Origin: Nitrospinales bacterium
GTDB lineage: Bacteria; Nitrospinota_A; UBA7883; JACRGQ01
Direction: 5' to 3'
NCBI GenBank assembly: GCA_023248535.1
Contig: JAHFEJ010000021.1
Coordinates: forward strand, 9,033 to 41,034
DNA: 32,002 bases
The notes under the pieces were generated by a model that worked only from the letters and a program-made list of their open reading frames with translations, made no database searches and had not been told where the DNA came from. A program made the translations under genes and the position numbers. This document shows positions 1 through 32,002 of the stretch, one piece after another (the stretch's first letter is position 1; every line of letters starts with the position of its first letter).

Positions 1-1
1 C

Positions 2-334
2 CTCAAATCCAAAGACAGCCTTGAGGCGGTTCCGGCGGAAGAAATCCTTGAACGGGTGAAGGCGGGAACAGCCATTATCTTTGACGTGCGGCCGCCAGAC
101 GAGTATGCGGCGGGGCATGTTCCCGGCGCGCTGAACGTGCCGTTTAAGGAACTTGAGAAGCATCTTCACAAGCTGAATTCAAAAATGGAAGTGATCGCTT
201 ACTGCCGCGGCCCGTACTGCCTGCTGGCGTACGACACGGTGGCAAAGCTGCGTGAAAAAGATTTCAAGGCCCGGCGGTTGGAGGACGGATTCCCGGAATG
301 GAAGCGCCGGGGATTTCCGATCGAAAAGGGGTAA
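2..334 (+). CDS. ArsR-type regulator with C-terminal rhodanese domain (5' partial)
   Basis: The reading frame is open from base 2 to the TAA at 332-334, so the gene begins before the window. An internal GTG at 56 would be a false start, because the residues before it (ending EEILERV) continue the family's linker. The visible part is a rhodanese domain: DVRPPDEY, then GHVPGALNVP, and an active-site loop CRGPYC whose first Cys is the expected sulfur carrier. The sequence ends in RRLEDGFPEW, typical of the large family of ArsR winged-helix repressors fused to rhodanese. The DNA-binding half is outside the window, so the ArsR part is inference from family architecture. Such proteins are thought to sense sulfur, redox or metal state. 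A downstream inverted repeat may end the transcript. Confidence 0.8.
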   Translation, partial: LKSKDSLEAVPAEEILERVKAGTAIIFDVRPPDEYAAGHVPGALNVPFKELEKHLHKLNSKMEVIAYCRGPYCLLAYDTVAKLREKDFKARRLEDGFPEWKRRGFPIEKG

Positions 335-340
335 TCCCTT

Positions 341-377
341 CCGCCCGTTTCATGTTTGACCTCATATCGGGCGGTTT
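341..377 (+). terminator. possible terminator after rhodanese gene
   Basis: CCGCCCG (341-347) is complementary to CGGGCGG (368-374) and is followed by only TTT. The 20-base loop is long and the T run short, so this is a weak candidate. Confidence 0.3.
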
Positions 378-429
378 CCGGATAATTTCCGTGGAATAAT
401 CGCGGAAAAAAATGGCGCGATAAATTATT

Positions 430-458
430 TTGAGGTTTCTTTTCCGGTCTAGTAAAAT
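430..458 (+). promoter_or_regulatory. sigma-70-type promoter for the small membrane protein
   Basis: TTGAGG (430-435), a 17-base spacer and TAAAAT (453-458) give a well-spaced housekeeping promoter. The predicted start of transcription is near 465, leaving a leader of about 17 bases before the ATG at 482. Confidence 0.55.
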
Positions 459-481
459 GGCGGGCTTGTGGAACGGGTAAT

Positions 482-949
482 ATGAAACAACGGTTAAGCA
501 GATTAAACGATCAAAGAAAAACGGCGAAAAAGCATCTGGAAGGAAGGCTCTCGCGGCGCCTCATGGTGTTTTTTATCATCACGTCGGTCCTTTCAATCAT
601 TGTTTTTTACGATATTTTTGAAGGATACATAAGCACCCTTTTGGCGTGCGGCGGTTTTGCGCTCGGCGTTGTTATCGGCCTTCTCGCGGGAAGGATGTTT
701 GTGATCTTTTGGCATCCCGAAACCGGGAAGGTTGTTTCACGCCTGGACAAAATCGGGGTGGTCATTCTGGTTCTGTATATCCTGCTTGAAGCCGGGAGGA
801 AATGGGTTTTTGGCCATTGGCTCCATGGCGCCGAATTAAATGCGTTTGGCCTCTCGATATTGACCGGATTGTTGCTGGGACGGCTTCTCTCGATGGCGAT
901 GAAAATCAAGAAAATCCTGGTGGCGGAAAATAAAATCCTCGTTTCGTAG
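482..949 (+). CDS. small integral membrane protein, unknown function
   Basis: A 155-residue protein with a basic N-terminus (many Lys/Arg in the first 27 residues). Hydrophobic stretches follow at about residues 27-47, 50-75, 90-108 and 122-140, consistent with four membrane segments and an N-in topology. I recognise no family motif. It starts at ATG 482 with a weak ribosome site (GAACGGG) a few bases upstream, and it has its own promoter-like sequence at 430-458. It converges on the minus-strand operon ending at 1025, so it is not part of it. A conflicting minus-strand frame across the same bases has no start signal and is taken as a shadow. Confidence 0.6.
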   Translation: MKQRLSRLNDQRKTAKKHLEGRLSRRLMVFFIITSVLSIIVFYDIFEGYISTLLACGGFALGVVIGLLAGRMFVIFWHPETGKVVSRLDKIGVVILVLYILLEAGRKWVFGHWLHGAELNAFGLSILTGLLLGRLLSMAMKIKKILVAENKILVS

Positions 950-950
950 C

Positions 951-980
951 GCAAAAAAAAAGGGAGCCGTTCAGGCTCCC
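951..980 (-). terminator. rho-independent terminator of the nos-associated operon
   Basis: GGGAGCC (962-968) and GGCTCCC (974-980) form a 7-bp stem with a five-base loop. Read on the minus strand, the stem is followed by a run of about nine T (the A run at 953-961). It lies about 45 bases past the end of the TPR gene, so it closes the operon that starts at 8614. There is no T run on the plus side. Confidence 0.85.
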
Positions 981-1024
981 CGTATTGCGATCCTAAAACT
1001 CCGGCGGAAATAAAAACGGAAGGG

Positions 1025-1468
1025 TTACTTGCAGGCGTCCTTGTATCCCTTTGCGCAGGCGTTGGCATAATCTTCCCTGGCCTTTTTCATTTCACCGTTT
1101 ATTTCATTCGCCTGCCCCCGGACAAAGTATGGCTCCCCTTGGCCGGGATCCAGCTCTATGGCCTTGTTCAGGTCCTTCACGGCGGTATCAACATCACCCA
1201 TATCCTTGGAGGCCTTTCCCCGGAGAGCGTACGCTGCGGCAAACTTGGGGGATTCTTTTATCGCCAAGGTGGTCTGTTCGATCACTTTGGAGTAATTTGC
1301 GCTGCCGTAAGCCCGGCGTGCTTCTATTAAATAGTCGTTGGCTTTTCCCCCTTCGGCAGCCGGAGCGGCGGCTTTCTTGCTATCGCTTCCAAACCCGCCA
1401 AGGCTGAACGCCGAGGCGCCCGAAATAAATGTCATAACCATTACCACTGCCAGGAGTATCGCTCTCAT
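1025..1468 (-). CDS. secreted TPR protein
   Basis: The ATG at 1468 is preferred over the in-frame one 18 bases upstream, because a strong ribosome site (GAGGGGG) lies between them. The start gives a signal peptide (MRAILLAVVMVMTF, cleavage after GASA). The mature protein, about 125 residues, carries two to three tetratricopeptide repeats (for example AAYALRGKASKDMGDVDTA and PYFVRGQANEINGEM) and ends with a Cys-containing motif (NACAKGYKDACK) like the end of Sel1/TPR proteins. TPRs bind other proteins, so a periplasmic scaffold or assembly role is plausible, but the partner is unknown. It is the last gene of the operon, 27 bases after the fusion gene at 1496-4381, and a clear terminator follows. 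Confidence 0.75.
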   Translation of the reverse strand: MRAILLAVVMVMTFISGASAFSLGGFGSDSKKAAAPAAEGGKANDYLIEARRAYGSANYSKVIEQTTLAIKESPKFAAAYALRGKASKDMGDVDTAVKDLNKAIELDPGQGEPYFVRGQANEINGEMKKAREDYANACAKGYKDACK

Positions 1469-1495
1469 TTTTTCCCCCTCTTTCACATATCCGGT

Positions 1496-4381
1496 TTACG
1501 TTAACTTGCCCAAGGCCTCAAGTATGGACTGGCGCTCGCTTTCCGATGGATCAAGCGTGAGCGCATAATTATAATACTCTTTTGCTTTATTCCCATTTTT
1601 TAGCACAAAACCATAGAGTCCCGCAAGGTTGACCGCGGCCATCATATACCGCGGGTCCAATTTGAGGGCTTCAAGGAACTCATGTTCGGCTTCGTAATCC
1701 CTTCCCTGCCGGGCGAAAAACATCCCTTTTAGAAAATGGGTCTGCGTCCTGAAAAGTCCGCCGGTATCCATGTTTTCGGTATCCATGAGCAATTGCATCC
1801 CCAAATCGGGCTGGTTTTTCGCCAGCACCGAAAAGAGAGTGGTGATGTTAAGGGAAAGATAGGCGTACCGGGCATCCGCATTATCAGGGTTCATTTCAAG
1901 GGCGCGGCTAAACCGTTTTGCCGCGGAGCCGATATGGCCGTCGCTGAGTTCTATCTGCCCCCTCAGGAACTCTTCCTCGGAAAGAAAATAATTCCTGAAA
2001 ACCGCCTCCTGTTCCGCCGATGCGAAGCCAACCTTTGGCAAACCGCGGAACTTGAGAAGATTCTCAAGATTGCGCGCCTTGATGGCGACGCCCGATTCGT
2101 GGATACGGGGAGCGGAAAACTCCACGTATGGGTGGTCGTCGGTAACCGGCGCCATTCCCGCCGTGAACAGCCGGATCTGTCCGGCATCCATCATGAAATT
2201 TGAAAGGAGCTGGTTGACGTTCACGATGCCAATGCCCTTCAGGCTTTCCGCGACCCCGCTTTTCGCCATTCCATCCCGGAGCCTGGAAACATCGATGGGC
2301 ATGTCCCCATTCGATCCCACCATGATAGCGTCCCACTTTGTGTACCACATCGACGCATTGGGAAAAACGTCGATGAACGTCGCCACGAGCGCGCGGAAAT
2401 CATCTTCCGAGAGGTGATGCAACGGTATCCACTGGGAAACGATCCCCTTTTCGGCCAGCCGCTTTTTGCACAGCTGGTAATATTCCCTCGTGTACAGGCT
2501 CACGATGCCGGCATTGGAAGGGGGCGGCGGCTCGGAGGTTATCAGGTCGTATTTCTCCCGTGTGGTGAGCAGGAAATTCCTTCCGTCTTCCTCCACCATC
2601 GCAAGCGCCGGATTTTTCGCCACATTGAAATTGGCTTCGGCGAATTGATCCGCCGCGCCGAATACTTCGCGGGAAATATCGACGGCGGTAACCCGCTCAA
2701 GCCCATGCGCGGCGGCGGCCCCCGCGGTGCTGCCGGTGCCAAAGCAGATCACCAGCGCCTTTTTTGGCGCCGGATGCATCAGGAGGGGTATGTGGGCTTG
2801 CAGCCGCTCAAGCTGCAATGCCTCGCGGAAGGCCCCGGCTATCGGGTCGCCATTTATCCATATCCGGCTTACCGGTTTTCGGTACGCGGAAAGGTCGGAG
2901 TCCTGGGAAGCGGTCAAAACGGTCGCGGAAGGCCCCTCCCGGTAATATGTCACCCTGCTGCCGGTCTCCAGTTTTTGGGCGCTCAGGGCGTAGGCGGGAT
3001 CACCAGCCACGATGACGCCGATGGTTACAACCAACAGACAGACCACCGCGAAAACGGCGCGCGACCGCTCCTTTCCGTCCGTGGATTTTAATTGAAGGTA
3101 AACGCCCGCAATGATGGCCATCCATGAGACGGTCACAATGCCAAAGCGTATCCCCATCAGGGGAATAAGCAGATACCCGGCGGCTAGCGAACCTAACACG
3201 CATCCGGCGATATTCATGGCGTAAAACCGGCCAACCATGCCCCCCGTTTGTTCCGGTGTTGCGGAGATCGCGCCCAGAATAAGCGGGAAACCCCCTCCCA
3301 TGAGGAACGTGCAGGGGAATACGATTATCATGGAAAAGATGACCGCTTCGGCCATCGGGCCGCCGCCCGGTATCATGGAAGCAAAGAAACCGCCGCCGGC
3401 CGCTCCCGCCAAGCCCACCAGTTCCCGGTTAAAAAGCAGCGCCGCCAGCGACGCGAGCGCGAACAGCCCAATCCCCATCTGAAATCCGCCGAACAGGAAC
3501 GCCCCGTTGCGCGGCGCCCTTTTCATCATACGGGCCGTCAATGCGCTGCCGGTGCCGATCCCCAGGAGGAAAATCGCCAGAATCAGTGAAAACGCGTACG
3601 TGGTGTTGTTCAAGAGAAGGATGAACATCCTTGTCCAAAGGACTTCAAGGGCCATTGCGCAAAAACCGGAAACGCCGAAGAGGAATAATATGGACGTGTG
3701 GGGAAGCGCGAAGCCTCCGGTTTCCGCCGAAGCTGCTTTGGCCCCGCCGGCGGAAACGGATACCCAACCAGCCTCAGCCGCCAGCAGCAACGCGCCGGCA
3801 CCGCAAATAATGTTCAGTACCGCGCCCACCCTCAGGGTTGCCGACAGGCCGATATGCTCCATCAGCCAAAAGCCCGCTAGAACGCATCCGGCCACCGCGC
3901 CCAACGTGTTGACCGCATAAAGGCCCCCCACCGATTTGCCGATAACCCGCCCCTGTTGCGCCAAGTAACGGCTTAACGCGGGAAGCGTGCCTCCCATCAG
4001 GCCGGTCGGTACCAAAAGCGCGGAAACCGCCAGAATAAAACGCAGCACCATGACATACAGCACGTTTCCGCCATCGCCCGGATGCAGCAGCACATACGAC
4101 TTTTCAAGCCCCTGCAGGATGAAGGGGAACAAAAGCACATAGACGGCGATTGATATTTCCAGCGCGGCGTAAAGCCGCACCGGCGCCATGCCCTGATCCA
4201 GCTTTTTACCAAAGTATACCGCGCCGAAACCAAGGCCCCCCATGAACGCCACCAGAACCGCGCTTACCGCATAAATGCTGACGCCCAGCAAAAGGGTCAG
4301 TTGCCGCACCCAGACAATTTCGTAGATAAGGCCGGCGGCGCCTGAGATGAAGAAGAGGCCGAAAAGGAGGGTCCTTTTCAC
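1496..4381 (-). CDS. membrane-spanning spermidine-synthase-like protein with TPR tail
   Basis: A 961-residue fusion in three parts. Residues 1 to about 480 are a multi-pass membrane region of the MFS/SpeE-fusion type (start MKRTLLFGLFFISGAAGLIY, internal repeat GFCAMALEVLWTRMF). Residues of about 490-760 are a spermidine-synthase-like Rossmann fold: CFGTGSTAG for cofactor binding, AVDIS, EEDGRNFL and SEPPPPSNAG. In this membrane family the catalytic Asp loop of true spermidine synthase is normally SEP-type, so polyamine synthesis is not assured. Residues of about 820-961 hold TPRs. The GTG start overlaps the TGA of the preceding propeller gene (GTGA), indicating translational coupling. The substrate is unknown. 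An aminopropyl-transfer product such as a metal-binding opine-like compound is only a hypothesis. Confidence 0.8.
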   Translation of the reverse strand: MKRTLLFGLFFISGAAGLIYEIVWVRQLTLLLGVSIYAVSAVLVAFMGGLGFGAVYFGKKLDQGMAPVRLYAALEISIAVYVLLFPFILQGLEKSYVLLHPGDGGNVLYVMVLRFILAVSALLVPTGLMGGTLPALSRYLAQQGRVIGKSVGGLYAVNTLGAVAGCVLAGFWLMEHIGLSATLRVGAVLNIICGAGALLLAAEAGWVSVSAGGAKAASAETGGFALPHTSILFLFGVSGFCAMALEVLWTRMFILLLNNTTYAFSLILAIFLLGIGTGSALTARMMKRAPRNGAFLFGGFQMGIGLFALASLAALLFNRELVGLAGAAGGGFFASMIPGGGPMAEAVIFSMIIVFPCTFLMGGGFPLILGAISATPEQTGGMVGRFYAMNIAGCVLGSLAAGYLLIPLMGIRFGIVTVSWMAIIAGVYLQLKSTDGKERSRAVFAVVCLLVVTIGVIVAGDPAYALSAQKLETGSRVTYYREGPSATVLTASQDSDLSAYRKPVSRIWINGDPIAGAFREALQLERLQAHIPLLMHPAPKKALVICFGTGSTAGAAAAHGLERVTAVDISREVFGAADQFAEANFNVAKNPALAMVEEDGRNFLLTTREKYDLITSEPPPPSNAGIVSLYTREYYQLCKKRLAEKGIVSQWIPLHHLSEDDFRALVATFIDVFPNASMWYTKWDAIMVGSNGDMPIDVSRLRDGMAKSGVAESLKGIGIVNVNQLLSNFMMDAGQIRLFTAGMAPVTDDHPYVEFSAPRIHESGVAIKARNLENLLKFRGLPKVGFASAEQEAVFRNYFLSEEEFLRGQIELSDGHIGSAAKRFSRALEMNPDNADARYAYLSLNITTLFSVLAKNQPDLGMQLLMDTENMDTGGLFRTQTHFLKGMFFARQGRDYEAEHEFLEALKLDPRYMMAAVNLAGLYGFVLKNGNKAKEYYNYALTLDPSESERQSILEALGKLT

Positions 4382-5502
4382 CTGAACAGCTTCTCGGTAT
4401 TCTTTAATTTGACCCGCATTTTCTTTGCTTCGTCAACCAGCTTTGCGGTGTCCAACATGCCAATCTTCCCTGTGCCGGATTCAGTGAACCATATACGCCC
4501 CTTTGGGTCTATCACCAGGGTAGTCGGCTTCGACTCCCCTTCGCTGAGATCGAAAATACGTATGGTGGCCGTTTTGGTGTTAAAGCAGAGCAACCGGTTA
4601 TCGGTGCTTTGAACCATCCAGATGTTATCTGACCGGTCTACCGCCATCTCCTGGGTTCCTTTGTTTTTCGGCATCTCGAACGTCTCGTGCTTGCTTGTGT
4701 TCGGGTCAAAACGCACCAGCTTGTTGTCGACCATTTCGAGGTACCAAACCATCCCTTTGGAATCGATCGCCGTCCCCAAAATGGACTGTATGGATTCCGA
4801 TACGCTCCACTCCCGGAACCGCTTTTTTTCGGGATCGAACATGGCAACCTTGTTGCCGCCACGCTCGACAAACCATATATTGCCGAAGTGATCCTCCGTC
4901 AGATCGAAGCTGCTGCTGTTGGGAGTGGGGATATTGAAGTTGTCGAATTTTTCCGTACCGGGACGGAATCGGACCAGCATGTTGTTATTCCAGCCCAGTA
5001 TCCATACATCGCCATTGCGCGCCGCAAAAACAATGATCGGGTTGACATTCTTGAAGGGGATAACGTATTCCTTGAAAGTGCCCGTCCGCGGGTCGAACCG
5101 GCTCAACACATTGACATCCTGCTCCGCCAGCCAGAGCACACCGTCTTTGTCAGCGGCGATATCCATGGCGTGGCTTTTATCGGAGGGAATGGGAAATTCT
5201 TTCATCTCGCGCGACTCAGGGTCAAACCTCACCAGCGCGTTGGCATTGAACTCGATAAACCAGATTTTGGAATCCGCGGTGGCGGTGATGGCGGTTGGAT
5301 AGCTCTCCTTTTGGGGGATGTTATATTCTGTTATCAGCTCGTTGGCGGGGTCAGCGGAAAAGGCGGCAACCGGCAACATCAGTACCAAAAGGATCACCCG
5401 GAAAGCGGCACCGCTTAAAAAACCGGCAAGCCGCCCCATCTTGGAAACGGGCTGAAGCGGCATATCGCGCAAACGGCGCTTTGACAATATCCAAGCCACC
5501 AT
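4378..5502 (-). CDS. Vgb-like seven-bladed beta-propeller, exported (copy 2)
   Basis: A 374-residue protein with an Arg-rich N-terminus and a hydrophobic segment ending AAFSA, so it is exported. Seven repeats follow with the streptogramin-lyase (virginiamycin B lyase) signature. Each has IWF(I/V/T)E- or LWLAEQ-like strands and an RFDP turn, for instance IWFIEFNANALVRFDP, LWLAEQDVNVLSRFDP, VWYLEMVDNKLVRFDP and IWFTESGTGKIGMLD. The catalytic His/Glu set of true Vgb is not evident, so antibiotic lysis is unlikely. A periplasmic binding or scaffold role is more probable. A GGGAAG ribosome site lies before ATG 5502. The gene starts 18 bases after the paralogue at 5521-6756 and overlaps the next gene by four bases. 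Confidence 0.8.
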   Translation of the reverse strand: MVAWILSKRRLRDMPLQPVSKMGRLAGFLSGAAFRVILLVLMLPVAAFSADPANELITEYNIPQKESYPTAITATADSKIWFIEFNANALVRFDPESREMKEFPIPSDKSHAMDIAADKDGVLWLAEQDVNVLSRFDPRTGTFKEYVIPFKNVNPIIVFAARNGDVWILGWNNNMLVRFRPGTEKFDNFNIPTPNSSSFDLTEDHFGNIWFVERGGNKVAMFDPEKKRFREWSVSESIQSILGTAIDSKGMVWYLEMVDNKLVRFDPNTSKHETFEMPKNKGTQEMAVDRSDNIWMVQSTDNRLLCFNTKTATIRIFDLSEGESKPTTLVIDPKGRIWFTESGTGKIGMLDTAKLVDEAKKMRVKLKNTEKLFR

Positions 5503-5520
5503 ACAAACTTCCCGCGTGGC

Positions 5521-6756
5521 TTAATGAGAGTGTTGGGCGCCGGGATCGTGAACGTGGGCGGGAGCCGCATTTTTGGGAACCGATGAACGGATAAGCATTG
5601 ATATCTGATTCGCGCCCCTATCGCTCTCGGTAAACCAGATATCCCCTTTGGAGTCGGTGGCGATACTCATCGGCTGGGCCCCCATGGAAGGCAGGTCAAA
5701 GGTTCCGAACCTGACGGCCTTCTGGTCAAAATACCCGACCGTGTTCATCATGCTGTCAATGTACCAGATATACCCGTCCTTGGCCGGAGCGATGGCCTGT
5801 GGAGCCGTATTGTAGCCCGGAGGTTCGGTCAGCCCGAACAATTCTTTGCCCGTATAAAATACGCCAATCTGCTTTGTGTGCAATGCGCAAAACCAAAGCA
5901 TTCCCTCGGCGCCCATTTGCATCTTCCCCGGCTGCGCCCGCACGGCGGGAATGGGGAATTTCTTGAATTTACGGGTTTCCGGCTCATACCTGCCGATATA
6001 GTTCTCGCTAACTTCGCTCAGATAGACCAAGCCGGCGGCATCCACCGCTATCCCCATCAATTGGCTTCCCGGCGTAAGCGGTATTTCGGTTATTTTCTTT
6101 TTGGCGGTGTCAAGAAAGCCGAACTTCCCGCCGTTTTTCTCGATAAACCATATCCGTCCTTGCGGGTCTTCAGCCAAATCATACGGCTGGCCGTTTTTAG
6201 TCGGAAGGAGAAACTCGGTGAATTCCTCGGAGGCCGGATCGAACCGGACAACGCTGTTGCCCAAATGCATCACAAACCAAATGATATCGTTTTTCCCGAC
6301 GATCACGTTCCCGGGGCTGCCGACACTGAAAACGTTGAAGGCTTTATCCGGGGAGGTCCGGTTCTTTGAGTCGTATTTCCAGTCCGATTCCGGCAACCCT
6401 TGGGTGGAAGGTATACGGTACTCCTTGAACTCCCCCTTTGCGGGGTCGAGAACGGCCAACGAATTGGCGCTCATCAGTGTGCTCCATATCCTGTCCTTGG
6501 AGTCCACCGCTATGCCATACGGAGTGGCGTAACGGGAAGGGACGGGATATTGCACAATGCGAACATCCCCTTTTACTTCCTTGGGAGCAATGGTGGTGAT
6601 TTTCGGCTTTACTTTTTCGCCAATACCCTTTGCCGGCGCGTCCGAAGCCCGCACGGAGCCGGTAAAGGCCACCAACAACGCCAACCCCGCCACCAACAAG
6701 AAAGATTGAGGCTTAGGCGTCCACCGGAAAATGCTACCAGGTGAACGTAGGTTCAT
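5521..6756 (-). CDS. Vgb-like beta-propeller, exported, His-rich tail (copy 1)
   Basis: A 411-residue protein with a signal peptide (SFLLVAGLALLVAFTGSVRA) and a propeller of the streptogramin-lyase type. Its blades carry motifs such as IWSTLMSANSLAVLDP, IWFVMHLGNSVVRFDP, IWFIEKNGGKFGFLD and IWFTESDRGANQISML. The C-terminus (HVHDPGAQHSH) has four His in eleven residues and could bind copper or another metal. It is clearly related to the next gene (same fold, same blade motifs), so the pair looks like an old tandem duplication. ATG 6756 has GAGG seven bases upstream. The start lies inside the end of the cytochrome b/c gene (23-base overlap), which ties the two in translation. The lyase activity is not supported; the role is inferred from the respiratory context. 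Confidence 0.8.
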   Translation of the reverse strand: MNLRSPGSIFRWTPKPQSFLLVAGLALLVAFTGSVRASDAPAKGIGEKVKPKITTIAPKEVKGDVRIVQYPVPSRYATPYGIAVDSKDRIWSTLMSANSLAVLDPAKGEFKEYRIPSTQGLPESDWKYDSKNRTSPDKAFNVFSVGSPGNVIVGKNDIIWFVMHLGNSVVRFDPASEEFTEFLLPTKNGQPYDLAEDPQGRIWFIEKNGGKFGFLDTAKKKITEIPLTPGSQLMGIAVDAAGLVYLSEVSENYIGRYEPETRKFKKFPIPAVRAQPGKMQMGAEGMLWFCALHTKQIGVFYTGKELFGLTEPPGYNTAPQAIAPAKDGYIWYIDSMMNTVGYFDQKAVRFGTFDLPSMGAQPMSIATDSKGDIWFTESDRGANQISMLIRSSVPKNAAPAHVHDPGAQHSH

Positions 6757-7444
6757 ACATGTGCCTCATCTGCCAGTTTGCATCCTTGTACCCTTGCACC
6801 TCGCTCTGGCCGCCCTCGCCGCCGCCGCCTTCAGCGTTTACTTTTCCCGCCCGATACTTGCCGACCCCGATTTGCATCGCGCGCTCCGTTGCATAATACT
6901 TAGCCACGTTCGCGGGAGCATTGCCCATTCGTGCCCCCATGGAGGCGTTATGACACGAATCGCAGCCGAGGACTTTTGCCTGATGGCCACTCTTATAGAC
7001 CCCCACAAGAATAACCAAGGCGAAAATCAGCGAAGGCAAGGCATAGGTAAAGCTTCTCTTAAATCCTGCCAGCCCCCTGGCCTTCTCAATCAGATTCTTA
7101 AGGCCCGGGATGCGGTCAAAGGGAACTTTATGCATAACCGGCAAGAACATGAAAAATACAAGCGTTAAGATCGGAATAACCGGCATCAAAACAAGGTATT
7201 TCTTCATGCTGCCGCCGAAGTACCAAAATCCCTGCCAGAAAAGCAGGAATATCCATTCGGGGCCGGGGATGTTTTCGCCTTCATCCGGCATCGGAACCTG
7301 GTCGGGGGCCAAATACGGCACCGGATATTTAATCGAAATAACAACCATTACCGCCACCAAAGCGGTCATTATGATTGAGAGGATCAACAGGTAAGTGGGC
7401 CACCAGTATAGCCCTCTTTTTTTTGCGGTGTTCGTGTCGTTCAT
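6734..7444 (-). CDS. cytochrome b C-terminal half (subunit IV type) fused to cytochrome c
   Basis: A 236-residue protein. The first about 150 residues resemble subunit IV of b6f or the C-terminal half of bc1 cytochrome b: three hydrophobic helices and PEWI at 62-65 in place of the quinol-site PEWY. A c-type haem motif CDSCH follows at 161-165, with candidate distal Met ligands near the end (MRHMYEP). It would take electrons from quinol through the partner b6-like protein to a periplasmic acceptor. I choose ATG 7444, which has GGGAGAAG upstream, because the longer frame from 7492 would overlap the b6 gene with non-family sequence. Its stop overlaps the start of the propeller gene. No Rieske protein is encoded nearby. 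Confidence 0.85.
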   Translation of the reverse strand: MNDTNTAKKRGLYWWPTYLLILSIIMTALVAVMVVISIKYPVPYLAPDQVPMPDEGENIPGPEWIFLLFWQGFWYFGGSMKKYLVLMPVIPILTLVFFMFLPVMHKVPFDRIPGLKNLIEKARGLAGFKRSFTYALPSLIFALVILVGVYKSGHQAKVLGCDSCHNASMGARMGNAPANVAKYYATERAMQIGVGKYRAGKVNAEGGGGEGGQSEVQGYKDANWQMRHMYEPTFTW

Positions 7445-7469
7445 GACAGGCTTCTCCCTATTTTCATGT

Positions 7470-8102
7470 TCATACTCTCTTGGCCAATCCAAGCCGCCGC
7501 GTCAGAACGATATGAACGAAAAGAACGGCGAAAAACAGAATGGGCAACATAATGATATGCACCGCGAAATTACGGCCGAGGGTGAAAGAACCCATAATCA
7601 GGCTTTTCAAGGAAGCACCGACCACCGGAACCAAATCAATCCAGTCGGCCCATATAATCAGTTCCCAATAGCTTCTCCAGTCCCACGGCGCAATAATGCC
7701 GGTTATCAGGAAAAGAAAGAAAATCACCCCCAAAACAAGCCCGGTGAACCAGTTCAGTTCACGGGGGCTTCTATAAGCTTTTCTTCCCATTGTGTGGAAA
7801 ACATGCAACATGACGAACAATGCGCCGAAAGTCGCGCTCCAGCGGTGCATATTCCGCATTAACGCGCCGAACTCCGATAGCTGGCACATTTCCCGTATGC
7901 TCTGGTGCGCATGAAGCGGTTCTGGAACATAGTACATGACCATGTAGAAGCCAGTCAGGAACTGGATACCCACACAGCCAATGGTCAAGCCGCTAAAAAA
8001 GTGCCATAACGTCACGCTTTCAGACAGCTCAAATGCAACATGATTGTTATAAAACTGTACTATCCCAAGCCGTTCGTCAACCCATCCAATTATATTTTTC
8101 AT
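7470..8102 (-). CDS. cytochrome b6-like subunit, di-haem
   Basis: A 210-residue, four-helix cytochrome b N-terminal half. The four haem-b ligands are visible as His86/His100 and His182/His197, matching the 14- and 15-residue spacing of cytochrome b6. The segment NMHRWSATFGALFVMLHVFH is diagnostic. Family role: quinol oxidation in the membrane, together with the subunit IV/cytochrome c protein encoded next. Its ATG overlaps the stop of the lipoprotein gene (ATGA, 8099-8102). Given the gene order, the complex probably feeds electrons toward the NosZ-like enzyme, replacing the NosG/H or NosC cytochromes of better-known clusters. That link is inference. Confidence 0.9.
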   Translation of the reverse strand: MKNIIGWVDERLGIVQFYNNHVAFELSESVTLWHFFSGLTIGCVGIQFLTGFYMVMYYVPEPLHAHQSIREMCQLSEFGALMRNMHRWSATFGALFVMLHVFHTMGRKAYRSPRELNWFTGLVLGVIFFLFLITGIIAPWDWRSYWELIIWADWIDLVPVVGASLKSLIMGSFTLGRNFAVHIIMLPILFFAVLFVHIVLTRRLGLAKRV

Positions 8103-8614
8103 TTTGCCCCCTCTGCTTTACTAGCCAATTCCGTGCCATCTGCAGTCTGGGATTCTTTAACGAATGTCGATTCATCGATCGTGTCCGCATTGAAATCTAT
8201 TTGCCACTCATTGGCCTTTTGGTCAAGGATGAGATTCACCTGGCTTGAAGTTTTGAAATTGGCGTCGAATATTGAAGGAGTGTTCACTTCAAGCTTAACC
8301 ACCGCGATCCAGTCGCCACTCTTATTCGGCTTTGCCGGAAGAACCGCTTGAAGCACTTTAATCTTTGACTGGGCCGTCCCGTAATTTTCCGTCCATTTTC
8401 TAAATGAGTCAATATCCATCACGCCATATTTTGTGGAAACCATTTTAAACGCTTCCTGATTGGAAAGGCGTCCGCCATCCGCAAGAAGCTTGAAAAACCG
8501 TGAGGCGACTTCTTCGGGCTTGGCCTCAGGAAATTTGGCCTGCGGTTTGGTGCATCCGATAAAGACGATGGTGGCCAGAAGCGGCCAAATGAAGGTTCTC
8601 AAGACATATTTCAT
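8099..8614 (-). CDS. lipoprotein, NTF2-like, unknown
   Basis: A 171-residue protein starting with a lipoprotein signal (MKYVLRTFIWPLLATIVFIGC; lipobox VFIGC), so it should be anchored to a membrane in the periplasm. The mature part alternates helix (EVASRFFKLLADGG) and strands ending NEWQIDFN, which recalls NTF2-like lipoproteins of the DUF4878 kind. No catalytic residues are apparent. It opens the seven-gene operon running to 1025, and its stop overlaps the cytochrome b6 start by four bases. The ribosome site is poor (GGGGGG about 12 bases off). A palindrome resembling an FNR box lies 22-35 bases upstream. Confidence 0.65.
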   Translation of the reverse strand: MKYVLRTFIWPLLATIVFIGCTKPQAKFPEAKPEEVASRFFKLLADGGRLSNQEAFKMVSTKYGVMDIDSFRKWTENYGTAQSKIKVLQAVLPAKPNKSGDWIAVVKLEVNTPSIFDANFKTSSQVNLILDQKANEWQIDFNADTIDESTFVKESQTADGTELASKAEGAK

Positions 8615-8635
8615 ATTCTAAAACGCCCCCCGAAA

Positions 8636-8649
8636 TTGAACAATATCAA
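8636..8649. promoter_or_regulatory. FNR/DNR-like operator candidate
   Basis: TTGAA-CAAT-ATCAA matches the FNR-family consensus TTGAT-N4-ATCAA at nine of ten defined positions. It lies between the nosZ terminator and the lipoprotein start, a fitting place for control by oxygen or nitric oxide. Its closeness to the ATG (centre 28 bases upstream) does not suit classical activation at -41.5. Confidence 0.4.
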
Positions 8650-8685
8650 AACATGCTACATCGTAAAACCGATAATTCGCAACAA

Positions 8686-8719
8686 AAATATGAGGGGCCG
8701 GTTTTACAACCGGCCCCTC
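8686..8719 (-). terminator. strong terminator directly after nosZ
   Basis: GAGGGGCCGGTT (8692-8703) pairs perfectly with AACCGGCCCCTC (8708-8719) around a TTAC loop, a 12-bp GC-rich stem. On the minus strand it is followed by ATATTTTTG. It separates nosZ and its small upstream gene from the seven genes that follow, either fully or as a partial stop that lowers their expression. Confidence 0.8.
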
Positions 8720-8760
8720 TTTGTACCGCCAATTAGGCAGAACGAAGTCGACTCACCCAG

Positions 8761-10563
8761 TTAGATAGTGGGTTCGCTTCCCTCATTCAGCTTGTTCATC
8801 AGCTTGTTGGTGCCGACGATCCACTGGTGCTCATTCGGAGCAAGCATGGTCTCCTGCTTGGAAATCTCGTCGTAATCGCCAACGCCCATGGAGGCTTTGC
8901 CGCCTGGGGGATCAACGAAGAACGTTCCGCGCATTTCAAGGTGCAAGGGGCCGCAGAACTGCTGGCAGTAGTATTCAAATTCGCCAGCCTTATCAGCCAC
9001 GAATTCGTTTACAGCCGACATGCCGCGAACCGCGAATACCATGGTGCGGGGACCGTAGTAACCAGCGGCGGTGAAGCCCATGGTAACGTCCGGGTTCTTG
9101 GTAAGACCGGAAGCCTTGTCTATATTGGTATAGATCAAGCGGACTTTCGCGCCTTTGGGCACGTGGATGAAGCGGGGCACATAGCCGTAGGAGAAGCCTT
9201 TGACGCGCACTACGTACACATCGCCTTCCTTCGTCACGCCGGGCTTGCCGTCGTCACGGGGAATCCAGGTCCGGCTGCTATCCGCCGTGTGATTCGGCTC
9301 AAGCTGCGGATGCTGATTCGCGGGGAGACCGGGGCGGCCTTTTTCGCCAAAGTTGACGTGGTAGTCGCCAAGGTCATAGCCCTTCTCGAACAGGTCTTCA
9401 CCTTTACCGGTATTCCATCTCTGGATGTACGTGGCGAATATCTGGCGGCCCTCGTGCGGTTCGCCGTCAACCGGCGCCAGCTTGACGGACTTGCCGTAAG
9501 TCGCGCTGGTCTCGTCGATATCCTGTTCCTCGAAGTTAACGGCAAAGATGATGCCGGTCGGGGTAAACAGGCCGGTGGAGAACTTGTTCTGGGACATGTA
9601 GTACGCATCGTCCGGAGCGATCGAGTTGTGACCGCAGCGGTAGTGGATCGGGAACTCGTCAACCAACTGCATGCGCATCACGTCGGTCTTCGAAGTGGAG
9701 TCCGACACGAAGCAGGAGTTGTAGACGTATTTCCCGAGGCTGTCAAACTGGTTGTGCAGGGGGCCGGCGCCAACCGGTATAACCTTGCGCACGCGCAGTT
9801 GATCCACGTCGATGATCGAAATGGTGGCGGAAAGCTTGTCGCAGACGCTTACCATCCGGTTCGTCGGGCTGACGTTGGTACCGTGCGGATTTTTTCCGAC
9901 CGGGATTTCCTTGATCAGCTTGAACGGGTCTTGGCTGAACACCATGACCGCCGAGTGATAGTAGTTGCCCGAGAAGACGTACTTTCCGTCTTTGCTGGTA
10001 TCCGGATAGTCCGGTGCGCTGGGGGCCGGCGGTATGTCAAGAACCGTCGTCGCGCCGTCGGAAAGCCGCAGTTTCAGCATTTTACCGGTGAGTTCGCCGG
10101 TGGCAAACAGATATTTGCCGTTGGGGGAAATAGCCGCGCTGTGGTGAATACCGAACGGTTTCGGCAAAGCGAAGAGGCGCTCCACCCAGCCGGTCTGCAG
10201 GTTCACTTCAGCGATCGTGTCCGCGCCCTTGTCGGAAACATACAGGTACTTGCCATCGGGCGTACCGTTGTTGTTACCCGCGTTGGAGCCGGAGAACGGG
10301 AAGTTGTGAAGGTCGGTGCCGCACTTGATGTGGCGGTACGTCTTCATGGAAGGAATACCGATAACGCCGATGGAGCCGTCAGTACCGCCCGCATCGTACA
10401 AGATTGCATAGTCGCGCAACGGATAGTCGCTATCCTGCGGGGCTATGACTTGCCAGTCACGGGCATCTTTATCCGTAAGAATCGTCTTTTTCGCTTCCGC
10501 GGGCAGGTTAAGAGCAACCAGCGCGACGGAAAGAGTCAATAAGGAAAATAGCTTTTTTTTCAA
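8761..10563 (-). CDS. nosZ: nitrous-oxide-reductase-like multicopper enzyme, divergent
   Basis: A 600-residue protein with a Sec signal (cleavage after PAEA) and no twin-arginine motif, as in clade II NosZ. It has an N-terminal propeller and a C-terminal cupredoxin with the CuA motif CQQFCGPLHLEM (C533, C537, H541, M544). Aligned by eye to Paracoccus NosZ, the CuZ ligands are H86, H140, H227 (PHG), H270 (GPLH), H312 (CGH) and H370 (EPH). The second His of the usual DxHH pair is Asn87 (DLHN). The CuA His of LTHGF is Met495 (VTMGF). It should reduce N2O to N2 in the periplasm, but the altered ligands make this uncertain. The start codon is TTG, behind GGAGGGGGTGGT. It is 18 bases from the small secreted protein gene, and a strong terminator follows. 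Confidence 0.8.
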   Translation of the reverse strand: MKKKLFSLLTLSVALVALNLPAEAKKTILTDKDARDWQVIAPQDSDYPLRDYAILYDAGGTDGSIGVIGIPSMKTYRHIKCGTDLHNFPFSGSNAGNNNGTPDGKYLYVSDKGADTIAEVNLQTGWVERLFALPKPFGIHHSAAISPNGKYLFATGELTGKMLKLRLSDGATTVLDIPPAPSAPDYPDTSKDGKYVFSGNYYHSAVMVFSQDPFKLIKEIPVGKNPHGTNVSPTNRMVSVCDKLSATISIIDVDQLRVRKVIPVGAGPLHNQFDSLGKYVYNSCFVSDSTSKTDVMRMQLVDEFPIHYRCGHNSIAPDDAYYMSQNKFSTGLFTPTGIIFAVNFEEQDIDETSATYGKSVKLAPVDGEPHEGRQIFATYIQRWNTGKGEDLFEKGYDLGDYHVNFGEKGRPGLPANQHPQLEPNHTADSSRTWIPRDDGKPGVTKEGDVYVVRVKGFSYGYVPRFIHVPKGAKVRLIYTNIDKASGLTKNPDVTMGFTAAGYYGPRTMVFAVRGMSAVNEFVADKAGEFEYYCQQFCGPLHLEMRGTFFVDPPGGKASMGVGDYDEISKQETMLAPNEHQWIVGTNKLMNKLNEGSEPTI

Positions 10564-10581
10564 GAGTTACCACCCCCTCCG

Positions 10582-10998
10582 TTATTTTTCGTGCTTGTAA
10601 TAAACGCCAGCTTTGGCGTCGGATTCAAGCCGTTTAATCAAGTAGCTGTTAGGATCAAGAATTACGACCCTTCTGGCCACATAGTTGCTGCCATCCAGAT
10701 TCCATCCGTAGACCGCAACCAAGTCGTTAGCCTTCAATTCGGTAAACTTCTTGAAGACGCCCCTGTCGCCAGTCATCACGTAGGCATCGGGATGCAACTT
10801 CATCGTGTACGTCTTGCTAGCCTTCTCAAATTTGGTAGCAATCGTAAGCTCACGATTTCCCAGTTTGGTTATCGTGCCAACCTGCAGGCAGTCCTTATTG
10901 GTGGAACCGTTGCCCAATTCGGCAACCGCGGACTGAGCCAAAAAGACCGTCGAGACCAGAGCAAGCACGAAAGCAAAACCCATTGACTTTATTTTCAT
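10582..10998 (-). CDS. small secreted DUF5666-like protein
   Basis: A 138-residue protein with a signal peptide (MKIKSMGFAFVLALVSTVFLAQSAVA). The mature part has the pattern of DUF5666: VGTITKLGNRELTI at the start, then a TELKANDLVAVYGW turn and a closing NYVARRVVIL strand, which suggests a small beta-barrel. One Cys is present (KDCLQVG). It is the first gene of the transcript that includes nosZ, with GGGGGGTGAT before the ATG. Function is unknown. Its position invites a role in NosZ maturation, metal delivery or folding, but nothing in the sequence proves this. Confidence 0.65.
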   Translation of the reverse strand: MKIKSMGFAFVLALVSTVFLAQSAVAELGNGSTNKDCLQVGTITKLGNRELTIATKFEKASKTYTMKLHPDAYVMTGDRGVFKKFTELKANDLVAVYGWNLDGSNYVARRVVILDPNSYLIKRLESDAKAGVYYKHEK

Positions 10999-11274
10999 CT
11001 GCTATCACCCCCCCTAATTCAAAAAATGTTTATTTAGGTACCTAAAAACCCACACCATTTTTCCATGCGGCACCCCCGAAAGAGCGCCACACGATATTTA
11101 CGGAATATACCACAAGTACCAGTCCCCAAATCAAGAAAATAATTGAGTAACTCAACTCGTCACAATATAGGGTTTTTCGAAAACCAAATCAACCTCAAAT
11201 TTAAGGCTCTTTTTACCCTAACGGGTCATATGGAGACCCTGAACCGGTGACGGACGGGACAGATGTTCCCGCTG
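10999..11274. other. control region upstream of the nosZ transcript, with three inverted repeats
   Basis: No gene is seen here. The region holds a perfect 14-bp palindrome TTTAGGTACCTAAA (11033-11046), a perfect 13-base inverted repeat TTGAGTAACTCAA (11143-11155), and GGTTTT-TCG-AAAACC (11171-11185). On the minus strand a TATATT (11109-11104) could be a -10 element, but no good -35 is at the right distance. The repeats are probably operators for the nosZ promoter. Confidence 0.5.
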
Positions 11275-12030
11275 TTATTGCTTGGCTCCCATTTGGCCCA
11301 TCATGGTTGCAATCGCTTTTCGGGACATGAGCCGGGACAAAAATGCGAAAATATTGTTTACCGCGCCTGAAATAACCGTCGGCTTTTTGCGCGATTTGAG
11401 CGATTGCAATGCAACTTCCACCAATTGCTCTGGCGTTTGCGTCATCAGCTTGGGGGTATCGGCTTTTCCCCCGCCGGAGTTTTCATTGAAGTTCGTCGAG
11501 GTGATTCCCGGACAAAGCCCCATCACATACACCCCGCGCGGCTTCTGTTCAAACCACAACGATTCTGAAAACGAGGTTACGAACGCCTTGGTGGCCGAAT
11601 AAACCCCGATGACCGGCATCGGCATAAAAGCCAGGGCCGACGAAACATTTATCAGGGCATCCCCCGCCTTGGCCGTTTTCAAATAGGCGTATGAGAGTTT
11701 CACCACCGTTTCGCAGTTAAGCGTCAACACGTCAACATGCCTCTTGAGGGAAATGCCGGTGAATGCGCCCATGGCGGCTATCCCCGCGTTGTTTATCAAC
11801 AGGTCAAAATGCCCCGCTGAAATCGCCTGCACAATAGCATCCTGGCCCGCTCCGGTTGTGAGATCGGCGGTAATATGGGAATGGCCGGCGCCCATTTCGG
11901 CCAACAACTGTTTTAACCTGCCTTCATTACGCGCAACGGCCGTAACCTCGTACCCTTCGGCGGCCAACCGCTTCGCGAAAACATACCCGATACCTTCACT
12001 GGCGCCTGTAACCAAAGCTTTTTTTTTCAC
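11275..12030 (-). CDS. short-chain dehydrogenase/reductase
   Basis: A classical SDR of about 251 residues. It has the NAD(P)-binding TGASEGIG near the N-terminus, then ADLT, NNAGIAAMG, the catalytic Ser in NVSSALAFM, and YSATK with the catalytic Tyr and Lys. The C-terminus (SRLMSRKAIATMMGQMGAKQ) is like that of reductases acting on lipid or fatty-acyl substrates, but the substrate cannot be read. The GTG at 12030 is chosen because GGAGAGGA lies five bases before it. Longer starts upstream would place that site inside the coding region. It is a single-gene unit, 277 bases before the nosZ leader, with no convincing terminator after it. Confidence 0.85.
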   Translation of the reverse strand: MKKKALVTGASEGIGYVFAKRLAAEGYEVTAVARNEGRLKQLLAEMGAGHSHITADLTTGAGQDAIVQAISAGHFDLLINNAGIAAMGAFTGISLKRHVDVLTLNCETVVKLSYAYLKTAKAGDALINVSSALAFMPMPVIGVYSATKAFVTSFSESLWFEQKPRGVYVMGLCPGITSTNFNENSGGGKADTPKLMTQTPEQLVEVALQSLKSRKKPTVISGAVNNIFAFLSRLMSRKAIATMMGQMGAKQ

Positions 12031-12114
12031 GATTGTCCTCTCCATTGGGTTGTACATGCGGCTCCGATTATCGCACACACTGCCTGAAACCGTCCGGCGG
12101 AGGTTCGGCCGGTG

Positions 12115-12152
12115 GAAAAAAATGCGCGGGCCGTGTGGGGCGGCCCGCGCAT
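12115..12152 (-). terminator. strong terminator after the PstS-like gene
   Basis: ATGCGCGGGCCG (12122-12133) pairs with CGGCCCGCGCAT (12141-12152), a 12-bp stem with a seven-base loop. On the minus strand the stem runs into seven T (plus-strand A run 12116-12122). It sits 26 bases past the stop of the gene ending at 12178. Confidence 0.85.
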
Positions 12153-12177
12153 GGCGGATAAAACCGGGCCAGCCCGG

Positions 12178-12990
12178 TTACCGTATCTGCTTCAGGGGGA
12201 TATGTTTTATCGATGCCAGTATCTTCTGCCCCTCGTCGCCAAGGGCAAAGTCGACGTACTCTTTCACCGCGCCGGTGGGCGCCCCTTTGGTCACCATATT
12301 GTAATCCTCGTAAAAAGAGTACTTGACGGGAAAAGACTTCGCGTCGGGGAGGTTCCCGTCGATGGTCAACACTTTCACATTCTGGCTCTCATGGCCGAAC
12401 AGCTGCATCCCGATAGCCGCCTCATCCTGCTCTACCAGCGTATTTGTTCCGGCTACGGGATTGCCCGGTTTTTCCGGTTTCAGCCGGTTGATGTCATGCC
12501 CGTAATGTTCCGCCTGATAGGCCATTGTCTCCACGACGCAGGGCTGAAGATAAACGTTTTTTATCTCCATGTCCTTCCCTCCCACCTCTTTCCAGTTCCT
12601 GATCTTGCCGGAAAGGATCGCTTTCAGGCCGGCCTGGGAGAGATTATTCACGGGATTGGCCTTGTTGACGACCATGACAATCGGGGCCTTGCCCACGATG
12701 GTATCGTTCAGGCTCTTATCCAGCCCGTTCTTGTCGAAATTGAACGTGGAAAGCCCTATGTCGGCCTTGCCGTCCAGCACTTCGGTCACGCCGCTTCTGC
12801 ATTTACCCTGTACCAACACCACTTCCACGCCCGTTTTCTTCGTGAAGGCATCGGCAAGCGCCTTGGCCTGCGGGATGGTGCAGGGATCGCCCGCAAGCGT
12901 TATTTTCCGTGCTTGCGTATCCGCATGCGCCAGCGGCGGGATCAACGCCAGTCCGGCCCCAGCTATTGCCATTATCAGCCTCTTTTGCAT
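12178..12990 (-). CDS. PstS-like periplasmic binding protein with cysteines at the ligand site
   Basis: A 270-residue exported protein (signal ends PLAHA). It follows the PstS/PBP-like fold: ITLAGDPCTIPQAKALADAF, then DGKADIGLST, KAPIVMVVNKANPV, GLKAILSGKIRNWKEVGG. The glycine-serine phosphate loop of PstS is replaced by GKCRSG, and Cys37, Cys64 and Cys151 fall at or near the expected pocket, so phosphate may not be the ligand. ATG 12990 has a perfect GAGGAG site, so a longer frame from 13005 is not used. No pstCAB genes accompany it. It follows the transglutaminase gene by 60 bases, likely in one transcript, and a strong terminator ends it. Confidence 0.75.
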   Translation of the reverse strand: MQKRLIMAIAGAGLALIPPLAHADTQARKITLAGDPCTIPQAKALADAFTKKTGVEVVLVQGKCRSGVTEVLDGKADIGLSTFNFDKNGLDKSLNDTIVGKAPIVMVVNKANPVNNLSQAGLKAILSGKIRNWKEVGGKDMEIKNVYLQPCVVETMAYQAEHYGHDINRLKPEKPGNPVAGTNTLVEQDEAAIGMQLFGHESQNVKVLTIDGNLPDAKSFPVKYSFYEDYNMVTKGAPTGAVKEYVDFALGDEGQKILASIKHIPLKQIR

Positions 12991-13050
12991 AACTATTCTC
13001 CTCACGTAGTTTCGCGGTGATTACCGCAACCTGTTTTATAACTAACCGTG

Positions 13051-14121
13051 TTACGATTTCTTAAAGGTGATCTTGTATTTCAGTTCCTTCTGGGCCGCCA
13101 GCCATGCAACCGGTTTCCCGTCGATCTCGGCGTACGGATACATGAAGTAGTTCAACGGGCCGCCTTTCTGCGGCGGATTCAGGTAATAGCCCCTGCCCCC
13201 CATCGCCACCGCAATCCGGTACGGATCGACCGCGTTGAAATAATATTCGCGGTATTTCCCCGCCTCGGCCGGATCGTTTTCCAGCTTGTTCACCAAAATC
13301 GCCTTCCGCACATCGGCCGGATCGGCAGGCACCCAACCCGCGCCCGGCACATAATATTCGGCCCAACAGTGATGCCCGCCGGTCATATCCGAAATCCCGT
13401 CATCCTTGCCGAGGCGGATGCCAAAAACTTCGCGGGCGGGAATCCCCGCCGAGCGGGCGATGGCAACAAAAACGGAGCTTATATCGGTGCATTTCCCCCC
13501 CTTTTTATCGAGCGTCTGTTCAACATCCCCCACGCCGCACCCCTGCACCGCGGGATCCCGGAATGTGTTGTCCACAACCCAATCGTAAACGGACCGCGCC
13601 TTTTCGGATACCTTCACTTTTCCGGCCGCCGCCTCATCCCCGATCTTCTTCACCCGTCCGCCGGTGGGAACCATCGCTTCCGCCTTGATGAACTGCTTCA
13701 CGTTGGAGGGAATAGGCAAACCGCGGTCGACAAAATCCCGGTTCTCGCGTTTATGAGTCGTTACCTTGAACGTGAGTGTAAGCTGCCTTTGCTCCGCGGG
13801 AGCCGTCGACCAGTCGGCGAACACCATGGAATTCCCGGTGGTCTTTTCCTTGTATATCCCCTGATGCGCAAAGTTGCCTTCGATCTTCACGTCCTCTATC
13901 GTCTGAAACTTGTCCGAGACCGGAAGGGGAACCCAAAGCTTGGTATCCGTATTATCCGCGGGGGCATCAACGGTCACGGCAATGCTCATCTCCCCGGCCA
14001 CGGTCTCCGGCTCCGCCAGCGCCACTCCAGGATACTGAAGAAGAAATGAAGCCGCCGAAAAGGCCATCACCATCTGACGCGTCACCAATTTCCATCCCGC
14101 TGTACCAAATTTGAAATCCAT
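13051..14121 (-). CDS. exported transglutaminase-like protein
   Basis: A 356-residue protein with a signal segment ending at about residue 36 (GVALA). After an N-terminal beta domain (residues 45-120, LWVPLPVSD) comes a transglutaminase core with the papain-like triad visible: Cys211 in GGKCTD, His251 in HHCWAEYY and Asp267 in PADPAD. Family members cleave or cross-link amide bonds, often in the cell envelope; the substrate is unknown. ATG 14121 has AGAAGG upstream. It is probably co-transcribed with the PstS-like gene. It diverges from the cNMP-HDOD gene, and a 22-base palindrome lies between them. A terminator-like hairpin sits upstream on its own strand. Confidence 0.85.
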   Translation of the reverse strand: MDFKFGTAGWKLVTRQMVMAFSAASFLLQYPGVALAEPETVAGEMSIAVTVDAPADNTDTKLWVPLPVSDKFQTIEDVKIEGNFAHQGIYKEKTTGNSMVFADWSTAPAEQRQLTLTFKVTTHKRENRDFVDRGLPIPSNVKQFIKAEAMVPTGGRVKKIGDEAAAGKVKVSEKARSVYDWVVDNTFRDPAVQGCGVGDVEQTLDKKGGKCTDISSVFVAIARSAGIPAREVFGIRLGKDDGISDMTGGHHCWAEYYVPGAGWVPADPADVRKAILVNKLENDPAEAGKYREYYFNAVDPYRIAVAMGGRGYYLNPPQKGGPLNYFMYPYAEIDGKPVAWLAAQKELKYKITFKKS

Positions 14122-14159
14122 AATGCAATCCTTCTCCCAAATGGCCGCCCATATTCAAG

Positions 14160-14181
14160 TATTCAATTAAGTAATTGAATA
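14160..14181. promoter_or_regulatory. 22-base palindrome, operator candidate
   Basis: TATTCAATTA-AG-TAATTGAATA has perfect 10-bp arms around two bases. It lies 39 bases before the transglutaminase ATG and about 160 before the leader ORF of the divergent gene, a natural position for a dimeric repressor or activator. It resembles the TTGAGTAACTCAA repeat upstream of nosZ. Confidence 0.55.
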
Positions 14182-14245
14182 TCAACATCTTCTGTAAATA
14201 TATTGTGCAACTAAAATCCCATTATGAAAACAATTTTTTTCTTAT

Positions 14246-14271
14246 TCGCAAAAAGGCGGGAAGATCCCGCC
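14246..14271 (-). terminator. terminator-like hairpin facing the transglutaminase gene
   Basis: GGCGGG (14255-14260) pairs with CCCGCC (14266-14271) across a five-base loop and, on the minus strand, is followed by TTTTTGCG. No minus-strand gene ends nearby, so it would act as an attenuator or as a stop for antisense RNA. Confidence 0.4.
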
Positions 14272-14340
14272 ACCATGGCGGCCTATTGAATCGCCGGTCG
14301 TTTCGGCGTCTAATGGCGGACGGGAGATCGGGAGGTATTG

Positions 14341-14370
14341 ATGGCCAATCACATCATCAGGGGGCGGTAA
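14341..14370 (+). CDS. 9-residue leader peptide candidate
   Basis: ATG 14341 opens the frame MANHIIRGR and stops at TAA 14368-14370, sharing its last A with the ATG of the next gene (TAATG). A near-perfect ribosome site GGGAGGT lies four bases upstream, much better than that of the downstream gene. The last three sense codons are AGG GGG CGG, likely uncommon. The arrangement suggests translational coupling or a stalling leader. Confidence 0.45.
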   Translation: MANHIIRGR

Positions 14371-15689
14371 TGCTTTCTAAAGATAAAATTCCCGCGTTCG
14401 CCGGGTTGGGACAAAAGGAACTGGGCGTGATCTACAACATCGCGGAACAGCGCCGCTTCGCCCCCGGCGACATTATCCTGAAAGAGGGAGACAAGGATAA
14501 AACGCTTTTCCTCATTGTCGACGGACAGGTGGCCATATATAAGAACATTTCCGGCGTGAACGTGCCGCTGGATACCTTGGGGGCCGGTTACTGGGTGGGG
14601 GAAGTCGCCATGCTGCGCGATGCGCCGCGGATGGCGACGGCGGTGGCGGTCAACCAGACGCAATTGCTTGCGTTTACCCCCCAGGGATTTGCGACGCTGC
14701 CGGAAAAATTGCAGATACATATACAGAAATACCTGCTGGCCCTCGCCGGCCACCGGCTGGACGGACTGCTGGAAAAGATTTCGGACGGCGCAGGCAAGAT
14801 AGGACGGTTGGGAAAATTTGTAAACCGCGCCGAAGAACAAAGCGGAGCCTGCACCAACTCCGAGCTGATCCAGAATATTGTCAAAAAAATCCCCAAATTG
14901 CCGCGCTACGCCACCGAACTTGCGTCAAAACTGGTTGACGACAAAATGAGCATGGTGGAAATCGCCGAATCGATCAAGGCCGACCCCTCGCTCACCAGCC
15001 TGCTTCTCAAATCCGTCAATTCCCCTTATTACGGCCTGCGGGAAAAGGTGGCCGATATCCACCGCGCCTTCATATTCCTCGGCACCAATCAGGTGTTCCA
15101 GATCGTCATGGATTCCGGCATTAAGGGAACGATGCCCCCCACGGGCGAATTCATCGGCCTGCAACGCCACTCGTATCTGGTTTCCCTGGCCGCCGCCGAA
15201 CTGGCCACCGCCATCGGCAGAAAAGAGCTGGCCGGTATCGGCGGCACCATCGGCCTGTTGCACGATATCGGCAAGTCGGTAACGCTTCTTATGAAACGTC
15301 AAAACCCGCAGCTGGCCCCGTTTATCGGCCTCCTGCATCCGGCCCTCCTTGGCGAACACCTGCTTTCCACATGGGAACTTCCCCCCGCCATCTGCCGCCC
15401 TATCGGCATGCAGGAACACGCCCGGTACCTCCCGCCGGAAAAACTGCCGGACGACATGCGCCCACAAATTGCCTTGCTTCATGTGGCACATGCCTGCGCC
15501 GGCCGTTTGGAAGGCGGGGAAGAAGAAGCCCCCGGCGTCTGGCTGGAGGAATATCTGGCCGTTCTCGCCGGCAAACCGGTCATGCTCGACAACATCCTGA
15601 AGCGCCTCGTCCACGCGCTGGCAAAAAACAAAAAACTCTATCCCAAGGATATTCGGGACCTCATAGAAAAAGCCGAGATCGCGCATTAG
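14370..15689 (+). CDS. cyclic-nucleotide-binding domain plus HDOD domain regulator
   Basis: A 439-residue cytoplasmic protein. Residues 5-120 form a Crp-type sensor fold (IPAFAGLGQKEL, FAPGDIILKEGD, GYWVGEVAMLRDAPRMATAVA). Residues 172-370 form an HDOD domain (IPKLPRYATELASKL, ADPSLTSLLLKSVNSPYYG, AFIFLGTNQVFQIVM) that retains LHDIGK at 297-302. HDOD proteins act in signal transduction linked to motility, cyclic-di-GMP or stress, usually without phosphodiesterase activity. The ATG at 14370 follows AGGGGG by five bases and overlaps the stop of the leader ORF. Sequence upstream of it in frame lacks family similarity. A terminator follows. It is divergent from the transglutaminase gene. Confidence 0.85.
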   Translation: MLSKDKIPAFAGLGQKELGVIYNIAEQRRFAPGDIILKEGDKDKTLFLIVDGQVAIYKNISGVNVPLDTLGAGYWVGEVAMLRDAPRMATAVAVNQTQLLAFTPQGFATLPEKLQIHIQKYLLALAGHRLDGLLEKISDGAGKIGRLGKFVNRAEEQSGACTNSELIQNIVKKIPKLPRYATELASKLVDDKMSMVEIAESIKADPSLTSLLLKSVNSPYYGLREKVADIHRAFIFLGTNQVFQIVMDSGIKGTMPPTGEFIGLQRHSYLVSLAAAELATAIGRKELAGIGGTIGLLHDIGKSVTLLMKRQNPQLAPFIGLLHPALLGEHLLSTWELPPAICRPIGMQEHARYLPPEKLPDDMRPQIALLHVAHACAGRLEGGEEEAPGVWLEEYLAVLAGKPVMLDNILKRLVHALAKNKKLYPKDIRDLIEKAEIAH

Positions 15690-15697
15690 GCATCCAT

Positions 15698-15724
15698 GCT
15701 GACAAAAGTCAGCCAATTGTTTTT
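15698..15724 (+). terminator. terminator after the HDOD gene
   Basis: GCTGAC (15698-15703) and GTCAGC (15708-15713) pair around AAAA. After six bases comes TTTTT (15720-15724). Confidence 0.6.
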
Positions 15725-15766
15725 CCGGCGGGGGTATTATGGGGGCAAACAGACAGAGGAAAATGC

Positions 15767-16069
15767 ATGGCGACAAAAGATGAAGTACTTGCCGCCCTCA
15801 AGGCGGTGATCGATCCCGAGGTCGGCGTAAACATCGTCGATCTGGGCCTTGTCTACGGCGTAGCCATCGACGGCGGCGCGGTGAAAGTGAACATGACCAT
15901 GACCACTGCCGCCTGTCCGGTCACGGAATACATGAAAACGCAGGCGCGCGGCGCGGTGCTGGGGACACTGCCCGAAATCAGCGATGTCCAGGTCGACATG
16001 GTGTGGGATCCGCCGTGGAAGCCAACCATGATGTCGGAAGCCGCGAAGCGGAAATTGGGAGTCGGCTGA
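15767..16069 (+). CDS. MIP18/DUF59 family protein (SufT/PaaD-like)
   Basis: A 100-residue protein matching the DUF59 (MIP18) fold from end to end: VIDPEVGVNIVDLGLVYGV, then VNMTMTTAACPVTEYM with the conserved Cys, and MVWDPPWKP near the end. Members help place or mature Fe-S clusters (SufT) or serve in the phenylacetate oxygenase (PaaD); no paa genes are nearby, so the Fe-S role is more likely. ATG 15767 has GAGGA seven bases upstream. The membrane protein gene follows after 11 bases, so the two are likely co-transcribed. Confidence 0.85.
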   Translation: MATKDEVLAALKAVIDPEVGVNIVDLGLVYGVAIDGGAVKVNMTMTTAACPVTEYMKTQARGAVLGTLPEISDVQVDMVWDPPWKPTMMSEAAKRKLGVG

Positions 16070-16080
16070 ACAGCCGGACG

Positions 16081-17187
16081 ATGAACAACATCTGGCTCCG
16101 TATCCGGTTCCCGCTGCTGGGGGCGGGGATGTTGTGCCTGCTTGCCGGAGTTTACGCCGGTTTGTTGCGCGCCGGAATTGAAATTCCGGTACCCGCCCAA
16201 AACCTCGCCGCCTCGCACGGCGCGCTTATGATCGGCGGTTTTCTGGGAACGGTGATCGGCCTCGAACGGGCCGTGGCGCTCGGCGCGCCGTGGGGTTACG
16301 CCGCGCCCGCGCTGGCCGGGTTCGGCACGCTTCTCTATCTGGCGGGTGTTGAAGCCGGTGCGGCGGCCGTAACGCTCTCCTCCGTGTTGCTCGTCTCCAT
16401 GTACGGCGTGGTGCTCCGCCGCCAACTGTCGTTCTTCAATGCCGTTATGGCCCTGGGTGCGGCGGCGTGGATGGCCGGAAACATCTACTGGCTCCGCGGG
16501 TATCCGTTCCCGGACTTTGTTTTGTGGTGGGCACTTTTCGTGGTGCTTACCATCGCGGGCGAACGGCTGGAACTGAGCCGCTTCCTTCAACATCCGCCGC
16601 GTATAAGTATATTGTTCGCCATCTTTGCCGCAACGGCCATCGCCGGCGTTTTCGCCGCGGCGGGCGGGGCGGTGTGGGGCAACCGGCTCACCGGGGCGGG
16701 ATTCATCCTGCTTTCCCTTTGGCTGCTCATGTACGATGTGGCCCGCCGCACCGTTAAGCAGGAAGGGCTTACCCGTTTCGTGGCGGTCTGCCTGCTGGCC
16801 GGGTATGTATGGCTGGCGATGGCGGGCGCAATGCTGGCGGGGGGAACCGGACTGGCCCCGGGATACCAATACGATGCCCTGCTGCATTCGCTGTTCCTCG
16901 GTTTCGCCTTCAGCATGATCTTCGGCCACGCACCGATCATATTCCCCGCCGTGCTCAACCTGGCGGTTCCGTTCCGCCCCGTATTTTACCTGCACGTGGC
17001 GGTGTTGCACATCTCGCTGCTGATGCGCGTGGGCGGGGATCACGCGATGAACGATTCATTGCGCGCCGCCGGTGCGGCCCTCAACGGAGCCGCGTTGCTG
17101 ATCTTTTTGATCAACACCGCGCTGTCGGTGCGCGCCGGGCTTATTTCCCGGCGGCCGGCTCCGGCGGCCCGGGCGGGAGGAGCTTGA
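16081..17187 (+). CDS. NnrS-like multi-pass membrane protein
   Basis: A 368-residue protein made almost wholly of hydrophobic helices (about ten to twelve). Motifs SHGALMIGGFLGTVIGLERA near the N-terminus and HSLFLGFAFSMIFGHAPIIFP near the C-terminus place conserved His at helix ends, as in NnrS-related haem/copper membrane proteins that protect against nitric oxide. The match is partial, so the call is family-level. ATG 16081 follows the DUF59 stop closely. A longer frame from 16003 would lie inside the DUF59 gene. The ribosome site is weak, which suits coupled translation. Its 3' end overlaps the convergent cytochrome gene by 47 bases. Confidence 0.65.
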   Translation: MNNIWLRIRFPLLGAGMLCLLAGVYAGLLRAGIEIPVPAQNLAASHGALMIGGFLGTVIGLERAVALGAPWGYAAPALAGFGTLLYLAGVEAGAAAVTLSSVLLVSMYGVVLRRQLSFFNAVMALGAAAWMAGNIYWLRGYPFPDFVLWWALFVVLTIAGERLELSRFLQHPPRISILFAIFAATAIAGVFAAAGGAVWGNRLTGAGFILLSLWLLMYDVARRTVKQEGLTRFVAVCLLAGYVWLAMAGAMLAGGTGLAPGYQYDALLHSLFLGFAFSMIFGHAPIIFPAVLNLAVPFRPVFYLHVAVLHISLLMRVGGDHAMNDSLRAAGAALNGAALLIFLINTALSVRAGLISRRPAPAARAGGA

Positions 17188-17707
17188 TCCCTTCGGTAGC
17201 CCACCGCAGGATGATCTGAACCTCGTCGCGCGTGAGCCGCTCATTCCAATGCGGTACTGTGTAATAAAAGGGGGGCATATCCCCCTCCTCCACCTCTTTT
17301 TGAATCGCCTTAAGGTCTTTCAACGGGGTGCCGTGCCCCTTGAACGGAAAATCGGCGTTCATGTCCATATGCTTCCGCGCTTCCCTGATATCCCAGTCGA
17401 TAAACTGACGCACGCCGGGAATGACGTAATACGCCGGATACCGGGTCTGCTCTGAATGGCAGTCGAAGCAGGTTCTTTTGAAAATCGGCTTCACGTCCCG
17501 CAGATAGCGGTTGTTGATCACATTGAGGGCCGCGGCATCGGGCGGAGGAACGGCCACGGGCTGGCCGGCAAGGGGCTGGCTGGCGGCGGGCGGCTCTCCA
17601 CCCTTGCCGTGCTCCACGCCTCCGTGGGCCGACGCGGGGCTGGCGGTGAACAGTAACAAGGTTGCGGCCAAAGCACCGGCACATAGTTTCAAAATAAAAT
17701 GGCTCAT
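17141..17707 (-). CDS. periplasmic haem-binding (cytochrome c) protein
   Basis: A 188-residue protein with a signal peptide ending PASA and a Pro/Gly-rich stretch with His (HGGVEHGKGGEPP). A haem-binding domain then follows with CFDCH at 80-84 (C80, C83, H84), RYPAYY, DWDIREARKHMD and GDMPPFYYTVPHW. This is the arrangement of the haem-bd family (PF14376-like), whose members carry a single c-type haem. The short C-terminus (PPGPPEPAAGK) overlaps, on the opposite strand, the last codons of the NnrS-like gene. Role: periplasmic electron carrier or sensor, partner unknown. Confidence 0.8.
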   Translation of the reverse strand: MSHFILKLCAGALAATLLLFTASPASAHGGVEHGKGGEPPAASQPLAGQPVAVPPPDAAALNVINNRYLRDVKPIFKRTCFDCHSEQTRYPAYYVIPGVRQFIDWDIREARKHMDMNADFPFKGHGTPLKDLKAIQKEVEEGDMPPFYYTVPHWNERLTRDEVQIILRWATEGIKLLPPGPPEPAAGK

Positions 17708-17801
17708 ATTCCCCCTCTATTTACCAACCTGCACGCATTATAAATCAATTTGCCCTTTTACAACCACTTTCGTCAATTTTCCCCATCCCCGCGAAAGTGA
17801 T

Positions 17802-17809
17802 GGTATAAT
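17802..17809 (+). promoter_or_regulatory. extended -10 element for a leaderless neuB-type transcript
   Basis: GGTATAAT at 17802-17809, part of TGGTATAAT (17801-17809), is a consensus extended -10. It ends six bases before ATG 17816, so transcription should begin at or next to the start codon. No clear -35 or ribosome site is present. Confidence 0.6.
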
Positions 17810-17815
17810 CCAGTA

Positions 17816-18835
17816 ATGCGTCCAGTTAGTATCGGGGGACTTGCCGCCGGGGGCGATGCGGCGCCGTTGGTGATCGCCGAGATCGGCATCAATCACAACG
17901 GCGACCTTGAACACGCCAAGCGGATGATCGAATCGGCCCACCGGGCCGGTGCGGCAATGGTGAAACTGCAATCGTTCCAGCCCGACAGTTTCATGAAATC
18001 AGACCTCCCCTATTACGACAACATACGCCGTCTTTCATTCAGCTTTGAACAGCACGAAGAACTTTTCTCCTTCGCGAAAAAATCCGGCATTGCGCTTTTC
18101 AGCGCCGCATTCGATACCGCCACCGCCGATTTCCTCGACCAGATGGGCGCGCCCGCCTTCAAGATCGCGTCGATGGACTGCAACAATATCCCGTTGCTGC
18201 GGCATGTCGCAAAAAAGGGGAAGCCGGTCATCTTGGCCACCGGCATGGCCGGCATGGACGAGGTGAACGCGGCGGTGCACGCGATCCGGGGCGCGGGAAA
18301 CACCCAACTGGTTTTGCTGCACTGCGTGTCGGACTATCCGGCGAACATCAAGCAGATGAACCTGAACGTCATGCGGACGCTGGCGGAACGCTTTGACCTG
18401 CCGGTGGGCCTTTCCGACCACAGCGAGGGGTTGCATGCATCGTTCGCCGCGGCGGCAATGGGCGCCGCGCTGATCGAACGGCACTTCACGATGGACCGGA
18501 AAATGGCCAAGATATTCCCCTTCTCCGATCACGCCATTTCCATCGAACCGGCCGAACTGGAAGAACTGGCGCGCTATTGCCGCTCCATCCGTGCGATGCA
18601 AGGAAGCGGCGAAAAATCGCTCACCAAAAATGAAGCCGACAACCGCAACAACTTCCGCCGCGGCCTCTTCGCCAGCCGCCCCCTGCGCGCGGGTGAAACC
18701 GTAACCCCGGAGATGCTCATCGCCCTCCGCCCCCTGCGCGGCCTTTCCGTGGCGGAATGGGATGGCGTGATCGGCAAAAAACTCGCGCACAACGTGAACG
18801 AGCGCGACCCCATCACCCCCGCCGACCTCGCCTGA
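17816..18835 (+). CDS. NeuB/SpsE-type sialic-acid (nonulosonate) synthase
   Basis: A 339-residue protein of the N-acetylneuraminate synthase family: VIAEIGINHNGD, KLQSFQPDSF, KIASMDCNNIPLL, LLHCVSDYPA, GLSDHSEG and the lysine/His-rich ERHFTMDRKM. A C-terminal SAF (antifreeze-like) domain runs from about 280 (RRGLFASRPLRAGETVT). It condenses phosphoenolpyruvate with a hexosamine to a nine-carbon acid such as pseudaminic or legionaminic acid. Those sugars decorate flagella and capsules, and a flagellar unit lies 2 kb downstream. No other step of the pathway is within the window. ATG 17816 has no ribosome site and sits right after a -10 element, suggesting a leaderless mRNA. Confidence 0.9.
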   Translation: MRPVSIGGLAAGGDAAPLVIAEIGINHNGDLEHAKRMIESAHRAGAAMVKLQSFQPDSFMKSDLPYYDNIRRLSFSFEQHEELFSFAKKSGIALFSAAFDTATADFLDQMGAPAFKIASMDCNNIPLLRHVAKKGKPVILATGMAGMDEVNAAVHAIRGAGNTQLVLLHCVSDYPANIKQMNLNVMRTLAERFDLPVGLSDHSEGLHASFAAAAMGAALIERHFTMDRKMAKIFPFSDHAISIEPAELEELARYCRSIRAMQGSGEKSLTKNEADNRNNFRRGLFASRPLRAGETVTPEMLIALRPLRGLSVAEWDGVIGKKLAHNVNERDPITPADLA

Positions 18836-18939
18836 TTTCCCCCGCGATTGGCGGTATTACAAAAGTCATACGCGTATCGATGGCCTGCCGGTAAACTGTA
18901 AGCAATGAATTTGAATCAATATAAATAGAGGAAACCGCG

Positions 18940-19137
18940 ATGCCCGCAATAACTGAAACCATGACCATAAACGAAGTGATCAAGCTCCACCCCGGAACGA
19001 TGAAGGTGTTCAATAAACACAAAGTGGATTCGTGCTGCGGCGGCGCACAGACCCTTACGGCTGCGGCGGCCGTGGCGGGCGCCGACGTGCGCCAACTGGT
19101 GGTGGATCTCAACACCGTGGCTGAAAACAAAAAGTAG
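18940..19137 (+). CDS. stand-alone DUF542 (ScdA/RIC N-terminal) protein
   Basis: A 65-residue protein equal to the N-terminal domain of RIC/YtfE/ScdA, without the haemerythrin part. It has TINEVIKLHPGTMKVFNKH, then VDSCCGG (Cys32, Cys33), and a helical end. RIC proteins repair Fe-S clusters damaged by nitric oxide, and the CC pair is needed in that family. Alone the domain may carry a metal or sulfur ligand, or bind a partner. ATG 18940 has AGAGGA upstream, with TATAAA at about 18918. The FmdE-like gene starts six bases after its stop. Confidence 0.8.
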   Translation: MPAITETMTINEVIKLHPGTMKVFNKHKVDSCCGGAQTLTAAAAVAGADVRQLVVDLNTVAENKK

Positions 19138-19143
19138 GTACCT

Positions 19144-19779
19144 ATGCATACAAAATGGAAACAGGACTTCTACGCAAACATCCCCCCTATCGCAATGCGC
19201 GATCCGCTCGCCTCGGTGCTGGGGGCCGTGGCGGATGACACCCCCATCTATTACCATTACACCGACTGCATAAAAGCGGCCGGGCACGCCTGCGCCTCCG
19301 TATCGTCAGCGTTTCAGATGACCAAGCTGGCGTTGAAGGCGCTGTACGGCGATGCAATTCCCGTGCGGGGGGAGATCGAGGTCACCTATGCCGGCGAGCG
19401 CGACCAAGGGGCGAACGGCCCGATCGGGCAGGTGATCCAGTTCCTCACCGGCGCCGCCACGGAGACGGGGTTTCACGGCCTCGGCGGCAGATATGTCCGT
19501 GCCGACAGGTTCGTCTTCCTTGATGACGGCGAGGATCACGCGGGAATAACCGTGCGGTATAAACGGACCGATACGGGCGCGGAAGTGAAGGTGGTGGCGA
19601 ATCCCGGCGAGCTGCCCTTCACCGCGGCTGAAGAGGAAGGGGCGCAGTACATGCCCAAGGTTATCCGGGGAACCGCCACCGCGGAAGAACGGGAAAAGTT
19701 CTACCTCTACTGGCAGGGAAAGAACCGGAAGCTCCTGCTTGAGGAACACCCGGGCGTTTTCACCATTACGCGCATCTGA
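19144..19779 (+). CDS. FmdE-like protein
   Basis: A 211-residue protein with the FmdE-type motif CIKAAGHACASVSSAF (Cys42, His48, Cys50), followed by ALKALYGDAIPVRGEIEV and GFHGLGG. FmdE was named from methanofuran operons but is widespread in bacteria with no methanogenic genes. The Cys/His pattern suggests a bound metal. The protein lacks the C-terminal zinc ribbon often seen in the archaeal members. It follows the DUF542 gene at once, and its AGG ribosome site lies within the palindrome TAGGTACCTA (19135-19144). The pair is likely co-translated and may act jointly in metal or nitric-oxide chemistry. That role is inference. Confidence 0.75.
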   Translation: MHTKWKQDFYANIPPIAMRDPLASVLGAVADDTPIYYHYTDCIKAAGHACASVSSAFQMTKLALKALYGDAIPVRGEIEVTYAGERDQGANGPIGQVIQFLTGAATETGFHGLGGRYVRADRFVFLDDGEDHAGITVRYKRTDTGAEVKVVANPGELPFTAAEEEGAQYMPKVIRGTATAEEREKFYLYWQGKNRKLLLEEHPGVFTITRI

Positions 19780-19799
19780 CGCTTACCCCGCGCCGTCAA

Positions 19800-20054
19800 T
19801 TACCGCTTGCGGTTGTTATCGACGCGGGGGTTGCCGTACGCCAGAGGTTTCGCCTCTTCCGCCACCGCGCGGTGAAGCACAAAACTGGTAGCCGCGGCGC
19901 GGCTGATGTTTACCGCATCGGCCTGCCCCTGCACCACGGGCTGGGGCGGAACGTAGGCCTTCATCCGCTCGCCATACAGCTTTTGCGTGTCATACAGACG
20001 GGTCGCCTGGCGCGCCACCCCGGCCTGTTGCACAACCGCAATCATACGAATCAC
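19800..20054 (-). CDS. small protein of the flagellar unit, unknown
   Basis: An 84-residue protein whose GTG start overlaps the TGA of the FlgN-like gene (GTGA). A second candidate, ATG at 20045, has GGAAGGGG upstream and is nearly as good. The central part, QADAVNISRAA, echoes the DxVxISxxA motif of the anti-sigma-28 factor FlgM, but the match is short and I do not call it FlgM. It is the last gene of the fliD transcript. It ends 20 bases from the convergent FmdE-like gene, with no clear terminator between. Confidence 0.5.
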   Translation of the reverse strand: MIRMIAVVQQAGVARQATRLYDTQKLYGERMKAYVPPQPVVQGQADAVNISRAAATSFVLHRAVAEEAKPLAYGNPRVDNNRKR

Positions 20055-20464
20055 CCCTTCCTGCTGACGAAGCGCCCTTGGCCGCCGTCCTGCTGGTCTC
20101 CGTACCCTTTTTTCAGGGCGGCGGCCGAGCGGTTCATCGATTCCATCTGTTCCACAATGCCGTTTTGGCGGCCTTGCAGCAGGCGGCCGCTCTCGGCATC
20201 CAGTTCCAGTATCTCGCGCAGCATCGCCTGAAGCTCCGCGATACGCGGTTCGCTATCAGTTCCCGCCTCCCCGGACACCCTGCGCAGGCTGTCATCCACT
20301 TTGGCGGACTGCTGCAACAACCGGCCCCGCTCCGCCAACAACGCGGCGAGATTCTCTTCCGGCATATCCATGAGGATGGCGTCGCGCTGCTGCCGCGCCA
20401 GCGCCAACAATGCGGCGAAGAGTTGGCGCTGTTTTTCCAGAAGCGATCCCAGTTCCCTGTTCAT
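20051..20464 (-). CDS. FlgN-like flagellar export chaperone
   Basis: A 137-residue, almost fully helical protein with heptad-like spacing: LLEKQRQLFAALLALARQQRDAI, LLAERGRLLQQ, and LREILELDAESGRLLQGRQN. The size and helix pattern fit FlgN, which escorts FlgK and FlgL to the flagellar export gate. The sequence is too divergent to be certain and FliT-like is an alternative. It starts 13 bases after fliD and overlaps the next small gene, so it is in the same transcript. Confidence 0.65.
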   Translation of the reverse strand: MNRELGSLLEKQRQLFAALLALARQQRDAILMDMPEENLAALLAERGRLLQQSAKVDDSLRRVSGEAGTDSEPRIAELQAMLREILELDAESGRLLQGRQNGIVEQMESMNRSAAALKKGYGDQQDGGQGRFVSRKG

Positions 20465-20477
20465 ACCCCGTCCTTCG

Positions 20478-22301
20478 TTACCCCACGGCGCTAAAAACGT
20501 TTTGCTGTCCGCTTAACGGCGTGAACAGCAGATTGTGCCGCTGATAGCTGATATCAGTGGCGAATACCTGCGTGCTTTGGGCCATAAGATCGCTCACCGC
20601 CGTCTGGTTACCCGCATAATGGGCCATAACCTCCTGTTGCAGCCTGATTGTACCGTATTCGGGCTGCAAATGGCGGTCCAGCTTCTGCTGTAAACGGCTG
20701 GCGCCCAACGCCATCATCTCTTTTACTCCCCCGTTATTGCGCGACAGTTCTTTCCCCATCGTCGAACTGTCCAGCGTCATCTTGAAGCCGTTAGGCCCAT
20801 TCACATCCACATGCCGCGTTTCGGCAAGTATTGATTGGGGTCCCGTGCCGGGCAGGGAACCGCCAGATTGCATGGATGGCAGTTGATCCAAAGCCAGCTG
20901 CGCGATCCTGTGCGGTTCGCTTTGCATCCCGATGCCAACATCGGCCACCGAACTGAAACCTCCCGCCGGTTTGGCGGGGGGAGTGAAAAATGAGCGGACG
21001 GTATCGGTATAAATATCCTGCAGGCGGGTGTTTTCGGACAGCGCGCCGCCCGAATAAATGGTTGTGTTCAGCAGATCAAGCGCCTGATTGTAGCTGTCGC
21101 TAAAAGCCGCCAGGGGGGCGATCCCCTTGGCCGGATCTGCGGTCACCTCCACGGTGGCGCTCCCCGCGCCTTGAAGGTTGAGCAGCAAACCTCCCACTCC
21201 GTTGGTAACGATGTTGGACGCGGTGACGTTGACATGGCCGTTTACGGAGAACTCGGCGGTCCGCGGCGGGGCGGACTGGTTGTTGGTATAGTTCGGCGTC
21301 AGAACTCCGGTATCCTGATTACGGGAGAGGATGCCGATGGCCTTCAGTATGTTATTCGGGTCTTCCATCCGGAAATTGATATTGCCGCCGTCGGCGCTTT
21401 GCAAAACCAACTGTCCCCCGGCCACGGTGGCGCTAACGCCGGTTTGGGCCGATGTGCCGTCAAGCCGCCGGTTCCCGTTCGTATCCTCGTTGGGGGCAAG
21501 GGTTCCCTGTCCGGCCTGGTTTTCGTTCCAATAAAACGAAGAGAGGTACTGCTTCCCGTCCCACGCGCCCGGCGCGGTGAGCGTTTGCAGTGTGCCATCG
21601 CCGTTTATATCCGCGGGGTAATCCAGCTTGCCATTGTGATTGGCGTCTTCGCCGTAGTTGATTTTGTCGCGGATGCTGATAAGGCTGTCGGATGCGGAGA
21701 CCGTGCTCTGCCAGCCATTCAGCTTGAACGTGCCGGAAAGCCCCAACGCTGCGCTGGTATCGGCATAAACGCTGGAAGCCACCTGATCCGGTTTCGCCAG
21801 CCGGGTAACCTTCACGGCATAGCTGCCGGCGGGGGTGTTCTGCCCGGCGGAGGCGGTCACAACGGCGCTGTCCGAGCTTTGCGCGTTTTTAATGTTGAAC
21901 GCCGCTGAATTTTGTATCTTGCCGGCGTTCGCCCGCAACGTCAGCAGCGTATTGTAGATGGTGTTCAGCTGCCGCCCCTGTTCCGCAAGGAAGCGGGCGC
22001 CAAACTGGAACTTGTAATCAAGCGCGGTGGCGTGCCGCCCCCCATCCAGCGCATCGGCAACTCCCTGCGCATTGATAGCGTTAAGCGGACTGTTGAGGGT
22101 CAAATCAACGCTCGGCACATTGCGGCGGGCAATACGGAAATCCTGCGTCACGGCCTTTTCGCCGCCGGTGAGGGTGAGGCTCCCCTGCACGGGGGCCTGC
22201 GCCGCCGAAGGGATAACCTCCTGCGCCGTTATTGGTGCGGGGGCCAGATTGTAATAGCTCTGGCTCCGCGACAGCGTAAAAGGGCTGCTTGCCAATATCA
22301 C
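20478..22301 (-). CDS. fliD: flagellar filament cap / hook-associated protein 2
   Basis: A 607-residue protein with helical ends and a beta-rich middle, as in FliD. The N-terminal part has DYKFQFGARFLAEQGRQLNTIYNTL and SYAVKVTRLAKPDQVASS. The C-terminal helices (DRHLQPEYGTIRLQQEVMAHYAG) complete the D0/D1 pairing. It caps the filament and orders flagellin. Unusual inserts around 219-240 (DANHNGKLD, DINGDGTL) and 271-282 (NEDTNGNRRLDG) look like EF-hand or dockerin calcium loops. GTG 22301 is the start, with GAGG five bases upstream. A FlgK-like identity cannot be fully excluded. On the far side of its start lie two sigma-28 promoters pointing away and one weaker one pointing to it. Confidence 0.7.
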   Translation of the reverse strand: MILASSPFTLSRSQSYYNLAPAPITAQEVIPSAAQAPVQGSLTLTGGEKAVTQDFRIARRNVPSVDLTLNSPLNAINAQGVADALDGGRHATALDYKFQFGARFLAEQGRQLNTIYNTLLTLRANAGKIQNSAAFNIKNAQSSDSAVVTASAGQNTPAGSYAVKVTRLAKPDQVASSVYADTSAALGLSGTFKLNGWQSTVSASDSLISIRDKINYGEDANHNGKLDYPADINGDGTLQTLTAPGAWDGKQYLSSFYWNENQAGQGTLAPNEDTNGNRRLDGTSAQTGVSATVAGGQLVLQSADGGNINFRMEDPNNILKAIGILSRNQDTGVLTPNYTNNQSAPPRTAEFSVNGHVNVTASNIVTNGVGGLLLNLQGAGSATVEVTADPAKGIAPLAAFSDSYNQALDLLNTTIYSGGALSENTRLQDIYTDTVRSFFTPPAKPAGGFSSVADVGIGMQSEPHRIAQLALDQLPSMQSGGSLPGTGPQSILAETRHVDVNGPNGFKMTLDSSTMGKELSRNNGGVKEMMALGASRLQQKLDRHLQPEYGTIRLQQEVMAHYAGNQTAVSDLMAQSTQVFATDISYQRHNLLFTPLSGQQNVFSAVG

Positions 22302-22308
22302 AAATGCC

Positions 22309-22335
22309 TCAAGTTAAACTTTTCCACGCCGATAA
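22309..22335 (+). promoter_or_regulatory. sigma-28 (FliA) promoter 1
   Basis: TCAAGTTA, then 11 bases, then GCCGATAA. The -10 equals the enterobacterial sigma-28 consensus exactly, the -35 agrees at six of eight positions, and the spacing is exact. It points away from fliD, and its -35 overlaps the fliD ribosome site. Expected RNA start is near 22342. Confidence 0.75.
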
Positions 22336-22391
22336 CGTAAACGCGGGAGTTCAACCCCGCCCCAACCATCACAAACAAGCAAATCAAACGG

Positions 22392-22418
22392 TTATCGTGT
22401 ATTCTCAACTCAAGTTAA
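22392..22418 (-). promoter_or_regulatory. weak sigma-28-like promoter toward fliD
   Basis: On the minus strand TTAACTTG, 11 bases and CACGATAA fit the sigma-28 pattern loosely (-10 six of eight). The predicted RNA start is about 22385, giving fliD a leader of about 85 bases. Confidence 0.35.
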
Positions 22419-22436
22419 AGTGTTACGCGCCGATAA
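22410..22436 (+). promoter_or_regulatory. sigma-28 (FliA) promoter 2
   Basis: TCAAGTTA, 11 bases, GCCGATAA, the same -35 and -10 as promoter 1, 101 bases downstream. The flanks are similar too, so the two appear to be a duplicated unit. Expected RNA start is near 22443. Confidence 0.75.
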
Positions 22437-22437
22437 C

Positions 22438-22568
22438 CTAGTAGGGAGCAGGCGCACCTTCCGCGTGTGCCTAACTCCAAAAAAGGAGCCGCGGATTTGC
22501 ACCGCACTATCTCTACTAGTACTATCGGAGTGAAAACTTGAATCTTTACGAAGAATTTTATTTTTTTG
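22438..22568 (+). ncRNA. candidate flagellar-regulon small RNA
   Basis: There is no coding frame here. CTAGTAGGGA (22438-22447) pairs with TCTCTACTAG (22510-22519), one G-U. Inside this stem lie three hairpins: GGCGCAC/GTGTGCC (22451-22471), CTCC/GGAG around six A (22475-22488) and GCGG/CCGC (22491-22505). The whole makes a cloverleaf of about 82 bases. A tail with a weak bulged hairpin (22541-22557) and a T run (22557-22567) could end it. GGA occurs at or near several loops, as in CsrA-binding RNAs. RNA from promoter 2 would begin inside the first stem, so the full fold needs RNA from promoter 1 or an earlier start. Confidence 0.5.
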
Positions 22569-22631
22569 CGAAACAGCGGATAATCGGTTGAATTAATATG
22601 AATTGTAAGGCTTATTTTTACCCACCGCCCC

Positions 22632-23504
22632 TTACGCCCGCTGTTTGATAAGCGCTTCGAGGTATTTGCCGTAATCGGTGTTTTTATAGCGGGCCGCCTG
22701 CCGCAGAACCGAATCGGCGGCGATGAATCCCTGATTGTAGGCGATCTCCTCCAAACAGGCGACCATCAGCCCCTGCCGCTGCTCGATCACTTCGATAAAA
22801 TTGCTCGCCTGCAAGAGCGATTCGTGCGTACCGGTGTCCAGCCATGCCACACCGCGCCCCATGAGTTCCACCTTCAGCTTGCCCCGCTTGAGATAGGCGG
22901 CATGAAGGTCGGTGATCTCCAGCTCGCCGCGCGGACTCGGCTTTATCTCGCGCACGATGTCGACAACATCCTTATCGTAAAAGTACAGGCCGACCACCGC
23001 GTAGTTGCTTTTCGGCATGTGCGGCTTTTCCTCGATGGAGAGCACCTTGCCGCCATCGCCGAATTCCACCACGCCGTACCGCTGCGGGTCTTTCACGTAA
23101 TAGCCGAAAACGGTCGCGCCCCGGTTTTCCCCTTTCGCCTTTTTAACCTGATCGGCAAAGCCGTGGCCGTAAAAAATGTTGTCGCCCAAAATAAGCGCGG
23201 CCGGCCCCCCGGCCAAATACTCCCTGCCGATGATGAACGCCTGCGCCAATCCTTCGGGGCGCGGCTGCTCGGCGTAGGAGATGGCGATACCGAACTGCGT
23301 GCCGTCCCCCAAAAGCGCGCGGTAAAACGGCAGGTCGTACGGAGTGGAGATGAGCAGCACCTCGCGTATCCCCGCCAGCATCAGCGTGGAGAGCGGGTAG
23401 TAGATCATCGGCTTGTTGTAAACCGGCAGCAACTGTTTGCTGATGACCTGCGTGGCGGGATAGAGCCGCGATCCGGTTCCCCCCGCGAGAATGATCCCCT
23501 TCAT
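22632..23504 (-). CDS. rmlA: glucose-1-phosphate thymidylyltransferase
   Basis: A 290-residue RmlA with all expected motifs: [37 protein letters not shown] at the N-terminus (written here in part: [11 protein letters not shown]), [38 protein letters not shown] and [11 protein letters not shown]. It makes dTDP-glucose from glucose-1-phosphate and dTTP, the first step of dTDP-L-rhamnose synthesis. ATG 23504 is preceded by AAGGGGGGCGG. It is the last gene of the rmlCBDA transcript, 37 bases after rmlD, and ends 64 bases from the small-RNA tail, which it faces. Confidence 0.95.
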
Positions 23505-23541
23505 CGTCCGCCCCCCTTCATTCGCGGTTATTCTACCAGCA

Positions 23542-24384
23542 CTACAGGGTTTCGAGCATCTCTTTCAGCGCCTCGTCCCACTGGCGCAACGGGCGGCCCG
23601 CCAACGCCGCATAAGCGGAGCAATCAAGACGGCTGTTTTTCGGACGGCGCGCGGGGCGGCCCAGTTCATCGCTGGTGATCGGCTTCACCGCCACGCCGGA
23701 GATCCCCTTAAGCGCCAATACCTTTTCCGCGTACTCGTGCCACGTGCAGGCCCCGGCATTCGTTACATGCAGAATGCCGCTGGCGTTTTCTTCGATGCAG
23801 ACAAGGATCGCCGCGGCGAGGTCTTTCGACCAGGTCGGTGCGCCGGTCTGATCGTTAACCATCTTGATCTCGGCCTGCCGCGCGGCCAGTTCCAGCACGG
23901 TGCGGACGAAACTCTTCCCCCGCCGCGAAAAAAGCCATGACGAGCGCACCACCAGCCCGCCGGGGATATCGAGGGTTATCTTTTCCGCTTCCCATTTTGT
24001 GGCGCCGTAGACGTTGAGCGGATGCGGCGGATCGTCCGGCGTATACGGGCCGTCCTTCGCGCCGTCGAAAACATAATCGGTGGAGATGTACACAAGGCGC
24101 GCGCCCGCTCCTCGCGCGGCATCCGCCACGGCGCGGGTTCCATCCACGTTGATCCGCCATGCAAGCTCTTGCTCCGTTTCGCACCGGTCAACGGCGGTCA
24201 TCGCGGCGCAATGCACCACCACATCGGGCTTCAGCCGGTAAATGACCTCCCTCACGGCGGCCCCGTCGGCAAGGTCGGCCTCTTTACGCGTGACGGGGAA
24301 CGCCTCCACCCCATCGCGCCCGGCAAGCAGTGCCATCAACGAACCGCCCACGCCCCCCGCCGCGCCGGTCACCGCGATGCGCAT
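23542..24384 (-). CDS. rmlD: dTDP-4-dehydrorhamnose reductase
   Basis: A 280-residue RmlD that reduces dTDP-4-dehydrorhamnose to dTDP-L-rhamnose. Motifs: [11 protein letters not shown] for NAD(P)[39 protein letters not shown] with catalytic Tyr/Lys, and RSSWLFS. The ATG at 24384 is used because it begins directly at the Rossmann strand. A longer open frame upstream runs within rmlB and has no family similarity. It starts five bases after the rmlB stop. Confidence 0.93.
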
Positions 24385-24389
24385 CGGCC

Positions 24390-25400
24390 TTATGATTCCG
24401 CGAGGCGGCGGGCGTAATGTTTTTCGTAGTAGGCGCGGTACTCGCCGCTTTTGATCGCGCCCCACCATTCGCGGTTTTCGAGATACCACCCGATGGTTTT
24501 TTCCATCGCCTCGTCGAACGTAAATGCCGGCCGCCAACCCAGCTCGCTCTCGATCTTCGCGCTGTCGATGGCGTAGCGCCGGTCATGGCCCAAGCGGTCC
24601 TGCACATTTTTTTTCAGGCTCTGCGGCTTGCCCAGTTTTTGCAGGATCAGGTCGGTGATGGAAAGATTGGTGCGGTCTTTCGTGCCGCCGATGTTGTAAA
24701 CCTCCCCCTCCCTGCCCGCGAAGAGAACCTTCTCCACGGCGGCGCAGTGGTCGTCCACATATATCCAGTCGCGCACATAGAGGCCGTCGCCGTAGATCGG
24801 CAGCGGCTTGTCCTCCAGCGCGTTGGTGATGAAGAGCGGTATCAGCTTTTCGGGGAACTGGTACGGCCCGAAGTTGTTTGAACAGCGGGTGACAACCACC
24901 GGCAGGCCGAACGTGGCGTGGTACGAAAGCGCCAAAAGGTCGGACGACGCCTTGCTGGCGGCGTACGGCGAATTGGGATGGAGATGGGACGATTCGCCGG
25001 AATACCCTTCCGCGATGGAGCCGTACACCTCGTCGGTGGATACGTGCACGAATTTTTTAATGTTGTGGCGGCGCGCCGCCTCTAGCAAAACGCCGGTGCC
25101 CAGCACGTTGGTTTGCAAAAAAACGCCGGCGTTCTCTATGCTCCGGTCGACGTGCGATTCGGCGGCGAAGTGGATCACCGCGTCTGCCCCCGCCATCGCC
25201 GCGTCAACCGCCGCCGGGTCGCAGATGTCCCCCTTGACGAACGTATGCCGGTGATTTTTAAGTACCGGCTCCAGGTTGGCGAGGTTGCCCGCGTAGGTCA
25301 GCGCGTCCAGCGTGACCACCGCGCTTTCGTGCCGCCCCATGAAATAGCGGACGAAGTTCGATCCGATGAATCCGGCGCCGCCGGTGACCAGCAGCTTCAC
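24390..25400 (-). CDS. rmlB: dTDP-glucose 4,6-dehydratase
   Basis: A 336-residue RmlB, full length. TGGAGFIGSNFVRYF binds NAD, STDEVYGS holds the catalytic Asp/Glu, YAASKASSDLLALSY has the Tyr and Lys, and RCSNNFGPYQFPEKLIPL and RDWIYVDDHC are signature segments. It converts dTDP-glucose to the 4-keto-6-deoxy sugar. The start codon is GTG 25400, one base after the rmlC stop, so translation is coupled. Confidence 0.95.
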   Translation of the reverse strand: MKLLVTGGAGFIGSNFVRYFMGRHESAVVTLDALTYAGNLANLEPVLKNHRHTFVKGDICDPAAVDAAMAGADAVIHFAAESHVDRSIENAGVFLQTNVLGTGVLLEAARRHNIKKFVHVSTDEVYGSIAEGYSGESSHLHPNSPYAASKASSDLLALSYHATFGLPVVVTRCSNNFGPYQFPEKLIPLFITNALEDKPLPIYGDGLYVRDWIYVDDHCAAVEKVLFAGREGEVYNIGGTKDRTNLSITDLILQKLGKPQSLKKNVQDRLGHDRRYAIDSAKIESELGWRPAFTFDEAMEKTIGWYLENREWWGAIKSGEYRAYYEKHYARRLAES

Positions 25401-25401
25401 G

Positions 25402-25857
25402 TCAGCCGTCCTTGCGCGCCCATTCGTACGGGATGGAGGGGTCGTGCGCGTCCAACCGGAATTCGTCCGGCTCTTTGGCGTTGTACGGTTCCGTCGGGAT
25501 GTTGAGCACCATCGACTCGGTCTCCGAGATTCCCTTGAAACCGTGCTGGATGTGGGGGGGAATGCTCACCAGCAGGTTGTTGTGCTCGCCGATGAAGAAC
25601 TGGTTTATCTCGCCTTTGGTGGGGCTGCCGGGCCGGTTGTCGTACAGCACCAGTTTTATCATCCCTTTCAGGCAGGCGAAGTGGTCGGTCTGCACCTTGT
25701 GGTAGTGCCACGCCTTGACCACCCCTGGATAGACGAAGGTTACATACGTCTGTCCGAATTTCTGGTAGAAAGGATCGTCGCACCGCAGGATTTCCATCAG
25801 CCGTCCCCGCTCGTCCGGCACCATCTTCAACTGCTTAGTATTGACCTGATAAATCAC
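25402..25857 (-). CDS. rmlC: dTDP-4-dehydrorhamnose 3,5-epimerase (cupin)
   Basis: A 151-residue cupin of the RmlC family. GRLMEILR at the start, VVKAWHYHKVQTDHFACLKG with the His pair of the active site, KLVLYD, and PPHIQHGFKGI are visible. It is somewhat shorter than the usual 180 residues, ending soon after PYEWARKDG. It epimerises C3 and C5 of the 4-keto sugar. The GTG start has GGGGG five bases upstream. It is the first gene of the rmlCBDA transcript, divergent from the radical-SAM gene across a 209-base gap. Confidence 0.85.
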   Translation of the reverse strand: MIYQVNTKQLKMVPDERGRLMEILRCDDPFYQKFGQTYVTFVYPGVVKAWHYHKVQTDHFACLKGMIKLVLYDNRPGSPTKGEINQFFIGEHNNLLVSIPPHIQHGFKGISETESMVLNIPTEPYNAKEPDEFRLDAHDPSIPYEWARKDG

Positions 25858-25891
25858 CGCGTCCCCCTATCCCTAAACGGCCAGCCCCTGC

Positions 25892-25915
25892 CCCGCTTTA
25901 TCTTGCCAAAGCGGG
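25892..25915. other. inverted repeat in the rml / radical-SAM divergent region
   Basis: CCCGCTTT (25892-25899) pairs with AAAGCGGG (25908-25915) across eight bases. It has no T run, so it may be an operator or a leader hairpin for rmlC. The rest of 25858-26028 holds no gene I can see. Confidence 0.35.
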
Positions 25916-26028
25916 ATGGAATACCCATTCCCGGAATCATACAACAACCGGGGGTTCGGCGGCTGGGCAAATGTGGGGTCTATAGACTGCATCGCAATCC
26001 CGTATACCTGTTAATCAAGGTAAGGTTT

Positions 26029-26057
26029 TTGCCTCTTGATGCCGAAAACGCTATATT
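26029..26057 (+). promoter_or_regulatory. promoter for the radical-SAM operon, near-leaderless
   Basis: TTGCCT (26029-26034), 17 bases, TATATT (26052-26057). The RNA start would be near 26064, only a few bases before the TTG start codon at 26067. Confidence 0.5.
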
Positions 26058-26066
26058 GAGACAACC

Positions 26067-28709
26067 TTGAAACAGAAAAAGATCATTATCGCCAACCCGC
26101 CGGGGAAATTTCCGGGCAACCGCTACCCCTGCCCCTTTCCCAGCCGGTGGACATCCATTTTCCACAACTACCCGGTTTTCATCTTCTTCCCCTACCAGCT
26201 TGCCTACCTCAGCAGCCTGCTCAAGCGGGAGTTCCCGCAACACGCCATCAGGATGATCGACGGCACCTGGCTGCGCTTCACCGCCGAAGAGTACATCCGC
26301 TGGCTGGAGTGGCAAAAGCCGGACGTGCTGATATTTGAAACCGACACCGTAACCTACCACGAGACCATGAAGGTGGCCCGCGCCATCAAACAGAAGTACG
26401 GCACCACCATCATCATGACCGGGCAGTACTCCACCGTTTTTCCGGCGCAGGTGCTGGCCGACGGATGCGATTACGCCTGCGTGGGGGAATACGAGGAAAC
26501 GGTGCGCGACATCGTGCGCGGCGACGACCCCAAGACCATTGCGGGTCTTCACCCCAACGGCTACCGCAAGGTGCTGGATATCGATTCGCTCCCCGACCCG
26601 GAGGACGACGACATACGCCGCATCGACTACGCATACCCCGGCGGCTGCCGATGGACCAAGTACACGTCCGTCGAGATACACGGCAGCCGTGGCTGCCCCT
26701 ACAGCTGCGATTTCTGCGTGGCCGGAACCGTCTACTACGAAAAACCGAACTGGCGGCCCCGCTCTCCCCAGCGCATCATCAACGAGATAAACATACTCCG
26801 CCGCAAATACCCCTCCATCGAAGGGGTGTTCTTCGACGAAGAGACGCACATCGTGAAGAAAAGCGGGATACTCGACCTCTGCGACGCCATCATCCAGAGC
26901 GGCAACAACGACCTGCACTACGAGGCGATGGCGAACCATCAGCGGCTGGATGAAGAGATACTGGAAAAGCTGAAAAAGGCGGGCTACTACAAGCTGCGCA
27001 TCGGCATCGAGACCATCGACCCCGCCACCAGCGAAAGTATAGGCCGCAAAACAAAGGCCGACCGCTTGCAGGAGATACTGCGCGAGGCGAAGAAACTGGA
27101 CATCGAGATGTACGGCACATTCATCATCGGCGCGTCCGGCAGCACCCGCGCGGGGGACGTGGCGACCATCGAATACGGCGCGAAGCTGCTGGAGCAGGGG
27201 CTGCTTTCAAGCTGGCAGGCGTCCATCGCCGTGCCGCACCCCGGCACGCCGTTCCACGACAAGGCAAAGGAGCACGGCTGGCTGACCACCGATGACCCGG
27301 AACAGTTCAACGGCATCAACGGCTCGGTGCTTTCGTACCCCAACTACTCCGCCGAGGAGATCAAGGGGACCGTCGACATCATGTGGAAACGCTTCGAGAA
27401 GGCCACGCACGGCAAGGCGGCGGTGGCCACCCGCTGCATCGCGGCCGAAAAAACATGGCTGCCGCCGGAACAGCGGGACGACGTGCGGAAGAAACTGCAA
27501 CAGCTCACGGCGGCGTTCAACACTGGCGATAACGAAACGACGCTGGCGATGGCCGACGGCATCATAAACGACTATCCGCAGGTGCTGCGCGCCCGCCACA
27601 TAGTCGCCTCCGTTCACGAACGGCTCGGCTTTTTTGAAAAAGCGCGCGAGATATTCCGGTACATCGTCGCCACCGCCGCCGATTACGACGACGCGATACA
27701 GCACGGAGCGGCGGCGCATTTCCACCTCGGCTGGATGGCCTATCAGGACGGCGACAACGCAACCGCCCGCCACCACTTCGAGCACTGCATGCACCTCAAC
27801 CCGGACCACCTGATGGCCCGCCGGTTTTACTGGATACTGCTCGATCAGGGGGCGACGCTCGGCATCGAATCGGCGTTCTGGGACAAGTTTGAAAAGGATT
27901 ATTCCGGCGACGGCGCCGTGACCGCCCCGTGGGTCGATCTGCAACATGCCGCCAAGGTGCCCCAGTTGAACGATTTCTGGGCCGACCCGAAAGTGGAGGC
28001 GGTGCTGCGCGGCGCGGAAAAACAGCGGCTGATCGACGCCGCATCAAGACCGGAAGTGGAAACGGTGTTGGAGATCGGCTGCGGCGCGGGATGGCTTTCC
28101 CTCGAGCTGGCCCGGCGCGGCAAGAAAGTGACCGGTATCGACGTGAGCGGCGGCCGGATAGCGGCCGCGAAACAGTACGCCGCGAAAAACGGCCTGAACA
28201 TCGAATACCTGCAAGGAGACGCTCTGAAATTCCTGGAGGAAAGCGGGCGCGCCTTCGACCGCATCGTGGCGTGGGACTCGCTCCATCACATCGCCAATCT
28301 CGCACGCCTTATGCGCGCCGTGAGAAAAGCGCTGAAGCCGGGCGGACGGCTGATCGCCTTCGATCACGTCGGCGGCAACGCCAAAGAGCACGGCGAGCTG
28401 GCGAATTCGTTTCTCAACACCGCAACGCTGGCCCAACTGCCGCGCAACGGCAACGGCCCGCACCTTGACGAAGCGCTTTCCCCCTACGAGGATGTGGGGA
28501 GCTTCCTGCTGGAAGAGACCATCCGCCGCCACATGCATGTGGTTGCCCACAGTTCCCACATCGCCTTCACCGGCATCATCGCCGCCACAATCGACTTTTC
28601 CATGACGGATTTGACGCCGTTGGCGCAATTGAAGGAAAAGGAGGAAGAAATGATCGCCCGGAAACAGACACGCGGCGAATACATCTACGTCGAGGCCGAA
28701 GCCCCGTAA
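26067..28709 (+). CDS. radical-SAM / TPR / methyltransferase fusion
   Basis: An 880-residue protein in four parts. Residues 1-150 resemble the B12-binding domain that precedes many radical-SAM cores (IIIANPPGKFPG, PDVLIFETDTVTYHE). Residues 200-430 are the radical-SAM barrel with CPYSCDFC (Cys210, Cys214, Cys217) binding the 4Fe-4S cluster. Residues of about 485-605 hold TPR-like helices (FHLGWMAYQDGDNATARHHFEHC). Residues of about 665-780 are a SAM methyltransferase (VLEIGCGAGWLSLELA, DSLHHIANL, LKPGGRLIAFDH). The likely job is radical and classical methylation of a sugar, lipid or peptide; the substrate cannot be read. TTG 26067 is the only start that keeps the first strand. It heads a run of four plus-strand genes. 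Confidence 0.85.
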   Translation: MKQKKIIIANPPGKFPGNRYPCPFPSRWTSIFHNYPVFIFFPYQLAYLSSLLKREFPQHAIRMIDGTWLRFTAEEYIRWLEWQKPDVLIFETDTVTYHETMKVARAIKQKYGTTIIMTGQYSTVFPAQVLADGCDYACVGEYEETVRDIVRGDDPKTIAGLHPNGYRKVLDIDSLPDPEDDDIRRIDYAYPGGCRWTKYTSVEIHGSRGCPYSCDFCVAGTVYYEKPNWRPRSPQRIINEINILRRKYPSIEGVFFDEETHIVKKSGILDLCDAIIQSGNNDLHYEAMANHQRLDEEILEKLKKAGYYKLRIGIETIDPATSESIGRKTKADRLQEILREAKKLDIEMYGTFIIGASGSTRAGDVATIEYGAKLLEQGLLSSWQASIAVPHPGTPFHDKAKEHGWLTTDDPEQFNGINGSVLSYPNYSAEEIKGTVDIMWKRFEKATHGKAAVATRCIAAEKTWLPPEQRDDVRKKLQQLTAAFNTGDNETTLAMADGIINDYPQVLRARHIVASVHERLGFFEKAREIFRYIVATAADYDDAIQHGAAAHFHLGWMAYQDGDNATARHHFEHCMHLNPDHLMARRFYWILLDQGATLGIESAFWDKFEKDYSGDGAVTAPWVDLQHAAKVPQLNDFWADPKVEAVLRGAEKQRLIDAASRPEVETVLEIGCGAGWLSLELARRGKKVTGIDVSGGRIAAAKQYAAKNGLNIEYLQGDALKFLEESGRAFDRIVAWDSLHHIANLARLMRAVRKALKPGGRLIAFDHVGGNAKEHGELANSFLNTATLAQLPRNGNGPHLDEALSPYEDVGSFLLEETIRRHMHVVAHSSHIAFTGIIAATIDFSMTDLTPLAQLKEKEEEMIARKQTRGEYIYVEAEAP

Positions 28710-28711
28710 CG

Positions 28712-30085
28712 ATGAAGCGGGCTGTGGTTTTTTGCACTGCCCCCGCCGCGCAGGTACGGGCGGCAACCGGGGCGGCGCTGGCCGGCCTCCTCCCCCACCA
28801 AATCTGGTTTGCCGGCCCGGCCAATTCGCCGTTCGCCGCCGAAAAAAACTTTATAAGCTGGGGCCACGGCCCCTTCACCGTTCAGGCCGGGGCAAACATC
28901 TGGAGCGCCGTACGCGCTCTTGATGCGGCAACAATCGTGCTGCCGCTGAACAATCCGGACGGCGAGGGGTATGGGCTTTTGCGGCTCTTCGCCCGCTGTA
29001 TATTCGACGGCGAGATCATCGAACACGCGCCGGACGGCGCATTGCGGACGATGGAACTGGGCGCCCTTTCGTTGCTGCTCCGCCCGGAAGAACGGTGGCA
29101 CGCGGCAATTATCGCGCTGCTAGGCATTGCGCGCCCCTTCCTCGGTTTCACTGGCGGCAAAGTGCCGCGCCCGGCGTTTCCCGGCAGGCTGGAACATACG
29201 GTCATCCGGGACGAACCAGGCGGGGCGGTTGACGTTTCCATCATCATCCGCAGCTATAATGAAGAGGCTCTCATTGGCAAAACACTGACAATGGTCTTTT
29301 CGCAGGAAGGATTTTCCGGCGAGGTGATCGTCATCGATTCCGAATCCACCGACCTCACTCGGGAGATCGCACTGCGCCATCCGGTGCGGCTTTTCAGTGT
29401 GCCCAAGAGGGCGTTCAGCTACGGCGCGGCGCTGAACCTCGGCGCGCGGCTGGCGCGGGGACGGATCATTGTGAACCTCAGCGCGCACGCCGTGCCGGCC
29501 GATCGCAACTGGCTGGCGTCGCTCATGGCTCCCCTTGCCGATGATGCGGTGGCGGGCGCATACGGGCGCGAACTCCCCATAGATGGATGGAACAGTTACT
29601 TCGAGGCCAAGATACTGCATGACGCCTTCGGGCCAAAACCGATGCAAAGCCGTGAAAATCCTTTTTTCAGCAATGCCAACGCCGCCATGCCCCGCAAACT
29701 GGTACTTGATACGCCGTTCGACGAAAACGTCGGCTGGGGCGAAGACGGCCTTTGGGCGCGCGAAATGCAACGCCGGGATCTCGCCATCGCCTACCGGCCC
29801 GATGCAACGGTGCACCATTCCCACAACACATCGATGTTCGATAATTTCACCCGCTGCCTGAAACACCACCGCACCCTTTTTTCAACACACCTGAAAGGGG
29901 GGGAGCGCGAGGTCTGCCGCGCTTTCTATAAGAAACTTCCCGGCCGCGCCGTCTCGTTCCGCCGCTTTCTCACCGAACAACGCGGCATGGCCCCGCTGAA
30001 GGCTATGCTCTACTCGCCATACTGTGAATATGTGAACTGGCTGGGCTGCGACGAAGCGGCGCGCGAAGCCGCAGATACAAAATGA
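28712..30085 (+). CDS. family 2 glycosyltransferase with N-terminal Rossmann-like domain
   Basis: A 457-residue protein. From about residue 172 it is a GT2 enzyme: VDVSIIIRSYNEEALIGKTL, VIVIDSESTD, a long conserved stretch RAFSYGAALNLGARLARG, and GWGEDGLWAREMQRRD near the catalytic base, as in rhamnosyltransferases. The first 165 residues (FCTAPAAQVRAATGAALAGLLPHQ to IIEHAPDGALRTM) are a separate domain that resembles the C-terminal end of the next protein. It likely adds a sugar, perhaps rhamnose from the neighbouring rml pathway, to a surface polymer. It starts two bases after the previous stop, and its TGA overlaps the next ATG (ATGA). Confidence 0.8.
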   Translation: MKRAVVFCTAPAAQVRAATGAALAGLLPHQIWFAGPANSPFAAEKNFISWGHGPFTVQAGANIWSAVRALDAATIVLPLNNPDGEGYGLLRLFARCIFDGEIIEHAPDGALRTMELGALSLLLRPEERWHAAIIALLGIARPFLGFTGGKVPRPAFPGRLEHTVIRDEPGGAVDVSIIIRSYNEEALIGKTLTMVFSQEGFSGEVIVIDSESTDLTREIALRHPVRLFSVPKRAFSYGAALNLGARLARGRIIVNLSAHAVPADRNWLASLMAPLADDAVAGAYGRELPIDGWNSYFEAKILHDAFGPKPMQSRENPFFSNANAAMPRKLVLDTPFDENVGWGEDGLWAREMQRRDLAIAYRPDATVHHSHNTSMFDNFTRCLKHHRTLFSTHLKGGEREVCRAFYKKLPGRAVSFRRFLTEQRGMAPLKAMLYSPYCEYVNWLGCDEAAREAADTK

Positions 30086-31611
30086 AGTACGATCACCCCG
30101 CGTACAGAGACTGGGAACAACGGGTCGTTGATCCCCAAAGCGGACCGACGCATCTCACGCTGCTCTCCACCGGAAAATGCAACCTCGCCTGCTTCATGTG
30201 CGGCCACTCGCTGGTGGACGGCCTGCCGGTGGCCATTGATCCGGCATCCATCGATCCATGGCTGGAAAAAGCCCAGCGCGTGTTCCTTGCCGGGGGGGAA
30301 CCGTTTTGGATGAGCGATAATGCGAATCCCCAGGCGGCAGCGATATTCGAAGGACTCATTAACCGCCATCAGCACCTCAAGATAAACGCCTACACCAACG
30401 GCACACTGATGAACGAGGCGATGGCAAAGCTGGTTCTGGAGCGGTTTGAGAGCATCCACTTTTCCATCGATACCATCGACCCCGCCATCTACACGAAGAT
30501 ACGGGGCAAACCCCTGCTGGCAACGGTACTGGAGAACGTGGAACGCCTGGCCCGGATGAAACGCGAACGGTGCCTCGGCAAGGACGATCTCCCGCATATC
30601 AACTTCAACACCATTTTGATGAACACTACCGTGCGCGGCCTTCCCGCCGTGGCGGAAAAGCTGGCATCGCTCGGCGGCAACAAGCAGTGCATCGTAAAGC
30701 TCTACAACGTGCTCGGCTTCGATTACCGTCAGGCGCTGGAAAACGAGATGGCGGCGAAGGGCGGTATGATGGCGGTTGAGAATATCGTCCGCTCATTTCA
30801 GAAAGGTATGGCGCACGAGGCGTTCGATGCGGGCAAATTCGACGCGGCGGAGCTGGCCGGTATCCGCGCCGCACTGGAAACAATATATGCCGAACACGGC
30901 ATCGAGGTGGAAGACCAGGCCTGCTTCCTGAAGGCCGCCGCGCAAAAGGCCGCGCCAAGCGGTGCGGAAGCGGTATGTCCCGCGCCATGGGTGACGGGAG
31001 ACATCCACGAGAACGGCAACGTACTCTGTTGCTGCGCCAACTCCACCATATTGGGAAACGTGCGGGAGCAATCTTTCGACGAAATCTGGAACGGCGCGGC
31101 GGCGCGGGATTTGCGCGCGTCATTCATCCGGGGCGAGATGAAAGGGTGCATCCAGAGCGGGTGCCCATCGTTGTATGAATATTTCACCGTGCGGCCGGAC
31201 GCTTACGCGGGAGAGATGCTGGCAGCGCTTGAGCGCACATTTACACAACCCGAAAACATAACCTCCATCCTGCTGCTCCGCTCGGCCCCCGATTACCAAA
31301 GCCACCTCGCCACCCGCACTTTGGCGAAATATTTCCCCCACGCGGCTATCACTGTGGTTACGAACGGGGCGGGGGTGGAGGCCGTCCGGCGGTGGGCGTT
31401 GCCGCTGGAGGTGGCCGTCTATCCCGGCGCGCATTTCGAGCCGGAGACGTTCGCCCGCTGGTGGCGCGGCGGAAAACATCACAGCCTCGCCGTGGCGCTG
31501 TACAACAACAATGAGCGGCGCGGCTATGAACGGGTGGAGCTTATCCTTTCTTCGCTCGATGCGGGCTACCGCATCGGCGTCCGTCCCGACGGCCGTTTCC
31601 TGAAATTTTAA
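30082..31611 (+). CDS. radical-SAM/SPASM protein with C-terminal Rossmann-like domain
   Basis: A 509-residue protein. CNLACFMC at 33-40 (Cys33, Cys37, Cys40) and LAGGEPF are the radical-SAM signature. HFSIDTIDPAIYTKIRG marks the barrel. A SPASM-type Cys-rich region at about 310-365 (CPAPWVTGDIHENGNVLCCCAN, then GCIQSGCPS) can hold extra Fe-S clusters. From about residue 390 the protein becomes a different fold (SILLLRSAPDYQSHLATRTLAKYFP) that looks like the N-terminal domain of the glycosyltransferase before it. SPASM enzymes modify peptides, proteins or sugars. The genes are co-translated (ATGA overlap), so the two proteins probably act on one product. Confidence 0.8.
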   Translation: MKYDHPAYRDWEQRVVDPQSGPTHLTLLSTGKCNLACFMCGHSLVDGLPVAIDPASIDPWLEKAQRVFLAGGEPFWMSDNANPQAAAIFEGLINRHQHLKINAYTNGTLMNEAMAKLVLERFESIHFSIDTIDPAIYTKIRGKPLLATVLENVERLARMKRERCLGKDDLPHINFNTILMNTTVRGLPAVAEKLASLGGNKQCIVKLYNVLGFDYRQALENEMAAKGGMMAVENIVRSFQKGMAHEAFDAGKFDAAELAGIRAALETIYAEHGIEVEDQACFLKAAAQKAAPSGAEAVCPAPWVTGDIHENGNVLCCCANSTILGNVREQSFDEIWNGAAARDLRASFIRGEMKGCIQSGCPSLYEYFTVRPDAYAGEMLAALERTFTQPENITSILLLRSAPDYQSHLATRTLAKYFPHAAITVVTNGAGVEAVRRWALPLEVAVYPGAHFEPETFARWWRGGKHHSLAVALYNNNERRGYERVELILSSLDAGYRIGVRPDGRFLKF

Positions 31612-31657
31612 CGTCCACCTTGCCCCGCGCGGCGAATAACTCTAAACTAAGGCCCAT

Positions 31658-32002
31658 ATGAAACGGGTATCGTTGCGGCACGGCGACCGCAAAAAAATGG
31701 ATAAGGCGCAAGAGGTTCTGGAAGGGACTATCGTCCACCGCCGCCCTTTCCATGTGGAAGAAGGCATCTGGCATTTCGTGGTAGTGGGGCCGCACGCAAA
31801 CGGCAGCACCGCCATCCGCACCGGCACCGCCGAACAGGCGCGCATACAGGCCGCGCCGATATACATCGCCACGCTGGGCGGCCCGCACATCCCCGATACC
31901 GACGGCATCCCGATAGAAGAATTCGCCTCCGGCGACCTGCCGCCGGAACTGTCGGGTCTCAAAATTTTCCATCTCAGTCCGCTGCGGCCCCTTTCCATCA
32001 CA
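31658..32002 (+). CDS. unidentified protein, 3' partial
   Basis: An open frame begins at ATG 31658 (MKRVSLRHGDRKKMDKAQEV) and runs off the window after 115 codons. AAGG lies seven bases upstream, and TAAACT (31643-31648) could be a -10 giving a very short leader. Strand-like stretches include WHFVVVGPHA, IYIATLGGPHIPD and LKIFHLSPL. I recognise no family. It follows the SPASM gene by 46 bases and is probably part of the same group. The minus-strand frames here are read as shadows. Confidence 0.5.
   Translation, partial: MKRVSLRHGDRKKMDKAQEVLEGTIVHRRPFHVEEGIWHFVVVGPHANGSTAIRTGTAEQARIQAAPIYIATLGGPHIPDTDGIPIEEFASGDLPPELSGLKIFHLSPLRPLSIT

What the first reader, a model, noticed from the sequence alone, without database searches (positions are those of the whole stretch)
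1025..10998. nos locus with no maturation genes and an unusual set of partners
Well-known nos clusters carry nosD, nosF, nosY and nosL for copper-site assembly. Here the nine genes contain none of them, yet they hold a split b/c quinol complex with no Rieske subunit, two propellers, a lipoprotein, a DUF5666-like protein, a membrane/SpeE/TPR fusion and a TPR protein. The gene overlaps show they belong together. Either copper assembly is done by new proteins or the standard genes lie elsewhere.
Basis: partly seen in the sequence, partly recalled or inferred. Interest (0 to 1): 0.8.

Follow-up and report, generated by a model that had tools for sequence, protein, structure and literature searches.

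The report
Nitrospinota L-NosZ operon lacking NosD/NosL
A groundwater-type bacterium carries a conserved gene set around a recently recognised kind of laughing-gas (N2O) reductase, and it and all its sequenced relatives lack NosL and NosD, two of the usual helpers that load copper into this enzyme, so the enzyme must be matured in another way.

Summary
Window 1025-10998 is a nine-gene, one-strand operon from a Nitrospinota bacterium. Its NosZ is the recently described clade III "lactonase-type" L-NosZ (595 bits to NF052460, below NCBI's 700-bit cut-off). The partners are NF052405, an NTF2-like lipoprotein, cytochrome b6 and subunit IV-cytochrome c without Rieske, two Vgb-type propellers, a membrane/SpeE/TPR fusion and a TPR protein. 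Across Nitrospinota the gene order is conserved; one lineage keeps only the first five genes. L-NosZ and NF052405 occur in the same 16 of 23 genomes, neither in the other seven. NosL is absent from all 23, and no NosD passes its cut-off; the own-genome NosD-like hit is an unrelated beta-helix protein. "Standard genes elsewhere" therefore fails for NosD and NosL; NosF/NosY cannot be excluded by profile. "New copper-assembly proteins in the operon" is not shown: the partners have no invariant copper-ligand set in the alignments. Two site changes are invariant here: Met at the CuA histidine, and Asn plus a neighbouring extra His at CuZ. A near relative's nosZ is reported strongly transcribed in aquifers (PMC9562985). 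Verdict: a real new variant of a known kind; activity and maturation are untested.

The parts
10582..10998 (-). NF052405 'NOV5WD8W family nitrogen cycling protein', 138 aa, N-terminal signal-like stretch, no conserved metal ligands
   Evidence: 200 bits, cut-off 170; in exactly the 16 L-NosZ genomes of the class
8761..10563 (-). L-NosZ-like (clade III lactonase-type N2O reductase), 600 aa, Sec-type signal, lactonase-like propeller + CuA-type cupredoxin domain
   Evidence: NF052460, 595 bits, below cut-off 700; homology to NosZ; alignment A1
8099..8614 (-). lipoprotein (lipobox C21), NTF2-like fold predicted, 171 aa
   Evidence: AF2 mean pLDDT 77; Foldseek matches to NTF2/ketosteroid-isomerase/CaMKII-hub folds (best E 1.2e-3)
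7470..8102 (-). cytochrome b6-type subunit, 210 aa, haem ligands H86, H100, H182, H197 invariant
   Evidence: PF00033 2e-30
6734..7492 (-). subunit IV + mono-haem cytochrome c fusion, PEW motif (Qo site), CxxCH; no Rieske in the cluster
5521..6756 (-). exported Vgb-lyase-like beta-propeller 1, 411 aa
   Evidence: PF24684 1.3e-43
4378..5502 (-). exported Vgb-lyase-like beta-propeller 2, 374 aa
   Evidence: PF24684 8e-45
1496..4381 (-). membrane (MFS-like) / spermidine-synthase-like / TPR fusion, 961 aa
   Evidence: PF01564 3e-14 and TPRs; NF037959 1e-28
1025..1486 (-). exported TPR protein, 153 aa
   Evidence: TPR_1 3.6e-9
10999..11274 (-). intergenic stretch upstream of the operon, presumed promoter region; no sigma-54 site above chance
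   Evidence: inference

Best explanation
The cluster encodes a periplasmic N2O-reducing branch of the respiratory chain. The cytochrome b6 and subunit IV-cytochrome c pair oxidises quinol, and its haem c passes electrons to the CuA-like domain of L-NosZ, which reduces N2O at a CuZ-type site in the propeller. NF052405, NosZ, the lipoprotein and the b/c pair form the core; the propellers, the SpeE fusion and the TPR protein are accessory. Copper loading proceeds without NosD and NosL, most likely through general periplasmic copper and thiol chaperones (Sco/TlpA type) or self-assembly onto a modified site. Shown: homology, gene order, co-occurrence, absence of NosL and of NosD over its cut-off in the genomes held. 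Inferred: substrate, electron path, maturation route.
For: Profile match to L-NosZ and to both canonical NosZ clades; hhalign against canonical NosZ 99.9% probability over 446 columns. CuZ-type histidines H86, H140, H227, H270, H312, H370 and CuA-type C533, C537, H541, M544 are invariant in 21 sequences (M1 numbering, A1 counts one lower). The order is conserved in all L-NosZ contigs that are long enough, except L037, which keeps five genes, and L036/L038/L039, where no TPR gene was found. NF052405 and L-NosZ are in the same 16 of 23 genomes. The b/c haem and Qo motifs are kept. NosL 0/23, NosD none over cut-off. Sco-family genes are in 22 of 23 genomes. nosZ of Nitrospinota MAGs nzgw266-267 is reported as strongly transcribed (PMC9562985); nzgw267 is L041, whose NosZ is 95% identical to the window's.
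Against: The score is below NCBI's curated cut-off for L-NosZ (595 v 700). The CuA histidine is Met495 in all aligned Nitrospinota sequences, and the second His of the canonical HH pair is Asn87; an extra invariant His141 may compensate, but the AF2 model is too poor (pLDDT 53.7) to test it. Sco genes also occur in genomes without L-NosZ, so they are not specific. No activity data for this subgroup were found. A b/c pair without Rieske is hard to fit to ordinary Qo-site bifurcation.
Confidence: 0.6

Rival explanations
1. The operon's own new proteins (NF052405, the NTF2-like lipoprotein, perhaps the propellers) replace NosD/NosL as dedicated maturation factors for the copper sites.
For: NF052405 and the lipoprotein flank NosZ in every locus, including the five-gene version; NF052405 tracks L-NosZ 16/16 and 0/7; NosL is absent and NosD not found over its cut-off.
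Against: In the alignments neither protein keeps an invariant Cys/His/Met beyond the start Met and lipobox Cys; the lipoprotein resembles NTF2-like scaffolds. Co-occurrence fits an electron-transfer or docking role equally well.
Confidence: 0.22
2. The L-NosZ-like protein is not an N2O reductase in this lineage: the altered CuA and CuZ sites make it a different copper redox enzyme or a sensor.
For: Invariant M495 at the CuA His and N87 at a CuZ His in all aligned sequences; score below the L-NosZ cut-off; NosL and NosD not found.
Against: The NF052460 profile itself tolerates both: His v Met at 495 differ by 0.9 bit, Asn v His at 87 by 0.5 bit, while H141 is worth 4.1 bits, so these features are at least partly shared by the clade, whose name rests on reported N2O reduction (He et al. 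2025, known here by title only). NosZ is the best conserved protein of the operon (mean 79% outside the genus, partners 42-54%), which argues for a demanding function.
Confidence: 0.12
3. Standard maturation genes exist but were missed: NosF/NosY as generic ABC genes, with a diverged NosD, or in the missing 2% of the MAG.
For: NosF/NosY controls match no specific profile; weak NosD-like beta-helix hits occur in four genomes; a Gld-type ABC set lies about 20 kb from nos in some relatives. The NosL control protein matched no NCBIfam model, so the NosL test rests on Pfam alone.
Against: The absence repeats in 23 genomes, including L-NosZ-positive G018 listed as 100% complete; the ABC set scores best as GldA/GldF; the Pfam NosL model finds nothing in any of the 23 while two control genomes ring.
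Confidence: 0.06

Closest known systems
Clade III lactonase-type nitrous-oxide reductase, L-NosZ (NCBIfam NF052460; He et al., Nature 2025, doi 10.1038/s41586-025-09401-4, paper not held here)
   Same: Full-length profile match (2-479 of 480), lactonase-like propeller plus cupredoxin domain, Sec-type signal; PMC11033732 already names a Nitrospinota member of the lactonase-type clade
   Different: All 16 class members score 576-614, below the 700-bit cut-off; Met at the CuA His is fixed here but the family profile accepts His and Met about equally; no NosL and no NosD over cut-off in the genome, unlike Nitrospirota MAG nzgw271, reported to hold L-nosZ plus nosDFLYX (PMC11033732)
Clade II (Sec-dependent) nos clusters, e.g. 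Deinococcus ficus pDFI2
   Same: Sec export, a cytochrome c beside nosZ; a TlpA-like thioredoxin nearby in D. ficus as in L038/L039
   Different: The clade II cluster carries nosD and an ABC pair; NosZ identity to the window is only about 24%
Clade I (Tat-dependent) nosRZDFYL clusters, e.g. Ruegeria sp. B32 plasmid
   Same: Homologous NosZ with the same two-domain plan
   Different: The window cluster has no NosR, D, F, Y, L or ApbE-like gene (for the comparison) and its NosZ shows a Sec-like N-terminus
b-type cytochrome ExtP of selenite/tellurite operons (NF040969)
   Same: b6-type subunit (131 bits to ExtP)
   Different: Below that family's cut-off of 290; here the partner carries a c-type haem and the operon holds NosZ

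Membership tests
L-NosZ (clade III, NF052460) | Full-length profile match over the curated cut-off of 700 bits | tested here: not met
   595 bits, profile 2-479/480; the whole Nitrospinota group 576-614. Full length but under the cut-off, so it is called L-NosZ-like here
L-NosZ (clade III, NF052460) | Lactonase-type propeller plus CuA-type cupredoxin domain | tested here: met
   PF10282 2e-18 and C-x3-C-x3-H-x2-M motif
L-NosZ (clade III, NF052460) | Reduction of N2O | not testable with these tools
   needs biochemistry
N2O reductase in general | Seven CuZ histidines at the canonical places | tested here: not met
   Six of seven aligned; canonical H130 is N87; an extra invariant H141 next to H140 may serve (-4.1 bits if Ala)
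N2O reductase in general | CuA ligands His, Cys, Cys, His, Met | tested here: not met
   C533, C537, H541, M544 kept; the first His is M495 in all aligned sequences
Canonical nos gene cluster | nosD, nosF, nosY, nosL present | tested here: not met
   none in the cluster; NosL 0/23 genomes; NosD none over cut-off. NosF/NosY elsewhere in the genome not excludable by profile
Cytochrome bc1/b6f complex | cytochrome b with four haem His, Qo PEW motif, cytochrome c | tested here: met
Cytochrome bc1/b6f complex | Rieske protein in the same operon | tested here: not met
   absent from the nine genes; a separate Rieske-cytochrome b-subunit IV set lies on contig 132

The most novel reading that the evidence does not exclude
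A phylum-level lineage assembles a functional N2O reductase with remodelled CuA (His to Met) and CuZ (shifted His) sites through a NosD/NosL-independent route that uses NF052405 and the lipoprotein, and feeds it from a quinol complex that works without Rieske.
Probability: 0.2. Interest if true: 0.85.

Novelty: new variant of a known kind. Interest (0 to 1): 0.58.

Why it matters
N2O is a strong greenhouse gas and NosZ is its main known biological sink. In the systems studied so far (established knowledge), building the four-copper CuZ site is tied to NosDFY and NosL. A group of genomes in which NosL is absent and no NosD passes its cut-off, yet L-NosZ is the best conserved gene of a conserved operon, makes that dependence testable. 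The shifted metal ligands give a natural experiment on which residues are needed.

Tried and rejected
AlphaFold2 of NosZ from 18 close relatives gave pLDDT 53.7, so the metal-site geometry could not be read. Homology between the nos lipoprotein and the lipoprotein beside the second b-c fusion: hhalign probability 12.7%, not claimed. A sigma-54 site upstream: pattern hits no more than chance, none in the intergenic stretch. Viral contigs hold no relative; the listed plasmid hits are canonical NosZ at about 25% identity. The own-genome NosD Pfam hit was rejected after reading the locus and a positive control. L-NosZ loci from other phyla could not be fetched, so whether missing nosD/nosL is general for the clade was not tested; the Nature 2025 paper is not held.

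Full report
What is there. The window lies on contig 55 of a 2.87-Mb, 132-contig genome, 98% complete. Named relatives found through NosZ are records titled Nitrospinota, Nitrospinales, Nitrospinaceae, Nitrospinia or 'Nitrospirae' MAGs, several with groundwater isolate names; the closest include L025 and L041 (nzgw267). Nine genes run on the minus strand from 10998 to 1025: NF052405, NosZ, lipoprotein, cytochrome b6, subunit IV-cytochrome c, two propellers, membrane/SpeE/TPR fusion, TPR protein.

The NosZ. The best NCBIfam match is NF052460, clade III lactonase-type N2O reductase, 595 bits over profile 2-479 of 480, against a cut-off of 700; the clade I and II models score 116 and 159. Solved NosZ structures match by sequence at E about 1e-23, and hhalign to two canonical NosZ gives 99.9% over 446 columns. 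So this is a clade-III-like NosZ, in a subgroup that NCBI's threshold leaves out: all 16 class members with a match score 576-614.

Metal sites. In 21 sequences and the alignment, C533, C537, H541 and M544 of CuA are invariant, but the CuA histidine of canonical 'DxTHGF' is Met495 ('DVTMG') in all. Of the canonical CuZ histidines six have an invariant counterpart (H86, H140, H227, H270, H312, H370); the place of canonical H130 is Asn87, while a second invariant His (H141) follows H140. Numbers count M1 of the TTG start; one search counts from the next residue. To ask whether these are family features I scored changed fragments against NF052460: at 495 Met 163.0, His 163.9, Ala 161.1; at 87 Asn 276.8, His 276.3, Ala 275.9; His141 to Ala costs 4.1 bits, His203 to Ala 2.0. 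So the family model has no preference for His at 87, strongly favours the extra His141, and accepts His and Met about equally at 495. That H141 replaces H130 in the copper site is an inference; the AF2 model is too weak to test it.

Conservation of the gene set. tblastn of each window gene on 34 loci (some of them the same genome seen twice) shows NF052405-NosZ-lipoprotein-cytb-cytc-propeller1-propeller2-SpeE in the same order and strand wherever the contig is long enough, with TPR last in most; of the genes flanking the operon in the window most were found only in the near relatives. Exceptions: L037 keeps the first five genes and continues with unrelated ones; in L038 and L039 a TlpA-like thioredoxin stands where TPR would be; no TPR gene was found in L036. 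Outside the genus NosZ averages 79% identity to the window, the partners 42-54%. In the class, L-NosZ is in 16 of 23 genomes and NF052405 in the same 16, none in the other seven; if genomes were independent, so exact a match would have a chance of about 1 in 245,000, but they are related, so this is only a guide. In several other genera a periplasmic binding protein, an FGE-sulfatase-like protein, a histidine kinase, a sigma-54 response regulator and a second SpeE fusion lie upstream, which suggests regulated expression; the window lacks them at this place.

Absence of maturation genes. NosL (PF05573): no match in 23 genomes, while two control genomes ring. NosD (TIGR04247): four genomes have weak matches of 22-67 bits against a cut-off of 300, none of them the own genome; two true NosD score 502 and 336. 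The own-genome PF05048 hit on contig 66 is a 440-aa lipoprotein whose best NCBIfam match is a beta-helix-like surface protein family, with no ABC genes in the 3.4 kb read. NosF and NosY have no specific profile; a Gld-type ABC pair beside a second b-c fusion scores best as GldA/GldF. Sco-family proteins are in 22 of 23 genomes with or without L-NosZ.

The partners. Cytochrome b keeps its four haem histidines and the c-subunit keeps PEW and CxxCH, so a working quinol-oxidising b/c pair is plausible. Rieske is missing from the operon; a separate Rieske-b-subunit IV set exists on contig 132. The lipoprotein is predicted as NTF2-like (pLDDT 77; Foldseek best E 1.2e-3). Apart from haem residues and the lipobox, invariant Cys/His/Met in the partners are few: M336 and M363 in propeller 1, M129, H530 and H559 in the SpeE fusion, M54 in cytochrome b, M185 and the M242/H244/M245 group in the cytochrome c subunit, none in NF052405, propeller 2 or the TPR protein. 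This does not favour a copper-chaperone role inside the operon, though it does not exclude one.

What is known. The clade III family is attributed to He et al. 2025 (cited in PMC13122619; not held). PMC11033732 placed a Nitrospinota MAG in the lactonase-type clade and reported one Nitrospirota MAG with nosDFLYX besides L-nosZ, calling for activity tests. PMC9562985 saw a novel Nitrospirota/Nitrospinae NosZ clade and found nosZ of Nitrospinota MAGs nzgw266-267 the most transcribed after normalising to genome abundance. So the enzyme clade and its expression are known; the conserved nine-gene set, the five-gene core, the class-wide lack of NosL and of NosD over its cut-off, and the site pattern within this group were not found described in the papers I could read.

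Verdict. The organism most likely reduces N2O through this chain, but activity, electron path and maturation are inferred. It is a new variant of a known kind.

Noticed in passing
window 16003-17187 (+) and 17141-17707 (-): A multi-helix membrane protein resembling NnrS by eye (no Pfam match) overlaps a Haem_bd (PF14376) protein on the other strand, 5 kb from the nos operon.
   Followed up: partly
L046:15-8679 and equivalents in other genera: Upstream of NF052405: periplasmic binding protein, FGE-sulfatase-like protein, histidine kinase, sigma-54 response regulator and a second SpeE fusion, a possible sensing module for the nos operon.
   Followed up: partly
L055:2268-6761 (G001, same genus): In a genus-mate, an Rrf2-like regulator and a cytochrome oxidase set with a Sco protein (PF02630) sit directly upstream of the nos operon; absent there in the window.
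   Followed up: no
L078:7223-12511; L074-L076: A second, fused b-c protein with its own lipoprotein, a cytochrome c and Gld-type ABC genes, about 20 kb from nos in several relatives and on contig 101 of the own genome.
   Followed up: partly
L038:19737-20255, L039:11817-12338: A TlpA-like thioredoxin with CPPC follows the SpeE fusion (overlapping it by 4 bp in L038) where no TPR gene was found; such proteins assist CuA assembly elsewhere (established knowledge).
   Followed up: partly

Follow-up and report, generated by a model that had tools for sequence, protein, structure and literature searches.

The described nitrous oxide reductases comprise clade I (TAT-NosZ, with the P. denitrificans and P. 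stutzeri structures), clade II (Sec-NosZ) and clade III (lactonase-type or L-NosZ). In the P. stutzeri enzyme, exchange of His for Ala at six of the seven CuZ His abolishes metalation. Its CuA His alternates between two states, IN and OUT, of which OUT bonds to Ser550, and a gating role in electron and proton transfer is ascribed to this His (PMC11573801). The solved P. stutzeri entries include H130A, H178A and the H583 variants A, D, E, F, N, W and Y; H583M is not among the entries listed.

Clade III NosZ was reportedly described by He et al. in 2025 (Nature 646:152). In PMC13122619 the same authors are cited as having established the clade, and in PMC13274427 clade III NosZ is taken to be N2O-reducing. 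A novel NosZ clade of Nitrospirota and Nitrospinae was reported from aquifers on the basis of groundwater MAGs in 2022 and 2024 (PMC9562985; PMC11033732). In groundwater the nosZ of the Nitrospinota MAGs nzgw266-267 was the most transcribed after normalisation to MAG abundance (PMC9562985). The lactonase nature of the propeller is described in PMC11033732, where the vent Nitrospinota genome DRJW01 lies inside the lactonase clade and the authors state that experiments are needed to confirm the function. The words histidine, motif and residue are absent from the main text of that paper, in which copper ligands do not seem to be discussed. The lineage as such is already known; what we found undiscussed in the literature searched, which excluded He et al. 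2025, is the Glu / His-His / Met pattern of copper ligands that runs, with Asn for Glu in the Nitrospinota, through all clade III sequences sampled.

The gene and its family

The window, a stretch of 32,002 nucleotides, stems from a MAG of 2.87 Mb (98% complete) whose named relatives are mostly Nitrospinota or Nitrospinales MAGs. Its L-nosZ-like gene (Table 1) has a TTG start codon with GGAGGGGG just before it. The plus frame across the same positions is a 571-aa ORF unrelated to the NosZ-like protein. The N-terminus, read directly as MKKKLFSLLTLSVALVALNLPAEA, contains a hydrophobic stretch with AEA at its end. It starts with MKKKLFS and has no twin arginine, which distinguishes it from the clade I enzymes.

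Table 1. Features of the L-nosZ locus in the window (positions of the window)
Feature	Position	Strand	Remark
Large membrane protein, spermidine-synthase and TPR domains	1496-4381	minus	after the cluster in many Nitrospinota
Vgb-like beta-propeller protein 2	4378-5502	minus	in conserved cluster
Vgb-like beta-propeller protein 1	5521-6756	minus	in conserved cluster
Subunit IV-like membrane protein	6734-7492	minus	one CxxCH haem c motif
Cytochrome b6-type protein	7470-8102	minus	probable quinol-side electron donor
Small lipoprotein	8099-8614	minus	fold weakly NTF2-like, without Pfam family; follows L-nosZ directly in both phyla
L-nosZ-like gene, 600 aa	8761-10563 (read 10563 to 8761)	minus	N-terminal lactonase/nos propeller (CuZ domain), C-terminal CuA cupredoxin domain
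CuA motif C533-xxx-C537-xxx-H541-xx-M544	8932-8967	minus	intact by direct reading, phmmer and hhalign
M495 codon	9079-9081	minus	upstream CuA His replaced; Met invariant in clade III
H140-H141 codons	10141-10146	minus	classical His + Gly/Ala; His-His throughout clade III; candidate relocated CuZ ligand
H86-N87 codons	10303-10308	minus	blade II pair; His-His in classical enzymes, Glu in other clade III
NOV5WD8W family gene	10582-10998	minus	NF052405, 200 bits (cut-off 170); directly upstream of L-nosZ, adjoins it in the Nitrospinota loci examined

The best NCBIfam model for the protein is NF052460 (clade III lactonase-type N2O reductase) with 595 bits. This is below the curated cut-off of 700 bits, and the protein is not filed as an equivalog member. 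Since several sister clade III sequences also score short of this value (658-696 bits), the cut-off is regarded as tight and the protein not as foreign. The models for clade II (TIGR04246) and clade I (TIGR04244) give 158.6 and 115.7 bits, respectively, each against a cut-off of 625. Pfam assigns the Lactonase (PF10282, 67.2 bits against a cut-off of 21.7) and nos_propeller families, and the propeller is thus of the lactonase type.

In the trees clade III including the Nitrospinota proteins is split from clades I and II by a 100/100 branch, for which the program warns that long branches meet, and the window protein is placed, with 100/100, among sequences that exceed the NF052460 cut-off. The original prediction had raised the possibility of a NosZ-like lineage beyond clades I and II, of a kind already proposed, and had named a NosZ phylogeny as a check. 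Both the tree and the best family model bear this out, and the lineage in question is clade III. From its sequence the protein is best classed as a divergent member of that clade, with which it shares the branch, the domain layout, His141, Met495 and a six-residue insertion in the CuA loop. It forms one lineage with the aquifer NosZ clade by way of two loci, nzgw267 (L021), which is 95% identical to the window protein, and DRJW01 (L013).

A seven-bladed propeller followed by a C-terminal cupredoxin domain, the fold of the NosZ superfamily, was recovered by Pfam, by an AlphaFold model (pLDDT 79.5, pTM 0.81) and by Foldseek. The best 50 Foldseek matches in the PDB are all N2O reductases, with 1fwx at the top (E 1.9e-32). 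These matches have a TM of about 0.5 and an rmsd of about 15 A across both domains, and we suppose that the monomer model sets the two domains differently.

Copper ligands

According to the codons the propeller part contains H86, N87, H140, H141, H227, H270, H312 and H370, and the CuA domain M495, C533, C537, H541 and M544. Whether they correspond to the classical ligands was examined by three methods, namely a MAFFT alignment with 16 clade I/II controls, a profile-profile comparison of clade III with clades I/II by hhalign (E 1.6e-57), and phmmer against the N2O reductases of the PDB, whose match covers the cupredoxin part. The hhalign pairs are, with clade III given first, TDLHN = GDLHH, GIHH = AIHG, NPHG = NPHG, PLHN = PLHN, CGHN = PGHL, EPHE = EPHD and DVTMGF = DLTHGF.

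In blade II the classical DxHH is DLHN in the window protein, and in blade III a His-His pair is found where the controls have His-Gly (Ala in one control). Six of the seven CuZ His are hence at their classical positions, position 87 is Asn and His141 is additional. Since every clade III row has His141 and no clade I/II control does, there are still seven candidate CuZ His in the propeller, of which one is in blade II, two are in blade III and four elsewhere, compared to two and one in these blades of the classical enzymes. In the CuA domain the classical THGF is TMGF, so that Met495 replaces the upstream His. The insertion mentioned above precedes this motif; every clade III row has it, and the clade I/II rows of the alignment lack it. 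The motif CxxxCxxxHxxM is complete.

The second sphere is also kept. Lys327, Glu368 and Phe536, whose classical equivalents are regarded as a conduit between CuA and CuZ (PMC11573801), are present as in clade I and are invariant in the alignment. The Ser550 equivalent is Gly or Ala in clade III; this change alone is weak because Ala is found there in several clade II enzymes, too. With clade II the protein shares the fold, six of the seven CuZ His and the CuA motif, but it has neither the His-His pair of blade II nor the upstream CuA His. With clade I it has the fold, the CuA motif and the second sphere in common and differs in both ligand changes. Identity to the pooled clade I/II sequences is 25-32%.

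Conservation across clade III

The ligand residues were checked in two phyla. An L-NosZ gene was found in 16 of the 24 Nitrospinota genomes searched, and every copy read (76-97% identity to the window protein) has Asn87, His140-His141 and Met495. This His-Asn / His-His / Met pattern is based on 14 sequences with 78-96% pairwise identity. The second phylum, which from PMC11033732 we guess to be the Nitrospirota, contributed 15 full-length lactonase-type NosZ with His-Glu / His-His / Met and a partial sixteenth in which Glu and His-His are present. All 16 clade I/II controls show His-His / His-Gly(Ala) / His. Except for Asn or Glu at position 87 the ligand columns are identical in the 29 full-length clade III rows. 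No L-NosZ was found in 300 genomes of a Spo0A-bearing phylum.

His141 and Met495, which every full-length clade III row shares and every control lacks, are clade III characters in this sample. The window protein matches the pattern of the clade at His-His and Met and deviates from its other members by Asn instead of Glu at position 87, by an identity of 53-61% and by a score below 700 bits. Only Asn or Glu is found at this position in clade III, each fixed within its group, and the two states divide the Nitrospinota from the other members, each on one side of a branch (100/99 and 97/82). Moreover, the Nitrospinota proteins are one residue longer than the sister group directly after the His-His pair, and the two His may therefore be placed differently in the two groups.

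That the changes are due to misalignment or to sequencing or assembly errors is hardly conceivable. The original prediction had been aligned by eye, and the Nitrospinota proteins are so distant from clades I and II that such an error had to be considered. However, MAFFT, hhalign and phmmer agree, and the same residues recur in many independently assembled genomes, which rules this explanation out. The original prediction had given the ORF coordinates exactly, without the strand, and its residue list is identical to the codon reading. Six aligned CuZ His, Asn87 as the seventh position and His141 next to His140 were reproduced by MAFFT and hhalign, as were the retained Cys, Cys, His and Met of CuA and Met495, here together with phmmer for the cupredoxin part. 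Its view of one ligand changed in each copper centre needs to be amended: both changes are real, but they are fixed throughout the clade III sample and are not specific for this enzyme, and His141, noted there as an extra His, keeps the candidate CuZ His at seven. The observed ligand feature is real, conserved and by no means a chance occurrence. Since matching replacements were seen in every clade III relative examined, those at both copper-binding positions look like family traits and not like a defect.

Four further residues of the window protein, H78, H203, C284 and H425, are invariant in 20 clade III rows and unconserved in clades I and II. They may have a role in the copper sites or at the dimer interface.

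Proposed arrangement of the copper sites

We consider it reasonably probable that the protein is a working periplasmic N2O reductase in which the seventh CuZ His has moved from blade II to blade III and a Met has taken the place of one CuA His. The position of H130 is Asn in the window protein, and the new invariant His adjoins the position of H178. Because six of the seven His-to-Ala variants of P. stutzeri lose metalation, an uncompensated loss of one His should break CuZ. With seven candidate His remaining, a relocated ligand is the simplest reading; His141 would be the seventh CuZ ligand, and the tetracopper cluster would be retained with one ligand shifted to the neighbouring propeller blade. 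The CuA copper that is classically bound by the upstream His would be held by the two Cys and Met544, and Met495 would occupy the former His position. The step that this His gates according to the proposal for P. stutzeri would thereby be lost.

An unlikely alternative is a clade III N2O reductase in which residue 87 binds copper through oxygen, so that CuZ would have six His and one oxygen ligand and His141 would be structural or belong to the second sphere. The restriction of position 87 to Asn and Glu, which can both coordinate a metal by an oxygen, and the fixation of one state in each group are in line with this arrangement. It is less easily reconciled with His141, whose invariance in clade III and absence from clades I and II are easiest explained by a role at the cluster. 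Asn is, in addition, a weak copper ligand.

Gene neighbourhood and maturation

The order NOV5WD8W, L-nosZ, lipoprotein, cytochrome b6, subunit IV-haem c and two Vgb-like propellers is found in the Nitrospinota loci of sufficient length. From L-nosZ onward it is kept in three loci of the other phylum (L066, L067, L069), whereas the NOV5WD8W gene upstream distinguishes the window locus from the other clade III loci. Two further loci of that phylum (L068, L071) contain the lipoprotein and both propellers with no cytochrome match between them. A Rieske gene was not recognised in the cluster of the window. The cytochrome b6 and subunit IV-haem c proteins (6734-8102) probably form a dedicated electron path, in which electrons would pass from quinol through these co-encoded proteins to NosZ.

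Both Vgb-like propellers match streptogramin lyase models far under the cut-offs, and their location in a respiratory cluster argues against a role in resistance.

In the 14 Nitrospinota genomes searched NosL (PF05573) was not found, and NosD (TIGR04247) gave just two weak matches below the cut-off. The canonical assembly of CuZ is therefore doubtful in this phylum, and copper loading would proceed with no NosL and probably with no NosD. A function as CusF-like copper chaperone in place of NosL has been suggested for NOV5WD8W (PMC10849945). Among 11 NOV5WD8W orthologues no invariant His, Met or Cys was found, and a CusF-type chaperone for the window enzyme is unsupported. The same applies to the lipoprotein as a NosL substitute, as it has a weak NTF2-like fold and no invariant metal-binding cluster besides the lipid-box Cys.

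The lack of NosL and near-lack of NosD, the ligand changes in both copper centres, the NF052460 score under the equivalog cut-off and Asn instead of the Glu of the sister proteins could also mean that the Nitrospinota branch has lost N2O reduction. The protein would then carry a different or incomplete copper cluster and act on another substrate, in electron transfer or in copper binding. We regard this as rather improbable, since neither the remaining ligands nor the Lys/Glu/Phe second sphere vary, the gene is kept in 14 genomes with high mutual identity, the respiratory cluster is conserved in two phyla, and the ligand pattern, Glu/Asn aside, is also that of sequences above the L-NosZ cut-off.

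The working reductase with a relocated CuZ His is favoured by the family models, the PDB and fold matches, the trees, the ligand columns, the second sphere and the conserved respiratory cluster. Also in its favour are the strong groundwater transcription in the close Nitrospinota relatives nzgw266-267 (PMC9562985) and the treatment of clade III NosZ as N2O-reducing in the citing papers. The missed NF052460 cut-off, the absence of NosL, the near-absence of NosD and the extra residue after His-His count against it. A rearranged copper pair that reduces N2O with a CuZ ligand from another blade (or an oxygen of Glu or Asn), a natural CuA with Met for the gating His and, in the Nitrospinota, maturation that needs no NosL and probably no NosD appears to us an evenly balanced proposition, of which the Nitrospinota branch is the starkest case within clade III. 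An altered redox potential or substrate of the window enzyme, as raised in the original prediction, is possible.

A clade without equivalents of H130 and H583 in all sequences examined is a natural test of the ligands that N2O reduction needs. Its Met in place of His tests whether the gating by the CuA His is dispensable, and the NosL-free version of the Nitrospinota poses the question how CuZ is assembled when the known chaperone is missing. N2O acts strongly as a greenhouse gas, and groundwater transcription is known for close relatives of the window gene.

Several of the Nitrospinota with the spermidine-synthase/TPR protein after the cluster encode a second, distant relative of it (about 28-31% identity) upstream of NOV5WD8W. 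In another genome of the same genus a cytochrome oxidase subunit I gene is located just upstream of NOV5WD8W and L-nosZ (L080, G003:C36, 5232-6572); the window has no room for it at the equivalent place. The window also encodes an 880-aa fusion of B12-binding, radical SAM, TPR and methyltransferase domains (26067-28709, plus strand) in a region with sugar-nucleotide and NeuB-type genes. Finally, a NosZ-like stretch with 26.6% identity to residues 216-551 was found in a record of Pseudomonas phage Y12 (OQ572413.1, 20459-21424); this stretch may be a gene that the phage carries or host DNA that entered the assembly.
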